64,000 nucleotides of DNA from Brevundimonas diminuta. GTDB lineage: Bacteria; Pseudomonadota; Alphaproteobacteria; Caulobacterales; Caulobacteraceae. The stretch spans positions 1,612,001-1,676,000 of the forward strand of contig NZ_CP073063.1 in the NCBI RefSeq assembly GCF_022654015.1, given 5' to 3'. A program made the position numbers and the translations under genes. Shown piece by piece: positions 1 to 64,000 of the stretch; position 1 is the first letter of the stretch; the number at the start of each line of letters is the position of its first letter. A model generated the notes under the pieces. It was not told the DNA's origin and searched no databases. It saw nothing but the letters and a program-made list of their open reading frames with translations.

Positions 1-582
1 GGCGCGTTCCTCGACGATCTCGAATTTGCCAGCGACGACCTTGAGCCAGCCGGGGCAACGCGCGGACATGACGCGGCCCGTCGCCGCCGCCTTGGTGCGG
101 TTGCGAGCTTGGGCGTCCATGATTCGTTCGGACTTCTGCTGACTTTCCTTCCACGCCAGTTCAGCGCGAATCAGGATTTCGATGTCCTCGACCATATTCG
201 CTTGCAGGGTTTGGGCCGTGTAGACCCGCCCGCCGTCCACGGTGGCGATGCCGATGCCGAGGTCGGTGACATCTTCCAACCAACGCCGGGTGATCTTCCG
301 CTCCTGACGGCTGAACCGATCCAGCTTCTCCGCAAGAAGGACGGTTCCCGGCGCGATCTCGCCCGCCATGATCCTCTTATTCAGGATGCCAAGGTTTCCC
401 TTTGAGAGGTGGTCGCCCTTCCATGCCGAGCGTCCCTTGTCGATGACCGGAGGTTCGGCCTCGACCCAACCCTCTCGCGCGATATGTGCGCGAGCGAGTT
501 CAAGCTGACGTTCAATCGACGCGCCTTTCTCCTGCTGGATCGAGGAAAAGCGGACGTAGATGATGCAGGGCGTGACGGTCAT
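1..582 (-). CDS. Serine recombinase (resolvase/integrase family), 3' part outside window
   Basis: The visible 194 residues start at an ATG at 582 and run open to the window edge. The N-terminal catalytic domain shows Y9-V-R11-F-S13 (S13 is the expected nucleophile, R11 the partner Arg) and the hallmark LDRFSR at 87-92. From about residue 175 the sequence RCPGWLK begins the recombinase domain of large serine recombinases. Such enzymes integrate or excise phages and ICEs, so an element probably lies to the left. The C-terminal DNA-binding part is not visible. Confidence 0.9.
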   Translation of the reverse strand, partial: MTVTPCIIYVRFSSIQQEKGASIERQLELARAHIAREGWVEAEPPVIDKGRSAWKGDHLSKGNLGILNKRIMAGEIAPGTVLLAEKLDRFSRQERKITRRWLEDVTDLGIGIATVDGGRVYTAQTLQANMVEDIEILIRAELAWKESQQKSERIMDAQARNRTKAAATGRVMSARCPGWLKVVAGKFEIVEERA

Positions 583-725
583 GAGGCTCCACGAGCGGTT
601 TCGGACGCTTTAGCCTCTCATGGAGTCGAAGGGCGTCAAGCATTTCGCCTCCCGATTCCGTGACTTGCCGACGCCGATTCCCGCTCCCATGTTCTGCTTC
701 TGCGTCAGAGTGTGACGTGTAGCTG

Positions 726-806
726 AAAGGAGGTGATCCAGTGTCTCATTGTCATCAATCGCGAGCGGCGACCGCGACCCTGGCCCTCGGAGAGGGTCTG
801 GTCTGA
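726..806 (+). promoter_or_regulatory. Short leader ORF with near-complete Shine-Dalgarno match
   Basis: Positions 726-740 are complementary over 15 nt to the universally conserved 3' tail of 16S rRNA. The core GGAGG ends 7 nt before a GTG at 741, which opens a 21-codon reading frame (741-806; starts V-S-H-C-H-Q-S-R). A strong intrinsic terminator follows at 855. No gene lies downstream on this strand. It could be an orphaned leader/attenuator, a small protein gene, or a 16S-derived recombination site of the adjacent element. The signal is direct; the function is unknown. Confidence 0.45.
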
Positions 807-854
807 GCCTTTCAGACTGAGTTGCGGCCGGACCGTTCGCGGTCAGGCAATGAA

Positions 855-885
855 GGGTCGTCGGGGAAACCCGGCGGCCCTTTTT
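855..885 (+). terminator. Rho-independent terminator
   Basis: An 11-bp G/C-rich stem with two G-U pairs closes a GAAA loop (866-869) and is followed by five T at 881-885. It ends the short leader transcript and lies 7 nt from the stop of the convergent ExoD-like gene. Confidence 0.8.
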
Positions 886-892
886 GTCGCCG

Positions 893-1690
893 TCAGTGCA
901 GGAGCTTGGCGAACCAGCCGGTCAAGTGCTGCGCCACCTCGACCACCGTCGCCCAGATCAGAAACAGATAGAGGGCGCTGGCTGCGGTCGCGACGACCCC
1001 GAGCAGGATCGCGACCCCGTCGCGCTGCATCATGCCCAGGGCGAACAGAACCAGTGCGATACCCGGCAGGGCGTCTCCAAACGGGATGGGCAAGGCCATG
1101 ATCAGGGCCAGCACGACGCAGACCAGGCCGGTGAAGGTGTCGGCGACATCGCCGGTCAGCAGCGGCAGGCGTGGGCGGGTCAAACGTTCGATGGCGCGGA
1201 CCATCTTCAGGACGCTCAGGCCGTTCGGCCGTCTGCGAACGGCGCGCCTCACGCCGTCGGAAAAGATGTAACGGCGCCCGGCGATCCGCACATTCGCCGA
1301 TAGCACCCAGCGACGCAGCCAGGCCGGGGCTGCGAACGGAGTGGCGATCAAGGACGTGTAGGCGGCGCGGGACACTGAGGCCTTCAACATCCAGCGCGGC
1401 AGCCAGACGCTCTGTCTCTGGAAGGCCAGTTCCAGCGACATCAGGATGATCGGCACGGCGAAGACCGCCTTGCCGCCGGGCGGCCAGGGCAGGAGCGCCA
1501 GCAGCGACAGGATCAGGATCATGGCCCCGAAGCCGCGCTCGCCGAACGAAGCGACAAGTTCGGCCATGGTCAGCTTGGGTTCGGGGGCGTGGCCGAGGTC
1601 TTCAAGGACGTCGGAAAACCGCCGCAGGTCGTCGTTCGGAGGCGGTTGGGCGGGCATCAGGCGGGGCGCTCGGCTGGAGATTGCGCCCAT
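893..1690 (-). CDS. ExoD-family membrane protein
   Basis: 265 residues matching the exopolysaccharide synthesis ExoD family (PF06055) in length and pattern: a soluble N-terminus, the hydrophobic pair around GFGAMILILSLLALLPWPPG, then further membrane segments near residues 185-260. ExoD proteins were named from rhizobial exopolysaccharide mutants, but their biochemistry is unclear. The start may be the internal Met at residue 12. Downstream of the DUF3008 gene on the same strand. Confidence 0.85.
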   Translation of the reverse strand: MGAISSRAPRLMPAQPPPNDDLRRFSDVLEDLGHAPEPKLTMAELVASFGERGFGAMILILSLLALLPWPPGGKAVFAVPIILMSLELAFQRQSVWLPRWMLKASVSRAAYTSLIATPFAAPAWLRRWVLSANVRIAGRRYIFSDGVRRAVRRRPNGLSVLKMVRAIERLTRPRLPLLTGDVADTFTGLVCVVLALIMALPIPFGDALPGIALVLFALGMMQRDGVAILLGVVATAASALYLFLIWATVVEVAQHLTGWFAKLLH

Positions 1691-1756
1691 CTAGGCGGTC
1701 GGCGCGCGGATCGCCACTTACAGAACGGACAGGCGATCAGATAAATCGACTGTGTC

Positions 1757-1942
1757 TCAGTCCTGCACGTGCTCGGGTTTGCCCTTACGCTTGGTCTCGG
1801 CCAGGTCTTCCAGCTGCTTTTCCGTCATGGACTCGACCATGGACTTGGACGCGCCCTTCAGCTTCGACTTCGGCGTGTCTCCACGCTTGGCCGACAGGGC
1901 GGCGCCGGCGGCCTTTTGCTGAGCGGCGGATTTTGCGGGCAT
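1757..1942 (-). CDS. DUF3008-family small basic protein
   Basis: 61 residues, Lys/Ala-rich, with the family features MPAKSAAQQKAAGAALSAKR near the N-terminus and a KSMTEKQLEDLA-type segment in the second half. Full length for DUF3008 proteins, which are conserved in proteobacteria without known function. It lies 29 nt after the isovaleryl-CoA dehydrogenase gene. Confidence 0.85.
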   Translation of the reverse strand: MPAKSAAQQKAAGAALSAKRGDTPKSKLKGASKSMVESMTEKQLEDLAETKRKGKPEHVQD

Positions 1943-1971
1943 GGTCTGTCTCCTTGTTCGGAGACAAGCCG

Positions 1972-3141
1972 TCAGCCGCCCAGCAGTTCCCGTCCGATCA
2001 GGAAGCGGCGGATCTCGTTAGTGCCGGCGCCGATGTCATAAAGTTTGGCGTCGCGGACCAGGCGTTCGACCGGCCATTCCTTGGTGTAGCCGGCGCCGCC
2101 CAGGGCCTGAACGGCCTCCATCGTCACCTTCACCGCATTTTCGGACGCCAGCAGGATCGCACCCGCCGCGTCGTAGCGCGTGGTCAGGCCGGCGTCGCAG
2201 GCGCGAGCGACCGAATAGACATAGGCGCGGGCGCTGTTCAGGGCGACATACATGTCGGCGATCTTGCCCTGCATCAGCTGGAACGAGCCGATCGGCTTGC
2301 CGAACTGCTTGCGGTCGCGGACGTAGGGCAGAACCACATCCAGCGCGGCCTGCATGATGCCGAGCGGACCGGCGGCCAGAACGGCGCGCTCATAGTCCAG
2401 ACCGCTCATCAGCACGCCGGCGCCGCCGCCCAGCGGGCCCATGATGTTCTCTTCTGGCACTTCGCAGTCCTCGAACACCAGTTCGGCGGTGTCCGAGCCG
2501 CGCATGCCCATCTTGTCCAGCTTCTTGGAGACGCTGAAACCCTTCATGCCCTTTTCGATCAGGAAGGCGGTGCAACCCTTTGATCCGGCGTCCGGATCGG
2601 TCTTCGCGTAGACGACCAGGGTGTTGGCATGCGGCGCGTTGGTGATCCAGAATTTGGTGCCGTTCAGGACGTAGCGATCGCCCTTCTTGTCGGCGCGGGT
2701 GCGCATCGACATGACGTCGGAGCCCGATCCCGCCTCGGACATGGCCAGCGAACCGACGTGTTCACCGCTGATCAGCTTGGGCAGATATTTCTGCTTCTGC
2801 TCGGCCGTGCCCCAGCGGCGAATCTGATTGACGCAAAGGTTGGAGTGCGCGCCGTAGCTGAGGCCGATCGAGGCCGAGGCGCGCGACACTTCCTCCATCG
2901 CGACGACGTGTTCGAGATAGCCCAGGCCGAGGCCGCCGAACTCTTCTTCGACGGTGATTCCGTGCAGGCCCAGTTCGCCCATCTCGGGCCAGAGTTCGCG
3001 TTTGAACGCGTTCTCTTCGTCGATCTCGGCGGCCAGCGGGGCCAGACGATCGGCGGCCCAGCGGGCGGTGGTGTCGCGGATGGCGTCGGCGTTATCGCCA
3101 AGGCCGAATTCCATGGATTGGGGCGCGAAGGGAATGCTCAT
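1972..3141 (-). CDS. ivd: Isovaleryl-CoA dehydrogenase
   Basis: A 389-residue acyl-CoA dehydrogenase, full length for the family. It oxidises isovaleryl-CoA to 3-methylcrotonyl-CoA in leucine breakdown, passing electrons to ETF. FAD/substrate signatures include MSEAGSGSD and [18 protein letters not shown]. The segment [17 protein letters not shown] carries the Glu used as catalytic base in isovaleryl-CoA dehydrogenases and separates them from short-chain enzymes. The C-terminus has the usual [16 protein letters not shown]. The rest of the leucine pathway is not adjacent. Confidence 0.9.
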
Positions 3142-3184
3142 GCGCTAGGGCGTAGCATCGCGCACGGCCTTTCGCCAAGCGCTG

Positions 3185-4366
3185 TCAGGCGCGGTCAGCC
3201 CGTCCCCAGCGCCGATAGCAGTTGTAGCCCGACACGCCGAGGCAGGCGGCGGCGACCAGGATCAGGACCCAGGCGACCGTGGCGGTGTCGCTGCTGTTCA
3301 ATAGCGACGCGCGGCGAAAGGCGGCCATGGCGACGCCGAGACACAGGGCGCCCAGGCCGCCCATGATGACGAAGGTCAGGGTTTCTCCCAGCCCCGAGCG
3401 CCGCTTGGCCCGAGCGCGGGCCACGACCTCGCGCGTGCTCAGCACGTCCTCAGCGGATGCTGCGTCGCCCTCGATGGCCGGTTCGACGGGGCTGTCGGCT
3501 GGCGCGGCTTCGGCCAGGCCTGGCGCGGTCAGCACCACGCTGGTCTTCTGCGCATCGGCGAAGCCCGACGGCGTCTCCGGCTGCTTGGCCTCAACCGGCG
3601 CGTGGATGTCGTTGGCGGCGATGATCGGCGCAGCGACGGAGACGCTCTCCGATTGTCCGGTCAGCGGCATAACGTCCGGGACCGGGCCGACAGCCGTCGC
3701 GGCATAGATGGCGTGCGGCTGGGGCGCGGTGGTCGCTTGAGCCAGCGCTGCGCCGTCCTGGGCCGGGAAGGGGGCGACGGCTTCGTCCAGGGCGCCGTCG
3801 ACGGCGGGCAGGGTCGGCTCGTCCGTCTCGAAAGGAGACGGCAGGGGCGCGGCCAGAAGATCCGTCAAGGTGACCGGCGCGCCGGGCGCGGCATTGAACA
3901 GCGCGTGTTCAGCCGAGCGCCGGCGGGTTGGCGTCTCTGCGGCGGCTTCATCGGCCCAGGCGCTCATGGAGGCGGACGCCTGACGCGCAGACCCCGCGTT
4001 CAACTGCTCGACCACATCGGAGGCGGCGAACCTGTCTGCGCCGATGGAAAAGGCGAAACTGGCCAGGGCGTCGAACTGATGTTGGTTGAGAGGAACGCGG
4101 ACATGATCGGTCACGGCCTTCACGACCGGGATCAGGTCGTATTGCATCAGCAGTTCGGCCTCGGGCTCAGACACCCTCGCGCCCTCGCGGGCCGACTGGG
4201 TGTGGCCATAGCCGATGACCCAGCGACCGTCGCTGCGCTGCATGGCCCGAGGCCGGAAGCCTTCGAAACTCTTGATCAGCAGGACGCCCTCGCGGGACAC
4301 CTTGCTGGGTTTGGGGAGGACGTCAGACACAGTTGACCCAATTGGAAACAGGCGCGCGGCGCTCAC
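3185..4366 (-). CDS. spmX: SpmX-like polar muramidase-domain protein
   Basis: 393 residues: a GH24 (T4-lysozyme-type) domain at about 25-135 with IKSFEGF (catalytic-type E35) and GYGHT, a long Ala/Pro/acidic middle region (about 140-310), and two C-terminal membrane segments (about 325-350 and 360-382). There is no signal peptide. This architecture is that of Caulobacter SpmX, which localises DivJ at the stalked pole. The identity comes from domain order and host context, not alignment. The start is uncertain: GTG 4366 has a nearby GGGAG; a GTG at 4330 also fits. Confidence 0.75.
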   Translation of the reverse strand: MSAARLFPIGSTVSDVLPKPSKVSREGVLLIKSFEGFRPRAMQRSDGRWVIGYGHTQSAREGARVSEPEAELLMQYDLIPVVKAVTDHVRVPLNQHQFDALASFAFSIGADRFAASDVVEQLNAGSARQASASMSAWADEAAAETPTRRRSAEHALFNAAPGAPVTLTDLLAAPLPSPFETDEPTLPAVDGALDEAVAPFPAQDGAALAQATTAPQPHAIYAATAVGPVPDVMPLTGQSESVSVAAPIIAANDIHAPVEAKQPETPSGFADAQKTSVVLTAPGLAEAAPADSPVEPAIEGDAASAEDVLSTREVVARARAKRRSGLGETLTFVIMGGLGALCLGVAMAAFRRASLLNSSDTATVAWVLILVAAACLGVSGYNCYRRWGRADRA

Positions 4367-4408
4367 ACCGCTCCCAGCAAGGGCCGCGCCGGATCGTCCG
4401 CGTCGTGT

Positions 4409-5827
4409 CTAGAGCAGCACCAGTGTGGCCAGACCAAGGAAGATCAGGAAGCCGAAGAAGTCGGTGGTCGCCGTAACGAACACGGCGGACGACACGGCCG
4501 GGTCGAACTTGAGCTTGGAAAGGGTCAGGGGCGTCAGGACGCCGATCGAGGCGGCGACCAGCAGATTCAGGATCATGGCCGCGCCGATCACCAGGCCGAT
4601 CTTCCAGTCTTCGTCCCGGAACCAGAAGCCGGCCGCGATGCCGATCAGGGGCGCCAGGATCAGGCCGTTGGCCAGGCCCACCACCATCTCGCGCCAGAAG
4701 GTGCGCGGGGCGTTCGAACTGTTCAGCTCGCGCGTCGCCAGGGCGCGCACGGTCACGGTCAGGGCTTGTGTGCCGGCGTTGCCGCCGATGGCCGAGACGA
4801 TGGGCATCAGGACGGCGAGAGCCACGATCTGCTGGATGGTGGCTTCGAACAGGCCGATGACGCTGGCGCCCAGGGCCGCCGTCGCCAGGTTGATCGCCAG
4901 CCAAGGCACGCGACCGCGCACGATCTCGGGCACGGACGAACCGCGGTCCTCGTCGGCGACACCGGCCAGACGCAGGATGTCCTCGCGGTTCTCTTCCTGA
5001 ATGATGTTGACGATGTCATCGACGGTGATCTGACCCACCAGCCGACCGGCCGCGTCCACGACGGGCGCCGAGATCAGGTGGTATTTCTCGAAGATGTAGG
5101 CGACTTCTTCCTGATCCTGATCGACGGCGATCTCGTTGATCGGCTCCATCAGATCGGTCAGGGCGACGGTGCGGGCGGCGCGAAGAAGGCCGCTGATCGG
5201 CACGCCGCCGACCGGGCGGTTCAGCGGATCGACAACATAGATGTCGAAGAACAGCTCGGGCAGGTCGTCGCCCTGTTTGCGGATGTGGTCGATGGTGTCG
5301 CCCACGCTCCAGAACTGGGGCGCGGCCATCACCTCGCGCTGCATCAGGCGCCCGGCGGATTCTTCCGCATAGCCCAGGCTGCTTTCGATGGCGGCGCGAT
5401 CGACTTCGGGCATGGCGGCCAGAACGCGTTCGCGCTGGTCGTCTTCCAGGTCTTCGACGACGGCGGCGGCATCGTCGGAATCCAGTTCCTGCAGCGCCTC
5501 GGCCAAGGTGCCGTGCGGAACCCGCTCCAGCACTTCCTCGCGGATATTGTCGTCCAGCTCGGGCAGGGTTTCGGCCAGAAGCTCGGGCGGCAACCAAAGG
5601 ACCACGACGGCGCGGTGTTCCGCCGTCAGAAAGCCCATCAGGTCGGCGACGTCGGCCGGGTGAAGGTCTTCCAACAGAGAGCGCAGCCGCATCCCGTCGC
5701 CGTCGTCGGCGGCGTCCACGACTTTCTCGACGAATTGAGGGGTGAGGACATAGTCCTCGTCCAGGGCGGCGTGGTCTTCGTTATCGAGCGTCTCGTCTGG
5801 AGCAAAGGCGGTGTCCGTGGTGCTCAC
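4409..5827 (-). CDS. mgtE: Magnesium transporter MgtE
   Basis: 472 residues with the MgtE order: an N-terminal superhelical MgtE_N domain (about 30-140, repeated L-P-E-L and acidic helices), two CBS domains (about 145-275) that sense Mg2+ in the cytosol, and a five-helix membrane domain (about 300-472) containing the pore-helix motif GGNAGTQALTVTVRALA. Imports Mg2+ (also Co2+ in the family). No Mg2+ riboswitch was recognised upstream. Confidence 0.93.
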   Translation of the reverse strand: MSTTDTAFAPDETLDNEDHAALDEDYVLTPQFVEKVVDAADDGDGMRLRSLLEDLHPADVADLMGFLTAEHRAVVVLWLPPELLAETLPELDDNIREEVLERVPHGTLAEALQELDSDDAAAVVEDLEDDQRERVLAAMPEVDRAAIESSLGYAEESAGRLMQREVMAAPQFWSVGDTIDHIRKQGDDLPELFFDIYVVDPLNRPVGGVPISGLLRAARTVALTDLMEPINEIAVDQDQEEVAYIFEKYHLISAPVVDAAGRLVGQITVDDIVNIIQEENREDILRLAGVADEDRGSSVPEIVRGRVPWLAINLATAALGASVIGLFEATIQQIVALAVLMPIVSAIGGNAGTQALTVTVRALATRELNSSNAPRTFWREMVVGLANGLILAPLIGIAAGFWFRDEDWKIGLVIGAAMILNLLVAASIGVLTPLTLSKLKFDPAVSSAVFVTATTDFFGFLIFLGLATLVLL

Positions 5828-5892
5828 GTGGTCGCCTCCCTTGGTAGAATGTCCAGCCGTACTTAGCCGATGAATCGCCCTGTTTAGCCAGA

Positions 5893-5977
5893 TGGTGCGG
5901 TCGAGAAGACTCGAACTTCCACGGGTTGCCCCACAGCGACCTCAACGCTGCGCGTCTACCAATTCCGCCACGACCGC
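5893..5977 (-). tRNA. tRNA-Leu(GAG)
   Basis: A class II tRNA on the minus strand. Acceptor GCGGTCG pairs with CGACCGC, the anticodon stem is CAGCG/CGCTG with loop TTGAGGT (anticodon GAG), the variable arm is long with GGG/CCC, and CCA is encoded. All stems close. Confidence 0.95.
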
Positions 5978-6063
5978 TCGCATCGGAGCGGCGGCGAATA
6001 GACGAAGCCGTTGGAAAAGGAAAGGGCGAAATGAACGAGGCAAAAACGTCGCGGATCAAAGCC

Positions 6064-6315
6064 TCAGGCCGACCCGGCCATGAAGTCATACACGTCCGCT
6101 TGGCGAGTAACGGTGATGGCGATACGGTCGTCTCGGATCTCGATTTCGCCGCGCGCGACCGGATAGTTGTTGGCCAGAATCCAGACCTCGTCGCCCTCGG
6201 CAGCGTCCAGGGGAATCACCGCGCCGCGACCCATGCGCAGCAGTTGCGACATCGGCAGCACCGAGCGACCCAGAACCACTGAGATTTCGACATCGACGGC
6301 GTTGATCTGGGTCAC
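6064..6315 (-). CDS. FliN-like flagellar switch (C-ring domain) protein
   Basis: 83 residues covering a single FliM/FliN C-terminal (SpoA) domain: VDVEISVVLGRS, a LLRMGRGAVIPL segment and NNYPVARGEI. FliN-type proteins form the lower C ring of the flagellar motor. The protein is short, with no N-terminal extension, and no other flagellar gene is in the window. It is divergent from lipB with a 65-nt shared upstream region. Confidence 0.8.
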   Translation of the reverse strand: MTQINAVDVEISVVLGRSVLPMSQLLRMGRGAVIPLDAAEGDEVWILANNYPVARGEIEIRDDRIAITVTRQADVYDFMAGSA

Positions 6316-6380
6316 GTAAAGCTCTCTTCACTGGAGGGCCTTCTCTTGCAGAAACGCCCTGTCGATCACATTGAAGCGTC

Positions 6381-7097
6381 ATGCTTGCTGAGCCGTTAAG
6401 CCCATCCCTTCAGAAACTGCGTCTCGACGATGACCGACCGGTCGAATGGGCCGTGTCGAAAGGCTACGTCGATTATGTGGCCGCAGAGGCCTTCATGGAG
6501 GCGCGCGTCGCCGCCATTGCGGCGGGCGAAGCGAATGAGATGGTCTGGTTGCTGGAGCATCCGCCGCTCTACACCGCCGGCGTCTCGGCCAAGGACGACG
6601 ACCTTCTCGATGCCGGCCGGTTTCCGGTGCATCGCACAGGGCGGGGCGGGCAGTTCACCTATCACGGGCCGGGACAGCGCGTGGCCTATGTGATGCTGGA
6701 CCTGAACCGGCGAGGCAAGGACGTCCGGTGTTTCGTGCGCGGGCTTGAGCTGTGGCTGATCGGGGCGCTGGATCGGTTCGGGGTTACAGCCGACATCCGG
6801 CCTGGACGCGTCGGCGTGTGGGTCGAGCGCAAGGGGGCGGGCTGGTCGCGCGAGGACAAGATCGCCGCCATCGGCGTCAAGGTCCGCAAATGGGTCAGCT
6901 TCCACGGCATCAGCCTGAACGTGGAGCCGGATCTGGATCATTTCGGCGGCATCGTTCCCTGCGGCATTCAGGAACACGGCGTCACCAGCCTGGTCGATCT
7001 CGGCGTTCTGGCGACGATGGACGAGGCGGACGAGGCCTTGAGGCGCAGCTTCGATCGGATCTTCGGCGCAGCGGTCGAGGCGTCGGCGCCGCTTTGA
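6381..7097 (+). CDS. lipB: Octanoyltransferase LipB
   Basis: 238 residues; transfers octanoate from acyl carrier protein to lipoyl domains, the first step of lipoate assembly. Family signatures are [12 protein letters not shown] (about 88-99), IGVKVRKW with the catalytic-type K167, and PCGI with C194. Length and motif order are normal. The ATG at 6381 is the first in frame. Confidence 0.95.
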
Positions 7098-7224
7098 TGC
7101 GCGCCGCATCGCCGCAGCCCATGTGACAATCGGGCGAAATCCCGCGCGGCGGGGTTGGCAAGCGCCGGACGCATGGGGTTTAACCTTTCCCACGAGCTTG
7201 AAATCAAAGGCCGCAGGAAACCCC

Positions 7225-8709
7225 ATGAACCGAATGATCGCCGCCGCTTCGGCCGCCGTTCTATCGCTGACCGTCGCCGCCGGCGCCGCTGTCGCGCAGG
7301 ATTTTCGCGCTCTGGCGCAACAGGACCTTCAGGCCGCGCATGACGCCCTGGCCGCCAACCACCCCGCCGCCGTGATTCCCGGCGCGCCCAGCGAAGCGTT
7401 TCGCAGCTGGATCGATGCCGGCCTGACGGATGCGCAAGGCAAGGTTGGCCGCGTGAACAGCGGCGACAGCCACGCCTATCTGATGCGCTACTACGCCAAT
7501 GGCTTCCGCGATTCGAACATCGCGATTCGCCCGACCTACGAAGGCCTCGGCCCCTTCTTCGCGACCAGCTGGCCGGGCGTGACCACGGCGTGGCGTAACG
7601 GCGAATATGTCGTCTCCTATGTGAAGCCCGGTGTTCGCAACGTGCCGCCGCTCGGCGCGACACTGGTCAAATGCGGCGACAAGACCGCCGCTCAGTTGGC
7701 CGAAGAGCGGCTGGACCGGTGGGAAGGCGATCTGACGACGGAAGCCGGGCGTGTCCGCACCGCGCCCTATCTGCTGTGGAACCGCAACAATCCCTTCACC
7801 GGCGGCGTGCCCTCGCTGTGCACCTTCAAGGTTGGCCGTCGTGATCGCGACTTCCAGATGCAGCCCCAGCCGGCCGACGCCGCCAGCCTGGAAGCGGCCT
7901 ATCGCGCCACCGTCTATACGCCGGGCGCCAATCCGCTGTCGGTTGAGACGGTCGACGGCCGTCCGTGGATCAATGTCCATACCCTGGCTGACGACGCCGG
8001 ATGGGACGCCTTCTACGCCGCGGTCGAAGCCCAACTGCCCGCCATTCGCGGCGCGCAGGGGCTGGTCATCGATCTGCGCGGTGCAAACGGCGCTTCGCTG
8101 AATGCGACGGGCAAGGGCTATGGTCTGGCCAACCGCATCTGGACGCCGGAGTTCACCGTCAGCCGTCAGCCTGACGCCGGCTCGATCACCTACCGCGCCA
8201 CGCCCGCGAACCGTCAGTGGTTCGCCGACACCCTGGCCCGCATGCAGGCCGACCCGCGCTTCGTCGCCGAATCCGGCCCGGTGATCGAACAGACCCAGGC
8301 CATCGTCGCCGCCTTCGATTCGGCCCTGGCCGCCAATCAGCCGACCTTCACCATGCCGGGCCGTCCTTCGGTGGCGGACACGGGCGCAGCAAACCCCGTG
8401 GCGGGTCCGGTCGTGGTCCTGGTCGACAGCGGCTGCACCAGCGGCTGCCTGGATACGCTGGACCTGCTGACGCGCCTGCCGAACGTGCGCCTGGCCGGAT
8501 CGGTGACGGCCGAGGATTCGATCTTCATCGAGCCGACCGTTCTGCGCCTGCCGTCGAACTATGCCGAGCTGACCTATGGTCATAAGGCCTGGACCACGCG
8601 TCAACGCGGCAATGACGCGCCCTTCACGCCGGCGCAGGGCCTTGCCTACACCGGTTCCGCGACGGACGAAGCGGCCGTGCGCGCCTGGGTGGGCACGCTG
8701 TTCCAATAA
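7225..8709 (+). CDS. S41-family (tail-specific protease-like) peptidase, exported
   Basis: 494 residues from ATG 7225, chosen because it gives a clear Sec signal peptide (hydrophobic residues to about 23, AVA|QD cleavage) and has AGGAA upstream. The C-terminal half shows S41 features: LVIDLRGANGAS and VVVLVDSGCTSGCLDTLD, where a Ser occupies the catalytic region. There is no PDZ domain, as in many short S41 proteins. Substrate unknown; periplasmic or outer-membrane-facing. Confidence 0.8.
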   Translation: MNRMIAAASAAVLSLTVAAGAAVAQDFRALAQQDLQAAHDALAANHPAAVIPGAPSEAFRSWIDAGLTDAQGKVGRVNSGDSHAYLMRYYANGFRDSNIAIRPTYEGLGPFFATSWPGVTTAWRNGEYVVSYVKPGVRNVPPLGATLVKCGDKTAAQLAEERLDRWEGDLTTEAGRVRTAPYLLWNRNNPFTGGVPSLCTFKVGRRDRDFQMQPQPADAASLEAAYRATVYTPGANPLSVETVDGRPWINVHTLADDAGWDAFYAAVEAQLPAIRGAQGLVIDLRGANGASLNATGKGYGLANRIWTPEFTVSRQPDAGSITYRATPANRQWFADTLARMQADPRFVAESGPVIEQTQAIVAAFDSALAANQPTFTMPGRPSVADTGAANPVAGPVVVLVDSGCTSGCLDTLDLLTRLPNVRLAGSVTAEDSIFIEPTVLRLPSNYAELTYGHKAWTTRQRGNDAPFTPAQGLAYTGSATDEAAVRAWVGTLFQ

Positions 8710-8733
8710 GGAACGGTCGGTCGAATGAACGAG

Positions 8734-8771
8734 GGGCGGGCAGGGGTGGAACCCTTGGCCCGCCCTTCTTA
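8734..8771 (+). terminator. Rho-independent terminator
   Basis: GGGCGGGC at 8734 pairs with GCCCGCCC at 8758. An inner AGGGGT/ACCCTT arm extends the hairpin and a T-rich TTCTTATTT follows. It ends the S41 gene 11 nt before msrB starts. Confidence 0.75.
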
Positions 8772-8781
8772 TTTGCAGTCC

Positions 8782-9276
8782 ATGACCGATCTCGCCCAAA
8801 CCTCCGAATCCCTCCGTTCGCCGTCGGGCTATGACCTGACCCCGCCGAACGCCGAAGAACGCGCCCGGCTCGAAGCCGACCTGAACCCAGAGGAAAAGCG
8901 CGTCCTGCTGTCCCATGGCACGGAGGCGCCCTTCTGCGGCACTCTGCTGGGCGAGAAGCGGGCGGGCGTCTTCTGCTGCCGCGAATGCGGCTTGCCGCTG
9001 TTCAAGAGCGGAACCAAGTTCGAAAGCGGCACCGGCTGGCCCAGCTTCACCCAACCGGTTGATGAAGCGCACGTCCACGCGATCCGCGACACCAGCTATG
9101 GCATGATCCGGATCGAGACCCAATGCGCCCGCTGCGGCAGCCACCAGGGTCACGTCTTCCCCGATGGCCCGCCGCCGACCGGAAACCGCTATTGCATCAA
9201 CTCGGTCGCGCTCAGTTTCGTAGCCGAGGGTGAGGCTCTGCCGGACCCCCTCAACCGCGGCGACGGCATCGCCTGA
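8782..9276 (+). CDS. msrB: Peptide-methionine (R)-S-oxide reductase MsrB
   Basis: 164 residues from ATG 8782; an upstream in-frame start would run back through the terminator. Reduces methionine-R-sulfoxide in proteins. Zinc ligands are C66 and C69 (CCREC) and C115 and C118 (CARC). GHVFPDGP and the catalytic C138 in RYCINS are present. No signal peptide, so it is cytoplasmic. Confidence 0.95.
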   Translation: MTDLAQTSESLRSPSGYDLTPPNAEERARLEADLNPEEKRVLLSHGTEAPFCGTLLGEKRAGVFCCRECGLPLFKSGTKFESGTGWPSFTQPVDEAHVHAIRDTSYGMIRIETQCARCGSHQGHVFPDGPPPTGNRYCINSVALSFVAEGEALPDPLNRGDGIA

Positions 9277-9324
9277 CCTTGGCCTCAATCGCTGTGCTAG
9301 GATGATGTCGAACGGAGGTGGCCT

Positions 9325-9912
9325 ATGCTGATCGCAAGTCTCTTGGCGGGTGTGGCTTTGGCGGCGTCGGACGGTGATCCGGACGGCGTGGTCACGACGG
9401 CGCCGACAAACGCGCCCACCCTGGCTCAGGCCCTGGCGGCAGCGCCTGAGGCGTCGTTGACTGCGCCGACGGCTCAGGACGCCGCCCCGCACGGCATGAC
9501 CACCGAACAGCAGATCCAGAACTGGATCAGCGCGCGCACGCCGGGCGCAACCTTCGACGAAAGCGCAGAGCCGGGCGCCCCGGCCGAGCGCAAGATGCAT
9601 GGCATGGTCGAGGCCGGGATCGGCACCGGCGGCTATCGCAGCTATGGCGCGGCCGTTTCCTTGCCGGTCGGCGAGAACGGTCGCCTGGACCTCGCCTACC
9701 GCGAAGGCCGCAACGAGCCTTGGGGATACGGCTATGGCGGCTATGGTCTGCGCGGACCAAGCTTCTATTCGCCTTATGGCGGCGGCTGGCGCGGTCGAGG
9801 CTATGGGGCCGACACCACGACCAAGTCGATGTCGATGGGGTTCAGCTGGAGCAAGGACGGCGATGCGGATGACCGCGATCCCTATCGCCGTGGCCTGTAC
9901 GGCTACGACTGA
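9325..9912 (+). CDS. Exported hypothetical protein with Gly/Tyr-rich tail
   Basis: 195 residues with a short hydrophobic N-terminus (MLIASLLAGVALAAS) compatible with a signal peptide, an Ala/Pro-rich linker, then alternating hydrophobic/polar stretches and a Gly/Tyr-rich segment (about 130-160). This suggests a small outer-membrane-associated or beta-rich envelope protein. GGAGGTGG sits 8 nt before the ATG and a terminator follows. No family recognised. Confidence 0.7.
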   Translation: MLIASLLAGVALAASDGDPDGVVTTAPTNAPTLAQALAAAPEASLTAPTAQDAAPHGMTTEQQIQNWISARTPGATFDESAEPGAPAERKMHGMVEAGIGTGGYRSYGAAVSLPVGENGRLDLAYREGRNEPWGYGYGGYGLRGPSFYSPYGGGWRGRGYGADTTTKSMSMGFSWSKDGDADDRDPYRRGLYGYD

Positions 9913-9940
9913 AAGCTTTTTCGTCCGATCTGGAAAATCA

Positions 9941-9969
9941 AAAAGGCCCGGCGAAAGCCGGGCCTTTTC
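9941..9969 (+). terminator. Bidirectional intrinsic terminator
   Basis: AAAGGCCCGGC pairs with GCCGGGCCTTT around a GAAA loop, with A- and T-runs on both sides. It serves the 9325 gene on the plus strand and tRNA-Thr on the minus strand. Confidence 0.9.
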
Positions 9970-9979
9970 AAGTCTCAGA

Positions 9980-10054
<75 letters not shown>

Positions 10055-10164
10055 CCCGACTGAGGAAGCGGCCGTATAGCCAAACCCTTCCGGGGAGGGA
10101 AGCGGCTTTTTGACGATCTGAAAGAAAGTTTGGACATGGCCCGTGATCACGGCATCATCGCGCC

Positions 10165-10362
10165 ATGACTCGCACGCCGAATGACGCCGATACGCCCTCC
10201 GCCGCCGTGCAGGCGACGCCGATCGTCGAATCGGGCCCCGATTTTGAGAAAGCGCGGGCGAAGGCGGAAAAGGCCATGCGGCTGGCCTCGGCGCTCCGGG
10301 CCAATCTGCGGCGGCGCAAGGCGCCGGCGCGGACGCCGGCCGTGCCACGCGACAGCAACTGA
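10165..10362 (+). CDS. Small hypothetical protein
   Basis: 65 residues: a polar N-terminus, then an Ala/Lys/Arg-rich amphipathic helix (FEKARAKAEKAMRLASALRA) and a basic tail. It sits 102 nt upstream of murA in the same direction. No characterised family recognised; composition matches host codon use. Confidence 0.55.
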   Translation: MTRTPNDADTPSAAVQATPIVESGPDFEKARAKAEKAMRLASALRANLRRRKAPARTPAVPRDSN

Positions 10363-10464
10363 AAGTCATCGGCTCGCGATCACGCAGCCCTTTGGCAAGC
10401 GCCCGCCGGCTTGCTAGAGAACCTTCCCCCCGAGGCGTTGGCATCGGGCGCGCTTAAGGACGTC

Positions 10465-11754
10465 ATGGACAGCATCGCCATTCAGGGCGGCGCCCAGCTT
10501 TTCGGGGACATTCCCGTCAGCGGCGCCAAGAATTCCGCCATCAAGCTGATGGCCGCCTCGATCCTGACGGATCAGCCCTTGCTGCTGACCAATATGCCGC
10601 GCCTGGCCGACACCCGGTTCCTGGGTCAGTTGCTGCGCCAGTTCGGCATCGAAGTGACCGAGCGGGACGGGGCGGACGGGCAGGAGAGCCTGTTCCACGC
10701 CAAGGACCTGACCTCGACCTTCGCCCCCTATGATCTGGTGCGTCAGATGCGGGCCTCGTTCAACGTGCTGGGGCCTTTGCTGGCGCGCACCGGCGAGGCC
10801 AAGGTCTCCCTGCCGGGCGGCTGCACCATCGGCGCGCGTCCGGTCGATCTGCACCTGCAGGCGCTGACGGCGCTGGGCGCCGAGATCGAGCTGGACGAAG
10901 GCTATGTCACCGCTCGCGCGCCCAAGGGCTTGAAGGGCGCCGAGATCGAGTTTCCCTTCGTTTCGGTCGGCGCCACCGAACATGCGCTTCTGGCCGCCGT
11001 GCTGGCTGAAGGCACGACCGTCCTTCGCCGTGCGGCGCGCGAACCCGAGATCGGCGATCTGGCCCACTGTCTGACGGCCATGGGCGCCAGGATCGAGGGA
11101 ATCGACACCGACGTCCTGACCATCACCGGCGCCTCGTCGCTGAACGGGACGACCTGGTCGGTGATTCCCGACCGAATCGAGATGGGCTCCTACGCCGTCG
11201 CCGCCGCCATGGCGGGCGGCGAGGTGCGCCTGACCAAGGCGCGGGCCGAATTGATCGGTTCGCTGACCGACAAGATGGTCGAGGCGGGCGTCGAGGTGTC
11301 GCCGACCGCCGACGGCGTGCTTATCAAGCGCGACCCGAAGCAGCGACTGAAGGCCGTGGATGTCGAGACGGCCATCTATCCGGGCTTCGCCACCGATCTT
11401 CAGGCCCAGTTCATGGCGCTGATGACGACGGCGGAGGGCGTCAGCACGGTTCGCGAGACGATCTTCGAAAACCGCTTCATGCATGTGCCGGAGTTGGCGC
11501 GACTGGGTGCCGACATTTCGGTTCATGCCGGAGAGGCGCACGTTACCGGCGTCGAGGTTCTGCACGGCGCCCAGGTGATGGCGACGGATCTCCGAGCCTC
11601 GATGTGCCTGGTCATCGCGGGCCTTGTCGCCGAGGGCGAAACGACGGTCGGACGCGTCTATCATCTGGATCGCGGTTTCGAGCGTTTGGAAGAAAAGCTC
11701 GGCGCGTGCGGAGCCGACATCCGCCGCATAAAGGGAACAGGTGATGAGCACTGA
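10465..11754 (+). CDS. murA: UDP-N-acetylglucosamine 1-carboxyvinyltransferase MurA
   Basis: 429 residues from ATG 10465, which has AAGGA 5 nt upstream; in-frame TTG codons upstream lack support. Catalyses the first committed step of peptidoglycan synthesis, adding enolpyruvate from PEP to UDP-GlcNAc. K22 (GAKNSAIK) and the reactive C120 (PGGCTIG), the fosfomycin-sensitive residue, are present. Overlaps the DUF2948 gene by 11 nt. Confidence 0.96.
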
Positions 11755-12229
11755 GATCGACGGCATCATCCCCGAAGCCAAGGCGCCGGTCGAACCGCTG
11801 CGTCTGCTGGCCGAGGACGCCGACGATCTTCAGATCATCTCCGCCGCGCTCCAGGACGCCATCCTGCGTCCCGTGGATATCGTCTGGGAAAAGGCGGCCC
11901 GGACCCTGACCATCGCCTTCAGCCGCTTCTGCTGGGAGTGCGGCGGGACGCGGGTGATGTGCGCCATGCAGTTCGGCGACGTTCTGGCGGTCAAGAGCCG
12001 TCGTCTGTCGCGCAGTCCCGACGCCTCGCTCGAACTGCTCGCGCTCGACTTCATTCCGACCGAGGACCTGAGCGGGCGCGTCATCCTGATGTTCGCCGGC
12101 GGCGGTGATCTGCGAATCGACGTGGAATGTCTGGACGCCGTGGTCACGGACATCTCCGACCGCTGGCCCGCACGGATCGCGCCGACCCACCTGGACACGC
12201 CCGAACTGGACGAAGGAAATGCGGCATGA
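11744..12229 (+). CDS. DUF2948 family protein
   Basis: 161 residues typical of alphaproteobacterial DUF2948: [21 protein letters not shown] at the start, RFCWE with Cys/Trp, and a C-terminal LDVVVxDI-like strand. Function unknown. Start ATG 11744 (a GTG lies 3 nt earlier) with AAGGGA upstream. Sandwiched by overlaps, so translationally coupled to murA and to the UPF0262 gene. Confidence 0.85.
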
Positions 12230-12693
12230 GCGCCGATCACAAGCTGGCCTCGGTCGAACTGGACGCCGCGACCCTGCCGGCGGCGACGGCCGAGATCGAG
12301 CACGAGCGTCGCGTCGCCATCTTTGATCTGGTCGAGAAGAACAGCTTCGAGCCCGTCGGTGCCGAAGGCGGACCCTACAGGCTGAAGCTTTCGCTTCAGG
12401 ACAATCGTCTGGTGTTCGACATCGACGGCGAAAACTTCACGCGCACCTACGCCATCAGCCTGACGCCGCTGAAGGGTGTGATCAAAGACTATCTTATGAT
12501 TTGCGACAGCTACTACGAGGCGCTGCGCGGATCCTCGGCCAGCCAGATCGAATCGGTCGACATGGGCCGGCGCGGCCTTCACAACGAAGGAGCCGAGCAG
12601 CTGAAGACGCGGCTGGACGGCAAGATCGTGGTCGATCACGAGACGTCGCGGCGCCTGTTCACATTGCTCTGCGCCCTCTACCGTCGCGGCTGA
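12226..12693 (+). CDS. UPF0262 family protein
   Basis: 155 residues; starts at the ATGA overlap with the DUF2948 stop. Family-typical features are ERRVAIFDLVEKNSFEP and IKDYLMICDSYYEAL. The UPF0262 family is alphaproteobacterial, without assigned function, and usually sits in the murA-infA neighbourhood as here. Confidence 0.88.
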   Translation: MSADHKLASVELDAATLPAATAEIEHERRVAIFDLVEKNSFEPVGAEGGPYRLKLSLQDNRLVFDIDGENFTRTYAISLTPLKGVIKDYLMICDSYYEALRGSSASQIESVDMGRRGLHNEGAEQLKTRLDGKIVVDHETSRRLFTLLCALYRRG

Positions 12694-12796
12694 CCTCGAC
12701 TATCTCTGTGATTTCGGGCATTAGGCCCGTCCATTCCGCCCCTCGCGCCCGCCCGGCGTGGGGTCGAACGCATATTCAACGGGCGTGAGAGGCCGC

Positions 12797-13015
12797 ATGG
12801 CTAAGGAAGAACTGCTCGAGTTTCCCGGCACCGTCAGCGAACTGCTGCCGAACGCCACCTTCCGCGTGACGCTCGAGAACGACCACGAGATCATCGCCCA
12901 CACCGCCGGCAAGATGCGCAAGAACCGCATCCGCGTCCTGGCCGGCGACAAGGTGCTGGTCGAAATGACCCCCTACGACCTGACCAAGGGTCGCATCACC
13001 TATCGCTTCAAGTAA
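12797..13015 (+). CDS. infA: Translation initiation factor IF-1
   Basis: 72 residues, a complete S1-like OB fold: [50 protein letters not shown]. Binds the ribosomal A site during initiation. The first in-frame ATG with GAGAGG upstream was chosen. Stop abuts the GTG start of maf. Confidence 0.97.
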
Positions 13016-13597
13016 GTGGCTGCGGGTCGCCCCGAACTGGTGCTGGCTTCGGCCAGCCCGCGCCGCATCGAACTGCTGGCGCAGGTCGGGATCACGCCCG
13101 ACCATATCGATCCCGCCGACATCGACGAGACGCCTCTGAAGGGTGAGACCCCGCCGCGTCTGGCCGAACGGCTCGCCACCTCGAAGGCGCAGGTCGTCGC
13201 AGAGCGCCGCCCCGACGCGGTGGTCATCGCCGCCGATACGGTTGTCGCTGTCGGGCGTCGTTTTCTGGAGAAGGCGGCGGACGAGGCCGAGGCGACGCGT
13301 TTTCTGAAACTGCTGTCCGGCCGCAATCACCGCGTCTTCACCGGCGTCGCCGTGTGGCGCGACGGAAGACTATCGTCGCGCGTCAACGAAACCCGCGTGA
13401 CCTTCAAACCTTTGTCGGACCAAGAGATCGCAACCTACGTCGCCACGGGCGATTGGCGCGGCAAAGCCGGCGGCTATGGCATCCAAGGCCCAGCGGCCGC
13501 CTTCATCCAGCGAATCGTCGGCAGCCATCCGTCCGTGATGGGCCTGCCCGTCTATGAGGCCGTCCAGCTCTTGCACGGCGTCGGCTGGCGTTCATGA
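13016..13597 (+). CDS. maf: Maf-family nucleotide pyrophosphatase
   Basis: 193 residues, GTG start directly after the infA stop. SASPRR near the N-terminus and AADTVV are Maf signatures; the C-terminal GGYGIQGPAAAFIQRIVGS is also typical. Maf enzymes hydrolyse non-canonical nucleoside triphosphates (dTTP/UTP or m7GTP classes; class not resolved). Overlaps the next gene by 4 nt. Confidence 0.92.
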   Translation: MAAGRPELVLASASPRRIELLAQVGITPDHIDPADIDETPLKGETPPRLAERLATSKAQVVAERRPDAVVIAADTVVAVGRRFLEKAADEAEATRFLKLLSGRNHRVFTGVAVWRDGRLSSRVNETRVTFKPLSDQEIATYVATGDWRGKAGGYGIQGPAAAFIQRIVGSHPSVMGLPVYEAVQLLHGVGWRS

Positions 13598-14628
13598 GCG
13601 GCGCAGTCGAGGTCTTCCTCGACGAGACGCCTGGCGAGACGCGTGGCGCGGTCATGCGCGACGGCCGCTATACTCATCTTCTAATCCACCGCCAGGATGA
13701 TGCGGCGCAGACCCGGATCGGCGCCCTCTCGGTGGGGCGTATCATCGAGGTGAACCCCGGCTTGCGCGGCGCCTTCGTCGATATCGCCGCACCGACCGCC
13801 GCCTTTCTGCCCTTCCCGAGAAACGACCGGATTACCCAAGGCCAACGGCTGGAAGTCGTCGTCACCGCCGAACCTCGTGCCGGGAAAGGGGCGGTGGTTC
13901 GCCGTCTGGGGGCGGGGGAGGGGACGCCTCGCCTGATCCAACCCGCACCCAGCATCGCCGAACAGTTGCGCGACCTCGCGCCCGGCGCGGAATCAGTCAC
14001 CGGCATCGCCGCCATCGACGCCGTGGTCGAGGCGGAGGAGGAGGCTCTGGTTCAATCGATCGGTTTCGCCTCGCACGGGATCGATCTCGCCATAGAGCGC
14101 ACCCGCGCCCTGGTGGCTGTGGACATCGACTTCGCCTCCACGCCCGGTCGTGATCCGAACCAGGCAAGGGCGGCTGCGAATCGCGAGGGGTTGAAGCAGG
14201 CGGCGCGGCTGATCGGCCTGCGGAACTGGGGTGGTCTAGTCGTCATCGACATGGTCGGGGACGGTCAGGACGCCGAGGCGCAGTCCAAGGTCGCGCGGGC
14301 CGCGTTCACCCAAGAACCTCAGGCCGTCTTCGGACCCGTCAGTCGATTCGGCCTGTTGCAGATGTCGCTTCCCTGGCGTCGCACGCCGATCGAGGAGATT
14401 CTGCTCGACGCCGGAGGGCGCCCCTCGGTTCAGACGCGGGCCATATCTGTCGTGCGCGCTTTGCGACGGCAGCTGCTGGCGGATACCTTGTCGCCACGCA
14501 TCATCGCGCGCTGCGCACCGGACGAAGCCCTGATCGCTTATCCGCTGGCGGCTCGTCTGGGACCGCGAGCATTGATCCAGGCCGATGCCGCGATCCCGCC
14601 AGGGCGCGGACGAATAGAAGAGGGTTGA
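13594..14628 (+). CDS. Short ribonuclease E/G family protein
   Basis: 344 residues, shorter than RNase G. It retains an S1-like N-terminus (VGRIIEVNPGLRGAFVDIA) and catalytic-core segments (ALVAVDIDFAS, GGLVVIDMVGDGQ) but lacks the long C-terminal scaffold and an obvious Zn-link CPxC. Start is at the ATGA overlap with maf. Likely RNA-binding or endonucleolytic; activity unproven. Confidence 0.85.
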   Translation: MSGAVEVFLDETPGETRGAVMRDGRYTHLLIHRQDDAAQTRIGALSVGRIIEVNPGLRGAFVDIAAPTAAFLPFPRNDRITQGQRLEVVVTAEPRAGKGAVVRRLGAGEGTPRLIQPAPSIAEQLRDLAPGAESVTGIAAIDAVVEAEEEALVQSIGFASHGIDLAIERTRALVAVDIDFASTPGRDPNQARAAANREGLKQAARLIGLRNWGGLVVIDMVGDGQDAEAQSKVARAAFTQEPQAVFGPVSRFGLLQMSLPWRRTPIEEILLDAGGRPSVQTRAISVVRALRRQLLADTLSPRIIARCAPDEALIAYPLAARLGPRALIQADAAIPPGRGRIEEG

Positions 14629-14631
14629 GCC

Positions 14632-14832
14632 GTGGCTACCTGTCCCATCTGCCGCAAGGCCGACGCCGATCCCAAGTACAAGCCCTTCTGCTCACGCCGC
14701 TGTTCCGACGTCGATCTTCAGCGCTGGTTCACCGGCGCCTATGCCATTCCGGTCGCCCTGGACGAGGGTGCGCAAGATGATGACGAAAAGGACGGATTGG
14801 GCGCTGGACAGGCGGAAAAGCCTCCCCTATAG
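14632..14832 (+). CDS. yacG: DNA gyrase inhibitor YacG (zinc finger)
   Basis: 66 residues with a GTG start 3 nt after the RNase gene. CPIC and FCSRRC give the C-x2-C-x15-C-x3-C zinc site, followed by DVDLQRWFTGAYAIP. YacG binds GyrB in E. coli. The C-terminus is acidic. Confidence 0.93.
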   Translation: MATCPICRKADADPKYKPFCSRRCSDVDLQRWFTGAYAIPVALDEGAQDDDEKDGLGAGQAEKPPL

Positions 14833-14859
14833 ACCCGCCTCTCGCGACGCCGCGTCGGC

Positions 14860-14935
14860 GCCTGGATAGCTCAGCTGGTAGAGCAGCGGATTGAAAATCC
14901 GCGTGTCGGTGGTTCGAACCCGCCTCCAGGCACCA
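14860..14935 (+). tRNA. tRNA-Phe(GAA)
   Basis: Acceptor GCCTGGA/TCCAGGC, anticodon stem GCGGA/TCCGC with loop TTGAAAA (GAA), T arm GGTGG-TTCGAAC-CCGCC, CCA encoded. Confidence 0.97.
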
Positions 14936-15468
14936 TCTTTTCCCACACCGTGAAAATCGATTGTTTTGAGCGCATGCTCCTGCGCTGCGGCCTTTGCGCC
15001 GCCCTTGGGTTTAAGCCGGCTTGCAGCGATCAGCCCTACAATTTGCCATATAGGGAAATGATCGCGCTCAGGATGGCCGTTTTGAACAAACTTGCTTCAT
15101 CTGACGTCTGATCATCATCAAAATGTCGCGTCGCTGCACTCTAATGCGCCGGTTGGTGGAACTTTTCTCCATGTCTCTCGACGGGTTAAAAGCCCCTCTT
15201 GTCCCTTGACGCTCCGGTAAGGGTTCGTCAAAGGGTTGAGGCGCCTTCGCAAGAAGACGTTAATGCGGATCGCCGGAGACGTGTCTCCGAAGGTTCGACC
15301 AGCGGAGACGAGGCGGGCGACCGGTTCGATCTCCACCGAAGATTTCAGCGGGCTCTGATCCTCGAAAGGACGGGCACGTTGAAGGAAACATTTCAGGTTG
15401 GGGGGCGGTCGCTGACTATGGCCGCACCTTTGGTTCCACGAGTCAGACCAAGCAGGAACTGGCGAATT
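14936..15468 (+). promoter_or_regulatory. Intergenic region upstream of exbB
   Basis: 533 nt without a supported gene; open frames here lack starts with ribosome sites. It is less GC-rich near 15040-15120. It contains one clear inverted repeat, CCCTTGACG (15203) with CGTCAAAGGG (15226), and probably the exbB promoter. No Fur box was confidently recognised. Confidence 0.5.
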
Positions 15469-16350
15469 ATGCTGAACAGCAAAAAGACGAATATCCTTCT
15501 CGCCATGGCCGGCGCCGCCGCGCTGATGGCGAGCTCGCCGGTCCTGGCCCAGGCCCCGGCCGAGCCCACCCCGGCCGCCTCGACTGCGGCTCCCGCAGCC
15601 GCCGCTCCGGCTGCCGGCGAAGCTGATCCCGCAACGGTGAACGACGCCGTCGGCGGCGGTCACGGCGACATCACCCCGATCTCCATGTTCATGGAAGCCA
15701 CGGTCGTCGTTAAGGTCGTCATGGCCGGCCTGCTGCTGGCCTCGATCCTGTCGTGGACCCTGCTGCTCATCAAGCTGTTCGAGTTCGGCGCTCTGAACCG
15801 CAAGACCGACAACTTCCTCGAAAACTTCCGTGGCGCCCGCACCATCGCTGATATGCGCGCTGTCTCGACCCAGGAAGAGTTCGACGGCAACCCGCTGGCC
15901 GACATGGCCGCGGCCGCCACCGAGGAAATCGAACTGTCGCGTCAATCGGGTCTGTCGGTCACCGGCGATCACCTGGACTCGGCCCTGGGTCGCGCGCAAT
16001 CGGCCGTCGCCGCCGTGCAATCCGGTCTGGCTCTGCGCCTTTCGGGCGGTCAGCAGTTCCTGGCGTCGGTCGGCTCGATCGGTCCGTTCGTCGGTCTGTT
16101 CGGCACCGTGTACGGCATCATGAACTCCTTCATCGGCATTGCGCAGTCCAACACGACCAACCTGGCCGTCGTGGCTCCGGGTATCGCTGAAGCTCTGCTG
16201 GCCACCGGTATCGGTCTGTTCGCCGCTATCCCGGCCGTTGTGTTCTACAACTACTTCAACACCCGCATCGCTGCTTACGGCACGCGCGCCGACGGCTTCG
16301 CCGCTGAGCTGCTGAACGGCATCTCGCGTCAGCTCGACAAGGGGGCGTAA
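15469..16350 (+). CDS. exbB: ExbB/TolQ-family proton channel subunit
   Basis: 293 residues from ATG 15469, which restores a signal-like N-terminus (hydrophobic, AQA end near residue 27) followed by an Ala/Pro-rich periplasmic stretch. Three membrane segments follow (about 80-103, 195-220, 235-258), with the family's VGLFGTVYGIM and ATGIGLFAAIPAVVFYNYF. Couples proton flow to TonB. First of three genes with ExbD and TonB; gap to exbD is 5 nt. Confidence 0.93.
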   Translation: MLNSKKTNILLAMAGAAALMASSPVLAQAPAEPTPAASTAAPAAAAPAAGEADPATVNDAVGGGHGDITPISMFMEATVVVKVVMAGLLLASILSWTLLLIKLFEFGALNRKTDNFLENFRGARTIADMRAVSTQEEFDGNPLADMAAAATEEIELSRQSGLSVTGDHLDSALGRAQSAVAAVQSGLALRLSGGQQFLASVGSIGPFVGLFGTVYGIMNSFIGIAQSNTTNLAVVAPGIAEALLATGIGLFAAIPAVVFYNYFNTRIAAYGTRADGFAAELLNGISRQLDKGA

Positions 16351-16355
16351 GACGG

Positions 16356-16790
16356 ATGGCCGCCAAGATTAAATCGGGCGGCGCTGGCAACCTGCCTCAG
16401 GCCAACAGTGATATCAACGTTACGCCTTTCGTTGATATCATGCTGGTTCTGCTCATCATCTTCATGGTGGCGGCTCCGCTAGCCTCCGTGTCGGTGCCTG
16501 TTGAGTTGCCAATCGCCGTCGCCAAGGCGGCCCCGAACCCGCCCAAGCCGGTCTATATTTCGATCCAGAATGACGGCGACGTCTATGTGGGCGATTTCCG
16601 GACCGACGTCGGAGCCCTGGGTGAAGATCTGAAAAAACAGATCGGATCCCGGAACCCGGCCGATGAGCGGATCTTCATTCGGGGCGACCAGAACACCCGT
16701 TACGGCGACTTTATGCAGCTCATGAATGCGCTGCAGGATAACGGCTTCTATAGCGTTGCGCTGGTCGGCGAAGACCAGGCGACGAGTTAG
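16356..16790 (+). CDS. exbD: ExbD-family biopolymer transport protein
   Basis: 144 residues: a short cytoplasmic N-terminus, INVTPFVDIMLVLLIIFMV carrying the essential Asp (D27) in one transmembrane helix, then a periplasmic domain. Partner of the preceding ExbB; energises TonB. Confidence 0.95.
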   Translation: MAAKIKSGGAGNLPQANSDINVTPFVDIMLVLLIIFMVAAPLASVSVPVELPIAVAKAAPNPPKPVYISIQNDGDVYVGDFRTDVGALGEDLKKQIGSRNPADERIFIRGDQNTRYGDFMQLMNALQDNGFYSVALVGEDQATS

Positions 16791-16804
16791 GATGCGGAGA
16801 TAGT

Positions 16805-17524
16805 ATGACAGACGTCGAATATCATCGCAGTCGCTACGACGTACCCAAGAAGAAGGGCTTCATGGGGGTTTCCTACCCCGTGCTGATCGTCTGCCTGATG
16901 GTGGTCAGCATCTTGTTTGCGTTGCTGATTTTCTTTGTTCAGCAGTCCAAGTTCAAGCTGAAGGAGTTCAACTACGTCGACGAGTCCGTCGAGGTCGAGT
17001 TGGTCGAGCCGGTTCCGCCGCCTCCGCCGCCTCCGCCCCCGCCGCCTCCGCCGACGGATACGCCTCCGCCACCAAAGCTTCAGGTGCGCGTGCCGGCTCC
17101 GGTCCCGAACATCGTCCCCCCTCCGCCGGTCAACATCACGCCGACGAAGAAGGAAGATCGGGTTGAATACACGGGTCCGCCCGTCAATATTCCTGGACCT
17201 CCGCCGCCGCCCGCTCCTCCGGCTCCGCCGCGTCCGTCGACGATCACGAACGTTCAGTGGTCGCGCCAACCGCGTCCGACGGCTGATGACTTCCCGGCGC
17301 GTGCGCTGGAGCGTGAAATCAGCGGTTCGGCTACGGTGGAGTGCACCGCGCGCTCCAACGGTGCTCCGGCGAACTGCCGCGTGATCTCGGAAGAGCCTGC
17401 AGGCATGGGCTTCGGCCGCGCCGCCATTCGGGTGGTTCAACGTGGACAGCTGTCCCCGCGGACCGTCGACGGCGCCGCTCAAGACGCGACTTTCCGCGTC
17501 CGGGTGCCCTTCACCCTCGGGTGA
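16805..17524 (+). CDS. tonB: Energy transducer TonB
   Basis: 239 residues: an N-terminal membrane anchor (about 24-45), a long proline-rich periplasmic spacer (runs of Pro at about 71-93 and 135-150), and a C-terminal TonB domain (about 158-239) with SGSATVECTARSNG. Transmits proton-motive force to outer-membrane TonB-dependent receptors. Followed by a terminator, so the operon is exbB-exbD-tonB. Confidence 0.93.
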   Translation: MTDVEYHRSRYDVPKKKGFMGVSYPVLIVCLMVVSILFALLIFFVQQSKFKLKEFNYVDESVEVELVEPVPPPPPPPPPPPPPTDTPPPPKLQVRVPAPVPNIVPPPPVNITPTKKEDRVEYTGPPVNIPGPPPPPAPPAPPRPSTITNVQWSRQPRPTADDFPARALEREISGSATVECTARSNGAPANCRVISEEPAGMGFGRAAIRVVQRGQLSPRTVDGAAQDATFRVRVPFTLG

Positions 17525-17543
17525 TGGCCACGGCAACAGACAA

Positions 17544-17576
17544 GACGCCTCGGAGAGCAATCTCCGGGGTGTTTTT
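17544..17576 (+). terminator. Rho-independent terminator of exbB-exbD-tonB
   Basis: ACGCCTCGGAGA pairs with TCTCCGGGGTGT (one G-U) over a GCAA loop, followed by a run of five T. Confidence 0.88.
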
Positions 17577-17674
17577 GTTTGGGCTGTCACCTGCGAAATC
17601 TCCTGACGAAATATGAGGAAGGCGCTTGATCGCCTGCCGCAGGCCCGGTAGAGAACGCGCCTCGCGATGAGCGG

Positions 17675-17751
17675 GCCGCCTTAGCTCAGTTGGTTAGAGC
17701 GCCGGTTTGTGGAACCGGAGGTCCTCAGTTCAAGCCTGAGAGGCGGTACCA
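17675..17751 (+). tRNA. tRNA-His(GTG)
   Basis: Anticodon stem CCGGT/ACCGG with loop TTGTGGA (GTG), T stem CTCAG/CTGAG, CCA encoded. Position 73 is A and the first acceptor pair is G1-U72. This is the alphaproteobacterial form, which does not use the canonical G-1:C73 pair. Confidence 0.95.
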
Positions 17752-17861
17752 TCGCAAAGCGCGGCCGGGCTTGCAGCCCGCCGTCGCCGCGACCATCTCC
17801 TGATCGTCGGCCGTCCTATCCGTTTTTAGGCCGATCCCCACATCGACAGGAGAAGGCCCCC

Positions 17862-18848
17862 ATGAATACGCGCAAGTTGGGTGCGAACGGCCCCGAGGTT
17901 TCGGCCATTGGCCTGGGCTGCATGGGCATGAGCGCCTTCTACGGCGGCGCCGACGAGGCCCAGTCCATTTCCGTCATTCATCGCGCGCTCGATTTGGGCA
18001 TCACCCTGTTCGACACCGCCGAGATGTACGGTCCTCACACCAACGAGGTACTGGTCGGCAAGGCGCTGAAGGACCGGCGCGACCAGGCCTTCATCGCCAC
18101 CAAATTCGGCATCAACTACAATGCCGACCGCACCAGGCTTATGACCGACGGCAGCCCGGCCAATGTGCGTCGCGCTATCGAGGGCAGCCTGCAACGCCTC
18201 GGCGTCGACCACGTCGATCTCTACTATCTGCACCGCGTCGATCCGGACACGCCGATCGAGGACACGGTCGGGGCGATGGCGGAACTGGTCAAGGAGGGCA
18301 AGGTCCGCTTCCTGGGTCTGTCCGAGGCCGCGCCCGACACCCTGCGCAAGGCGCATGCGACCCATCCGATCACGGCGCTGCAAACGGAATATTCGCTGTG
18401 GAGCCGCGAGCCCGAAGACGAACTGTTCGCAGTCGTGCGCGAACTGGGCATCGGCTTCGTGGCCTACAGCCCGCTGGGCCGCGGCTTCCTGTCGGGCGAC
18501 ATCACCTCGATCGATGACCTGGACGCGGACGACTTCCGCCGCACCAATCCGCGCTTCATGGGCGAGAACTTCCAGAAGAACCTGGATCTGGTTGAGGCCG
18601 TGAAGGCCATTGCGTCGGATAAGGGCATAACCGCCGCTCAACTGGCGCTGGCCTGGGTGCTGGCGCAAGGCGAGGATCTGATGCCGATCCCCGGCACACG
18701 TCGGATCGCGACTCTTGAGCAGAATGTGGCGGCCGTGGACGTCGTTCTGACGCCTGACGACCTCGCCCAGATCGAGGCCGTCTTCCCCAAGGGCGCAGCG
18801 ACAGGGCATCGCTACGCCGAGGCGGCGCGGGCGGCGCTGAACCGTTAA
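17862..18848 (+). CDS. Aldo/keto reductase
   Basis: 328 residues from ATG 17862 (AGGAGAA upstream). A TIM-barrel NADPH-dependent reductase: [25 protein letters not shown] with catalytic-type Asp and Tyr, YYLHRVDP with the His, and the cofactor-binding end IPGTRR. Resembles the AKR13 group that reduces aldehydes. Its physiological substrate cannot be told from sequence. The upstream frame overlaps tRNA-His and is rejected as start. Confidence 0.9.
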
Positions 18849-18865
18849 TCTAAGGCAGACATGAA

Positions 18866-18899
18866 AAAGGCCCGGTCGGATCGCTCCGACCGGGCCTTT
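18866..18899 (+). terminator. Bidirectional intrinsic terminator
   Basis: A perfect 15-bp stem, AAAGGCCCGGTCGGA with its complement over a TCGC loop, flanked by A's and T's. It separates the convergent aldo/keto reductase and DUF2147 genes. Confidence 0.92.
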
Positions 18900-18921
18900 C
18901 GTATGTGGGGCGTCCCTGATC

Positions 18922-19344
18922 CTACTGGATGCGGGTCCAGGTCTGGGTTTTGCAGAGCGGAGCCACGATGCAGCCGCGCAGACGCAGGCTGTTGTCGTTC
19001 GTCATGGTAATGGTGCCGCGATAGGTGCCGCCGTCGGCCGGGTTATAGACCGAGCCGTTGCGCCATTCCGTCGGACCGCCGGTGAAGCCGGTCAGCATCG
19101 GCAGATTGCGCAGGGTGCGGTTCCGCAGCGAGGCGTCGCGATTGTTGGCGTCGCGCGCATTGGCGTCGCGGCGAATGTGGTCCGAGGTCACCAGCGTGCC
19201 GCACAGCGCCTGTCCGCAGCGCGCGATCCGCACCTGACCGCCATTGGTCGGCGTCTGCCACAGGCCGGTCGGGTCGCCTGCCAGGGCGGGAGAGGCGAGG
19301 GCGCCCGCCAGGGTCGCCGCGGCCAGCATGATCTTGATCTTCAT
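18922..19344 (-). CDS. DUF2147-family exported protein
   Basis: 140 residues from ATG 19344, chosen because it yields a clean signal peptide (MKIKIMLAAATLAGALASPALA). The mature part shows the DUF2147 pattern: GLWQTPTNGG, CGQALCGTLV, a G-x-WRNGSVYNP repeat and a C-terminal LRLRGCI. Found in periplasmic or secreted proteins of unknown function. A DAN/RDA-rich insert lies in the middle. Confidence 0.8.
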   Translation of the reverse strand: MKIKIMLAAATLAGALASPALAGDPTGLWQTPTNGGQVRIARCGQALCGTLVTSDHIRRDANARDANNRDASLRNRTLRNLPMLTGFTGGPTEWRNGSVYNPADGGTYRGTITMTNDNSLRLRGCIVAPLCKTQTWTRIQ

Positions 19345-19466
19345 AGTCGTTCCCTTTCGTCGGGTCGGTCGCACCGCCCGTTGAAGCGGACGTTGATCGC
19401 GGTTTCGGTTGAAAACAAGGCCAAAACCCCGGCGATCACCAACGAAAACCGACCCTTAGGTCAACT

Positions 19467-21890
<2,424 letters not shown>

Positions 21891-21920
21891 CTAGGTTCGC
21901 GCGTCCCTATCGGAGCCTGT

Positions 21921-22877
21921 ATGACTCGTTCGACCCTCTGCCTCTTCGTCGCTGGCGCCGCCCTGATCGTCAGCGGCTGCGCCGCCGTTCCCGCAACAGC
22001 GCCGACTGCTCCGGGCGCCGTCGCGCCGGTTTCCAGCCAACTGCTGGAGGACGTTCGCATCCTGTCCGCCGACGACATGCAGGGCCGCGACACCGGCTCG
22101 GAAGGCGGCGAGCGGGCGCGCGCCTACATCGTCTCGCGATTGGAGGCTTTGGGCGTTCAGCCGCCGCCGTTCGGGCGTTTGCAGGGGTTCGAGACGCCGG
22201 GCCGTACGCGCGAGGGCGTGAAGATTTTCAGCGGCGTCAACATCGTCGGCCTGATTCCCGGAACGCGCGTCGCCGACCGCTATATCGTGGTGACGGCCCA
22301 CTACGACCATGTCGGCGTCAATGACGGTCAGATCTTCCATGGCGCCGACGACAACGCCTCGGGCGTAGCGACGATGCTGGAACTGGCGGCGCGACTGAAG
22401 GCCCAACCGCCAGAACACAGCGTGCTGATCCTTGCGCTGGACGGCGAGGAGCGGGGGCTGTTGGGCGCTCGCGAGTTCGTCAAGGCGCCTCCGGTGCCCC
22501 TGTCGTCACTGAGCCTCAACCTGAACTTCGACATGACGGCGCGGGCGGAAACGGACGGCCATCTGTGGGTCACCGGGACCTATCAGCACCCCAATCTGCG
22601 CCCCGTGCTGGAGGCTGTGACGTCGAACGGGGCCGTGTCCTTCGCCTTCGGCAAGGACACCCCGCAGGATACGGGTGAGAACAACTGGGTCGACGCTTCC
22701 GATCATGGCGCCTTCCACGAGGCGGGCGTCCCCTTCCTGTACATGGGCGTCGACTATCACCCCGACTATCATCGACCGAGCGACACCTTCGACCGGATCA
22801 CGCCGTCGATCTTCACCAGCGCGACCGAGATCGCCATCGCCGGGTTCCGCGCCTTGGACCGGGCGCTTGATCGATGA
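21921..22877 (+). CDS. M28-family zinc aminopeptidase, lipoprotein
   Basis: 318 residues with a lipobox (SGC, C20). Zinc-ligand motifs are in order: TAHYDHVG, HGADDNASG, LDGEERGLLGA (catalytic Glu pair), NFDM and VDYHPDYH. A periplasmic or outer-membrane-anchored exopeptidase; specificity unknown. Overlaps the next gene by 4 nt. Confidence 0.9.
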   Translation: MTRSTLCLFVAGAALIVSGCAAVPATAPTAPGAVAPVSSQLLEDVRILSADDMQGRDTGSEGGERARAYIVSRLEALGVQPPPFGRLQGFETPGRTREGVKIFSGVNIVGLIPGTRVADRYIVVTAHYDHVGVNDGQIFHGADDNASGVATMLELAARLKAQPPEHSVLILALDGEERGLLGAREFVKAPPVPLSSLSLNLNFDMTARAETDGHLWVTGTYQHPNLRPVLEAVTSNGAVSFAFGKDTPQDTGENNWVDASDHGAFHEAGVPFLYMGVDYHPDYHRPSDTFDRITPSIFTSATEIAIAGFRALDRALDR

Positions 22878-23371
22878 AGTCTTCATGGGGGGTCGTTGCG
22901 GTCGCGGGCTTGTTGAGCCTGGCGGCATGCGAGCGGCGCGACGCTGCGACACCGACGTCGACGCCTGAAGCGACGTTCCAGCATCGTCTGAGCAATGATA
23001 TCTCGGGCGACTATCGCCCGACAGGTGACGAATCCATTCAGCCCGTCGCATCGCTGTTCATCGGGCAGGATGAGGCCTTCGCCGCCTGGGAAGGTGGCTC
23101 TCGCGCTTCGCCGCCGCTGATCCTGTCGCTGACCGGGCCGCAGGGCGAGGCAAGGGTTCTGCCGGACGTCTATGTCGTCACCGACGATCGGATCCAAATG
23201 CGCGGCTCCGCGCCCGGCATGGGCCCGGTGGAGTTGTCGGCGCGGATTGATCAGGGCGCATTGGCGACAGCGCGGCGCAATCTCGGAGATCAGACGCCTG
23301 TCGTCACCGGGACGGTTTCGGTCAACGGTCGTCGCACGCCGTTCACACTAAGCTGGTGGGGCGGCGACTGA
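22874..23371 (+). CDS. Hypothetical lipoprotein
   Basis: 165 residues: a hydrophobic N-terminus with lipobox LAAC (C19), then a beta-strand-rich domain ending FTLSWWGGD. Starts within the ATGA overlap of the M28 peptidase gene, so the two are probably co-expressed. No known family recognised. Confidence 0.75.
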   Translation: MKSSWGVVAVAGLLSLAACERRDAATPTSTPEATFQHRLSNDISGDYRPTGDESIQPVASLFIGQDEAFAAWEGGSRASPPLILSLTGPQGEARVLPDVYVVTDDRIQMRGSAPGMGPVELSARIDQGALATARRNLGDQTPVVTGTVSVNGRRTPFTLSWWGGD

Positions 23372-23450
23372 TCTGAGCAATCTATGCTGACGACGCGCCA
23401 ACATTGCCAATCTCGCAATCCCAGGTCATGGTGACGCTTGGGGGCGCTGA

Positions 23451-24113
23451 ATGTCGACATCGGAATTGGCCGGCTGCGATGTGACGTCGACACGCGGCGT
23501 CGGTGCGTCTCGGCGCCGTGTTCGTCTCGACTCGACCCGCGCCATGGATGTCGTCTTCGCCCTGACAGGTCTGCTGCTGACCTGGCCGCTCTTCGTTGTC
23601 ATCGCTCTGGGCGTCAGGGCGCAGGACGGCGGTTTCGCGATCTTTCGTCAGCAGCGGATCGGGCGCGACGGCCGACTATTCGACTGTCTCAAGTTTCGCT
23701 CCATGAGGATGGGGGCTGAGCAAGCCTTACCGTCAACCTCTGATCCGGAATGGCAGGCGATGCGAAAGCTGACACACGATCCGCGCGTCACGTCGTTGGG
23801 CCGCCTGTTGCGACGGTTCAGCCTGGATGAACTGCCGCAGCTGATCAATGTGTTGAGAGGCGAGATGTCGTTGGTCGGCCCCCGACCGATCGTGATCGAC
23901 GAGGCGACGCGATACGGGCGGCGACTGGCCGACTACTGCGCGGTCCGCCCGGGCCTGACGGGGCTGTGGCAGGTCTCGGGGCGCAACGCTGTGCCCTATC
24001 CACGCCGGGTTGCGATGGATGTCTGGCTGGTCAGAAACCGGAGCATCGGCGTCTATCTGGCGATCCTGGCGCGCACGGTTCCTGCGGTGCTGAGCCGCCG
24101 GGGCGTGTCCTAG
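23451..24113 (+). CDS. Bacterial sugar transferase (polyprenyl-phosphate hexose-1-P transferase)
   Basis: 220 residues with one membrane segment (about 31-52) and the cytosolic catalytic domain: QQRIGRDGRLFDCLKFRSM, DELPQLINVLRGEMSLVGPRP and RPGLTGLWQVSGRN. It initiates a glycan by loading a sugar phosphate onto undecaprenyl phosphate. The multi-helix N-terminus of WbaP/HfsE-type proteins is missing, so this is the minimal PglC-like form. Its stop shares the palindromic CTAG with the convergent rpiA stop. Confidence 0.9.
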   Translation: MSTSELAGCDVTSTRGVGASRRRVRLDSTRAMDVVFALTGLLLTWPLFVVIALGVRAQDGGFAIFRQQRIGRDGRLFDCLKFRSMRMGAEQALPSTSDPEWQAMRKLTHDPRVTSLGRLLRRFSLDELPQLINVLRGEMSLVGPRPIVIDEATRYGRRLADYCAVRPGLTGLWQVSGRNAVPYPRRVAMDVWLVRNRSIGVYLAILARTVPAVLSRRGVS

Positions 24114-24793
24114 GGAAGACGCTCCTCAAAGCCGTCGTCCGTGCCGATGATGGCGAGGTCCGCCAGGTCCAGGAACAGCCCGTGCTCCACCACGCCGGTG
24201 ATCAGTTTCAGATCGTCGGCCAAGCGCACCGGATCGTGGATCGCCTTGCAGCCCGCGTCATAGATCAGATTGCCGCCGTCGGTGCGGACCAGGCCGCGAT
24301 CCGCCTGGCGCACGCGCGCCGGCTGGTTGATGTCGTGGTCGATCAGGACATCGGCGATGCGGTTGGCCGTCGTCTTGTGACCAAAGGCGACGACCTCGAT
24401 CGGTAGGGGGAAGGTTCCCAGCACAGGCACCACCTTGGCCGCGTCGGCGATGACGATGCAGCGGGCCGAGGCCTCCCACACCAGCTTCTCGCGCAGCAGG
24501 GCCGCGCCGCCGCCCTTGATCAGCGCCAGGCCCGGCCCGATCTCGTCGGCGCCGTCCACGGTCAGGTCAATGCGCGGCGTGTCCTTCAGCGTCGACAACG
24601 TCAGCCCAAGTTCGCGCGCGAGATCTGCAGTCTTCTCCGAGGTCGGCACGCAGCGCAGGCCGGGCAGGTTGCGCGCCGCCAGCGCCTTGACGAACCAGGC
24701 GGCCGTCGAGCCCGTGCCCAGGCCGACGATCATGCCCGCCTCGACGTGGGCGGCGGCGGCCTGGCCGGCGTTCTTCTTCTGGAGGTCGCTCAT
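24110..24793 (-). CDS. rpiA: Ribose-5-phosphate isomerase A
   Basis: 227 residues. [12 protein letters not shown] (phosphate loop), [24 protein letters not shown] with the catalytic Asp and Glu, and a C-terminal [13 protein letters not shown]. Interconverts ribose-5-P and ribulose-5-P. Starts within the glmU stop (4-nt overlap), implying coupling. Confidence 0.94.
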
Positions 24794-26142
24794 TTGGATT
24801 TCGCAGCCTTCTTCGCCTTGGCTTCGACACGGAAAGCCGCGGCCGCTTCGGGTTTGACAGTCTGGCGCGCGCGGCCGAAGGCCATGGCCTCGGCGGGCAC
24901 GTCCTCGGTGATGACAGAGCCGGAAGCGATCAGGGCGCCGTCGCCGATGACGACAGGCGCCACCAGGCTGGAGTTCGATCCGACGAAGGCGCCGGCGCCG
25001 ACCTGGGTCTGCGCCTTGTTGAAGCCGTCGTAGTTGCAGAAGATGGTCCCTGCGCCGACGTTGGCGCCCGCGCCGACCGACCCGTCGCCCAGATAGGCCA
25101 GGTGATTGGCCTTGGCGCCTTCCGCCATCTTCACGTTCTTGACCTCGACGAAGTTGCCGACCTTGACCCCGGTCGCCAGGTCCGCGCCGGAACGCAGGCG
25201 CGCGTAAGGACCGACTTCGGCCCCGGCCGCGACCCGCGCCCCCTCGACATGGCTGAAGCTGCGAATGCGCGCGCCGCCCTCGATGACCGCACCAGGGCCG
25301 AAGACGACGAAGGGTTCGACGACAGTCCCGCCGCCGATCCGGGTGTCCCAGGCGAAATGAACGGTGTCGGGCGCCGCCATCGTCACGCCGGCCGCCAGGA
25401 AGGTGTCGCGCTGCACGCTCTGGAACAGGGCTTCGGCCTGAGCCAGTTCGGCCTGGGAGTTGACGCCCATCACCGCGTCCTCTGCGGCGAAGACGGCGCG
25501 GGTCGGGTGGCCGCCCTTCCGCGCCAGAGCGACGACATCCGTCAGATAGTATTCGCCCTTGGCGTTTTCGTTCTTCACCTCGGCCAGCAGCGAGAAAAGC
25601 AAGGCCGCGGGCGCGGCCATGACGCCGGAGTTGCAGGCGGTGATGGCGAGAACGTCTGGCGACGCCTCCTTGGCCTCGGTGATGGCGGTCAGGGTGTCGC
25701 CTTCAACGATCAGACGGCCATAGGCGCCCGGATCGCGAGCCTCGAACCCGATGACGGTCACGCCGTCCGCATTGAACACGGGCTCGATGTCGGCGGCTTT
25801 CAGCAGGGGCACGTCGCCATAGGTGACGACCACCTCGCCGTCGAAGCCGCCCAGCGCCTGTTCGGCGGCGCGCACGGCGTGGCCGGTGCCGAGCGGCGGG
25901 TCCTGGACCGCAATGGCGGCCTCGCCCAGCCGTTTGACCACATGGGCCCGGACCTCTGGCGAGTGATTGCCGACCACGACGACGATGCGTTCGCACCCCA
26001 GGCCTTCCGCCGCATCGATGGCGTGGTCCAGCATGGCGCGGTGGGCGACGGGGTGCAGCACCTTGGGCAGCGGCGACTTCATCCGCGTACCCTGGCCGGC
26101 GGCGAGAATGATGGCGGCGCGGGCGCGCGTCTGGCTGGTCAT
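24790..26142 (-). CDS. glmU: Bifunctional UDP-GlcNAc pyrophosphorylase / GlcN-1-P acetyltransferase GlmU
   Basis: 450 residues. N-terminal nucleotidyltransferase ([19 protein letters not shown]) makes UDP-GlcNAc; C-terminal left-handed beta-helix hexapeptide repeats (about 250-430) hold the acetyltransferase with GNFVEVKN and NYDGFNK. Supplies peptidoglycan and LPS. Divergent from gph. Confidence 0.96.
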
Positions 26143-26206
26143 GAATCGTCTCGCAGTCTAGTCGTCCTGCGATCTAGCCCATCATGCGGGCCAGCGGGAG
26201 ATGTGG

Positions 26207-26920
26207 ATGAGCGATCGCGACCTGGAAGGCTGGACCATCGCCTTCGACCTGGATGGGACGCTGGTCGATTCCGCCCCGGACCTGATCGGCACGCTGAACC
26301 GGATGTTGGTCGAGGAGAGGTTGCCGCCCGTGCCGATGGAGTCCGCCTCGACCCTGATCGGATCGGGCGCGCGGGCGCTGCTGGTGCACGGCTTCGAAGC
26401 CGCCGGCGCGCCGGTCGAGCGGGCCAAGTCCGACGAACTGTTCGAGCGGTTCCTGGTCGATTACGCCGCCCATATCGCCGACGGCTCGCAGCCTTTCGAG
26501 GGCGTGGTCGAGACGCTGGAGCGGCTCAGCGAGCGGGGCGCAATCCTGGTCGTGGCCACCAACAAGCGTTCGGACCTGTCGGAGCTGTTGTTGGGCAAGC
26601 TGGACCTGACCCGACATTTCGCCGCCATCGTCGGGCCGGATCGGGTCAGCGCGCGCAAGCCCTCAGGCGCCCATCTGAAGGAGGCCGTCGCCATCGCGGG
26701 CGGCGATCCCGAACGGGCCATCATGGTGGGAGACGCCGCGCCGGACGCGGATGCCGCCAGAGACGCCGGTATGCCCTGCATTCTAACGACCTTCGGCTTT
26801 ACGCCGACGCCCGTCGAAGACCTGGGCGGGGATGTGCTGATCGACGCTTTCGAGGACGTCGAAGAGGCGATCGACGGCATTCTCTCCGACTTCTACGTGC
26901 GGCGGGCGCTGAAATTCTGA
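26207..26920 (+). CDS. gph: Phosphoglycolate phosphatase-like HAD hydrolase
   Basis: 237 residues. The HAD motif FDLDGTLVDSAPD (nucleophile Asp) is followed by VVATNK, the Lys in SARKPSG, and MVGDAAPDADAARDAGM. The Gph subgroup is supported by the cap-domain segment; the substrate is inferred. ATG 26207 is preferred over 26201 for spacing to GGGAG. Confidence 0.85.
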   Translation: MSDRDLEGWTIAFDLDGTLVDSAPDLIGTLNRMLVEERLPPVPMESASTLIGSGARALLVHGFEAAGAPVERAKSDELFERFLVDYAAHIADGSQPFEGVVETLERLSERGAILVVATNKRSDLSELLLGKLDLTRHFAAIVGPDRVSARKPSGAHLKEAVAIAGGDPERAIMVGDAAPDADAARDAGMPCILTTFGFTPTPVEDLGGDVLIDAFEDVEEAIDGILSDFYVRRALKF

Positions 26921-26924
26921 AGCC

Positions 26925-26947
26925 AGCCGACAGGAAATCTGTCGGCT
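26925..26947 (+). terminator. Hairpin after gph
   Basis: A perfect 9-bp stem AGCCGACAG/CTGTCGGCT over a 5-nt loop, without a clear T-run, so termination strength is uncertain. Confidence 0.5.
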
Positions 26948-27020
26948 GAATGATCGCTGCTGCGGTTGCGGATCGGCATGGCGATGGACAGATTGGCGCA
27001 CCCCTGTTGAAAGTGCCGTC

Positions 27021-28310
27021 ATGCTCGCTCGCTTTTTCAAGATCCCGCTGTGGCAGCGGACCGCCGCCGGCTTCATCCTCGGTATCATCGCCGGGCTGAT
27101 CCTGTGCGAGCGGGCCGAGACCTGGCTTCAGCCGATCGGCGACGTCTATCTGAACCTGATCCGCATGGTGGTGGCGCCGCTGGTGCTGTTCACCATCGCC
27201 AGCTCCATCGCCAAGCTGGGGGAAGGGGCGGGGGCCGTGCGGTTGGGGGTGCGGACCATCCTCTGGTTCGCCATCACGTCGCTGCTTGCTGTGCTGGTCG
27301 GTTTCGCCTTCGGTCACATCATCAATCCGGGCGTCGGCCTGTCCAACCTACCGCTGGGCGAGGTTAAAGAGCGCGTAATCCCGACCCCGTTGGAAGTCTT
27401 GATCGGCGTCGTGCCGACCAATCCGTTCGCCGCCCTGGCCGAAGGCAAGGTGTTGCAGATCATCTTCTTCTCGGCCCTGGTCGGCATGGCCCTGGTGGCG
27501 CTGGGCGACCGGGCGCAGGGCGTTCGGCGTCTGGTGGATGAGGGCGCGGCTACCATCTTCCGCATCACCCGCTGGGTGATCCAGCTGACGCCTATCGGCG
27601 TGTTCGGCCTGATCGGATCGGTCGTCGGCGGCTACGGCTGGGAGGCGCTGCTGCCTCTGGTGAAGTTCATCCTGGCCATCTACGCCGCCTGCCTGTTCCA
27701 CATCCTGATCGTCTATTCGGGCCTGCTGAAGGTGCATGGGCTGAAGGTGACAAGCTTCTTCCGCGGCGCCTTCGCGGCCCAGCAGACCGCATTTGCCACC
27801 TCATCCTCGCTGGGCACGTTGCCGATCACTCTTCGCCAGACGGTCGAACGGCTGGGCGTGCCCCAGGCCTACGCCGCCTTCGCCGTGCCGTTGGGGGCCA
27901 ATGTGAAGATGGACGGGTGCGGGGCCATCTATCCGGCCATCGCCTCGATCTTCATCGCCCAGTATTTCAAGATCGATTTGACGCTGACCCAATACGTCCT
28001 GATCGGTCTGACGGCGGTGCTCGGGTCGCTGGGAACGGCCGGCGTGCCGGGGACCAGCATCGTCATGCTGACCCTGACCCTGTCGACCGCCGGCCTCCCG
28101 CTCGAGGGCATCGGCTATATCGTCGCGATCGATCGGATCATCGACATGATGCGGACCGCGACCAACGTCACCGGACAGATGCTTGTCCCGGTTCTAGTCG
28201 CCAAGGAAGAGGGCATCCTCAACCAGGACATCTACAACGGTCACGTCGCCTGGCTGCCGGGCGACCCGGAAGCCGATACGCCCGAAGGCGTCCGCGCCGC
28301 CGGAATCTGA
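27021..28310 (+). CDS. Dicarboxylate/amino acid:cation symporter (DAACS family)
   Basis: 429 residues, eight membrane helices plus two re-entrant loops. The serine-rich hairpin (ATSSSLGTLPIT) and NVKMDGCGAIYPAIA are the conserved transport core of GltP/DctA proteins; the second hairpin is GTAGVPGTSIVML. Imports C4-dicarboxylates or glutamate/aspartate with H+ or Na+; substrate not resolved. Confidence 0.93.
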   Translation: MLARFFKIPLWQRTAAGFILGIIAGLILCERAETWLQPIGDVYLNLIRMVVAPLVLFTIASSIAKLGEGAGAVRLGVRTILWFAITSLLAVLVGFAFGHIINPGVGLSNLPLGEVKERVIPTPLEVLIGVVPTNPFAALAEGKVLQIIFFSALVGMALVALGDRAQGVRRLVDEGAATIFRITRWVIQLTPIGVFGLIGSVVGGYGWEALLPLVKFILAIYAACLFHILIVYSGLLKVHGLKVTSFFRGAFAAQQTAFATSSSLGTLPITLRQTVERLGVPQAYAAFAVPLGANVKMDGCGAIYPAIASIFIAQYFKIDLTLTQYVLIGLTAVLGSLGTAGVPGTSIVMLTLTLSTAGLPLEGIGYIVAIDRIIDMMRTATNVTGQMLVPVLVAKEEGILNQDIYNGHVAWLPGDPEADTPEGVRAAGI

Positions 28311-28366
28311 AACAGGCGCTTGCGCGGGGCCGGCGACCGGGCTATGTCGCCGCCTCCGCAAGGCAA

Positions 28367-28403
28367 GGACGCGTAGCTCAGCGGGAGAGCACCTCGTTCA
28401 CAC
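28367..28403 (+). pseudogene. tRNA-Val(CAC) 5' half, split by prophage
   Basis: GGACGCG-TA-GCTC-AGCGGGA-GAGC-A-CCTCG-TTCACAC: acceptor strand, D arm, 5' anticodon stem and complete anticodon loop, then phage sequence. Its 3' half is at 44463-44500. Joined, they form a 75-nt tRNA in which every stem pairs perfectly, including CCTCG with CGAGG. Confidence 0.93.
28391..28403 (+). repeat. attL core of prophage
   Basis: 13-nt ACCTCGTTCACAC, identical at 44450-44462 (attR) and centred on the tRNA-Val anticodon stem-loop. Sequences diverge immediately outside both copies as expected for a tyrosine-integrase core. Confidence 0.9.
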
Positions 28404-28410
28404 GGATGGG

Positions 28411-28881
28411 GTGGCTTCCACGAAGTCAGCGTCTTATGGTCTTGCATCCGGTGCGAATGAACCGGGGACGCGTAGCTCAGCGGGAGAGCACGCCCTTCAC
28501 ACGGGCGGGGTCGTAGGTTCAATCCCTACCGCGTCCACCATTCGCAGGCTCTGGCCTGGCAGCGGCTACATCTACATCATTCAGGCAGAAGCAACCGGGC
28601 TGGTGAAGATCGGCATGGCCGCTAAGCCATCTTCTCGTCTGCGAGCTTTGCAAGGCGGCTGTCCTGATCGGCTGAACGTGATCGCACTCATTCGATCGGA
28701 TAACGCAGCCGGTCTTGAGGCCGAGCTCCATCTTCGCTTCCGGGAGGTCAGGCGTCACGGCGAGTGGTTCGCGCCCGCCGACGATCTGATGGACTTTGCC
28801 TATGAGCATCGGCGGCCTCGACAGATCAGAGACGCGCAGGCTTCCATCAACGCCGTCTTGGGCCGTCGCGCGATTCCGTAA
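28411..28881 (+). CDS. GIY-YIG nuclease-domain protein, 5' end displaced by integration
   Basis: The C-terminal 113 residues carry the GIY-YIG-type fold of the T5orf172/MUG113 kind: GYIYIIQAEATGLVKIG, then RL-ALQGGCPDRL and a late GEWFAP. No standard start codon lies between the end of tRNA-Val (28540) and the GIY motif, so the frame necessarily extends back through the tRNA. On the integrated copy the first possible start is GTG 28411; on the circular element the frame continues across attP to GTG 44413. Either the protein includes tRNA-encoded residues, or it uses a rare start (ATT 28540), or it is broken. Confidence 0.6.
   Translation: MASTKSASYGLASGANEPGTRSSAGEHALHTGGVVGSIPTASTIRRLWPGSGYIYIIQAEATGLVKIGMAAKPSSRLRALQGGCPDRLNVIALIRSDNAAGLEAELHLRFREVRRHGEWFAPADDLMDFAYEHRRPRQIRDAQASINAVLGRRAIP
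28466..28540 (+). tRNA. tRNA-Val(CAC), carried by the prophage
   Basis: Complete 75-nt cloverleaf: GGACGCG/CGCGTCC, GCTC/GAGC, anticodon stem CGCCC/GGGCG with loop TTCACAC (CAC), T arm GTAGG/CCTAC, CCA encoded. Its first 27 nt equal the split host gene but the anticodon and T stems carry compensated differences. It lies inside attL, hence in the element, 62 nt beyond the core. Confidence 0.95.
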
Positions 28882-28890
28882 ACATCGAAT

Positions 28891-28905
28891 GTTCTCATTC
28901 TGTTC
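28891..28905 (+). promoter_or_regulatory. SOS (LexA) box
   Basis: GTTC-N7-GTTC, the alphaproteobacterial LexA operator, perfect in both half sites. It is 45 nt upstream of the ATG at 28951. A related 25-nt block with the same operator occurs at 44372-44386. Confidence 0.7.
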
Positions 28906-28950
28906 ACGGTGAGGTATGGCTCCTTCGTCGGTGGCGCGACGGAGGACATC

Positions 28951-29154
28951 ATGGGCCAGCCCCTTTCACCCGAAGAACTGATGCGCCTGGACGCTGAGCT
29001 TGCCGCCCGCGTCGTGCGTAACCCGGCGCCACATCCCAGCCTTCCGGCGACGCCGGGGCCGGGATCGAACGTCGCCTATGTGCTGAAAGAAGAGAACGAT
29101 CGGCTTGTTCGCCAAGCCATGGTGCTGGGCCTCGGTCGCTTTGAGGCGCGATGA
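28951..29154 (+). CDS. Small phage hypothetical protein
   Basis: 67 residues (MGQPLSPEELMRLDAELAAR...), acidic/amphipathic, with GGAGG 5 nt upstream of the ATG. First gene after the left SOS box; overlaps the next gene by 4 nt. No family recognised. Confidence 0.65.
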   Translation: MGQPLSPEELMRLDAELAARVVRNPAPHPSLPATPGPGSNVAYVLKEENDRLVRQAMVLGLGRFEAR

Positions 29155-29417
29155 CCCACTATCGAGACGACACGACGCCCGATGACATACGCCGCGGTGA
29201 TCAATGCGCCCTGGTCTGCCAGTGCGGCAGTCGCGTCATCCCGGCTTGGGCAAAACTGCCACAAGGCCAGCGCTTCACACCGCTGCGCGACATGCGCGCG
29301 AAGATGGTCTGCAAGCGATGCGGCAACCGCCGCCCGGTCATCATCATATCTGGCCACCAAGGGACGGGCGGGCATCTGAAGGAGTTCTGGCGATGGCCGC
29401 CGGCGAACCGGACCTGA
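29151..29417 (+). CDS. Small phage protein with Cys pairs
   Basis: 88 residues with CQC (about 24-26) and CKRC (about 54-57), a possible zinc ribbon, and a basic middle section. Starts at an ATGA overlap with the preceding gene. Function unknown; a zinc-binding regulator is possible. Confidence 0.6.
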   Translation: MTHYRDDTTPDDIRRGDQCALVCQCGSRVIPAWAKLPQGQRFTPLRDMRAKMVCKRCGNRRPVIIISGHQGTGGHLKEFWRWPPANRT

Positions 29418-29629
29418 CGCTGGAGGAGATCGACGCGCTGATCGACGAGGCGACCGCGCCGAAGATCCTCATCGTGGCGCATTGGACCTGGTTCATGGTC
29501 CAAGAGGCTGGGCGGCACCTGAAGACCCGCAACAACGGCGGACTGAATTATCGCGGTCTGGACGTTTGGATCAGCGGCCGGACGCGGATCGGCACCGAGG
29601 CCGAGGCGGAGTTTCTCGCAGAGTGCTGA
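29393..29629 (+). CDS. Small phage hypothetical protein
   Basis: 78 residues from ATG 29393 with AAGGAG upstream; overlaps the previous gene by 25 nt. Contains a Trp-rich patch (AHWTWFMVQEAG) and an acidic C-terminus. Last of three genes downstream of the SOS box, followed by a terminator. Confidence 0.6.
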   Translation: MAAGEPDLTLEEIDALIDEATAPKILIVAHWTWFMVQEAGRHLKTRNNGGLNYRGLDVWISGRTRIGTEAEAEFLAEC

Positions 29630-29639
29630 AACAACGAAA

Positions 29640-29663
29640 GCCCGCCCTCCGAAGAGAGCGGGC
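29640..29663 (+). terminator. Intrinsic-type hairpin, end of left-arm operon
   Basis: GCCCGCCCTC and GAGAGCGGGC pair with one mismatch over a CGAA loop. It separates the rightward operon from the leftward lysis genes. Confidence 0.55.
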
Positions 29664-29721
29664 CTCGATAGCGGAGCCAAAGCTCGACGCTGGATCATTT
29701 CGGTGAGGTCAACGAGATGTT

Positions 29722-30024
29722 CTAGCCCGGTCGCGGAGGTGGCGGACAGTCCAGCCCTCGCATCCCCATGGTGTCGAAGAACCGGCACAAGCGGCCAACT
29801 TGGGCCGCCAGCCGGTCGCCCCGTGCCTCGATGGCGATGTCGTAGGCGTCAAGCGCGGCCTCCGAATAGATCGCCTCGGGCGACAGGATCGGCTTCGGCT
29901 CAACCTGCAGATCGGCAGGGCTCGGGTAGAAGGCGCTCTGCGGCGCCTTGGTGGCGCAACCGCTCGCAGGCAAGACGGACGCGGCGAGCGCTAGGGGCAG
30001 CATCAGGGAGCGAGTTGACCGCAT
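29722..30024 (-). CDS. Rz1-like outer-membrane spanin lipoprotein
   Basis: 100 residues with a lipobox (ASGC, C23) and Pro-rich tail. The gene begins inside the Rz-like gene in another frame, overlapping by 125 nt, the characteristic Rz/Rz1 arrangement. Spanins fuse inner and outer membranes at the last step of lysis. Confidence 0.75.
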   Translation of the reverse strand: MRSTRSLMLPLALAASVLPASGCATKAPQSAFYPSPADLQVEPKPILSPEAIYSEAALDAYDIAIEARGDRLAAQVGRLCRFFDTMGMRGLDCPPPPRPG

Positions 30025-30280
30025 CGGAGAGATCCTTTTCGCGGGCGTTGATGATGGGGGTTTCGACGGAGGCCTCGCCGGCTGCGGTTTCCCGCGCGCT
30101 GGAGGCCTTCGCCTCGGTCTTCTGTGTCTGGACCGCCTGACGGTCCCGTTCGCCCTGTGCGCCCCTGTAGGAGCAATAGGCGCCGGTCATGACGAAGGCG
30201 GCGATGATGGTGACGATCAGCCAAGCCGTCGGGCTAAGCAAGCGGGGGATAGAGCGGAGAAAGGCGAGGGCGGCGATCAC
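29900..30280 (-). CDS. Rz-like inner-membrane spanin
   Basis: 126 residues with one N-terminal membrane helix (about 17-36), then a long charged helix (GERDRQAVQTQKTEAKASSAR...) typical of the periplasmic coiled coil of i-spanins. Overlaps the endolysin gene by 4 nt and the Rz1 gene in an alternative frame. Confidence 0.75.
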   Translation of the reverse strand: MIAALAFLRSIPRLLSPTAWLIVTIIAAFVMTGAYCSYRGAQGERDRQAVQTQKTEAKASSARETAAGEASVETPIINAREKDLSDAVNSLPDAAPSARRVRLACERLRHQGAAERLLPEPCRSAG

Positions 30281-30858
30281 AGGATCAGCCCTTTGGCCTT
30301 CGCAGTCTGGGCCCGGCGATCAGCCAAGCCGTTCGTGCCGCCGTTTATGGCGCGAGTCAGTCCTTCCAGGTCGTCAGCATCGGCCTTGGCGTTGAGCTTG
30401 CGGCTGTCCCAATAGACGCAGCCGACCAGCAGACCGATCGACGGGTAGGCGACCATCTCGGGACGGCTTTCGAGGTCGATGCCGATCTGGCGACCGACGC
30501 GGCGATAGTTGGCCCTGCCGGTGAGCTGGATCGGGCCGCGCCCCTTGTAGCGCCGGCCGTCGCCTGTCTGGGTGTTTCCGAGGTCGACACGGCCCTCATA
30601 GGCGGCTCCACTGGCGATCTCTTCCATGTACCGGAAGCCGCCGCTCTCATGCGAGCACTGACCCATGAAGTGCGCCAGGCGCAGGCCAGTGTCGAGGATG
30701 CCGTAGGTGCGGAAGTGGACGTTGGCGGCGAGGCCAAGCTCAGCGGCGATCGTCGGTGCGGCGCCCATTCTGGCGAACAGAGCGGTCAGAGTTCCAGCCC
30801 CAACAATCCCATCAACGGGCACGCGAAGGTTCGTCTGCATTCGACGGGCGTCGAGCAT
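30277..30858 (-). CDS. GH19-type phage endolysin
   Basis: 193 residues. HFMGQCSHESGGFRYMEE holds the catalytic-type Glu (E71), and YKGRGPIQLTGRANY is the GH19 substrate-cleft signature. The protein degrades peptidoglycan at lysis. No signal peptide, so release depends on a holin; two membrane-protein genes are adjacent upstream. Confidence 0.88.
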   Translation of the reverse strand: MLDARRMQTNLRVPVDGIVGAGTLTALFARMGAAPTIAAELGLAANVHFRTYGILDTGLRLAHFMGQCSHESGGFRYMEEIASGAAYEGRVDLGNTQTGDGRRYKGRGPIQLTGRANYRRVGRQIGIDLESRPEMVAYPSIGLLVGCVYWDSRKLNAKADADDLEGLTRAINGGTNGLADRRAQTAKAKGLIL

Positions 30859-30890
30859 GGTCAGTCTCCAGATTGTGGTGAGATGGCTGC

Positions 30891-31427
30891 TTAAGCGCCG
30901 GCGCTGTTGGTCAGTATGAAGCCGGCGACTACGGCAATGACAGCAATCGACCCCATCAGCACGGCGATGCGCGCCGCTCTTGACCTTGGGTCTTCCTCAT
31001 CTTCTGGCGCAGCAGCGTCCAGCGGCGCGGCCGGCAGAAGAAAGGCGGCGCGGCGCGACAATCCCTCCATGCCGAGCAGGGCCAACACCCGGATCATCTG
31101 GACGGTCCAGCGAGGCGGCTCCCGCTCACCCATGACGTGATCCAGATAGGCGAGGGCGGCAACGATCCCGACCGTGCCGACGAGGGGAAGGCCCAGGCTC
31201 ATGTGCTGGACCTTCAGCGCTTGGCCGGGAAACAGGATTACGCAGCCATAGCCGAACAGGATGGCCGCTCCGACCAAATGGGCCAGACGCCAGGGCCAAG
31301 GCGCCGAAACTTTCTTTTCATAGGCCTTTCCGAGCAGACGGCAGACCTCCAGCAGGCAGACGCCAGAGGCGAGAAACACGATACCCGTGTAGAGCACCAT
31401 CAGCAGGTGGGGGACTTGAGCGGTCAT
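30891..31427 (-). CDS. Phage membrane protein, holin candidate
   Basis: 178 residues with about four hydrophobic segments (about 8-28, 46-66, 78-97, 153-173) and a charged loop near 140. Larger than a typical holin. Position beside the endolysin suggests a lysis role; sequence gives no family. Overlaps the upstream gene by 4 nt. Confidence 0.55.
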   Translation of the reverse strand: MTAQVPHLLMVLYTGIVFLASGVCLLEVCRLLGKAYEKKVSAPWPWRLAHLVGAAILFGYGCVILFPGQALKVQHMSLGLPLVGTVGIVAALAYLDHVMGEREPPRWTVQMIRVLALLGMEGLSRRAAFLLPAAPLDAAAPEDEEDPRSRAARIAVLMGSIAVIAVVAGFILTNSAGA

Positions 31428-31753
31428 TTCTGAGGCTCCTGGTTGAAGACCGCCCGCACCACGCGGGTCAGCATGTCAAAGAGCGAGCGAGGGTCGTTCG
31501 CCACCATCCAGCCCAAGGCAAGGGCGACGCCGCGCATGTCGAGCACGGGGACTAGGGCCAAGATGACGCCGTGGGTCAGGGCTTCGGCAACGATGGGGCC
31601 CGCGACAATGCCAAGGGCCAGATTGAGCCAGGCGCGGCGCTGAGCGACCGGGTTGCCCGCCTTTGCGGAATAGGCCGTCACCAGCCCCACAGCCCCCGAC
31701 AGCAATCCGCCGCACAGGCCCCAGAACGCGGGAAGTTCGCGTGGGTCAATCAT
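31424..31753 (-). CDS. Small phage membrane protein, holin candidate
   Basis: 109 residues from ATG 31753 with two to three hydrophobic segments (about 8-25, 42-68, 70-84) and a polar C-terminus. Size and topology fit a holin better than the neighbouring 178-residue protein. Coupled to it by an ATGA overlap. Confidence 0.6.
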   Translation of the reverse strand: MIDPRELPAFWGLCGGLLSGAVGLVTAYSAKAGNPVAQRRAWLNLALGIVAGPIVAEALTHGVILALVPVLDMRGVALALGWMVANDPRSLFDMLTRVVRAVFNQEPQK

Positions 31754-31805
31754 CCGCCACTCCGACTTAAGACTGTGACGGAACAGCCTTAATCGGCGGC
31801 TCGCA

Positions 31806-32690
31806 CTATAGAAGGTGAGGGTTCGCCCAGACCTGCTCACCATCGCTATGGGTCATTCCCTCTAGCGTTGGCTTGGTCGCATCGTAGGTGAAGCCACACG
31901 GGCGTTCCCAAAGCAGATCCCATCCCATGCCGTGGAAAAGCTGGAACAGATCGCCCTCGATCTTCCGACTATGAGTTCCGATGCAGACGCGAGCTACGCG
32001 CTCCTGCATGAGGTCGACGGCTGATGCAGCGACATCATATTCGGCGCCCTGAATGTCCCAATGGATATAGTCGATACGCTGGTGGTTCCCGCAGATCGCC
32101 TGAAGCGAGAAGGCTGGGACGGCCTCGGTTGCGAGCGCATGTCCGCGATAGTCGATGCCTTCGTGCTCTTCCGCGCGGGCGCCGTAATCATCAACGGCGA
32201 GTGCGCTGGGGAAACGAAGCGTCCCATTTTCTTTCCAAGCCGCGCCGTGGATGATCGTCGGCTCAAGCACGTCCAGATCGTTTGCCGCGAAATGATCTCT
32301 AAGGGTCTGAACCTTGATGCGGCACGCCTCGACGGCGATCAGATTGATGGCTTTGTAACCAGAGCGGCGGCACACGACGCCGGCCGCAGACACCCATGGC
32401 CCCCACGCCGCGCCCAGTTCGATGGCAGTGAAAGTTTCCCCGTCGCCATCCTCAATCGCTGACAGGAGGGCGGCATACTCGATCTCGCCACCATAGACCT
32501 GATCGGACGGGCGAGGCAGGCCTCCAATCACCTGGCCGTCAAATGGCGCGGCGTGCGGGAACAAGCTTGTCTGTGTGCGCAGCCCCAAGAAGTTTGTGAA
32601 GAAACCGGGCCTCGGCGTGAGGTCACGCATCGGCGCCCGGTAACGACCGAGCAGATTTTCAGAGCAGTCGATCAAAGCTTGGGCCATCAC
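31806..32690 (-). CDS. FkbM-family SAM-dependent methyltransferase
   Basis: 294 residues. The SAM-binding region is AIELGAAWGPWVSAAG, followed by IAVEACRIKVQTLRDHF and a later YIHWDIQGAEYDV, as in FkbM proteins, which methylate sugars or glycopeptides. It sits beside the tail-spike gene, so modification of host surface glycan or phage receptor is plausible (inference). Confidence 0.75.
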   Translation of the reverse strand: MMAQALIDCSENLLGRYRAPMRDLTPRPGFFTNFLGLRTQTSLFPHAAPFDGQVIGGLPRPSDQVYGGEIEYAALLSAIEDGDGETFTAIELGAAWGPWVSAAGVVCRRSGYKAINLIAVEACRIKVQTLRDHFAANDLDVLEPTIIHGAAWKENGTLRFPSALAVDDYGARAEEHEGIDYRGHALATEAVPAFSLQAICGNHQRIDYIHWDIQGAEYDVAASAVDLMQERVARVCIGTHSRKIEGDLFQLFHGMGWDLLWERPCGFTYDATKPTLEGMTHSDGEQVWANPHLL

Positions 32691-32724
32691 GAATTATGGC
32701 CACAACCGGACGACGGCGCAACTG

Positions 32725-34449
32725 TCAGCCGATGATGGTTCCGGTCTTGTTGGATTGCGCGCCGATAGTCGTCACGGCTTGGTCGAAGATGCCGGTGATC
32801 AGGTTGCGGTTTGACGTGCCTTGCTCAACGAAGGTCGTCGCCGAAGGCGAGCCAGTGTCGCGCACGGCAGTGCCGATGTCGAAACGCGACCGGACGGTGT
32901 TGTTGCAAACGATCGCGGGCGCGCCCAGGTGCTGCTTGTCGTATTGGGCCAGCGTTCGCGCGCCGAAATAGATGCGATTGCAGTTGGTGATCGTCGCCGC
33001 ATAATCGGTGTTCACCAGCATGTCGGCTGCGAAGGTGCAGTCCTCCAGGCCCTCAAAATCCACGCCGGTCCCTAGGCCCGGGGCCGCCTCGGAGGCGTAC
33101 CCCATCCACAGGCCGCTGAAGTGCAGATAGTGGGCGAGGGCCGCCGACCCCCTTTTGACGATCAAGAGGTCCGGACAGGTGTCGATCAGGCCGCCGACCC
33201 AGCTGAACCACTTGAGCTCTTTGCCCAGCGCGCCTTCGCCGAAATACACGCCGGCCGTGCCGCAACCCAGCACCTCCAGCCCGAAGACGCTAGATCCCGT
33301 GATGCAGAGACCTCGGAACCCATATCGTCCGCAACCGAAGATGCGGCCCCCGTGGATGCCAACCGCGTTCTCGGCAAGGGCCGGATCACCTTCATCGGCG
33401 TAGAAGCCGTCTCGGCAAGCCAGATCGCCCTGACCATTGATCCGAGCATTGAAGATCTCGGTGTGGAAGGAGTCGCGCCAGCGCATGGCCTTCGAACAGG
33501 CATAAACGCGCACGTTGTCGATGAAGCAGCTGTTTGTGGCGCCCAGCATGATGCCGTCCGCCAGCTGATTGGCGGTCGGGTTCGACGCCTTGAGGTAGGG
33601 CCCCAGGATGGTGAAGTGCGCCAGGATCGTCTGGAAAAGCGGCGCCTCCTTGTTCTCGTCATTTTTGAACAAGGGGACGTTCTGGTTGAACTTCAGCGTG
33701 GTCGCGCCAATGCCCTCGCCCTCAATCACGACGTTGTCGCAGCCGGTCAGGTCGAGGACCCGATCGGCCTTGGTTGGATGCTTCGATCCGAAGAAGGTCA
33801 CGCCCGCTGGAAGCTTGACCTTGATGCAACCGCCGCTGAACTTCGACCCCAGCGTCTTGGCGTAGTCGATCGCCGCCTGCACGGCGGCTCGCGCGTCCGT
33901 CTCTCCATCAACCGTGGCGCCGCCAGCAAACTGGGGTTCGCGCGGATTAATCTGCTCGACCACGGTACGAAGCTGAAGCTTCGACGCCAGTGGTGTCATG
34001 GAGCGGATGTCGGATGTGCCGGCTTTAGCCTCGCTGGCTGAGGCGCGCGCCAATCCAATATTGGACCGAAACGCCGCCTGATCGACGACATTGCCCGCCG
34101 TCAGATCGGTTCGGGTTTCAGCGGAGACTAGGTCCAGAGAGACGCTCGGCTGGACATCGTCGAAGACGCTGGGATTGCCAATGCTCGCCCCGGTCGAAAG
34201 CGAGTACCCAACGGTGTAGAGTGCGGGGGACTCTTCCGAGCCACTATCCGCCCAAACGGCCGGAAACTGGCCCGACGCGTTGGCGATTACCGGATTGGTC
34301 AAGGGCGTGCTTAGCCCGGCGTCGGCATAAACTGTGACGCGGGTTGTGGTTCGGTTGGCGTAGACATCCATCCGCGCGCCGGGGGCCAAGCGTCCCAGGC
34401 GATCGCGCGCAGGCGTGTATGCGCTGATGGCGAGCAAGCCAGCGGCCAT
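32725..34449 (-). CDS. Tail spike protein, beta-helix
   Basis: 574 residues. A head-binding-like N-terminus (about 1-110, with DVYANRTTTRVTVYADAGL), then a pectate-lyase-type right-handed beta-helix from about 175 (repeats such as DNVVIEGEGIGATTLKF and GRIFGCGRYGFRGLCI), and a distinct C-terminal end. Recognises and possibly cleaves a surface polysaccharide. Confidence 0.8.
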   Translation of the reverse strand: MAAGLLAISAYTPARDRLGRLAPGARMDVYANRTTTRVTVYADAGLSTPLTNPVIANASGQFPAVWADSGSEESPALYTVGYSLSTGASIGNPSVFDDVQPSVSLDLVSAETRTDLTAGNVVDQAAFRSNIGLARASASEAKAGTSDIRSMTPLASKLQLRTVVEQINPREPQFAGGATVDGETDARAAVQAAIDYAKTLGSKFSGGCIKVKLPAGVTFFGSKHPTKADRVLDLTGCDNVVIEGEGIGATTLKFNQNVPLFKNDENKEAPLFQTILAHFTILGPYLKASNPTANQLADGIMLGATNSCFIDNVRVYACSKAMRWRDSFHTEIFNARINGQGDLACRDGFYADEGDPALAENAVGIHGGRIFGCGRYGFRGLCITGSSVFGLEVLGCGTAGVYFGEGALGKELKWFSWVGGLIDTCPDLLIVKRGSAALAHYLHFSGLWMGYASEAAPGLGTGVDFEGLEDCTFAADMLVNTDYAATITNCNRIYFGARTLAQYDKQHLGAPAIVCNNTVRSRFDIGTAVRDTGSPSATTFVEQGTSNRNLITGIFDQAVTTIGAQSNKTGTIIG

Positions 34450-34484
34450 GTGGACCTCACAGATTTTGTGGTACAGATCGACCC

Positions 34485-34658
34485 ATGAAGGTGATCGAGG
34501 GGGAGTTCCGGTTCGTCTCCGAGGGCGGAGAGCCGGTTAAGCCAAAGCCGATGGCAGGCCTTTGGGGGCGGGCGGCCGGGTGGCTCGTGCGTCAGCCCGC
34601 CTTCTGGCTCTGGGTCGTCATGCTGACGGTTGTTGGCCTGACAGAAGGCCTGTGGTGA
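34485..34658 (+). CDS. Possible small membrane protein opposite the tail genes
   Basis: 57 codons: a charged N-terminus (MKVIEGEFRFVSEGGE) and one hydrophobic helix (AFWLWVVMLTVVGLTEGLW). It occupies the only gap between two leftward structural genes and overlaps the 3' end of the 34618 gene by 41 nt. Reads rightward, unlike its neighbours. No clear ribosome site, so existence is uncertain. Confidence 0.35.
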   Translation: MKVIEGEFRFVSEGGEPVKPKPMAGLWGRAAGWLVRQPAFWLWVVMLTVVGLTEGLW

Positions 34659-37560
34659 CCTGCTTGCGAAGCACGCGCTGAAGGTTTCGAGCCTCGCGCT
34701 TCGTCATCCGCTGGGCCAGGAAGCCGATCACCTCTTGGGTCCGCGCCGGATCAATCACCGCCTCGACAATGGCTTGGGCTTCCTGATCGTTGAAGCCGCG
34801 CGAGCGGATGCGGTTGAGCGCGACGCCCGCCGCCGCCCGGATCGGGTTGGCCAGATCGCCAATGGATAGACCGGCCGCCGCCCCTGCGTCCTGAGCGTTG
34901 GTGCTGGTTTCAGAGCCGACGCGCGGGCTGGCGCGCTGGGCCTGGGTCACGGCGCGCAGTTCAGCGCCGGCGCGAGCCTTGAGCCGGTCGGCATCCAGGC
35001 CAATCGACGCGGCCCGGCGATATTGATCATCGTCATAGGCCAGATTGGACAGCACGCCGCGCGCCGTGGTCGGGTTTGACCCGGCCGCCTGCATGGCTTG
35101 CCCCGCCGCCTGGCGCTGGACCGTCAGCTCGCCGGGCGTGCCGCCGGCGGCGCGGCCCACGAAAGCGTCGGTCGAACGGGCGCTAACGGGATCGGTGCTG
35201 ACGGAGACGAAGTTCCGGCCGGTCGTTGCGGCTTCCAGCAGATCGCTGTCGTCCGCATACTGCCCCAGCCACTTCCGATAGCCCTCGGAGCTGTTGCGGC
35301 CGGCGTCGCGGACAGCCTTGCCGAGGTTGGCGAGGACCGGGCCGTCGGCCGGGGCGTTGGAGCGGAACGCGCCGTCGGCGGCGTTGCGGAGGGCGGCCGA
35401 GATGTCCTGAACTTCGCGCACCGTCAGACGGGCGCTGGCCGGGTTGTCCCGTACCGTGTCTGCCAAGGAGGCGAGCCGGTTGGCGGCGTCGCGTTCGGCC
35501 GGGTCGATGGAGCCTTGCGCGCGGCGAATGGCGGCCTGAACAGCCCCTTGCGCCAGATCGCTGCGCAACGCCTGGATGGCGTTGTCGTCCAGCGCGACCA
35601 TGTCGCCGCCAAAATCGTTGATTGCGCCGGCGTTGGCCCGACGGGTCTTGGCCAGATCGTCCATGACGGCCTGCGTCGGGCGAGCGTCTGACGACACTTC
35701 CTCGCTGGCGATGCGACGGACGCGCGAGGGCAGACGTTCCCGGCGCCCTTCGGCGAACCGGACGGCGAGATCTCGGGCTGGGGTGTCGCGGGTGGCCAGC
35801 GCACGGACGCGGCCCAGGCTGGCGTCGTCCAGCGCGTCGACGGCGGTGGCGTCGATGCCAAGGCCCGCCTGCTCATCCACGCGGCCCGACAAGGCGTTGA
35901 CCCGCTGCGGCCCCATGCGATCGGCGAAACGGTTCAGCCCCGAGCGTAAGGCGTTCGGCTGAGCTCGCTCAGTCAGTGCGGCGGCGCCCGGAACATTCAG
36001 GGCTTCGCCGGCGCGACCGACCTGCCGACCGATGAAGCGATTGCCCGCTTGCAGGGCATTGCCGACCGGTGCGGCGACGCGGCGACCGATGAATCCGGCG
36101 ACGGGCGCGCCGACAGCGCCAGCGGCCGCGCCGACACCGCCGCCGATCGCGGCCTCCGGTAGCCGCTGAAGGGCGTTTCCTTCCGCCGAGCCGAAGCCAT
36201 AGGCCCCACCATAAGCGCCGCCTGCCGCCGCAGCGCGCAAGGCGTTCGGGGCCGTGGCCAGGGCGCGGCCGCTAATACCAAGCCCACGCAAGACCGCGCC
36301 ACCCGGAACCAAAGCCCCGGCGACTTGTCCAGCTACTCGACTGACGGGGGTGTCTTCGGAGTCCGCCTTAGCGAGACCGCGCTCTAGCGCCACGTTGTGT
36401 CGGTAAGCATCTCCGAAATTACCACCCCAGCCGGTGCGCGTCCCAGCAGAATCCGGCGCAGGCAGGACGCTGTTGATCCCGGCTGCAATCTCATCGGATA
36501 GGCCGAAGGTAATGGTGTCGAGGGCGCCACGGCCGAATGCCGTCGCTTTGCGACCCAAGCCGTCACCTTCTTCTTGGCGATAGCGCTCGACGCCTTGCTC
36601 TGCGGTTGGCTCGGGATTGAGGTTCAGGCCGGGCCGAAGGGATTGCGCGCCCTGTTCGGGTGCGCCCCGGCTGGCGGTGGCTTCAAACGGCTCTCCATCG
36701 CCACGACGGACCCAGCCGCCATTCTGGAGCAGCGCGAGGATCTCGTCGGGCGAGATGCCGCTTTCGATGTCGATGGCGGTTTGCGGCGAAGATCCAGGCG
36801 TCGGAACCTGTGGGGCAGGGGCGACAGGCCTGCCGTCGGGGCCAATTTCATAGCCGCCCTCGACGCCCTGAACGGTCGAGGCGATGCCGGCGTAATCAGG
36901 CAGGCCGGTTTTCTCATTTACCGCGAGGCGGCCAGGCGCATCGGGATAGTCGCCCAGTGCCGAGGCGCCGGGGCCAGCCGCGAAGCGCGTTCCCTTGTAG
37001 GTCTCGGAACGGGTGCGGTAGCGCTGGTCAGCTAGCTGATCGTTGCCGCGGTCGAAGTTGATCGCGGCCACGCGGGCGATTTCCGGGTTTGTCGCGGCAG
37101 CGCCGGTCAACTGGCGCAGATTACCTTCCGCCCAGCGCAGCTCGGCCTGGCGTCCCCGGTCAGACACGTCGTCACGGATCAGCCGGCCGAAATAGTCGCC
37201 ATCGAACGGAATGAGGCCGGCGACAGCCGCCGCCTGATTGCGCAGGCTGGCCGGGTCGTAGCCTTCCTGACGGGCCTGCTGATAGTCCTGCTCAGCGCCG
37301 CGCATCATCAGCCCATACTGGATCGACTTGCCTTGGCCTTCTGTCAGCTTGCCGACGCCGTCGCCGCCACCCTGCTGCAGCACAGTTAGGCCGCCGCGCG
37401 GTCCATAGCGGACGATGTCGCCATTCGGGAGCTTCTGGGCGCCGTTGCCGTATTCCGGCGCAGCGACAGGCGCAGCTTGCTCCCAGTTGTTCTGGTCTTT
37501 CGGATCGCCCCCGAGGAAGCGATAGCCGTCATAGACCTCTCCTTGCGTCGGACCCGCCAT
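34618..37560 (-). CDS. Large internal virion (ejection-type) protein
   Basis: 980 residues from ATG 37560, which shares TAATG with the upstream stop. Polar N-terminal half, then a Gly/Ala-rich hydrophobic stretch (about 410-500) and long helical regions to the end. Size, composition and position after two smaller proteins and before the tail spike fit the pore-forming ejection proteins of podoviruses. No enzymatic domain recognised. Confidence 0.6.
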   Translation of the reverse strand: MAGPTQGEVYDGYRFLGGDPKDQNNWEQAAPVAAPEYGNGAQKLPNGDIVRYGPRGGLTVLQQGGGDGVGKLTEGQGKSIQYGLMMRGAEQDYQQARQEGYDPASLRNQAAAVAGLIPFDGDYFGRLIRDDVSDRGRQAELRWAEGNLRQLTGAAATNPEIARVAAINFDRGNDQLADQRYRTRSETYKGTRFAAGPGASALGDYPDAPGRLAVNEKTGLPDYAGIASTVQGVEGGYEIGPDGRPVAPAPQVPTPGSSPQTAIDIESGISPDEILALLQNGGWVRRGDGEPFEATASRGAPEQGAQSLRPGLNLNPEPTAEQGVERYRQEEGDGLGRKATAFGRGALDTITFGLSDEIAAGINSVLPAPDSAGTRTGWGGNFGDAYRHNVALERGLAKADSEDTPVSRVAGQVAGALVPGGAVLRGLGISGRALATAPNALRAAAAGGAYGGAYGFGSAEGNALQRLPEAAIGGGVGAAAGAVGAPVAGFIGRRVAAPVGNALQAGNRFIGRQVGRAGEALNVPGAAALTERAQPNALRSGLNRFADRMGPQRVNALSGRVDEQAGLGIDATAVDALDDASLGRVRALATRDTPARDLAVRFAEGRRERLPSRVRRIASEEVSSDARPTQAVMDDLAKTRRANAGAINDFGGDMVALDDNAIQALRSDLAQGAVQAAIRRAQGSIDPAERDAANRLASLADTVRDNPASARLTVREVQDISAALRNAADGAFRSNAPADGPVLANLGKAVRDAGRNSSEGYRKWLGQYADDSDLLEAATTGRNFVSVSTDPVSARSTDAFVGRAAGGTPGELTVQRQAAGQAMQAAGSNPTTARGVLSNLAYDDDQYRRAASIGLDADRLKARAGAELRAVTQAQRASPRVGSETSTNAQDAGAAAGLSIGDLANPIRAAAGVALNRIRSRGFNDQEAQAIVEAVIDPARTQEVIGFLAQRMTKREARNLQRVLRKQVTTGLLSGQQPSA

Positions 37561-38321
37561 TACCAGCTGCGCTCCCAAGGACGACCAGCCGGCGCGGCGG
37601 CGGGTGAGGATGAACGGGCCGAACCCGAGGACGAGCGCCCACCCGAGCGACCGGTTTTCGGCGCGCGGCGGGAGGCGGCGAGGGCGCCAGCGGTGCGCGG
37701 GTCGGCTGGCCCGCCTGCGATCGGCTCAAGCGCGCCGTCAGCCGTCCAGCGATAGCCGTTCGGGGCGTCTTCCCGTGTGGCCTGACGTACATTGGTCAGG
37801 TCGCCGGTGTAGGGGTCGATCCGATCCAGAGCGCCGCGCTGGCCTTGCAGGTATCGGGGTTGCTCGACTTCGCCGCCCGCCGCCGTGATCAGGCTGTCGA
37901 GATCCATGTCGCTCAGGCTCTCCGGGGTGATCATGGAAATCACCGACTGATCCACGCCGTCCTGCTGAAGGATCGGCAGAACGCGGCTCTGATAGGCCTG
38001 CCAGCGCTGCTCGGCCGGGAGACGTCGAAGACCTTGGGCGCCGGCTACCAGTGTCGCGAAATGCCGATCGCGCTGGGCCTGGGCGTCCTGTGTGGCCTGA
38101 CGGGACGCCTGCTGATCGTAGCGACCGAGCTGCAGACCCTCGTCGATCATGCCGTTGGACAGCAAGGCGTTGCGGGCGCCGGTGGCGTCGCCGGTGGCAT
38201 ATTGCGTTCCGGCCATGCGCAGGGCGTTCCGGTCCTGCTCGCGAAGCAAATCTTGCTCAGCCAGCCGGTTGTTCTGAAGCGTGCTGTCGCGCATCTGGCG
38301 ATAGGTGTCGAAAGCCGACAT
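37560..38321 (-). CDS. Internal virion / ejection-type protein
   Basis: 253 residues from ATG 38321 (TGATG overlap with the preceding gene). Gln/Arg-rich helical N-terminus (MSAFDTYRQMRDSTLQNNRL), many short helices and a Ser/Gly/Arg tail. The second protein of a three-gene set typical for DNA-ejection components. No known catalytic motif. Confidence 0.6.
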   Translation of the reverse strand: MSAFDTYRQMRDSTLQNNRLAEQDLLREQDRNALRMAGTQYATGDATGARNALLSNGMIDEGLQLGRYDQQASRQATQDAQAQRDRHFATLVAGAQGLRRLPAEQRWQAYQSRVLPILQQDGVDQSVISMITPESLSDMDLDSLITAAGGEVEQPRYLQGQRGALDRIDPYTGDLTNVRQATREDAPNGYRWTADGALEPIAGGPADPRTAGALAASRRAPKTGRSGGRSSSGSARSSSPAAAPAGRPWERSW

Positions 38322-38944
38322 CAGAAGCCTCCCGCGAACATTTTGGCGTATTTCGCCAAGGCGTTGTTGCCGAACGTGCCGGTGATCGTTCCCCACAGGC
38401 CGGCTGTCGCATCGGCTTTCTGCCCGTAAGACGTGGCGAGGTTCTGGGCGTTCTGTTGCAGCGCGTTCTGGCTAGAGTTGGCGGTGGCCTGGCCCGTTTG
38501 GGCGCCGGTGTTGACCGCCGTTTGACCCAGCCCGGCCATCGCCAGCAGGGCGTTGCGCTCTTGGTTATAGACGCCCGTCGCATAGTCGGCGCCGAACTTT
38601 AGCCCGGCCTTCGCCGCGTCGCCCGAGAGTAAGCCACCCTTCGCTGCCGCCGAGGCGTTGATTTGTCGTTGGCCTGCCTGGAGGTTGGTCTGATAGCCGG
38701 GATTGGCCTCTAGCCATTTGGTGGGGTCGATCGTGCCGTCGGCCAGACCTTGCAGTTGGCCCGTCGCTGTGTCGCCCAGTTTGCGGCTGGGCGCCGTGGC
38801 CTCCCAGATACGGTTGAACTGCTCGCGCTGTAGCGCCATCGACTGATCGGTGGCGTATTGCGATGCAGCCGCCGACTTGTCAGCCGCCTGCTTCTGGGCC
38901 TTGGCGGTCTTGGACGCGCCGAAGATGTCGAGGATTCCGCCCAT
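38321..38944 (-). CDS. Phage DNA-transfer-like internal protein
   Basis: 207 residues: MGGILDIFGASKTAKAQKQA start, then Ala/Gln/Ser-rich helices, resembling small podoviral DNA-transfer proteins. The stop overlaps the next gene start. Assignment is by composition and position. Confidence 0.6.
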   Translation of the reverse strand: MGGILDIFGASKTAKAQKQAADKSAAASQYATDQSMALQREQFNRIWEATAPSRKLGDTATGQLQGLADGTIDPTKWLEANPGYQTNLQAGQRQINASAAAKGGLLSGDAAKAGLKFGADYATGVYNQERNALLAMAGLGQTAVNTGAQTGQATANSSQNALQQNAQNLATSYGQKADATAGLWGTITGTFGNNALAKYAKMFAGGF

Positions 38945-39348
38945 CAGGCCCTCCGGATGAAATCATGCTCGATGGGCTGATAGCCGGCCCGTCGGTAATA
39001 GATGTCGAGACGGGGGTCCGTCCGGTCGTGTCGGCTCAGCACAGTCAGGCCGGGCCCGGCCCATCGCTCGCCCTCGCGCCTCAAGGCGTCCCCGCCCTTG
39101 GCGGCGTAAAAGAAGACCTCGCGGGTGATGGTCTCGGCATGATTGAACCAGAGCGGAAACCGAGCCAGCCAAAGCGTGCCTCGGTCACAGACCAAGACCA
39201 GGGCGTCAGGATTGTCCATCAGCGCGCGAATGGAGGTCTCTGTGCTGATCGGGTCGAACCCAGCCTTCACATCCTCCCAGACAGAGCCGACATGGGCTTC
39301 ACGGCAAAGATCCAGGATCAGGGGAATGTCGGCTTCGGTGGCGATCAT
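38944..39348 (-). CDS. GNAT-like acetyltransferase-fold protein
   Basis: 134 residues with a GNAT-like layout: IATEADIPLILDLCREAHVGS at the start, central strands with WLARFPLWF, and an end IYYRRAGYQPIEHDFIRR that matches the fold's last strand. A classic acetyl-CoA loop (Q/RxxGxG/A) is not evident, so catalysis is uncertain. GNAT-like genes occur in podovirus tail regions. Overlaps the next gene by 4 nt. Confidence 0.6.
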   Translation of the reverse strand: MIATEADIPLILDLCREAHVGSVWEDVKAGFDPISTETSIRALMDNPDALVLVCDRGTLWLARFPLWFNHAETITREVFFYAAKGGDALRREGERWAGPGLTVLSRHDRTDPRLDIYYRRAGYQPIEHDFIRRA

Positions 39349-40001
39349 GCGGCCTTCGGCGTGAGCACCGCCGTCGCACTGATCACAGCGCCCGAGACGT
39401 AGGCTGGTCCGCCAGTTCTAGCGACGCTGAGCGCGTAAGTGACGACTCCCGTCAACTCACCTTTTCCATCAATGATGATCGGCAGACTGTCTTCCGCCTG
39501 CCATGATCCATCGGGGTTTTGCAGACCCGCGCTGGAAACTGTGACGGGAACGGGAGAGCCGATTGGGCGTGTGGCGCCCGAGTTGGTTTCGGTCAGCGTG
39601 GCTGTCCCGGTCCATTCGGCGTTAGCGCTCAACGAGCCACCACTCAGAACACCAGACAGCGACAAAAGCATCTCTGTTGCGATATTCTGTGGCGACGACC
39701 CCGCCGAGGACCCGCCGGCGAGAGAGGTGAGGTCTATATAGCGCCCCCCGTTCGCCAGATCGGCACGCGCGTAGGCCTCATCCGATCGTTCCTGCGCAGC
39801 GGCGGCCGCCGCTTGGGCTTGCTGGATGAGCGCCAGTTGTTCCGCCAACTGTTTCAAAACACCATCTTGAGCGTTCTCCTGACGCTCGATCGCTTTCATC
39901 ACCGTGTCCCAGAAGCGCACGAAAGCGTTCGCCGCCTTGCCCGCCTTATCGGAGATCGTGTCCGCCGCCCGAATGCGCGGCAGCTTGAACCCGTCAGCCA
40001 C
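39345..40001 (-). CDS. Phage structural protein (fibre/stalk-like)
   Basis: 218 residues: an N-terminal helix (about 35-80) with Gln/Ala repeats likely coiled coil, then a Ser/Thr/Gly-rich beta region. Pattern typical of trimeric tail appendages. Overlaps the gp10-like gene end by 8 nt. Confidence 0.55.
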   Translation of the reverse strand: MADGFKLPRIRAADTISDKAGKAANAFVRFWDTVMKAIERQENAQDGVLKQLAEQLALIQQAQAAAAAAQERSDEAYARADLANGGRYIDLTSLAGGSSAGSSPQNIATEMLLSLSGVLSGGSLSANAEWTGTATLTETNSGATRPIGSPVPVTVSSAGLQNPDGSWQAEDSLPIIIDGKGELTGVVTYALSVARTGGPAYVSGAVISATAVLTPKAA

Positions 40002-41328
40002 GCGACCGGCCCCCGCCGGCCGGGTTCATCTCGACACCCGAGAACCGGATCTCAACCGGATCGGTCATGCGAAACTCAAAGACCCGGCCGGGCGCGTCGA
40101 TCATCCCCAGCCGGCGATAGCGAACGCGCTTGCGATACTGACCGCCGAACCCGGTCTGCGCTTCCTTCCAGTCGGACCACGTGCGCGACTGATCGTCTGA
40201 CCAGCGCATTTGCAGGATCGCCGGCTCGCTGCCGATCGGTGACGTGCCGGGCGAAAGTGTGACCTCGATGGCGTCGCACGCCCCCACGGTTTCGGTGGCC
40301 GCCACAGCGGTGAAGATGCGCTCGAAGGTCGCGCCGTTGTCGTCCGGTCGGTCCCGCAGCGTATGAATGGCGGTGCCGGCCGAGACGTATGTCCGTTTGC
40401 CGTCATAGATGCCGGAACGGACTGGCCAATCCAGTTGGTGCCACTGGCCCGTCGCCACGTCATAGCCGAGCACTTCGCTATCCAGGCGGATCACCCGGAA
40501 CGTGTGGCCCGAGAGCGCATACGAAAAGGCCTGGACGATGTCCGAGGCTTCAATCCGCTCCTCGATGCCGTGATCGGAAATCCGCTGCGGCACGCCGTCT
40601 ATGCGGTAGTCGATGTTGTCCTCACCCGTGAAAAACAGGGTATTGTCCAGCTTCGAGATGCTGTCGCGGTCCTTGCACCCGCGCGAGATCGCCAGGCCCT
40701 CGATGCGAACGGCTGGCTGATCGACATCGCCGGTGATGCCGAACGCCTCGATCGATGACGTGCCGAACACATAAAGGGCATCCGCCAAGGCGCGCACGGC
40801 GATGGCGGGGTCCGGCTCGCGTTCGGCCGAGAAGAAGTCCAAGGCGTTCCAGGTCGTATCGCCGGGAACGCGGAAATATACCGTTCCCGTGTCCTGACGC
40901 ACTGCGAACAGGAAGTTGTCGATGTCGCAGACCGAAATGACCGGCGCGCTATCGGGAAACGCTGTGGGGGTTAGGGTCGTGCCGTCGTACTGATAGACGA
41001 TGCCGCCCGAGGCGATCCACAGGCCATCGACCGTGTAAGCCCACTCGACAGAGAAGGTATCATCTTCGATTAATCCGACAAGGTCTTCCCCACGGAAAAG
41101 CTTGTTTCCAGCGACGGCGAACAGGTCACCGTTGAACACGCCGTCATCACGTCGAAGGCCCCGGATCGGCGCGCCAAGATCGTACTCAAGCTGGAGACCC
41201 GGGCGCGGCAACAGAACGGCGCCGGTTGTCGAGGTCGGGGCCTGCTCGTGATAGAGATTGACCAGCCGGACAGGCGGAAGCCGCCCATTCGCGCGGGAAT
41301 AGGCTGACAGGCCGAAAGGGAGCTGCAT
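39994..41328 (-). CDS. P22 gp10-like packaged-DNA stabilisation / tail protein
   Basis: 444 residues from ATG 41328 (TGATG overlap). Opens with QLPFGLSAYSRANGRLPPVRLVNLYHE, followed by beta-propeller-like repeats (GTTLTPTAFPD, VRALADALYVFGT) as in the P22 gp10 family that closes the portal after DNA packaging. A start 15 nt upstream is possible. Confidence 0.75.
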   Translation of the reverse strand: MQLPFGLSAYSRANGRLPPVRLVNLYHEQAPTSTTGAVLLPRPGLQLEYDLGAPIRGLRRDDGVFNGDLFAVAGNKLFRGEDLVGLIEDDTFSVEWAYTVDGLWIASGGIVYQYDGTTLTPTAFPDSAPVISVCDIDNFLFAVRQDTGTVYFRVPGDTTWNALDFFSAEREPDPAIAVRALADALYVFGTSSIEAFGITGDVDQPAVRIEGLAISRGCKDRDSISKLDNTLFFTGEDNIDYRIDGVPQRISDHGIEERIEASDIVQAFSYALSGHTFRVIRLDSEVLGYDVATGQWHQLDWPVRSGIYDGKRTYVSAGTAIHTLRDRPDDNGATFERIFTAVAATETVGACDAIEVTLSPGTSPIGSEPAILQMRWSDDQSRTWSDWKEAQTGFGGQYRKRVRYRRLGMIDAPGRVFEFRMTDPVEIRFSGVEMNPAGGGRSRG

Positions 41329-41894
41329 CAGACGTAATCGCAAGGCAGTTCGCGGCGGCAGTCGCGGTCGCGGTAGAGACGGCCCCGGATGGTGCGCTCG
41401 GAGCGCTGGGCCTCCAGCACGGTCTTGGCGCCGATCTCGCCGCCGAAGTCGTCAGCGATGGTGACGGCGAGCTGCGCGACAAAGCCGTTGTCGGTGTCGG
41501 CGCCGAAGGGGTTCAAATCGTCCAGCGTCAACGCGTCGGCGCGGCGCCATTCGGTCGAGAACAGGAACAGCCCGGCGTCAGCGCCATCCAGCACATGGAT
41601 GCGAGACAAGGGCGGCATATTCCGGCGCGTGACGCACCAGGTCTCGATTGTCGGCTTGACGATCGTGGGAGTGAAGACGCTGACGGTGATGCGGTCGCCG
41701 TCGCGGGCGGTGATCGTGGCGGAAGAGGCGGCGTAAACGTCGCGCCAGCGCGCGCCAGTCAGGCCGGGGTGTTCCAGAATTAGGGATTGCAGGCGGGCGA
41801 GGATGTCTCGCTCTTCATCTGCGGATGGTGTCTCGCCGGATGCAAGGATTTTGCCGCGGCGCATGGCGGCTGCGATGATCTCACGGATGGTCAT
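41328..41894 (-). CDS. P22 gp4-like head-completion / tail accessory protein
   Basis: 188 residues; N-terminal helices TIREIIAAAMRRGKILASGETPSADEERDILARLQSL fit the gp4 family of head-completion adaptors, and it immediately precedes the gp10-like gene as in P22-type clusters. Confidence 0.65.
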   Translation of the reverse strand: MTIREIIAAAMRRGKILASGETPSADEERDILARLQSLILEHPGLTGARWRDVYAASSATITARDGDRITVSVFTPTIVKPTIETWCVTRRNMPPLSRIHVLDGADAGLFLFSTEWRRADALTLDDLNPFGADTDNGFVAQLAVTIADDFGGEIGAKTVLEAQRSERTIRGRLYRDRDCRRELPCDYV

Positions 41895-41942
41895 GGTCGC
41901 CTCCGAAGAGACGCCCCCAGCCGAAGCCGGGGGCGGTCAGGA

Positions 41943-42329
41943 TCAGTCCTCGGAGCCTTCGGCGGCCTTGCGAGCCGCTTCCGCTTCGTCTTCCAGGCGC
42001 TTGGCCTCGGCCTTTTCGGCCGCGTCCAGCTTACCGCGCAGGGTCTTGAGCGAGGCGCGACCGTCAACGGTCACATCCAGCTCGGCGAGGCGAGCGCGGA
42101 TCTTGTCCGCCTCCGCTTCGTCTTCCTTGGCCTTGCACAGTTCCTCATCGGTCAGGGCGTCGTCGGCGCCCTTGATCTCGATGTAGGGGTTGCCCTCAGC
42201 TTTGCGCAGCTGATCGGGCGTGAGCGTCACGTCGGTGAACTCGCGGCCGATCTCGTTGCCGAAGAAGTTGAGGGTGTCGAAGTGGCCCAGCTCGGAGGCT
42301 GGGCCAATCACGCGGGCTTGGGTGGTCAT
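41943..42329 (-). CDS. Phage head-region hypothetical protein
   Basis: 128 residues; an N-terminal beta part (GHFDTLNFFGNEIGREFTDVTL) and a highly charged Glu/Lys/Ala coiled-coil C-terminus. Located between head and tail-adaptor genes. No family recognised. Confidence 0.6.
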   Translation of the reverse strand: MTTQARVIGPASELGHFDTLNFFGNEIGREFTDVTLTPDQLRKAEGNPYIEIKGADDALTDEELCKAKEDEAEADKIRARLAELDVTVDGRASLKTLRGKLDAAEKAEAKRLEDEAEAARKAAEGSED

Positions 42330-42342
42330 TTTCAGGCCTCCC

Positions 42343-42747
42343 TTACTGGCTGACGTATTCGACGGAATAGACGATGGTCCCGTTCACCGCCGCCGTCGCC
42401 GTGGCGATGCGGACGCTGATCAGGGTCTCGGCCGGGTACTGATAGCCGAAGCCGGTCGTCGCGATGCCCGATACGGGCGCCGTGGCGGCGGCGGTGGCGG
42501 CCAGCAGGCGATCGGTGTCGCCGGCGTCACCCACTTCGACCGTCACGCCCGTTGGGGCGGAAACGGTGACGCGGGCGATCTCAGCACCCTTCGGAACCAC
42601 AATGGTCCCGAAGAGCGCGCCAACCGTCTGCTGACCAGCGGTGACCGGGATGCGGCCGCCGGCGTAGGTCAGCTGGTTGGAGTCGGTCGAGGTCTTGGCA
42701 GGCGCGCTGCCAGAACCCACGGCCTGGGTGGGGAAAGCTTTCGCCAT
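42343..42747 (-). CDS. Possible head decoration protein
   Basis: 134 residues, beta-rich with Thr/Ala/Val composition and no charged helices, immediately downstream of the capsid gene fragment. Position and composition suggest a capsid-decorating or fibre protein; unproven. Confidence 0.5.
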   Translation of the reverse strand: MAKAFPTQAVGSGSAPAKTSTDSNQLTYAGGRIPVTAGQQTVGALFGTIVVPKGAEIARVTVSAPTGVTVEVGDAGDTDRLLAATAAATAPVSGIATTGFGYQYPAETLISVRIATATAAVNGTIVYSVEYVSQ

Positions 42748-42759
42748 GGTGCGTGCTCC

Positions 42760-43260
42760 TTAGTACGCGGCGAACACGGTCACGATGCCGTGCTGCGTGC
42801 CCGGGCCAACGGCGCCCGTCTCCTTGAAGAACGTCTTGTCGATGGAGCGCAGCTCCTCGGTGCCGACGCCCTTGATGAACTGGTAGTCGTCGTCCTTGCG
42901 TTCCGTGGACTTGGGATCCTGACCCCAAGCGACCACGAGGGCCTGAGCCCCGCAGAGATAGCCGGCCGCCACGTTCGCACCCGCCGTGCCGACCGCGCCC
43001 AGGACAGGCAGATCGGTGATTTCGCGGATGATGACGCCGTCCCAGATCAGGTCGCCGCCCTGGAAGTAGGGGTTGGACTCGACGCTGCGATCGATGCTGT
43101 CCTTGTTGAACGCCTTGATGTCCGGATCGGCCTTGATCTTATTGAAGGCCTGCGTCGGGACGAACAGGACGAACCACTCGCGGCCGTCACGGTCGGAGCG
43201 ATAGGGACGGATCGCACGGCGTCCGGTGACCCGATCGCGCTTGCGGGCCATGTCGTCCGC
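42760..43260 (-). pseudogene. Major capsid protein, C-terminal part only (N4-gp56/DUF4043 type)
   Basis: About 165 residues match the C-terminal portion of this capsid family: ARKRDRVTGRRAIRPYR, WFVLFVPTQAF, NPYFQGGDLIWDGVIIREI and the end GIVTVFAAY. The N-terminal half is absent. The frame runs straight into the antisense of an excisionase gene at about 43255. The rearrangement removed the rest of the capsid gene and everything upstream of it. Confidence 0.8.
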
Positions 43261-43483
43261 CACGGTTCGCAACCTGGTCAACCGCGGCGAGCTGCGGGCC
43301 TTCCGCATCGGCCGTCAAATACGCATCCGGCCTGAGGCCGCTTCAGAATATGAGGATCGTCAGTGTCAGAGTGGAGGCTCAAGCTCTATCGAGGCAAATA
43401 CGCCGCCGTCCGCAGCGTCGGAGGGCAGACCGAGCGCTTCTCACTCCGCACGGCCGATCTATCAGAGGCGAAACGGCGGCTAG
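43250..43483 (+). pseudogene. Excisionase-like HTH protein, 5' truncated
   Basis: The retained region ATVRNLVNRGELRAFRIGRQIRIRPEA is the second half of a MerR-like winged-helix excisionase. Its usual N-terminal helix is missing, replaced by an ATG inside the antisense of the capsid fragment. It overlaps the integrase start by 121 nt. Probably inactive for excision. Confidence 0.7.
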
Positions 43484-44331
43484 CCGACCATTCCACTCAG
43501 CCGACCGGCGAGACCGTTGGCGAGATCGTGGAGGCCTACCTCGACGACAAGGACAAGACGGCGATCCGGGCGGTCGATCTGCGCGGATCCTGGAAGCAGG
43601 CCAAAGGGACGTTCGCGCACCTGCGGCCCGACCAGGTCACGCGCGATGTGTGCCGAGCCTACCGCGACATGAGATACGCGGCCGGTCGTAAGCCGGCGAC
43701 GGTGCGCAAGGAACTGGAGGTCGTCAGGGCTGGACTGAACTTCTTTAAGAAGGGCGCGGCCGCCGTATTCGAGCTTCCGCCACAGCCGCCTGCAAAGGAC
43801 CGCTTTCTGGATAAGGAAGAGGCAAGGGCTCTGCTCAGAGCGGCGCGCCGCTTTTCGCATGTCCGCGCCTTCATTGCCCTGTCACTGGCGACCGGAGCGC
43901 GTCAGAGCGCCTTGCTGGAACTGACATGGGATCGGGTCGATTTTCGGCGGCGTACGATCTCGTTGGCGCTGAACGATGCCCAGGATGAGCAGCGGAAGAA
44001 GCGTGCGACCGTGCCAATGACCGGGCGCGCCTATCGCTATCTCCGTGTCCTGCACGCCGGCCGAACCTGTAACCACGTCATTGAGTGGGGCGGCCATAGG
44101 GTGCTGTCGATCAAGAAAGGATTCGCTGCTGCGGCTAAGCGCGCGAACTTGGATGGGATCACGCCGCACATCCTGCGCCATACCGCCGCGTCGTGGATGG
44201 CCGAGGCCGACGTACCCATGTTCGACATAAGCCGATACCTCGGCCACTCCGACACCAGGGTCACAGAGAGGCGATACGCCAAGCTGTCACCGACCCACCT
44301 TCGCCGGGCCGCAAAAGCCCTCGACTGGTAG
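43363..44331 (+). CDS. int: Tyrosine integrase
   Basis: 322 residues, GTG start. Core-binding domain at about 50-135; catalytic residues R180 (ATGARQSALLELTW), a Lys near 214, H269 and R272 (PHILRHTAASW), H295 (LGHS) and Y305 (RRYAKLS). An arm-binding-like N-terminus is present. Lies 118 nt from attR, as expected for the integrase of this element. Confidence 0.93.
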   Translation: MSEWRLKLYRGKYAAVRSVGGQTERFSLRTADLSEAKRRLADHSTQPTGETVGEIVEAYLDDKDKTAIRAVDLRGSWKQAKGTFAHLRPDQVTRDVCRAYRDMRYAAGRKPATVRKELEVVRAGLNFFKKGAAAVFELPPQPPAKDRFLDKEEARALLRAARRFSHVRAFIALSLATGARQSALLELTWDRVDFRRRTISLALNDAQDEQRKKRATVPMTGRAYRYLRVLHAGRTCNHVIEWGGHRVLSIKKGFAAAAKRANLDGITPHILRHTAASWMAEADVPMFDISRYLGHSDTRVTERRYAKLSPTHLRRAAKALDW

Positions 44332-44371
44332 TTATTTGCTCTCTGGTTCCGCTGAACCGTGATAGCGTGAT

Positions 44372-44386
44372 GTTCTTGTCCTGTTC
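44372..44386 (+). promoter_or_regulatory. SOS (LexA) box at the right end of the prophage
   Basis: Perfect GTTC-N7-GTTC facing attR, 27 nt before a GTG (44413) with GGAG upstream. No full gene follows in the integrated state. On the circular form it would face attP and the GIY-YIG frame. Confidence 0.7.
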
Positions 44387-44449
44387 ATGGTTAGATTGCG
44401 GAGAATGATCCAGTGACAGCCAATGATCTCGCCTTTTGCGGGGTCGCCA

Positions 44450-44500
44450 ACCTCGTTCACACCGAGGGGGTCACAGGTTCAATCCCTGTCGCGTCCACCA
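44450..44500 (+). pseudogene. attR core plus tRNA-Val(CAC) 3' half
   Basis: Core ACCTCGTTCACAC at 44450-44462 matches attL. Then comes CGAGG, the variable loop GGGTC, T arm ACAGG-TTCAATC-CCTGT, acceptor CGCGTCC and ACCA to 44500. This completes the half gene at 28367-28403. Confidence 0.92.
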
Positions 44501-44513
44501 TCTCCACTTCGAT

Positions 44514-45452
44514 CTAATCCCGGCCTTGCGTGCCCCAGTCCTTGGGCCACGCGCCCGTGACGGAACGGTAGGCGAGGGCCAATGCACCGATCAGGCCGGC
44601 GGCCACGCCCGCGCTCGGCGCTGCGATGTAGGTTTTCATATCCAGACCCCGCAGGCTCGCGTCATAGCCGCCGAGTTGTCTCACCAGCGCCTGTCTGACC
44701 AGATCGTACATGTGCGGCTGCATCACGCCGCCGCCGATGATGATTCGTTCTGGCCGCAGCGTGTAGGTCAGGTTGGTGCACAGACCGGCGATATAATCCG
44801 CCGCCATCGGCCAAGCCGGATGATCGTGAGAAAACGTCTCGGCGGCCGCGCCCCAGCGCGCCTTCAGCGCCGGCCCGCTCGCCAGGCCTTCCAGGCAGTC
44901 GCCATGGAAGGGACAGACGCCCGAGAACGTCTCGTCGCCCTTGGCGCGGGGCAGCCGGATATGACCGGCTTCGGGATGGTTCGCCCCGCCATGCGGCGCG
45001 CCGTCGATCATCACCCCGACCCCCACGCCCGTGCCGACCGTGACGTAGCAGAAGCTCTCCAGTCCTTGGCCGCTGCCGAACAGGCGTTCGCCGACAGCCG
45101 CGCCGTTCACATCGGTGTCCAGCGTCATTGGAACATCGAGGCGGCGGCGCAGGCGGGCCAACAGGTTGACGTCGCTCCAGCCGGGCTTGGGCGTGCTGGT
45201 GATGGCGCCGAAATCCGGCGCGTCGGGCTTCAACGACAGGGGGCCGAAACTGACGATCGCCAGCGCAGAAAGCCGGCCGTGTTTCGACTGTGCGTCGACG
45301 AAGAAGGCCGCAACCGCATCCAGCGTCTCGTCGGGCGACGTCGTCGGGATACGGATCTGGTCGATGATCACGCCGTCGGCGGCGGCGACGCCGCAGATAA
45401 ACTTGGTGCCGCCGGCTTCGACACCGGCGAGGAGGATGGATTGGGTCGACAT
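44514..45452 (-). CDS. ROK-family sugar kinase (fructokinase-like)
   Basis: 312 residues. ATP-binding GVEAGGTKF at the N-terminus, TDVNGAA with the catalytic-type Asp, VGTGVGVGV, and the zinc-binding ROK segment HPEAGHIRL-CPFHGDCLEG. The pattern fits fructokinases/mannokinases of the ROK family; substrate not proven. It is the first host gene after the prophage. Confidence 0.88.
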   Translation of the reverse strand: MSTQSILLAGVEAGGTKFICGVAAADGVIIDQIRIPTTSPDETLDAVAAFFVDAQSKHGRLSALAIVSFGPLSLKPDAPDFGAITSTPKPGWSDVNLLARLRRRLDVPMTLDTDVNGAAVGERLFGSGQGLESFCYVTVGTGVGVGVMIDGAPHGGANHPEAGHIRLPRAKGDETFSGVCPFHGDCLEGLASGPALKARWGAAAETFSHDHPAWPMAADYIAGLCTNLTYTLRPERIIIGGGVMQPHMYDLVRQALVRQLGGYDASLRGLDMKTYIAAPSAGVAAGLIGALALAYRSVTGAWPKDWGTQGRD

Positions 45453-45524
45453 GGGCGCCTGCCTTTCGGGTGCGACGAAGGTTCGCGGGACTGAACATCG
45501 AATAGGGCCAAGCGTTTAGAGCCC

Positions 45525-45602
45525 ATGACCCTTCTAGCCCGCCTGTTCATCGCCTTCGACGCCGCCGCCAAGATTCTGACGCGCAAGGAGAGGCTGCTGT
45601 GA
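45525..45602 (+). CDS. Possible 25-residue small protein
   Basis: ATG at 45525 opens a frame MTLLARLFIAFDAAAKILTR + 5 residues, an amphipathic helix with a basic end. No recognised homologue and no strong ribosome site. A hairpin (TGCAGGG/CCCTGCA, 45611-45652) follows. Confidence 0.25.
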   Translation: MTLLARLFIAFDAAAKILTRKERLL

Positions 45603-45695
45603 GCCGCTTTTGCAGGGTACTGGATTTGGCGATTGCGTCCGGCTCCCTGCATCGCCACCTTCACCGCCAGAACACGAGATGAGACGAGGACGCCG

Positions 45696-45836
45696 ATGGC
45701 TCGCAAACCCAACTATAGCTTCGAGCGCCAGGAACGCGAGCGCGCCGCAGCGCTGAAGGCGGCCGAAAAGGCGGCGGCGAAGGCTGAACGCAAGGCTGAA
45801 GCTGCGGCGGAAAAGTCGCCTTCTTCGGAAGACTGA
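45696..45836 (+). CDS. Small Lys/Ala-rich protein
   Basis: 46 residues from ATG 45696 with ACGAGGA upstream: MARKPNYSFERQERERAAAL, then Ala/Lys/Glu repeats. Small proteins with this start recur in alphaproteobacteria, without a known role. Its 5' leader contains the hairpin at 45611-45652. Confidence 0.65.
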   Translation: MARKPNYSFERQERERAAALKAAEKAAAKAERKAEAAAEKSPSSED

Positions 45837-45902
45837 CATTTCGCGGCAAAATCCGCCTGGCTTTTCGTTGTTTGAATAGGCGCGAAGTCCTATTCTTGCG
45901 CG

Positions 45903-47273
45903 ATGACACGCTGGACCCCCGAAAGCTGGAGAACCAAGACCGCCCTGCATATGCCGGCGGACTATCCGGATCCAACCGCCCTCGCGCGGGTGGAAGACGA
46001 GCTGCGCGCCTTGCCGCCGCTGGTCTTCGCCGGCGAAGCGCGGCGCCTGACGTCGAAGCTGGCGCAGGTGGAGCGGGGTGACGCCTTCCTGCTTCAGGGC
46101 GGCGACTGCGCCGAGAGCTTCAAGGAGTTCTCGACCGACAATATCCGCGACACCTTCCGCCTGATCCTTCAGATGGCGGTCGTCCTGACCTTCGCCGGAC
46201 GTAAGCCGGTGGTGAAGGTGGGGCGGATCGCGGGCCAGTTCGCCAAGCCTCGCTCGTCGCCGCTGGAGGAGATCGACGGCGTCGAACTGCCCAGCTATCG
46301 CGGCGACATCATCAACGGCATGGGCTTCACGCCGGAAGAGCGTGCACCCGATCCGCAGCGTCTGATCCGCGCCTATAACCAGTCGGCCTCGACGCTGAAC
46401 CTGCTGCGGGCCTTCGCCGGCGGCGGCTATGCCGATCTGTACAATATCCATCGCTGGACCCTGGGCTTTGCCGGCGACAACGCCGCCGGCGCCCAGTACC
46501 GCGAGCTGGCCGACAAGATCACCGAGGCCCTAGCCTTCATGGAGGCGGTCGGCGTCACGCCCGAGACGCATCCGGACCTCAGCCGGGTCGAGGTCTTCAC
46601 CAGCCACGAGGCCCTGCTGCTGAACGTCGAAAGCGCCCTGACGCGTCTGGACGGCGGTTCCGGCGAATGGTTCGACACCTCGGCCCACATGCTGTGGATC
46701 GGCGAGCGCACGCGTCAGCTGGACGGCGCCCACGTCGAGTTCATGAAGGGGATCAAGAACCCCATCGGCGTGAAGTGCGGGCCGACCATGACCGCCGACG
46801 ACCTGCTGCCCCTGATCGACGCCTTGAACCCGGACAATGTCTCCGGTCGTCTCACGCTGATCGGACGCTTCGGTCACGACAAGGTGGGCGAGCGCCTGCC
46901 CAAGCTGATGCGCGAAGTGAAGGCCTCGGGCCGCAAGGTCATCTGGTCCATCGACCCGATGCACGGCAATACGCTGAAGGCCGGCAACGGCTACAAGACC
47001 CGGCCGTTCGACCGTATCCTCGGCGAAGTCCGGACCTTCATCGATGTGGCCGAGGCGGAAGGCGTCCACCCCGGCGGCGTCCATCTGGAAATGACCGGCC
47101 AGAACGTCACCGAATGCATCGGCGGCGCCCAGGCGGTGACCGAGGACGACTTGTCCAACCGCTATCACACCCACTGCGACCCGCGCCTGAACGCCGATCA
47201 GGCGCTGGAGCTGGCCTTCCTGGTGGCTGAGCGGCTGAAGGCCGGACGGGTGGCGCAGTCGGTGGCGGCCTAG
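45903..47273 (+). CDS. aroG: Class II DAHP synthase
   Basis: 456 residues, the plant/mycobacterial-type 3-deoxy-D-arabino-heptulosonate-7-phosphate synthase, first step of the shikimate pathway (PEP + erythrose-4-P). Signatures: [48 protein letters not shown] and [15 protein letters not shown]. The N-terminus begins WTPESWRTK as usual. First gene of an aromatic amino acid cluster. Confidence 0.95.
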
Positions 47274-47363
47274 CTTTCGTCAGCGCCCCAAATGCGGGCC
47301 GATCCGGTCATGGTGACGCCACCGGGGCAGCGCCAGATCGATCCGAGACCGAGGGAGTGATCG

Positions 47364-47939
47364 ATGCAAGTAGCGACTCCAAGTGAGGAGAAGCCTGGAC
47401 GGGTCGCCTATCAGGGCGCGCCCGGATCGTTCAGCCATGAGGCTTGTCTGGCCCTGCGTCCGTGGGACGAGGCTGTGGCGTTCGAAACCTTCGCCCAGGC
47501 CCTGGATGCGCTGCGCGCCGGCGACTGCGGGTGCGCCCTGATCCCTGTCGAGAACTCGACCATCGGCGTGGTCGAGCCGGCGGCGACGCTGGTCGGTGCG
47601 CTTGGCGTGGAGCCGGTCGCTCAGGTCTGGCGGCCGATCCGTCATGCGCTGATGGCGATCGACGGCGCGCGTCTGTCCGATATCCGAACGGTGGAAAGCC
47701 ACCCGATCGCCTTGGCTCAGTGCAAGGACACGCTGGCTGGTTTGAATGTCGAGGTTGTCGAGCATTTCGATACCGCAGGCGCGGCGCGCGATGTCGCTAA
47801 AGCGGGTGATCCCACACGGGCGGCCATCGCCCCGGTCGGCGCCGCCGAGGTGTACGGCCTGTCGATCCTGCGCAACGACTTGCAGGATTCCGGCGATAAT
47901 CAGACGCGTTTTGTCCTGTTGAGCTTCCCTGAGGGTTGA
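47364..47939 (+). CDS. pheA: Prephenate dehydratase without ACT domain
   Basis: 191 residues, covering only the catalytic domain: YQGAPGSFSHEA at the start, PVENSTIG (61-68), ESHPIALAQC and the active-site T181-R182-F183. It converts prephenate to phenylpyruvate. Family enzymes usually add a roughly 80-residue Phe-binding ACT domain, absent here because the stop falls right after the TRF strand. Confidence 0.9.
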   Translation: MQVATPSEEKPGRVAYQGAPGSFSHEACLALRPWDEAVAFETFAQALDALRAGDCGCALIPVENSTIGVVEPAATLVGALGVEPVAQVWRPIRHALMAIDGARLSDIRTVESHPIALAQCKDTLAGLNVEVVEHFDTAGAARDVAKAGDPTRAAIAPVGAAEVYGLSILRNDLQDSGDNQTRFVLLSFPEG

Positions 47940-48010
47940 CGGCGCACGGTCTTTGCGTCCTTAAGACACCCACGGGTCGCAACACGATCCGCATAACCCG
48001 GAACCGGACC

Positions 48011-48112
48011 ATGTCCCGCCTGCGCGCTCTTTCTGTTTCTTTCGACCGTTCGCGCGCGGTTTCCGGCCTCTATTTCGGCTACGGCTTTTACGGCTTTCGA
48101 TACGCCGGCTGA
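48011..48112 (+). promoter_or_regulatory. Phe/Tyr-rich leader peptide (attenuator) upstream of chorismate mutase
   Basis: 33-codon ORF from ATG 48011 whose second half, GLYFGYGFYGFRYAG, has seven Phe/Tyr in eleven positions (four Tyr, three Phe, with one more Phe earlier). It lies 109 nt before the chorismate mutase start. A hairpin (48153-48171) and an alternative CGCCGG/CCGGCG pairing (48103, 48146) follow. The arrangement is that of amino acid attenuators, sensing Phe-tRNA and Tyr-tRNA charging. Confidence 0.75.
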
Positions 48113-48152
48113 GGCGTCGGGCGCACTTCGTCCCTGACTGCTTCACCGGCGA

Positions 48153-48171
48153 CCGCTCTGGACCAGAGCGG
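48153..48171 (+). terminator. Attenuator hairpin
   Basis: CCGCTCTG and CAGAGCGG form an uninterrupted 8-bp stem over GAC. The downstream tract CTGTTCGCTCCTG is only mildly T-rich, so termination may be Rho-dependent or weak. Located 41 nt after the leader peptide stop. Confidence 0.5.
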
Positions 48172-48221
48172 CTGTTCGCTCCTGCACATATCGAATCCCA
48201 GAATGCCGAAAGCCCTTTTCC

Positions 48222-48980
48222 ATGCCCCATTCCCACCTTCAGCAAGTCTGGCCTGACATGGCCGACCTGACCCCCGAACAGCAGGCGCTGGCCGCCCTGC
48301 GCGCCGAGATCGACGGCATCGACGACCATATTCTGGCGCTGTTCGAGCAACGCCTGGCCATCGCCGCCACCGTCGGCCGGGCCAAGGACGCGCCCACCGG
48401 CCCGCACACCAAGCTGCGTCCCGATCGCGAGCAGACCGTCCTCTCGCGCATGCTTAAGCAGGCCAAGCCGGAGAACGCCGAGGCGGTCGAACATCTGTGG
48501 CGCGAGATCGTCGGATGGGGCCTGGCGCGCCAGGGCCGGCTTCAGGTCCAGGTCTGGGCCCCGATCGAACCGACCCGCGCCTATGACGGCGCGCGCCTGC
48601 GTTTCGGGGCCGCCGCCGACATCAAGATGGTGCGCGATCCGCAGAAGGCCCTGGCCTTCGCCGCCGAAGGCCACGGGATCGCCGTGCTGGCGATCAACAC
48701 AGAAGACGCCTGGTGGATGGGCCTGCGTCGCGAGTGGTCGATGCTGAGCGTGTTCGACGGCTACGGCGGCGAGACGCCGACGTCTTTGGCGGTGGGCAAG
48801 ATCGATCCGCCGGCTCTGCCCAAGGGCCGGCGCGTGGTGGTCACTGCGGGTGGGGACGCCGGCGACGGCGGCGGCGCGCGGCGCTGGGGCCTGAACACGC
48901 ATCACGGCTGGACCATTGCCCTGACCGACGCCGATCTGGCGCCGGGCGACGCAGAGGGTTGTGTCGGCGCGATCGGTTAG
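48222..48980 (+). CDS. Chorismate mutase (AroQ) with uncharacterised C-terminal domain
   Basis: 252 residues. The AroQ helical domain at about 20-100 shows LRAEIDGIDDHILALFEQRL, IAATVGRAKD and LRPDREQTVLSRML with the expected Arg, Lys and Glu active-site positions. It makes prephenate, the common precursor of Phe and Tyr. The remaining 150 residues are not PheA or TyrA catalytic sequence and are unrecognised. A second Met at 48258 could be the start. Confidence 0.82.
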   Translation: MPHSHLQQVWPDMADLTPEQQALAALRAEIDGIDDHILALFEQRLAIAATVGRAKDAPTGPHTKLRPDREQTVLSRMLKQAKPENAEAVEHLWREIVGWGLARQGRLQVQVWAPIEPTRAYDGARLRFGAAADIKMVRDPQKALAFAAEGHGIAVLAINTEDAWWMGLRREWSMLSVFDGYGGETPTSLAVGKIDPPALPKGRRVVVTAGGDAGDGGGARRWGLNTHHGWTIALTDADLAPGDAEGCVGAIG

Positions 48981-49368
48981 CCCCGTCCGCGTTTGAGGCA
49001 AACCCGAGTTCTTGACTGGCGGCTGCTATGCAATCGCCGCCAGCCATTCATTTCGTCTAAGCGAAATCGCATCTTTTCAACGGCTTGACGGACGGTATCG
49101 GCTTTTTGCTGAGCCCGACGTTAAACGCGGTTATGATGCCGGCTCGGTCTTTGACAGCGCCATTCCTCGACGAGACTCCGGCTCGTTCCACTGTTTTCCC
49201 GAGTCCAGCCTTCAGGCCCGAACTGCACTTCGTTGCACAGTGCAATTCGGGCTCTGTTGTTTTCCTCAACGAAAACAACGATGCGCCGCGTCAATTGCAC
49301 GCCATTGCACCACTTTTCACACGTGCAATTCGCCGGCTTATGTCCAGAAACGGATGCGGCCCTTCTTT
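48981..49368. promoter_or_regulatory. Intergenic region with TTGCAC repeats
   Basis: 388 nt without a supported gene. Contains a hairpin (49216-49252, GCCCGAACTGCAC with GTGCAATTCGGGC, one mismatch) followed by T-rich sequence, the perfect palindrome TTGCACAGTGCAA (49233-49245), TTGCAC at 49295 and 49305 (10-nt period), and GTGCAATTCG again at 49323. The hairpin may end the chorismate mutase transcript; the half sites look like operator repeats. Confidence 0.5.
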
Positions 49369-50241
49369 TCAGACCGCCATATTGTCGATCAAGCGCGTCT
49401 TGCCCAGCCAGGCGGCGGCCAGGATGCGGGCGGGGGCGTCGACGATGTCGTTGCGGAACGGCGTCAGGTCCTCGGCGTGGCGAATGGCGACGTAATCGAC
49501 CCGATCAAACCCGGCTTTCAAAAGGGCGGCATAGGCTTCACGCTCGACGCCGGGCAGGGGGCGGCCGCTCGAGGCATGGACGCCAGCCTCCGCCAGAATG
49601 CCGTTCAGACGGCGCGCGGTCTCAAGCTCAGCCTCCGACAGATAGGCGTTGCGTGACGACAGGGCCAGGCCCCAGCCGTCCCGCTCCGTCGGCGCCCCGA
49701 CGATCTCGACCGGCAGGTCCAGGTCGCGCACGAACCGACGAACGACCATCAGCTGTTGGTAGTCCTTCTCGCCGAAAACGGCGACATCAGGCTGCACCTG
49801 GTTGAACAGCTTGGTGACGACCAGGGCGACCCCACCGAACATCTGAGGCCGGAAATCACCCTCGAGACCCAGCGCCGGCCCGGCGACGGCGACGCTGGTC
49901 GCAAAGCCTTCCGGATACATCGCGTCGGCTGAGGGCGCGAACATCAGGTGGCAGCCGGCGCCGGACAGCAGACGGGCGTCTTCCTCCTGCTGGCGGGGAT
50001 ATTTGCCCAAATCCTCATGCGCCGCGAACTGGGTCGGATTGACGAAGTTGGAGGCGACGACGCGGTCGGCGCGGCGCGCGGCCTCGCGCACCAGGGTCAG
50101 GTGGCCCTCATGCAGGGCGCCCATGGTCGGAACCATGCCGACGCTCAGGCCTTGACGTTTCCAGTCCCGGACGATCGCCCGCAGGTCGGCGACGGCGCGG
50201 ACGACGGCCAAAGAAGGGAACGGGGGTGCGGCGTCTATCAT
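49369..50241 (-). CDS. panC: Pantothenate synthetase PanC
   Basis: 290 residues from ATG 50241. Joins pantoate and beta-alanine using ATP. VPTMGALHEGHLTLV carries the HIGH-type motif, FVNPTQF and GEKDYQQL bind substrates, and LSSRNAYLS is the KMSKS-like region. Divergent from the SPOR lipoprotein gene. Confidence 0.95.
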   Translation of the reverse strand: MIDAAPPFPSLAVVRAVADLRAIVRDWKRQGLSVGMVPTMGALHEGHLTLVREAARRADRVVASNFVNPTQFAAHEDLGKYPRQQEEDARLLSGAGCHLMFAPSADAMYPEGFATSVAVAGPALGLEGDFRPQMFGGVALVVTKLFNQVQPDVAVFGEKDYQQLMVVRRFVRDLDLPVEIVGAPTERDGWGLALSSRNAYLSEAELETARRLNGILAEAGVHASSGRPLPGVEREAYAALLKAGFDRVDYVAIRHAEDLTPFRNDIVDAPARILAAAWLGKTRLIDNMAV

Positions 50242-50316
50242 GATGAAGCGATTAACCTTTCCGCTTAAGCCTGTTGATGCACCAGACCGCAAATTCTGGG
50301 CTCTAGGGTCGTGCTT

Positions 50317-50973
50317 ATGACGCCCGCAGAAGCGACCCGTCCAGTTCTGATCGCCCTGGCCTTCGCCAGCAGCCTCGCCGTCGCCGGCTGCGGCGCGGTG
50401 GACAGCGATCCCCATCGATTCAGCACGATGGCCGAGAACGTCGCGGCGATCGACATTCCGCTCTCGGCCCGCGATCGCGAAACCCGGCATGCCGTGGCTG
50501 AAAAGGCCGGACTGCGGCCCGTGCGCTTCACGCCGGCCAAGGTGGCGGTCATGGATCCCCACGCCATGTGGGACGCCCGAGACGTCCAGGCAGGCCTTCG
50601 CCCCGTCGGTGAAGATGCAGGCCTGCGGGACGCAATTGTCCGGGCTGCCTCGCCCGCGGTTCTCAAAGCCGTGGCGGATGAGGCGATCTCGCGGGCGCAG
50701 GCCCCCGTCTTGCGTCCCGCCAGCCTCAAGACGCCCGAAACCGGGCGAACGATCCAACTGGGCGCCTATTCCAGTGCGGCCGGCGCGCGTCAGGCCTGGG
50801 ATCGGATGAAGGCCACGTCAGACCTGTCGGGATTGTCGCCGATCTATCAGGAGGTCGAGGTGGGCGGCCGTCGGCTGACGCGGCTGAAGGTCGGGCCGGT
50901 CTCCACCGAAACCGCCGCTGCGGTCTGCCGCTCCGCCGCTGTCGGCGACGCCTGGTGCGCGCGTAACAGCTGA
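50317..50973 (+). CDS. SPOR-domain lipoprotein
   Basis: 218 residues from ATG 50317 with lipobox AVAGC (C25). The middle is linker-like, and the C-terminal 75 residues (TIQLGAYSSAAGARQAWDRMK, LTRLKVGPVSTETAAAVC) form a SPOR domain, which binds denuded peptidoglycan glycans at division sites. Upstream of mipZ, another division gene. Confidence 0.82.
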   Translation: MTPAEATRPVLIALAFASSLAVAGCGAVDSDPHRFSTMAENVAAIDIPLSARDRETRHAVAEKAGLRPVRFTPAKVAVMDPHAMWDARDVQAGLRPVGEDAGLRDAIVRAASPAVLKAVADEAISRAQAPVLRPASLKTPETGRTIQLGAYSSAAGARQAWDRMKATSDLSGLSPIYQEVEVGGRRLTRLKVGPVSTETAAAVCRSAAVGDAWCARNS

Positions 50974-51004
50974 CCGACCCCGGTTCGCCGTCCACAGGTC
51001 TGCG

Positions 51005-51096
51005 TTAAGGTTCCGTTGACGTTTGGCGCTTTGAGGCCGAGTCTCGCCTGACCTAGAACCGCGCAGTCTGAGTCGCGCGGTCGGCACAGAGGATTC
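51005..51096 (+). promoter_or_regulatory. mipZ promoter region with GANTC (CcrM) sites
   Basis: Three GANTC sites in 58 nt (GAGTC at 51039 and 51070, GATTC at 51092) directly before the mipZ ATG, plus TTAA-N7-TTGAC at 51005, one mismatch from a CtrA box. In Caulobacter, mipZ is reported to be controlled by GcrA and CcrM methylation; the cluster suggests the same here. Confidence 0.6.
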
Positions 51097-51102
51097 CCTC
51101 GA

Positions 51103-51939
51103 ATGACGCAGCCGCATGTGATCGTCCTCGGCAACGAAAAGGGCGGGGCGGGCAAGTCCACCCTGGCCATCCACATCGTCACCGGCCTGCTGCACGCCGG
51201 GCGCTCGGTGGCGATCATCGATCTGGACCTGCGCCAGCGCTCGATGCAGCGCTTCTTCCAGAACCGCGCCGCCTGGCTGGCCGCGAACGGTCACGAGCTT
51301 CCCCAACCCTTCGTGCCTGACATGGGCGACGGCAAGGCCCTGGCCAAGGCGGACGTCGCCGACCAGATCGCCACCTTCGAGCGCGCTTTCGACGAGGCGG
51401 CGGCGCGGGGCGTCGATTGCATCCTGATCGACACGCCCGGCGGCGATACGGCGGTCTCGAACGCCGCCCACGCCCGCGCCGATCAGATCGTGACGCCGAT
51501 GAACGACAGCTTCGTCGATTTCGACCTGCTGGGCGACGTCGATCCGGTCACCCTGGAACTGCTGAAACCCTCCATCTATTCCGAGAGCGTCTGGGAGGCG
51601 CGCAAGCAGCGCGCTATCGCCCAGGGTCGCCACGCGACGATCGACTGGCTGGTGGTCACCAATCGCCTCGCCGTCGCAGAGGCCCGCAACCGCAAGCGTC
51701 TGGAAGAACGGATGACCAAGCTGGCCAAACGCGTCGGCTTCCGCGTCGGTCCGGGCCTGCGGGACCGGGTCATCTATCGCGAGTTGTTCCCCTTCGGCCT
51801 GACGGTGGCGGACCTGTCGAACGACATCCGGCCGGTCGCGGTGTCCCTGGCCCACGTCGCTGCGCGTCAGGAAATGCGCAATCTGATGATGGCCATGGGT
51901 CTGGAGCAGGTTCTCAGCCCTTTGGACGTGGCGGCCTGA
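51103..51939 (+). CDS. mipZ: Division-plane positioning ATPase MipZ
   Basis: 278 residues, ParA/MinD superfamily. Deviant Walker A KGGAGKST at 13-20 with signature K13, IIDLDLRQRSMQRFF after it, and CILIDTPGGDTAVS as Walker B/switch II. The insertion and the C-terminal AARQEMRNLMMAMGLE match MipZ rather than ParA. MipZ forms a gradient from ParB at the poles and inhibits FtsZ assembly, placing division at midcell. Confidence 0.93.
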   Translation: MTQPHVIVLGNEKGGAGKSTLAIHIVTGLLHAGRSVAIIDLDLRQRSMQRFFQNRAAWLAANGHELPQPFVPDMGDGKALAKADVADQIATFERAFDEAAARGVDCILIDTPGGDTAVSNAAHARADQIVTPMNDSFVDFDLLGDVDPVTLELLKPSIYSESVWEARKQRAIAQGRHATIDWLVVTNRLAVAEARNRKRLEERMTKLAKRVGFRVGPGLRDRVIYRELFPFGLTVADLSNDIRPVAVSLAHVAARQEMRNLMMAMGLEQVLSPLDVAA

Positions 51940-51946
51940 TCGCCTG

Positions 51947-52375
51947 ATGGGTTTGATCTGGCTGGCCTTGGCGGCGATCGCCGTTTGGGCGCTGGTGCGG
52001 CTGGGCCGACAGACCGAGCGACGCGGGCGCGCTCACTGGCGCGTGACGGCGACCCTGCTGGGTGCGGTTCTGTTGGCCGGCGGCGCGCTAGCGGCGTTTC
52101 GGGGATCATGGCTGACGGCGGCGGCTCTGGCCGTGTCAGGGCTCTATCTGGCCTGGTCGTCCCGGCAGCGATCGATCATCCGATCCGAACCCATCAGCGA
52201 AGCGGACGCCCGCGCCGTGCTGGGCGTCGGGCCAGCCGCGACCGAGGCCGAAATCCGTTCGGCCTGGAAACGCGCCATGGCCCGCGCCCATCCCGATCAG
52301 GGCGGCACGGAGGGGCTGGCGACGCGCGTCAACGCCGCGCGCGATCGACTGCTCGCAAAATACCGGCGCCGCTAA
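51947..52375 (+). CDS. J-domain membrane protein
   Basis: 142 residues: two N-terminal hydrophobic segments (about 3-17 and 33-70) and a C-terminal J domain (about 83-142) with HPD at 115-117, the motif that stimulates DnaK ATPase. The gene lies 7 nt after mipZ. Probably a co-chaperone at the inner membrane. Confidence 0.85.
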   Translation: MGLIWLALAAIAVWALVRLGRQTERRGRAHWRVTATLLGAVLLAGGALAAFRGSWLTAAALAVSGLYLAWSSRQRSIIRSEPISEADARAVLGVGPAATEAEIRSAWKRAMARAHPDQGGTEGLATRVNAARDRLLAKYRRR

Positions 52376-52506
52376 GCGCTCTCAGGACAGCATCCCTGCG
52401 GTCGTGGAGTTGGTCCGACGCACAAGCACCCACCACCTCCGCTTGCCCTCGGGTAAGTCTGGGCTTACGGGTCCGCGCTCTTGATCAATGATTCAGGGAG
52501 CGGTCG

Positions 52507-53448
52507 ATGACCCTCGCACTTCTGTTTCCGGGACAGGGCAGCCAGGCCGTCGGCATGGGCGCGCAACTGGCGGACGCCTTCCAATCCGCTCGCGACGTCT
52601 TCGCCGAGGTGGATGAGGCGCTGGGCCAGAAACTGTCGGTGCTGATGCGCGAAGGGCCCGAGGACCAACTGACCCTGACGGAGAACGCCCAGCCCGCCCT
52701 GATGGCGGTGTCCGTGGCGGCGATCCGGGCGTTGAAGGCCGAGTTCGGTTTCGACGTGGCGACGGCCGCCTATGTCGCCGGTCACTCGCTTGGCGAATAT
52801 TCGGCGCTGGCGGCGGCGGGCGCGATCTCGCTGTCGGATACGGCGCGGCTGCTGAAGCTGCGCGGCCAGGCCATGCAGCGCGCCGTGCCGGTGGGGCAGG
52901 GGGCGATGGCCTCGCTGATCGGACCCAAGACCGACCTCGCGCTGGCGGAAGCGGCCGCGGCGGCCGGGTCGGAGGTCGGCGTCTGTGTGGTCGCGAATGA
53001 CAACAACAACGGCAACATCGTCATCTCGGGCGAGAAGGCCGCTGTGGACCGGGCCATAGAGAAGGCCAAGGAACTGGGCGCGCGGGCGATCCCGCTGAAC
53101 GTCTCGGCGCCCTTCCACTGCCCGCTGATGCAGCCGGCGGCGGACGAGATGGCGGCGGCCCTGGCTTCGGCGACCATCACAGCGCCGGTCGTGCCCGTCG
53201 TCGCCAACGTTCTGGCGCGACCGGAGAGCGATCCGGAAGTCATCCGCCGCCTTCTGGTCGAGCAAGTCACCGGCCGGGTACGCTGGCGCGAAAGCATGGA
53301 GTGGATGGCCGGTGAAGGCGGTGTCACGCGCTTCGTTGAGATTGGCTCGGGCAAGGTGCTGACCGGTATGGCCAAGCGGATCGCCCCGGACGCCGAGGCC
53401 CTGCCGCTAAATACGCCGGAAGAGCTCGAAGCCTTCGCCAGGGGGTGA
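52507..53448 (+). CDS. fabD: Malonyl-CoA:ACP transacylase FabD
   Basis: 313 residues. FPGQGSQ near the N-terminus, GHSLGEYSAL with nucleophile S94, and later NVSAPFHCPLM with the catalytic-type His. Loads malonate onto ACP for fatty-acid elongation. First of the fabD-fabG-acpP-fabF cluster. Confidence 0.96.
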   Translation: MTLALLFPGQGSQAVGMGAQLADAFQSARDVFAEVDEALGQKLSVLMREGPEDQLTLTENAQPALMAVSVAAIRALKAEFGFDVATAAYVAGHSLGEYSALAAAGAISLSDTARLLKLRGQAMQRAVPVGQGAMASLIGPKTDLALAEAAAAAGSEVGVCVVANDNNNGNIVISGEKAAVDRAIEKAKELGARAIPLNVSAPFHCPLMQPAADEMAAALASATITAPVVPVVANVLARPESDPEVIRRLLVEQVTGRVRWRESMEWMAGEGGVTRFVEIGSGKVLTGMAKRIAPDAEALPLNTPEELEAFARG

Positions 53449-53536
53449 CGCGGGGCGCGTGGCGACGGCTTCGTCACGCGACTTTGCTTTTCCTCGTCAC
53501 TCGACACTAATCACTCGCCACTTCGGAGAGACATAA

Positions 53537-54277
53537 ATGTTCAATCTTGCAGGCAAGACCGCGCTGGTGACCGGCGCGACGGGAGGGATCGGCGGGGCAG
53601 TGGCGCGGGCGCTGCATGCTCAGGGCGCGACCGTGGTGTTGTCAGGCACGCGCGAGGCGGTGCTGGCGGATCTGGCCAAGGAACTGGGGGAGCGGGCGCA
53701 TTTCGCCACGGCGAACCTGTCGGATCCCGAGTCGGTCGACAATCTGGTCGCTGCGGCCGAGACGGCGGCGGGCGCGTCGTTGGACATCATGGTCGCCAAC
53801 GCCGGTATCACCAAGGACGGCCTGCTGATGCGGATGAAGGATGAGGACTTTCAGTCCGTCCTGACCGTCAATCTGGAAAGCTATTTCCGCCTGACCCGCG
53901 CGGCGGTGAAGGGCATGATGAAGCGCCGTTCGGGGCGAATCATCGGCGTCACCTCGGTCGTCGGCGTGACCGGCAACCCGGGCCAGACCAACTATTCGGC
54001 GTCCAAGGCCGGGATGATCGGCTTTTCCAAGTCGCTGGCGCAGGAGGTCGGGTCGCGCGGCATCACCGTCAACTGCATCGCGCCGGGCTTCATCGCCTCG
54101 CCCATGACCGACGTGCTGAACGATCAGCAGCGCGAGACCATTCTGACCAAGATTCCGGCGGGCCGGCTGGGTTCGGGCGACGAGATCGCCGCCGCCGCCG
54201 TCTATCTGTCGTCCGACGAAGCCGCCTATGTGACGGGCCAGACACTGCACGTGAACGGCGGGATGGCGATGATCTGA
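53537..54277 (+). CDS. fabG: 3-oxoacyl-ACP reductase FabG
   Basis: 246 residues, a short-chain dehydrogenase. TGATGGIG (12-19) binds NADPH; catalytic S140, Y153 and K157 (YSASK); NAG at 88-90. Reduces beta-ketoacyl-ACP. Confidence 0.96.
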   Translation: MFNLAGKTALVTGATGGIGGAVARALHAQGATVVLSGTREAVLADLAKELGERAHFATANLSDPESVDNLVAAAETAAGASLDIMVANAGITKDGLLMRMKDEDFQSVLTVNLESYFRLTRAAVKGMMKRRSGRIIGVTSVVGVTGNPGQTNYSASKAGMIGFSKSLAQEVGSRGITVNCIAPGFIASPMTDVLNDQQRETILTKIPAGRLGSGDEIAAAAVYLSSDEAAYVTGQTLHVNGGMAMI

Positions 54278-54448
54278 TCGTCATCACGTCACGCAACAGA
54301 CTATTTCCTGCCCGAAAGGCTGTGCTAAAGGGCAGGGATGCATTGTCGATCACAGCCTTCGGGCTTGCGTCGCCAACGCTGCCGTGAGACGGCGATTTCT
54401 GAGCTACCCCCGCCTCTACGGCGATTTCAAACAGGCAGAGAGACACTC

Positions 54449-54688
54449 ATGTCCGACACCCTCGAGCGCGTTCGCAAGATCGTCATCGACCATCTGGACG
54501 CCGATCCGGACAAGGTCACCGAAAAGGCCAGCTTCATCGACGACCTGGGCGCCGACTCGCTCGACAACGTCGAGCTGGTGATGGCCTTCGAAGAAGAATT
54601 CGACATCGAGATCCCGGATGACGCCGCCGAGCACATCCAGACGGTCGGCGATGCGGTCAAGTTCATCGACGAAAAGTCGGCCGGCTGA
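54449..54688 (+). CDS. acpP: Acyl carrier protein
   Basis: 79 residues from ATG 54449. Acidic four-helix protein with [10 protein letters not shown], where S37 takes the phosphopantetheine. The 171-nt gap from fabG and a terminator after it suggest its own strong promoter. Confidence 0.97.
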
Positions 54689-54730
54689 TCTCAGTCGCCG
54701 ATATCGGCCGAACAGGCTGACGGTTCACAG

Positions 54731-54770
54731 GGCCGCCCGGCGCTCCTAGCGGAGACGCCCGGCGGCCTTT
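54731..54770 (+). terminator. Strong terminator-type hairpin between acpP and fabF
   Basis: A three-step stem, GGCCGCC/GGCGGCC, GGCG/CGCC and CTCC/GGAG, closes a TAGC loop, interrupted only by single mismatched or unpaired bases, then TTTACTGTTTC follows. It probably makes acpP mRNA more abundant than fabF mRNA. Confidence 0.8.
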
Positions 54771-54839
54771 ACTGTTTCTGACCCGCGCGAATCCGCGATG
54801 ATTCCGAAGGGTCGGGCTGGAGATAAGGGAGCACGCACC

Positions 54840-56111
54840 ATGCGCCGCGTCGTCGTTACGGGCATCGGTCTGCTGACCCCCCTGGGTTGGGGCGTCGAGA
54901 AGAGCTGGAAGGGCATTGTCGAGGGACGATCGGGCATCGGTCCGATCACGGCCTTCGACACCGAGGGCTATGGCTGCACCATTGCCGGCGAAGTGCCGAG
55001 CGTGGATGGACGCGGCGGCGGCGGCGAGGGCGACTTCGACCCCGACAAGATCATGTCCGCCAAGGACCGCAAGCGTGTCGACGACTTCATCCTGTACGCC
55101 ATCGCGGCGGCGGACGAGGCCTTGGCGGATGCGAACTGGAAGCCTGAAACAGACGAGGACAAGGAGCGCACCGGCGTGATGGTGGGCTCCGGCATCGGCG
55201 GCCTGGGCCCCATCGCCGACACGGCCATCGTCCTGAAGGAACAGGGCGTGCGTCGCGTCAGCCCCTTCTTCATCCCCAGCGCCCTGATCAATCTGGCCGG
55301 CGGCCAGATCTCGATCCGCCACGGCCTGAAGGGGCCGAACCATGCGGCCGTCACCGCCTGCGCCACCGGCGCCCACGCCATCGGCGACGCGGCCCGGATG
55401 ATCGCGCTGGACGACGCGGACGTGATGGTGGCGGGCGGGGCCGAAAGCTCGGTCGTGCCGATCGGCATCGCGGGCTTCCTGGCCTGCAAGGCGCTGTGCA
55501 CCGCCTATAACGACACGCCTGAGAAGGCGTCGCGTCCCTATGATCGGGGCCATGCAGGCTTCGTCATGGGCGAGGGCGCCGGCATCCTGGTGCTGGAAGA
55601 ATACGAACACGCCAAGGCGCGCGGGGCTAAAATCTATGCCGAGGTCGTGGGTTACGGCATGAGCGGCGACGCCTATCACATCACCGCGCCGTCCGAGGAC
55701 GGCGAAGGCGGGGTGCGGGCCATGAAGGCGGCGCTGAAGCGGGCCGGTCTGCAGCCGTCGGACCTGGACTACGTCAACGCCCACGGCACCTCGACCATGG
55801 CCGACTGGATCGAGTTGAAGGGGATCGAGGGGCTGGTCGGCGATCACGCGCAGAACCTGACCGTCTCTTCGACCAAGTCGATGACTGGCCACCTGCTGGG
55901 CGCGGCGGGCGCCATCGAGGCGGCCTTCTGCGTGCTGGCGATACGCGATCAGATCGCGCCGCCGACGATCAATCTGGACGACCCCGAGATGGAAACGCCC
56001 ATCGACCTGGTCCCCAACACCGCCAAGCCGATGAAGATCGCTGTGGCCATGTCCAACAGCTTCGGCTTCGGGGGCACCAACGCCTCGGTGATCTTCAAGA
56101 AGGTCGACTGA
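54840..56111 (+). CDS. fabF: Beta-ketoacyl-ACP synthase II FabF
   Basis: 423 residues from ATG 54840. Thiolase fold with nucleophile C174 (TACATGAHA), and the two His in NAHGTST and TGHLLGAAG. Elongates acyl chains, including unsaturated ones. A GEGD-type glycine insert at about 57-66. Abuts mltG (1-nt gap). Confidence 0.95.
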   Translation: MRRVVVTGIGLLTPLGWGVEKSWKGIVEGRSGIGPITAFDTEGYGCTIAGEVPSVDGRGGGGEGDFDPDKIMSAKDRKRVDDFILYAIAAADEALADANWKPETDEDKERTGVMVGSGIGGLGPIADTAIVLKEQGVRRVSPFFIPSALINLAGGQISIRHGLKGPNHAAVTACATGAHAIGDAARMIALDDADVMVAGGAESSVVPIGIAGFLACKALCTAYNDTPEKASRPYDRGHAGFVMGEGAGILVLEEYEHAKARGAKIYAEVVGYGMSGDAYHITAPSEDGEGGVRAMKAALKRAGLQPSDLDYVNAHGTSTMADWIELKGIEGLVGDHAQNLTVSSTKSMTGHLLGAAGAIEAAFCVLAIRDQIAPPTINLDDPEMETPIDLVPNTAKPMKIAVAMSNSFGFGGTNASVIFKKVD

Positions 56112-56112
56112 G

Positions 56113-57273
56113 ATGTTTGGGCGCGGGCGGGTCGACAAATCCAGCGGGCGGTCGGGCTTTACGGTCTCGTTGCTGACCGCGTCGGCGACCTTCGGCCTGT
56201 TCCTGCTGGTGGCGCTGATCGCCGTTTGGGCGGTCTATTATGCGCCGGGACCGTCCGCGCGGCAGGGTCAGACGACGGTCGTCACCTTGCCCAGCGGGTC
56301 CGGCGTCTCGGCCATCGCGGCGCGGATGAAGGCGGCGGGGGTGATCCGTTCGACGGACCTGTTCCGTGCGGCGGCCACCTTGACGGGCGCGGATCGGCGG
56401 CTGAGAGCCGGCGAATACGAGGTGCCGTCCGGCACGTCGCTGGCCGGGGTGCTGAACCTGCTGGTCGAGGGGCGGGTGGTGCGCCATTTCGTGACCCTGC
56501 CGGAGGGTTGGTCGTCGTTGCAGGCGGTGGACATCCTGAACAAGGAGGCCGTGCTGACCGGGACGGTCGCCGAGACGCCCGAGGAAGGCAGCTTGTGGCC
56601 TGATACCTATGAGGTTTCGCGCGGGGACACGCGCCAGTCGGTGATCGACCGGATGCAGCGCGCGGCGACCGAGAACCTGCGTCTTCTGTGGAGCCAGAGG
56701 TCGCCCGCGACCGTGGCGCGCACGCCGGAGGAGGCGGTGATACTGGCCTCCATCGTGGAGAAGGAAACGGCGCTGGCGGCGGAGCGGCCCCGCGTGGCGG
56801 CGGTGTTCTCCAATCGTCTGCGGGCCGGGATGCGGCTGGAGAGCGATCCGACCATCGTCTACGGCGTGACCAAGGGTCGGCCGCTGGGACGGGGCATCCG
56901 GCGCTCGGAGTTGATGGCCCCGACGCCGTGGAACACCTACCAGATCAACGGACTGCCGCCGACGCCCATCGCCAATCCGGGCAAGGAGGCGGTCAAGGCG
57001 GTGTTGAACCCGCCGGCCGATCCGGCCCTGTTCTTCGTGGCCGATGGGTCCGGCGGACACGCCTTCGCCCTGACCTATGACGAGCATCTGCAGAACGTCG
57101 CGCGGTGGCGTCAGATCGAGCGCCAGAAGGCGGGCTTGCCGCCGGAAGCGACGCCGCCCGTTACGCCGGGAACCAGTGCGGCGCCGATGACGAGCGAGCC
57201 GGCCGCCGCGTCGGTCGAGAACGGTCAGGCGACGATCACCCTTCCGGCCGGCGCGACGCAGGGGCCCCGATGA
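56113..57273 (+). CDS. mltG: Endolytic transglycosylase MltG
   Basis: 386 residues: an inner-membrane anchor (about 17-42), a LysM-like region, and the YceG catalytic domain with ASIVEKETALAAERP carrying the catalytic Glu and RLESDPTIVYG later. Cleaves nascent peptidoglycan strands. The C-terminus is extended with a Pro/Ala/Thr tail. Overlaps yicC by 4 nt. Confidence 0.93.
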   Translation: MFGRGRVDKSSGRSGFTVSLLTASATFGLFLLVALIAVWAVYYAPGPSARQGQTTVVTLPSGSGVSAIAARMKAAGVIRSTDLFRAAATLTGADRRLRAGEYEVPSGTSLAGVLNLLVEGRVVRHFVTLPEGWSSLQAVDILNKEAVLTGTVAETPEEGSLWPDTYEVSRGDTRQSVIDRMQRAATENLRLLWSQRSPATVARTPEEAVILASIVEKETALAAERPRVAAVFSNRLRAGMRLESDPTIVYGVTKGRPLGRGIRRSELMAPTPWNTYQINGLPPTPIANPGKEAVKAVLNPPADPALFFVADGSGGHAFALTYDEHLQNVARWRQIERQKAGLPPEATPPVTPGTSAAPMTSEPAAASVENGQATITLPAGATQGPR

Positions 57274-58154
57274 GCACCCTATCTGGCATGACCGGCTTCG
57301 GCCGGGCCGACGGGGCCGGCGAAGGCTGGACCTGGTCGGTCGAGGCGCGCTCGGTCAACGGGCGCAATCTGGAGGTCCGGTTTCGGGGGCCGAACGGTTT
57401 CGACGGGCTGGAGCGCGCGGCCAAGGCAGCCGGCCAGGCGCGGTTTGCGCGGGGCCAGGTCACCATCGGCGTTCAGGCCAAGCGAGCCGAGGCCGGCGAG
57501 GCGGCGGTCACGATCAACGCCGCCGTGCTGGCGCGCTATCTGACGCTGGCGAACGAACTGGCCGAAGACGGCGCAACGCCGCCGTCCGCCGACGGCCTTC
57601 TGGCCCTGCGCGGCGTGATCGAGGCGCCCGAAGAGGCGGACGATCCTGAGGCGCGGGCGGCGGTCGAGGCGGCCATGACCCGCACGGTCGAAGAGGCGCT
57701 GGATGCGCTGAAGGCGTCACGCCAGAACGAGGGCGCGCAACTGACGCCGGTGCTGGACGAATTCATTGCTCAGATCGAGGCGTTGGTCGCCCAGGCGGAA
57801 GGCGAGGCGACCGCGCAGGTCGAGGCCATTCGCGATCGCTTCACCCGCCGAATTTCCGAACTGGCGCCCGATACGCCGGGGCTTGAGGACCGAATCTTCC
57901 TGGAAGCGGCCGCTCTGGCGACCAAGGCGGACGTGCGCGAGGAGCTGGATCGGCTGACCGCCCATGTCGCTTCGGCGCGTCAGCTTGTGGCCTCGGCGCC
58001 CGCCGGGCGGAAACTCGACTTTCTGATGCAAGAATTCATGCGTGAGGCCAACACGCTGTGCTCGAAATCCGCTACGACCGCGCTCACCGGAATCGGCCTG
58101 GAGCTCAAGGCCGTCATCGAACAGTTGCGTGAGCAGGTCCAGAATGTCGAATGA
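57270..58154 (+). CDS. yicC: YicC-family endoribonuclease-like protein
   Basis: 294 residues from the ATGA overlap at 57270. SGMTGFGRADG at the start and the DUF1732 C-terminus (KLDFLMQEFMREANTLCSK) are diagnostic. E. coli YicC is an RNase affecting RyhB. Coupled to mltG and gmk, as is common in proteobacteria. Confidence 0.9.
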   Translation: MSTLSGMTGFGRADGAGEGWTWSVEARSVNGRNLEVRFRGPNGFDGLERAAKAAGQARFARGQVTIGVQAKRAEAGEAAVTINAAVLARYLTLANELAEDGATPPSADGLLALRGVIEAPEEADDPEARAAVEAAMTRTVEEALDALKASRQNEGAQLTPVLDEFIAQIEALVAQAEGEATAQVEAIRDRFTRRISELAPDTPGLEDRIFLEAAALATKADVREELDRLTAHVASARQLVASAPAGRKLDFLMQEFMREANTLCSKSATTALTGIGLELKAVIEQLREQVQNVE

Positions 58155-58785
58155 ACGCAGTCCCCGCCGGGGCGTCCTCCTGATTGTCGCCAGTCCCTCG
58201 GGCGCCGGCAAGACCTCGCTGTGCCGCCGGTTGATGGCCGATCATGGCGGGCTGGAGCTGTCCGTCTCCATGACCACGCGCGGCATCCGGCCGGGTGAGG
58301 TGCATGGGCGCGACTACAACTTCGTCGGCCATGACGAGTTTCAGCGCCTGATCGACGAGGACGCCTTCCTGGAATGGGCGGACGTTCACGGCAATCGCTA
58401 CGGCAGCCCGCGCGGGCCGGTGGACAAGGCGCTGGCCGAGGGACGCGACGTGCTGTTCGACATCGACTGGCAGGGCGCCCGCGACGTCGCCGAAAAATGC
58501 CCGGAGGACGCCGTGCGCGTCTTCATCCTGCCGCCTAGCCTGGAAGAGCTGCGTCGTCGTCTCGTTACTCGCTCACAGGACGCCGACGACGTGATCGAGC
58601 GCCGCGTGGCCAACGCCAAGGGCGAGATCGAACACTGCGACGCCTTCGACTATGTGCTGGTGAACGAGGACTTCGACCGGTCCTACGCCGAACTGGCCCA
58701 TATCTATCACGCCGAGCGTTCGCGCCGGTTCAGGAACCTGTGGGTCGGCGACTACAAGGCCGCCCTTCTGAACGAAGCCGTCTAA
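58144..58785 (+). CDS. gmk: Guanylate kinase
   Basis: 213 residues from ATG 58144, overlapping yicC by 11 nt. P-loop SPSGAGKTS, SVSMTTRGIRPGEVHGRDYNF with the GMP-binding Arg/Tyr, and FDIDWQGA. Phosphorylates GMP to GDP. Confidence 0.96.
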   Translation: MSNERSPRRGVLLIVASPSGAGKTSLCRRLMADHGGLELSVSMTTRGIRPGEVHGRDYNFVGHDEFQRLIDEDAFLEWADVHGNRYGSPRGPVDKALAEGRDVLFDIDWQGARDVAEKCPEDAVRVFILPPSLEELRRRLVTRSQDADDVIERRVANAKGEIEHCDAFDYVLVNEDFDRSYAELAHIYHAERSRRFRNLWVGDYKAALLNEAV

Positions 58786-58791
58786 AAAGAA

Positions 58792-58824
58792 CAGCGCCAC
58801 AGGCCGTGGGGACCTGCGGCGCTG
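58792..58824 (+). terminator. Hairpin after gmk
   Basis: CAGCGCC pairs with GGCGCTG and an inner ACAGG/CCTG(C) arm extends it. No T-run follows, so it may be Rho-dependent or a 3' stabiliser. Confidence 0.5.
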
Positions 58825-58980
58825 CGGGGTACTCAACGCTACGCTACTGACGCTGTTTTGCCGCACAGAAGATTTCGAAGGTAAACGCGGCCATAGGGAA
58901 TGTTCCGTAGCGGCTCGATATCGCAGGTTTACGACCTGTTCTCCCTCTTGACCTAACGTCAGGCGGTGAACGGGGGTATC

Positions 58981-60732
58981 ATGGGCTTTCTTCATTCGAT
59001 CGCGCCTCTTCTGGCCAGCAGCGCCAGGGAGAGGGTCAAGCAGGTCCCGGTCAGGCTGCTGCTTGCCGCCTTGGTCGGTTGGGCGATGACCGAAGCCGGG
59101 ATGCTGCGATGGGTCCCGCTGTGGCTGGCGGTCGCGGTTCTGGTTCAGGCATTCGAACTGTGGGCCATGGCGCCGTTCAGGCGCGCCGAGCCGTCACAAA
59201 GCCCGCTGTCCGTGTTCGTCGCCTTGGCGTCCACCACCGTGATGGCGACGACCTATGCCGTCATGGCCTTGATGATCTGGTCCACCAACCATCCAGCGCT
59301 TGTCACGCTCGCCGCCCTGACGATGGCGGGCGGTCTGTTGACCAACGTCGCATCCGGCATCGCTTCACGAACGATTTTCTTCATCGGCGGCAGTCCCTAT
59401 CTGGCGGCGCTGGCCCTTATGCCGGCGATCAAGGTGATCCAGGGCGACACCCGCGGGGTCGTGGTCATGACCCTGTCCGCCATCCTGTTCGTCGGCATGG
59501 TGCTGAACATCTACTGGCGGGTGCACGGATCGCGCGAAGCCGAGGTGAAATCCAGGGCGGAGGCGGAAACACGGTTGGAACAGGCGCAGGCGGCCATGGC
59601 CGACCGCGCGGCGATGGCGGCGATCGTCAGCCACGAACTGCGCACGCCCGTCAGCGCCATCCTGGCCGGCGCCCATGTCATTCGTGACGGCAAGTCGCCA
59701 GACCACCGCGAGGAGACGGCCGATCTAATCATCGACGCCGGACGATTGATGACCGGCATGCTGAACGACCTGCTGGACCATTCGAAGATGGAAGCGGGCG
59801 CGATGACGATGGAAAGCCGCGACTTCGAACTGGGCGATCTGATGCGCGATACCGTGCGGTTCTGGACCGCGCCAGCGGCGGACAAGGGACTGGCGCTGGA
59901 CATGTCGGGCGTGGACAGCGAGGCGGTGTGGCTGCGCGGAGACCCCTATCGTCTGCGCCAGATCATCAACAACCTTGTATCCAACGCGATCAAGTTCACG
60001 CCGACGGGCGCGATCCGGCTCGAAGCCTCGGCGCCGCGTAGCGATGGAAAACATTGTCTGACCCTCACCGTCACTGACCAGGGGGCCGGCATCGCGCCGG
60101 AGGCGATGAGTCGGCTGTTCACCCCCTTCGCCCAGGGGTCCGCCGAGGTGGCGCGCACCTATGGCGGGACAGGCTTGGGCCTGACCGTCAGCCGGGAGTT
60201 GGCGCGGTTGATGGGTGGCGATCTGACAGTCAAGAGCACGCCGGGGCAGGGCGCCGCCTTTACCCTTTGCGTCGATCTGCCAGCGGGTCAGCCGACGCAG
60301 GCTTTGGACGGACACGAGGCGGAGGCGCCCGTGCTGGCCCGGCGGCTTCGCATCCTGGCCGTGGACGATCATGAGATCAATCGCCGCACGATCTCGCTTG
60401 TGCTTCAGCCGCTGGATGTCGATCTAACCACGGCCTCGGACGGCCATCTGGCGCTGGCGCTGTTGTCGGAAAAGGCGTTCGACGTGGTGCTGATGGATGT
60501 GAACATGCCCGGCATCGACGGCAATGAGACGACACGCCGCTTGCGCGCATCGGACGGGCCCAATGCGGACGCTCCTGTGATCGGGTTCAGCGCGGGCACG
60601 GAAGCCGAACAGGTGCAGGCCTGCTATGCGGCCGGCATGACGGACTGGCTGGCCAAGCCGCTGGAGCCGAAGAAGCTCTACGACGCCTTGCACCGCGCGA
60701 CATCGACGGCGGCGCAGGTGAAGGCCGCTTAA
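58981..60732 (+). CDS. Hybrid sensor histidine kinase / response regulator
   Basis: 583 residues from ATG 58981. About five or six N-terminal membrane helices (to about 178), a helical linker, HisKA with H218 in SHELRTPVSAI, HATPase_c with NNLVSNAIKF and GGTGLGL, and a C-terminal receiver with D506 (VLMDVNMPG). No periplasmic sensor domain; the signal is probably sensed in the membrane. No response-regulator partner adjacent. Confidence 0.9.
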   Translation: MGFLHSIAPLLASSARERVKQVPVRLLLAALVGWAMTEAGMLRWVPLWLAVAVLVQAFELWAMAPFRRAEPSQSPLSVFVALASTTVMATTYAVMALMIWSTNHPALVTLAALTMAGGLLTNVASGIASRTIFFIGGSPYLAALALMPAIKVIQGDTRGVVVMTLSAILFVGMVLNIYWRVHGSREAEVKSRAEAETRLEQAQAAMADRAAMAAIVSHELRTPVSAILAGAHVIRDGKSPDHREETADLIIDAGRLMTGMLNDLLDHSKMEAGAMTMESRDFELGDLMRDTVRFWTAPAADKGLALDMSGVDSEAVWLRGDPYRLRQIINNLVSNAIKFTPTGAIRLEASAPRSDGKHCLTLTVTDQGAGIAPEAMSRLFTPFAQGSAEVARTYGGTGLGLTVSRELARLMGGDLTVKSTPGQGAAFTLCVDLPAGQPTQALDGHEAEAPVLARRLRILAVDDHEINRRTISLVLQPLDVDLTTASDGHLALALLSEKAFDVVLMDVNMPGIDGNETTRRLRASDGPNADAPVIGFSAGTEAEQVQACYAAGMTDWLAKPLEPKKLYDALHRATSTAAQVKAA

Positions 60733-61853
60733 GCCAGGGCTGCGAACCACGGACGCAGGCGGCTCAAGGCGTCTTCGATCTCCGGCGTCGAGACGGCGAA
60801 GCTGAAACGGATGAAATGGCAGCCTTCGACAGGGTCGAAGTCGACGCCGGGCGCGGTGGCGACGCCGGTGTCGCGCAACAACTGCTCGCAGAAGGCCACG
60901 CTGTCGTTCGTCAGATGGCCGATGTCGGCCCAGATGTAGAAGGCGCCGTCGGGGGGCGCGATCTTGCGCAGACCCAGCGCGGGCAACGCCTCCAGCATCA
61001 GCTGGCGGTTGCGGGCGTAGGTCTGGATATGCCCTTCCAGCTCATCGATCGCGTCCATGGCGACCAGACCGGCATGCTGGCTGAGGCTGGGCGGGGTCAG
61101 GAACATGTTGCCGATATAGGCGCGGGCGGCGTCGATCCGCGCCTCCGGGACCAGGAGCCAACCCAGGCGCCAGCCCGCCATGCTCCAGTATTTGGAGAAG
61201 CTGTTGATGACCACGGCGTCCGGCGCAAACTGCAGCATCGAGGGCGTCGGGCCGACGTAGCTGAGACCGTGGTAAATCTCGTCCGACACGATGGCGATGT
61301 TGCGCGCGCGGCAGATCTCGGCGATGGCGGCCAGCTCGGCGTCCGGGATGATGGTGCCGGTCGGATTGGCGGGGCTGGCGATGATGACGCCGGCGGGGGC
61401 GGGATCCAGCGTCTGGAGTTGGGCGGCGGTGAGCTGGAACCCGGTCTCGGGACCGCAGGCGATTTCGACCGGGTCAAGATGCAGGGCCCGCAGGGTGTTG
61501 CGATAGGCGACGTAACCGGGCCGGGCCAGGGCGATCCGGTCGCCGGGCTTGAATAGCGTGCTCAGCGCCAGAACCAGGGCCGGCGAGGCCCCGCAGGTCA
61601 GCAGGATGCGGTTGGGATCGACGGCGACGCCGTATCGCTCGTCGTAGAGGCGCGCGATCCGATTGCGCAGATCGGGACTTTCCCAATAGCCCATGGCGTC
61701 GACGTCCAGCACCTGATGCGCTCGCGCAATCGCGGCGGCGGGCGCGCCGGTCGAGGGCTGGCCGAACTCCATATGGATGATCGACCGGCCTTCGCTCTTG
61801 AGCTGATGCGCCAGGCGGCTGACGGAGATGGCGCGGAACGGTTCGACGGTCAT
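60729..61853 (-). CDS. PLP-dependent class I aminotransferase
   Basis: 374 residues. PANPTG, D191-E-I-Y194, and NSFSKYWSMAGWRLGW with the Schiff-base K221; the Arg near the C-terminus (FIRFSF) binds the substrate carboxylate. Fold type I, resembling aspartate/aromatic aminotransferases; substrate not predictable. Overlaps rsmA by 4 nt and is convergent with the kinase. Confidence 0.85.
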   Translation of the reverse strand: MTVEPFRAISVSRLAHQLKSEGRSIIHMEFGQPSTGAPAAAIARAHQVLDVDAMGYWESPDLRNRIARLYDERYGVAVDPNRILLTCGASPALVLALSTLFKPGDRIALARPGYVAYRNTLRALHLDPVEIACGPETGFQLTAAQLQTLDPAPAGVIIASPANPTGTIIPDAELAAIAEICRARNIAIVSDEIYHGLSYVGPTPSMLQFAPDAVVINSFSKYWSMAGWRLGWLLVPEARIDAARAYIGNMFLTPPSLSQHAGLVAMDAIDELEGHIQTYARNRQLMLEALPALGLRKIAPPDGAFYIWADIGHLTNDSVAFCEQLLRDTGVATAPGVDFDPVEGCHFIRFSFAVSTPEIEDALSRLRPWFAALA

Positions 61854-62659
61854 TGAAGGGCATCCGCCAGTCGCAGAAAGCCCGCGACATCGATGGTTTC
61901 GGCGCGGGCGTCGGGCTCAATGCCGGCGGCCTCGCACAGGGCGGCGCCGCCCAGCTGTTTCAGGCTGGACCGCAGCATTTTGCGGCGCTGTCCGAAGGCG
62001 GCGGCGGTGACGCGTTCCAGCTTCTTCAAGCGTTCCGGCGACGGGCGTTCGTCCAGCGGAACCAGATGGACAACGGCCGAGGCCACCTTGGGCGGCGGGG
62101 TAAAGGCGGCGGCGGGCAGATGCATGACGATGCGGGCGGTACAGACGGCCTGGGCGATGACCGCCAGACGGCCGTACGCGTCCTCGCTCGGCCCTGCGGC
62201 GACGCGCTCGGCGACCTCCTTCTGGAACATCAGGGTCAGGCTGTGGGGCAGCCACGGGCCGGTTAGCCATTTGATCAGCAGGGCGGTGCCGACATTATAG
62301 GGCAGGTTGGACACCAGATGGGTCGGACCGGAGACCAGATCGGCCTCCTTCACCTTCAGCGCATCGGCTTGGACGATAGTCAGGCGGCCGGAGCCATCGT
62401 CCAGTTCGGTCAGCAAGGGAATGAAGCGCGGATCCTTTTCCACCAGGACCACGGCGCCGGCGTCGGATTCCAGCAGGGCGCGCGTCAGGCCGCCTGGGCC
62501 GGGGCCGACCTCGATCACCGCGCGGCCCTCGAACGGACCGGCCAGACGCACGATCTTGCGAGTGACGTTCAGGTCCAGCAGGAAATGCTGTCCGAAGCTC
62601 TTCTTGGCCGAAAGGCCGTGGGCGTCGAGGGTTTCGCGGAGGGAGGGAAGGTCGGTCAC
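61850..62659 (-). CDS. rsmA: 16S rRNA dimethyladenosine transferase RsmA (KsgA)
   Basis: 269 residues. KKSFGQHFLLD, SAM-binding EVGPGPGGLT, and the adenine-binding NLPYN. Dimethylates two adjacent adenosines near the 16S 3' end. In the surA-pdxA-rsmA order typical of proteobacteria. Confidence 0.95.
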   Translation of the reverse strand: MTDLPSLRETLDAHGLSAKKSFGQHFLLDLNVTRKIVRLAGPFEGRAVIEVGPGPGGLTRALLESDAGAVVLVEKDPRFIPLLTELDDGSGRLTIVQADALKVKEADLVSGPTHLVSNLPYNVGTALLIKWLTGPWLPHSLTLMFQKEVAERVAAGPSEDAYGRLAVIAQAVCTARIVMHLPAAAFTPPPKVASAVVHLVPLDERPSPERLKKLERVTAAAFGQRRKMLRSSLKQLGGAALCEAAGIEPDARAETIDVAGFLRLADALQ

Positions 62660-62667
62660 ACGCCCTG

Positions 62668-63672
62668 TTAGCGCGCGGCGCGGGCCGCCGCCATCTCCGA
62701 TGCGAGGCGAATGGCGGCGATCAGGCTGTCTGCGCGCGCGACGCCCTTGCCGGCGATGTCGAAGCCGGTGCCGTGATCGGGCGAGGTGCGGATGATCGGC
62801 AGGCCCAGCGAGACGTTGACCCCGCCCCAGAAGTCCAGGGTCTTGACCGGGATCAGAGCCTGGTCGTGATACATGCAGATGGCCGCATCATAGGTCGCGC
62901 GCGCCTCGTCATGGAACAGGGTGTCGGCGGGTCGGGGGTCGGTGATGTCGATCCCCTCGGCGCGAAGCTGTTCGGCGACGGGAATCAGGATGTCGCGTTC
63001 CTGCAGACCCAAGGCGCCGCCTTCGCCTGCGTGGGGGTTCAGGGCCGCCATGGCCAGGCGCGGCCGGGCGATGGCGAAGTCGCGTTTCAGGCTTTCGTGG
63101 ACGACGCGGGCAGTGCGGGCGACGCGCTCGGCCGTGACCAGTTCCGGCACTTGGTCCAGGGCGACGTGAATGGTGACGAGGCAGGCGCGCAGGTCTTGGG
63201 CCGTCAGCATCATCACCGGACCGCGCGTGCCGGCATAGGGTGCATCGGCGGTCAGTTCGGCGATGAACTCGGTATGGCCGGGAAAGCGGAAGCCTGAGGC
63301 GTACATCGGCGCCTTGGCGATCGGGGCGGTGACGACGCCGGACGCCTCGCCGGACAGGGCGAAGCTTACCGCCTCCTCGATCCCGTCCGCGACGGCCGAG
63401 GCATTGGCCGGATCGGGCGATCCGACCAGGACCGGCGCGGGCAGGGGGCGATGAAGGACGGGAAGGGCGGAGCCGGACAGATCGCGAGCGTCACCGGGAG
63501 TCCCGACTTCGGCCACGGGGACGCCTTGTGCGCGCAGCAGCGCGGCGTCGCCGATGACGACGAAGGCCGTCTGGTCGGCGCGCAACGCTTTCCAGGCGGC
63601 GGCCACGATCTCCGGCCCGACGCCGGCGGGTTCGCCCAGCGTCAGAACCAAAGGCGCGACCGCTGGGGTCAT
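62668..63672 (-). CDS. pdxA: 4-hydroxythreonine-4-phosphate dehydrogenase PdxA
   Basis: 334 residues. Metal-binding His in PGHTEF, NPHAGEGG and MYHDQALIPVK; substrate loop TLGEPAGVGPE. Acts in the DXP-dependent pyridoxal phosphate route. Overlaps the SurA-like gene by 4 nt. Confidence 0.95.
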   Translation of the reverse strand: MTPAVAPLVLTLGEPAGVGPEIVAAAWKALRADQTAFVVIGDAALLRAQGVPVAEVGTPGDARDLSGSALPVLHRPLPAPVLVGSPDPANASAVADGIEEAVSFALSGEASGVVTAPIAKAPMYASGFRFPGHTEFIAELTADAPYAGTRGPVMMLTAQDLRACLVTIHVALDQVPELVTAERVARTARVVHESLKRDFAIARPRLAMAALNPHAGEGGALGLQERDILIPVAEQLRAEGIDITDPRPADTLFHDEARATYDAAICMYHDQALIPVKTLDFWGGVNVSLGLPIIRTSPDHGTGFDIAGKGVARADSLIAAIRLASEMAAARAAR

Positions 63673-64000
63673 TTGAACTCGATCAGGGCGTCGCTGCGCA
63701 GATCGCGCAGATACCGGCGCTCCAGCACGGCCAGGTTCTGGGCGCGCAGACGGTTTTCGACCTGCTGACGGTTCGGCGCTTCCGGCCCGCCGACGCGACG
63801 ACCGCAGACGGCGACCAGGTGCAGACCTAGCGGGGTGCGGATCGGCGTCGAGACCGAACCGATTTCACCGGTGCGGGCGAACTGCTGGAACTGGGGCGCC
63901 AGGTTGGCGACGTCGGATTCGCCGAGGTCGGCGCCCAGGACACCCTGGGTCGCGCGCGCCTGGGAGATGATGTTGTCGCAGGTCAAGCCGTTACGCAGAC
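63669..64000 (-). CDS. surA: SurA-like periplasmic peptidyl-prolyl isomerase, C-terminal part
   Basis: About 110 residues, open at the right edge. LGADLGESDVANLAPQFQQFARTGEIGSVSTPIRTPLGLHLVAV is a parvulin-type rotamase end, and the tail RYLRDLRSDALIEFK is typical of SurA, a chaperone of outer-membrane proteins. Assignment is supported by the pdxA-rsmA neighbours. Confidence 0.85.
   Translation of the reverse strand, partial: LRNGLTCDNIISQARATQGVLGADLGESDVANLAPQFQQFARTGEIGSVSTPIRTPLGLHLVAVCGRRVGGPEAPNRQQVENRLRAQNLAVLERRYLRDLRSDALIEFK

Follow-up and report, generated by a model that had tools for sequence, protein, structure and literature searches.

The window analysed here, a stretch of 64,000 nucleotides from Brevundimonas diminuta, carries on its forward strand genes for a class II DAHP synthase, a prephenate dehydratase (PDT) and a chorismate mutase (CM), with a short open reading frame that lies 71 nt past the PDT stop and precedes CM (Table 1). 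The CM gene was recognized by a match to the CM_2 domain (Pfam PF01817, E 8.5e-16), and the C-terminal region of its product has a predicted fold resembling prephenate dehydratase. The short frame encodes four Tyr and three Phe among its last 15 residues. When the frames that end in a stop and span 12 codons or more were ranked for Phe/Tyr over the two strands of the window, it came first of 1,809 frame ends with 7 such residues in the last 15, and the runner-up had 3. The initial annotation had described a leader peptide rich in Phe and Tyr, with four Tyr and three Phe codons at its end, ahead of chorismate mutase. This observation is real and is confirmed in each of these parts. Elsewhere in the window, a match to the Caulobacter sRNA family CC2171 (Rfam RF01867) lies at 717–880, and several TTGCAC/GTGCAA-like words were seen by eye at 49205–49345, between CM and a panC-like gene on the opposite strand.

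Table 1. Features of the leader and CM region in the window (SD, Shine-Dalgarno sequence; P1 to P4, predicted helices).
Feature	Position	Strand	Remarks
Class II DAHP synthase	45903–47273	+	upstream on the strand of the leader
PDT, 191 aa	47364–47939	+	PDT domain only, without ACT domain
Leader ORF, 33 codons, MSRLRALSVSFDRSRAVSGLYFGYGFYGFRYAG	48011–48112	+	ATG at 48011; stop TGA at 48110–48112
Phe/Tyr codon cluster YFGYGFYGFRY	48071–48103	+	
P1, 5' strand (anti-SD), GGCTTTCGATA	48092–48102	+	in the last leader codons; nearly invariant
P2, 5' strand, CGCCGGCTGAGGC	48103–48115	+	overlaps the leader stop codon
P3, GTCGGG...CCCTGAC	48116–48138	+	variable covarying hairpin extending P2
P2, 3' strand, GCTTCACCGGCG	48140–48151	+	
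P4, hairpin CCGCTCT...AGAGCGG	48153–48171	+	4 of 7 pairs changed on both sides
P1, 3' strand, element 1, TATCGAA	48189–48195	+	complementary to leader TTCGATA
P1, 3' strand, element 2, GCCGAAAGCC	48205–48214	+	holds the putative CM SD, GAAAG (48208–48212)
CM	48222–48980	+	CM_2 domain at residues 26–104

The leader has been conserved together with CM. When family genomes were searched at the protein level, CM was found in 130 of 149, and the 30 best CM loci include 28 with the leader: 23 in g1 (the genus of the window) and 2, 2 and 1 in the other Caulobacteraceae genera g3, g10 and g9, respectively. The two leaderless loci (L029 and L030) both belong to the genus g6, and their CM is 36–42% identical. 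Conservation, which the initial annotation had proposed as a check, is found in four Caulobacteraceae genera. The core DNA pattern of the leader was matched in 126 of the 390 family genomes scanned (g1, 120 of 131; g3, 2 of 2; g10, 3 of 3; g9, 1 of 1), and the scan gave no match in the remaining 18 family genera. Among the 11 g1 genomes without the pattern, 3 have a variant core (TTTCGACGCGCCGG), 2 have a CM cut by the contig end, 5 have no CM match and one (G092) has a weak partial CM. The leader is thus carried by 123 of the 131 g1 genomes, and the other 8 have a poor, absent or contig-cut CM match. The protein search (28 sites) and the DNA pattern alone (99 sites) together gave 127 distinct sites. 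At 126 of these CM directly follows the leader, the contig of the odd one stopping too early, and an ATG-started leader frame of 20–37 codons was likewise found at 126. Most loci were gathered by the exact core motif, and invariance of the core is to be judged on the 28 protein-found loci, where it reads TTTCGATACGCCGG in 27 and TTTCGACACGCCGG in 1. Two assemblies carry two leader-CM sites each, G205 (L091 and L092) and G209 (L095 and L096); these are possibly mixed assemblies or, for L091, a second divergent copy.

Searches beyond these genomes point to a restricted distribution. The RNA model R1 was run over 249 genomes of the order under stricter filters, at the cost of weak matches. It gave 22 strong matches, every one of them in g1, and 57 weak ones (E 6e-5 to 0.1). 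Twelve of the 57 were inspected; no Phe/Tyr leader preceded an aromatic gene, and most lay within longer open frames. A broader contig pattern scan returned at least 120 stretches. Among the 80 matches listed, 19 of which were inspected as printed sequence, 68 end in FR[YH]AG, including one from Microbacteriaceae (L198) that is without a Phe/Tyr cluster; the other 12 are from other bacteria and look like chance matches. One candidate of initial promise (L216) was rejected as a leader since it sits in a ParA-like gene, its translation having been read by eye. Among representatives of the other 11 genera, the 450 nt preceding PDT held no comparable Phe/Tyr-rich frame (at most 3 per 15 residues), nor did the 450 nt ahead of the two g6 CM loci fetched (3 or fewer per 15 residues). 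On the CM side the comparison is confined to these two loci, apart from the CM genes of other genera that are more distant and from a second CM match in the two g3 genomes.

Codon content was compared over 92 unique leaders. Over the 12 codons that precede the core TTTCGATAC, 22% of codons are Tyr, 16% are Phe and none is Trp. Both Phe and Tyr occur in 89 of the 92 leaders, Phe alone in 1 and Tyr alone in 2; the loss of these codons from orthologous leaders, which the initial annotation had named as evidence against itself, was not seen. Counted back from the conserved TTT, codon −3 is Phe or Tyr in 80 of 87 unique leaders and codon −2 in 77 of 87, and swaps between Phe and Tyr occur at both positions. 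Synonymous variation is evident at −3 (TTC 35, TTT 27) and at −5 (TAT 18, TAC 14), and is slight at −2 (TAC 66 vs TAT 5) and at −8, where Tyr is always TAT. Downstream, GGC TTT CGA TAC GCC GGC TGA is kept at the nucleotide level across leaders although it contains TTT and CGA, codons seldom used in the four neighbouring genes that were counted (TTT 2 vs TTC 36; CGA 1 vs CGC 49). Because codons vary upstream and nucleotides are held in the core, the alignments can be read as a leader under two constraints, amino acid identity upstream and RNA pairing downstream. A conserved short frame enriched in codons for the products is what an attenuator would be expected to have, and is what was found by rank in the window and by codon content across leaders.

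The RNA between the leader codons and CM is predicted to be structured. The segment 48056–48236 folds at −73.8 kcal/mol compared to a shuffled mean of −54.9 (z −4.5), and none of 200 shuffles was as good. The predicted fold has four compatible helices, with P2/P3 and P4 nested inside P1. When 56 sites (55 distinct rows) were aligned by fitting to the model, a procedure that leans towards structure, 93.5% of cells pair vs 36–54% when the alignment is slid, and P2 to P4 show 14 pairs changed on both sides vs 6.1 in shuffles (0 of 500). An unfitted MAFFT alignment of 28 sites was 88.1% paired vs 37–53% slid, and its covariation score exceeded all 500 shuffles; its doubly changed pairs numbered 8, which was matched by 68 of 500 shuffles and compares with 3–9 in slid controls. 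The RNAalifold consensus of 52 sites recovered P2 and part of P4, with P1 and P3 absent. Conserved RNA structure over the regulatory codons is accordingly found, more weakly on the unfitted alignment, and the covariation proposed as a check in the initial annotation is present. The Rfam 15 covariance models gave no match up to E = 5 in 47900–48300. The initial annotation had also proposed competing hairpins. Hairpins are predicted, but they are nested and compatible rather than mutually exclusive. The competition would instead be that of a ribosome with one helix, P1, whose key 3' half (48189–48214, at the CM ribosome-binding site) lay beyond the stretch to which the element had been confined.

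P1 is formed by leader bases around GGCUUUCGAUA and the stretch before the CM start. Since the RNAalifold consensus did not recover it, P1 was examined separately by a Watson-Crick helix search against the 40 nt before the CM start. The longest helix of GGCTTTCGATA averaged 7.6 bp vs 3.8 bp in shuffled sequences and 4.0 bp in coding windows. It reached at least 7 bp in 113 of 126 loci, and in these the regulatory codons would pair with the Shine-Dalgarno sequence of the gene, as in a LEU-like design (see below). TCGAAA or CGAAAG occurs in 70 of 81 non-redundant ribosome-binding regions vs 105 of 6,678 background windows. In 112 of 126 loci GAAAG lies no more than 40 nt ahead of the CM start, at a spacing of 7–10 nt in 111 and of 9 nt in the window. 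It is read as the putative CM Shine-Dalgarno sequence because it fits CUUUC, which we take to be at the 16S 3' end. CM starts were first picked with a preference for AAAG upstream, and 13 of 126 differ from the first in-frame candidate; an alignment-based recheck left 124 of 126 unchanged. With alignment-only starts, the helix count stays at 113, and GAAAG is found in 111 of 126 loci with a spacing of 7–10 nt in 111; with first in-frame starts, the helix of at least 7 bp is found in 100 of 126 and GAAAG in 101 of 126. Covariation in P1 itself is slight because its 5' strand is almost invariant.

The effect of a ribosome on P1 was computed from structural ensembles; 14 loci have no GAAAG close to the start, and for these a fixed position took the place of the Shine-Dalgarno sequence. 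In free ensembles, the Shine-Dalgarno sequence is paired with the leader (mean probability above 0.5) in 92% of the 126 loci, compared to 13% when a ribosome footprint is placed with its A site at codon −2. The mean unpaired fraction of the Shine-Dalgarno sequence rises from 0.22 to 0.48, a partial opening; the rise is clear in 80 of 126 loci, and 13 show a clear fall instead. With the footprint moved five codons upstream, the Shine-Dalgarno sequence stays closed (unpaired 0.13), and the position of the Phe/Tyr cluster therefore matters. When the flanks were shuffled and GAAAG was kept, pairing with the leader was 0.57 vs 0.82 in the native sequences (native higher in 55 of 68); part of the pairing thus stems from GAAAG opposite CUUUC alone.

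Several loci depart from this pattern. In 13 of 126 loci, P1 does not exceed a run of 6 bp. Three of these have no pairing of TTTCGAT with the ribosome-binding site, namely the two g3 loci (L026 and L027) and the divergent second copy of G205 (L091). Among the remaining 10, the ensemble pairing of TTTCGAT with this site exceeds 0.5 in 8. The genus g17 (2 genomes) has no match to the core pattern, and its PDT-CM site is without a match to the RNA model. A leader nevertheless lies there between PDT and a second, stand-alone CM (L296 and L297), ending in TRVYYGYRSSAQFSGRQG in G017 and TRLYYGYRSSAQFSGRQG in G031. In g17, GGCTATCGC stands opposite GCGAAAGCC with 8 of 9 pairs, GAAAG is 8 nt before the CM start, and the pairing encloses an inner hairpin unlike P2–P4. 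As judged from its sequence, g17 appears to keep the Tyr/Phe codons, the Shine-Dalgarno pairing and the CM target, with the sequence and inner hairpin changed.

We propose that the leader is part of a cis-acting translational attenuator before CM, a reading to which we give a probability of about 0.7. When Phe- and Tyr-tRNA are charged, ribosomes would complete the leader and depart. The RNA would then close, GGCUUUCGAUA pairing with AUCGAA/CCGAAAGCC just before the CM start, and the P2/P3 inner stem and P4 would clamp the closed form so that the GAAAG Shine-Dalgarno sequence is hidden. When Phe or Tyr is short, a ribosome would stall with its A site on one of the last Phe/Tyr codons and cover the anti-Shine-Dalgarno strand; P1 would be blocked, the Shine-Dalgarno sequence freed and CM made. 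The proposal draws on features apparent in the sequences, namely leader conservation, codon content, P2–P4 covariation, the complementarity of P1 and its position at the putative Shine-Dalgarno sequence. From these we infer translation of the leader, stalling, the direction of control and a separate sensing of each amino acid.

A consensus scan of 47850–48300 gave no terminator-like site, and a scan of the same interval found no sigma-70-type promoter. Together with the conserved long-range helix over the CM ribosome-binding site, this lack of a terminator-like site makes translational control most likely. A classical transcription attenuator of the pheL/trpL type was rejected on this ground and because P1–P4 coexist in the predicted fold. 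The dual-amino-acid attenuator of the initial annotation is therefore supported in part: it stands as to the Phe and Tyr leader with covarying RNA and CM as the next gene (126 of 127 sites), and is not supported as to competing hairpins in the sense of a terminator and antiterminator. The idea was of the right kind with the wrong mechanism. The same leader might act on transcription in another way, for instance through Rho, fast reading of the leader and an untranslated CM leading to termination and stalling giving protection. According to a passage of PMC2659441, attenuation of amino acid operons through leader peptides commonly acts on transcription. CM mRNA that is not being translated would be a natural target of Rho. 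The conserved 3' strand at the putative Shine-Dalgarno sequence and the narrow spacing of GAAAG from the start instead fit control of initiation, and with no intrinsic terminator in the scanned interval a transcriptional mode is unlikely as the main mode, though it could also add to translational control.

Two further explanations dispense with tRNA sensing and are both very improbable. The peptide end GFRYAG might itself be functional, as an arrest peptide or small protein, with the Phe/Tyr richness as a by-product. FRYAG is indeed very conserved, and a trans-acting leader peptide, peTrpL, is described in a passage on Sinorhizobium (PMC7298713). The conservation, however, is at the nucleotide level and includes wobble positions (27 of the 28 protein-found loci), and the bases concerned pair in P1 and P2. 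In addition, four relatives have another peptide end (FRRAG, FRHAG, YFRYAGEAVVRG and YYGYRSSAQFSGRQG), and three of them keep the pairing with the CM ribosome-binding site while the g3 form has lost it, and residues further upstream are swapped between Phe and Tyr. The other explanation, marginally the less probable of the two, is a static element of the cluster that serves translational coupling or RNA stability and senses nothing. Translation coupling is common, and in the window the leader does lie between two genes, close behind the PDT stop. Such an element would leave unexplained both the Phe/Tyr codons without Trp and the occurrence of the leader in g9 and g10, where PDT is located elsewhere.

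The leader coincides with a difference in the architecture of PDT. In the leader genera, the PDTs examined are without an ACT domain and end 0–6 residues past the domain match (all 23 g1 loci and G092, 2 of 2 in g3, 1 of 1 in g9, 2 of 2 in g10 and 2 of 2 in g17; the third g10 PDT, from G027, is contig-cut and was left out). Representatives of 11 other genera have 101–108 extra residues. This comparison covers the five leader genera and 11 others, six further genera being outside the sample. The PDT of the window covers 4–181 of the 283 positions of PRK11899, and one of the 11 long PDTs matches the ACT-bearing PDT structure 6vh5 over its full length and PRK11899 to position 280 of 283. Pfam on two ACT-region tails gave one match below the curated cutoff and, for the other tail, none. 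In a PDT-domain tree of 30 rows, which used 10 of the 23 g1 loci, has a very long unlabelled outlier (L299) and has unsettled bootstrap, the 11 ACT-bearing rows cluster (95/92) and the ACT label needs two changes. ACT loss in the leader genera probably goes back to a single evolutionary event, and its association with the leader is to be counted once. PDT is not adjacent to the leader in g9 and g10. The g1 genome G092 (L298 and L299) carries a PDT without ACT domain, a second PDT-like gene that is distant and only a weak CM match; no leader was found in it, and a transporter-like gene, as judged from its translation read by eye, follows its PDT. It may have lost or replaced the chorismate mutase step.

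CM catalyses the step common to Phe and Tyr but not Trp. A more far-reaching reading is that the translational attenuator reads the charging of Phe- and Tyr-tRNA, acts on CM alone and arose with the loss of the PDT ACT domain, gene-level control at the branch point taking over from allosteric control one step below. We consider this possible and advance it tentatively, as it is somewhat more likely to be wrong than right. If true, it would describe a two-amino-acid attenuator for Phe and Tyr, without a match among Rfam families and acting on translation initiation at a metabolic branch point. The lineages with RNA-based control of one enzyme would be those in which the next enzyme has lost its allosteric domain, a testable case of one layer of metabolic control succeeding another. 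The search logic, in which product codons stand opposite a Shine-Dalgarno sequence and no terminator is present, may also find cases that terminator-based screens miss.

No description of a Phe/Tyr leader of chorismate mutase was found in the literature searched (titles and abstract starts); Vitreschak et al. (2004, FEMS Microbiol Lett), cited in a passage of PMC1273637, might mention one. Those passages of PMC10272879 and PMC1273637 that were available concern other elements, and phenylalanine, tyrosine and pheA are unmentioned in PMC2965389. In the available part of PMC1262725, no conserved RNA structure is reported for the Phe and Tyr operons of Actinobacteria; elsewhere, attenuators are named for Phe and T-boxes for Tyr. 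A passage of PMC2659441 names pheA among leader-peptide attenuators.

Known systems share single features with the CM leader. The pheA leader also places a product-codon-rich peptide before a gene with chorismate mutase activity, there a CM/PDT fusion. In gammaproteobacteria it reads Phe only and uses a transcription terminator, unlike the CM leader, which has Phe and Tyr, no terminator found and a CM separate from PDT. The thrL (Thr/Ile) and ilvL (Ile/Val/Leu) leaders of E. coli are classical transcription attenuators; they resemble the CM leader in that one leader covers several amino acids of a common pathway, and differ in pathway and in their transcriptional mode. The translational attenuator of ermC is inducible by antibiotic, and stalling is brought about by the drug and the nascent peptide. 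There too a stalled ribosome exposes a hidden ribosome-binding site, although the stall does not come from missing aminoacyl-tRNA.

In the actinobacterial LEU element, according to the part of its description drawn on here, a run of leucine codons pairs with the Shine-Dalgarno sequence of leuA (Seliverstov et al., 2005; PMC1262725). The LEU element proper was rejected for the present locus, where the target is CM and the codons are Phe/Tyr rather than a leucine run before leuA, and the two were likened by description, not by sequence. The LEU element concerns leucine only, leuA and Actinobacteria, whereas the CM leader concerns two amino acids, chorismate mutase and Caulobacteraceae. The inner part of the LEU element is described as a pseudoknot or alternative hairpin, and that of the CM leader, for which nested folds alone were computed, is predicted as nested P2/P3 and P4. 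In both, on the passages available, a codon run and the Shine-Dalgarno sequence of the enzyme gene would form a base stem closing further structure (PMC1262725), and by this analogy the actinobacterial LEU element appears to be the closest described design found.
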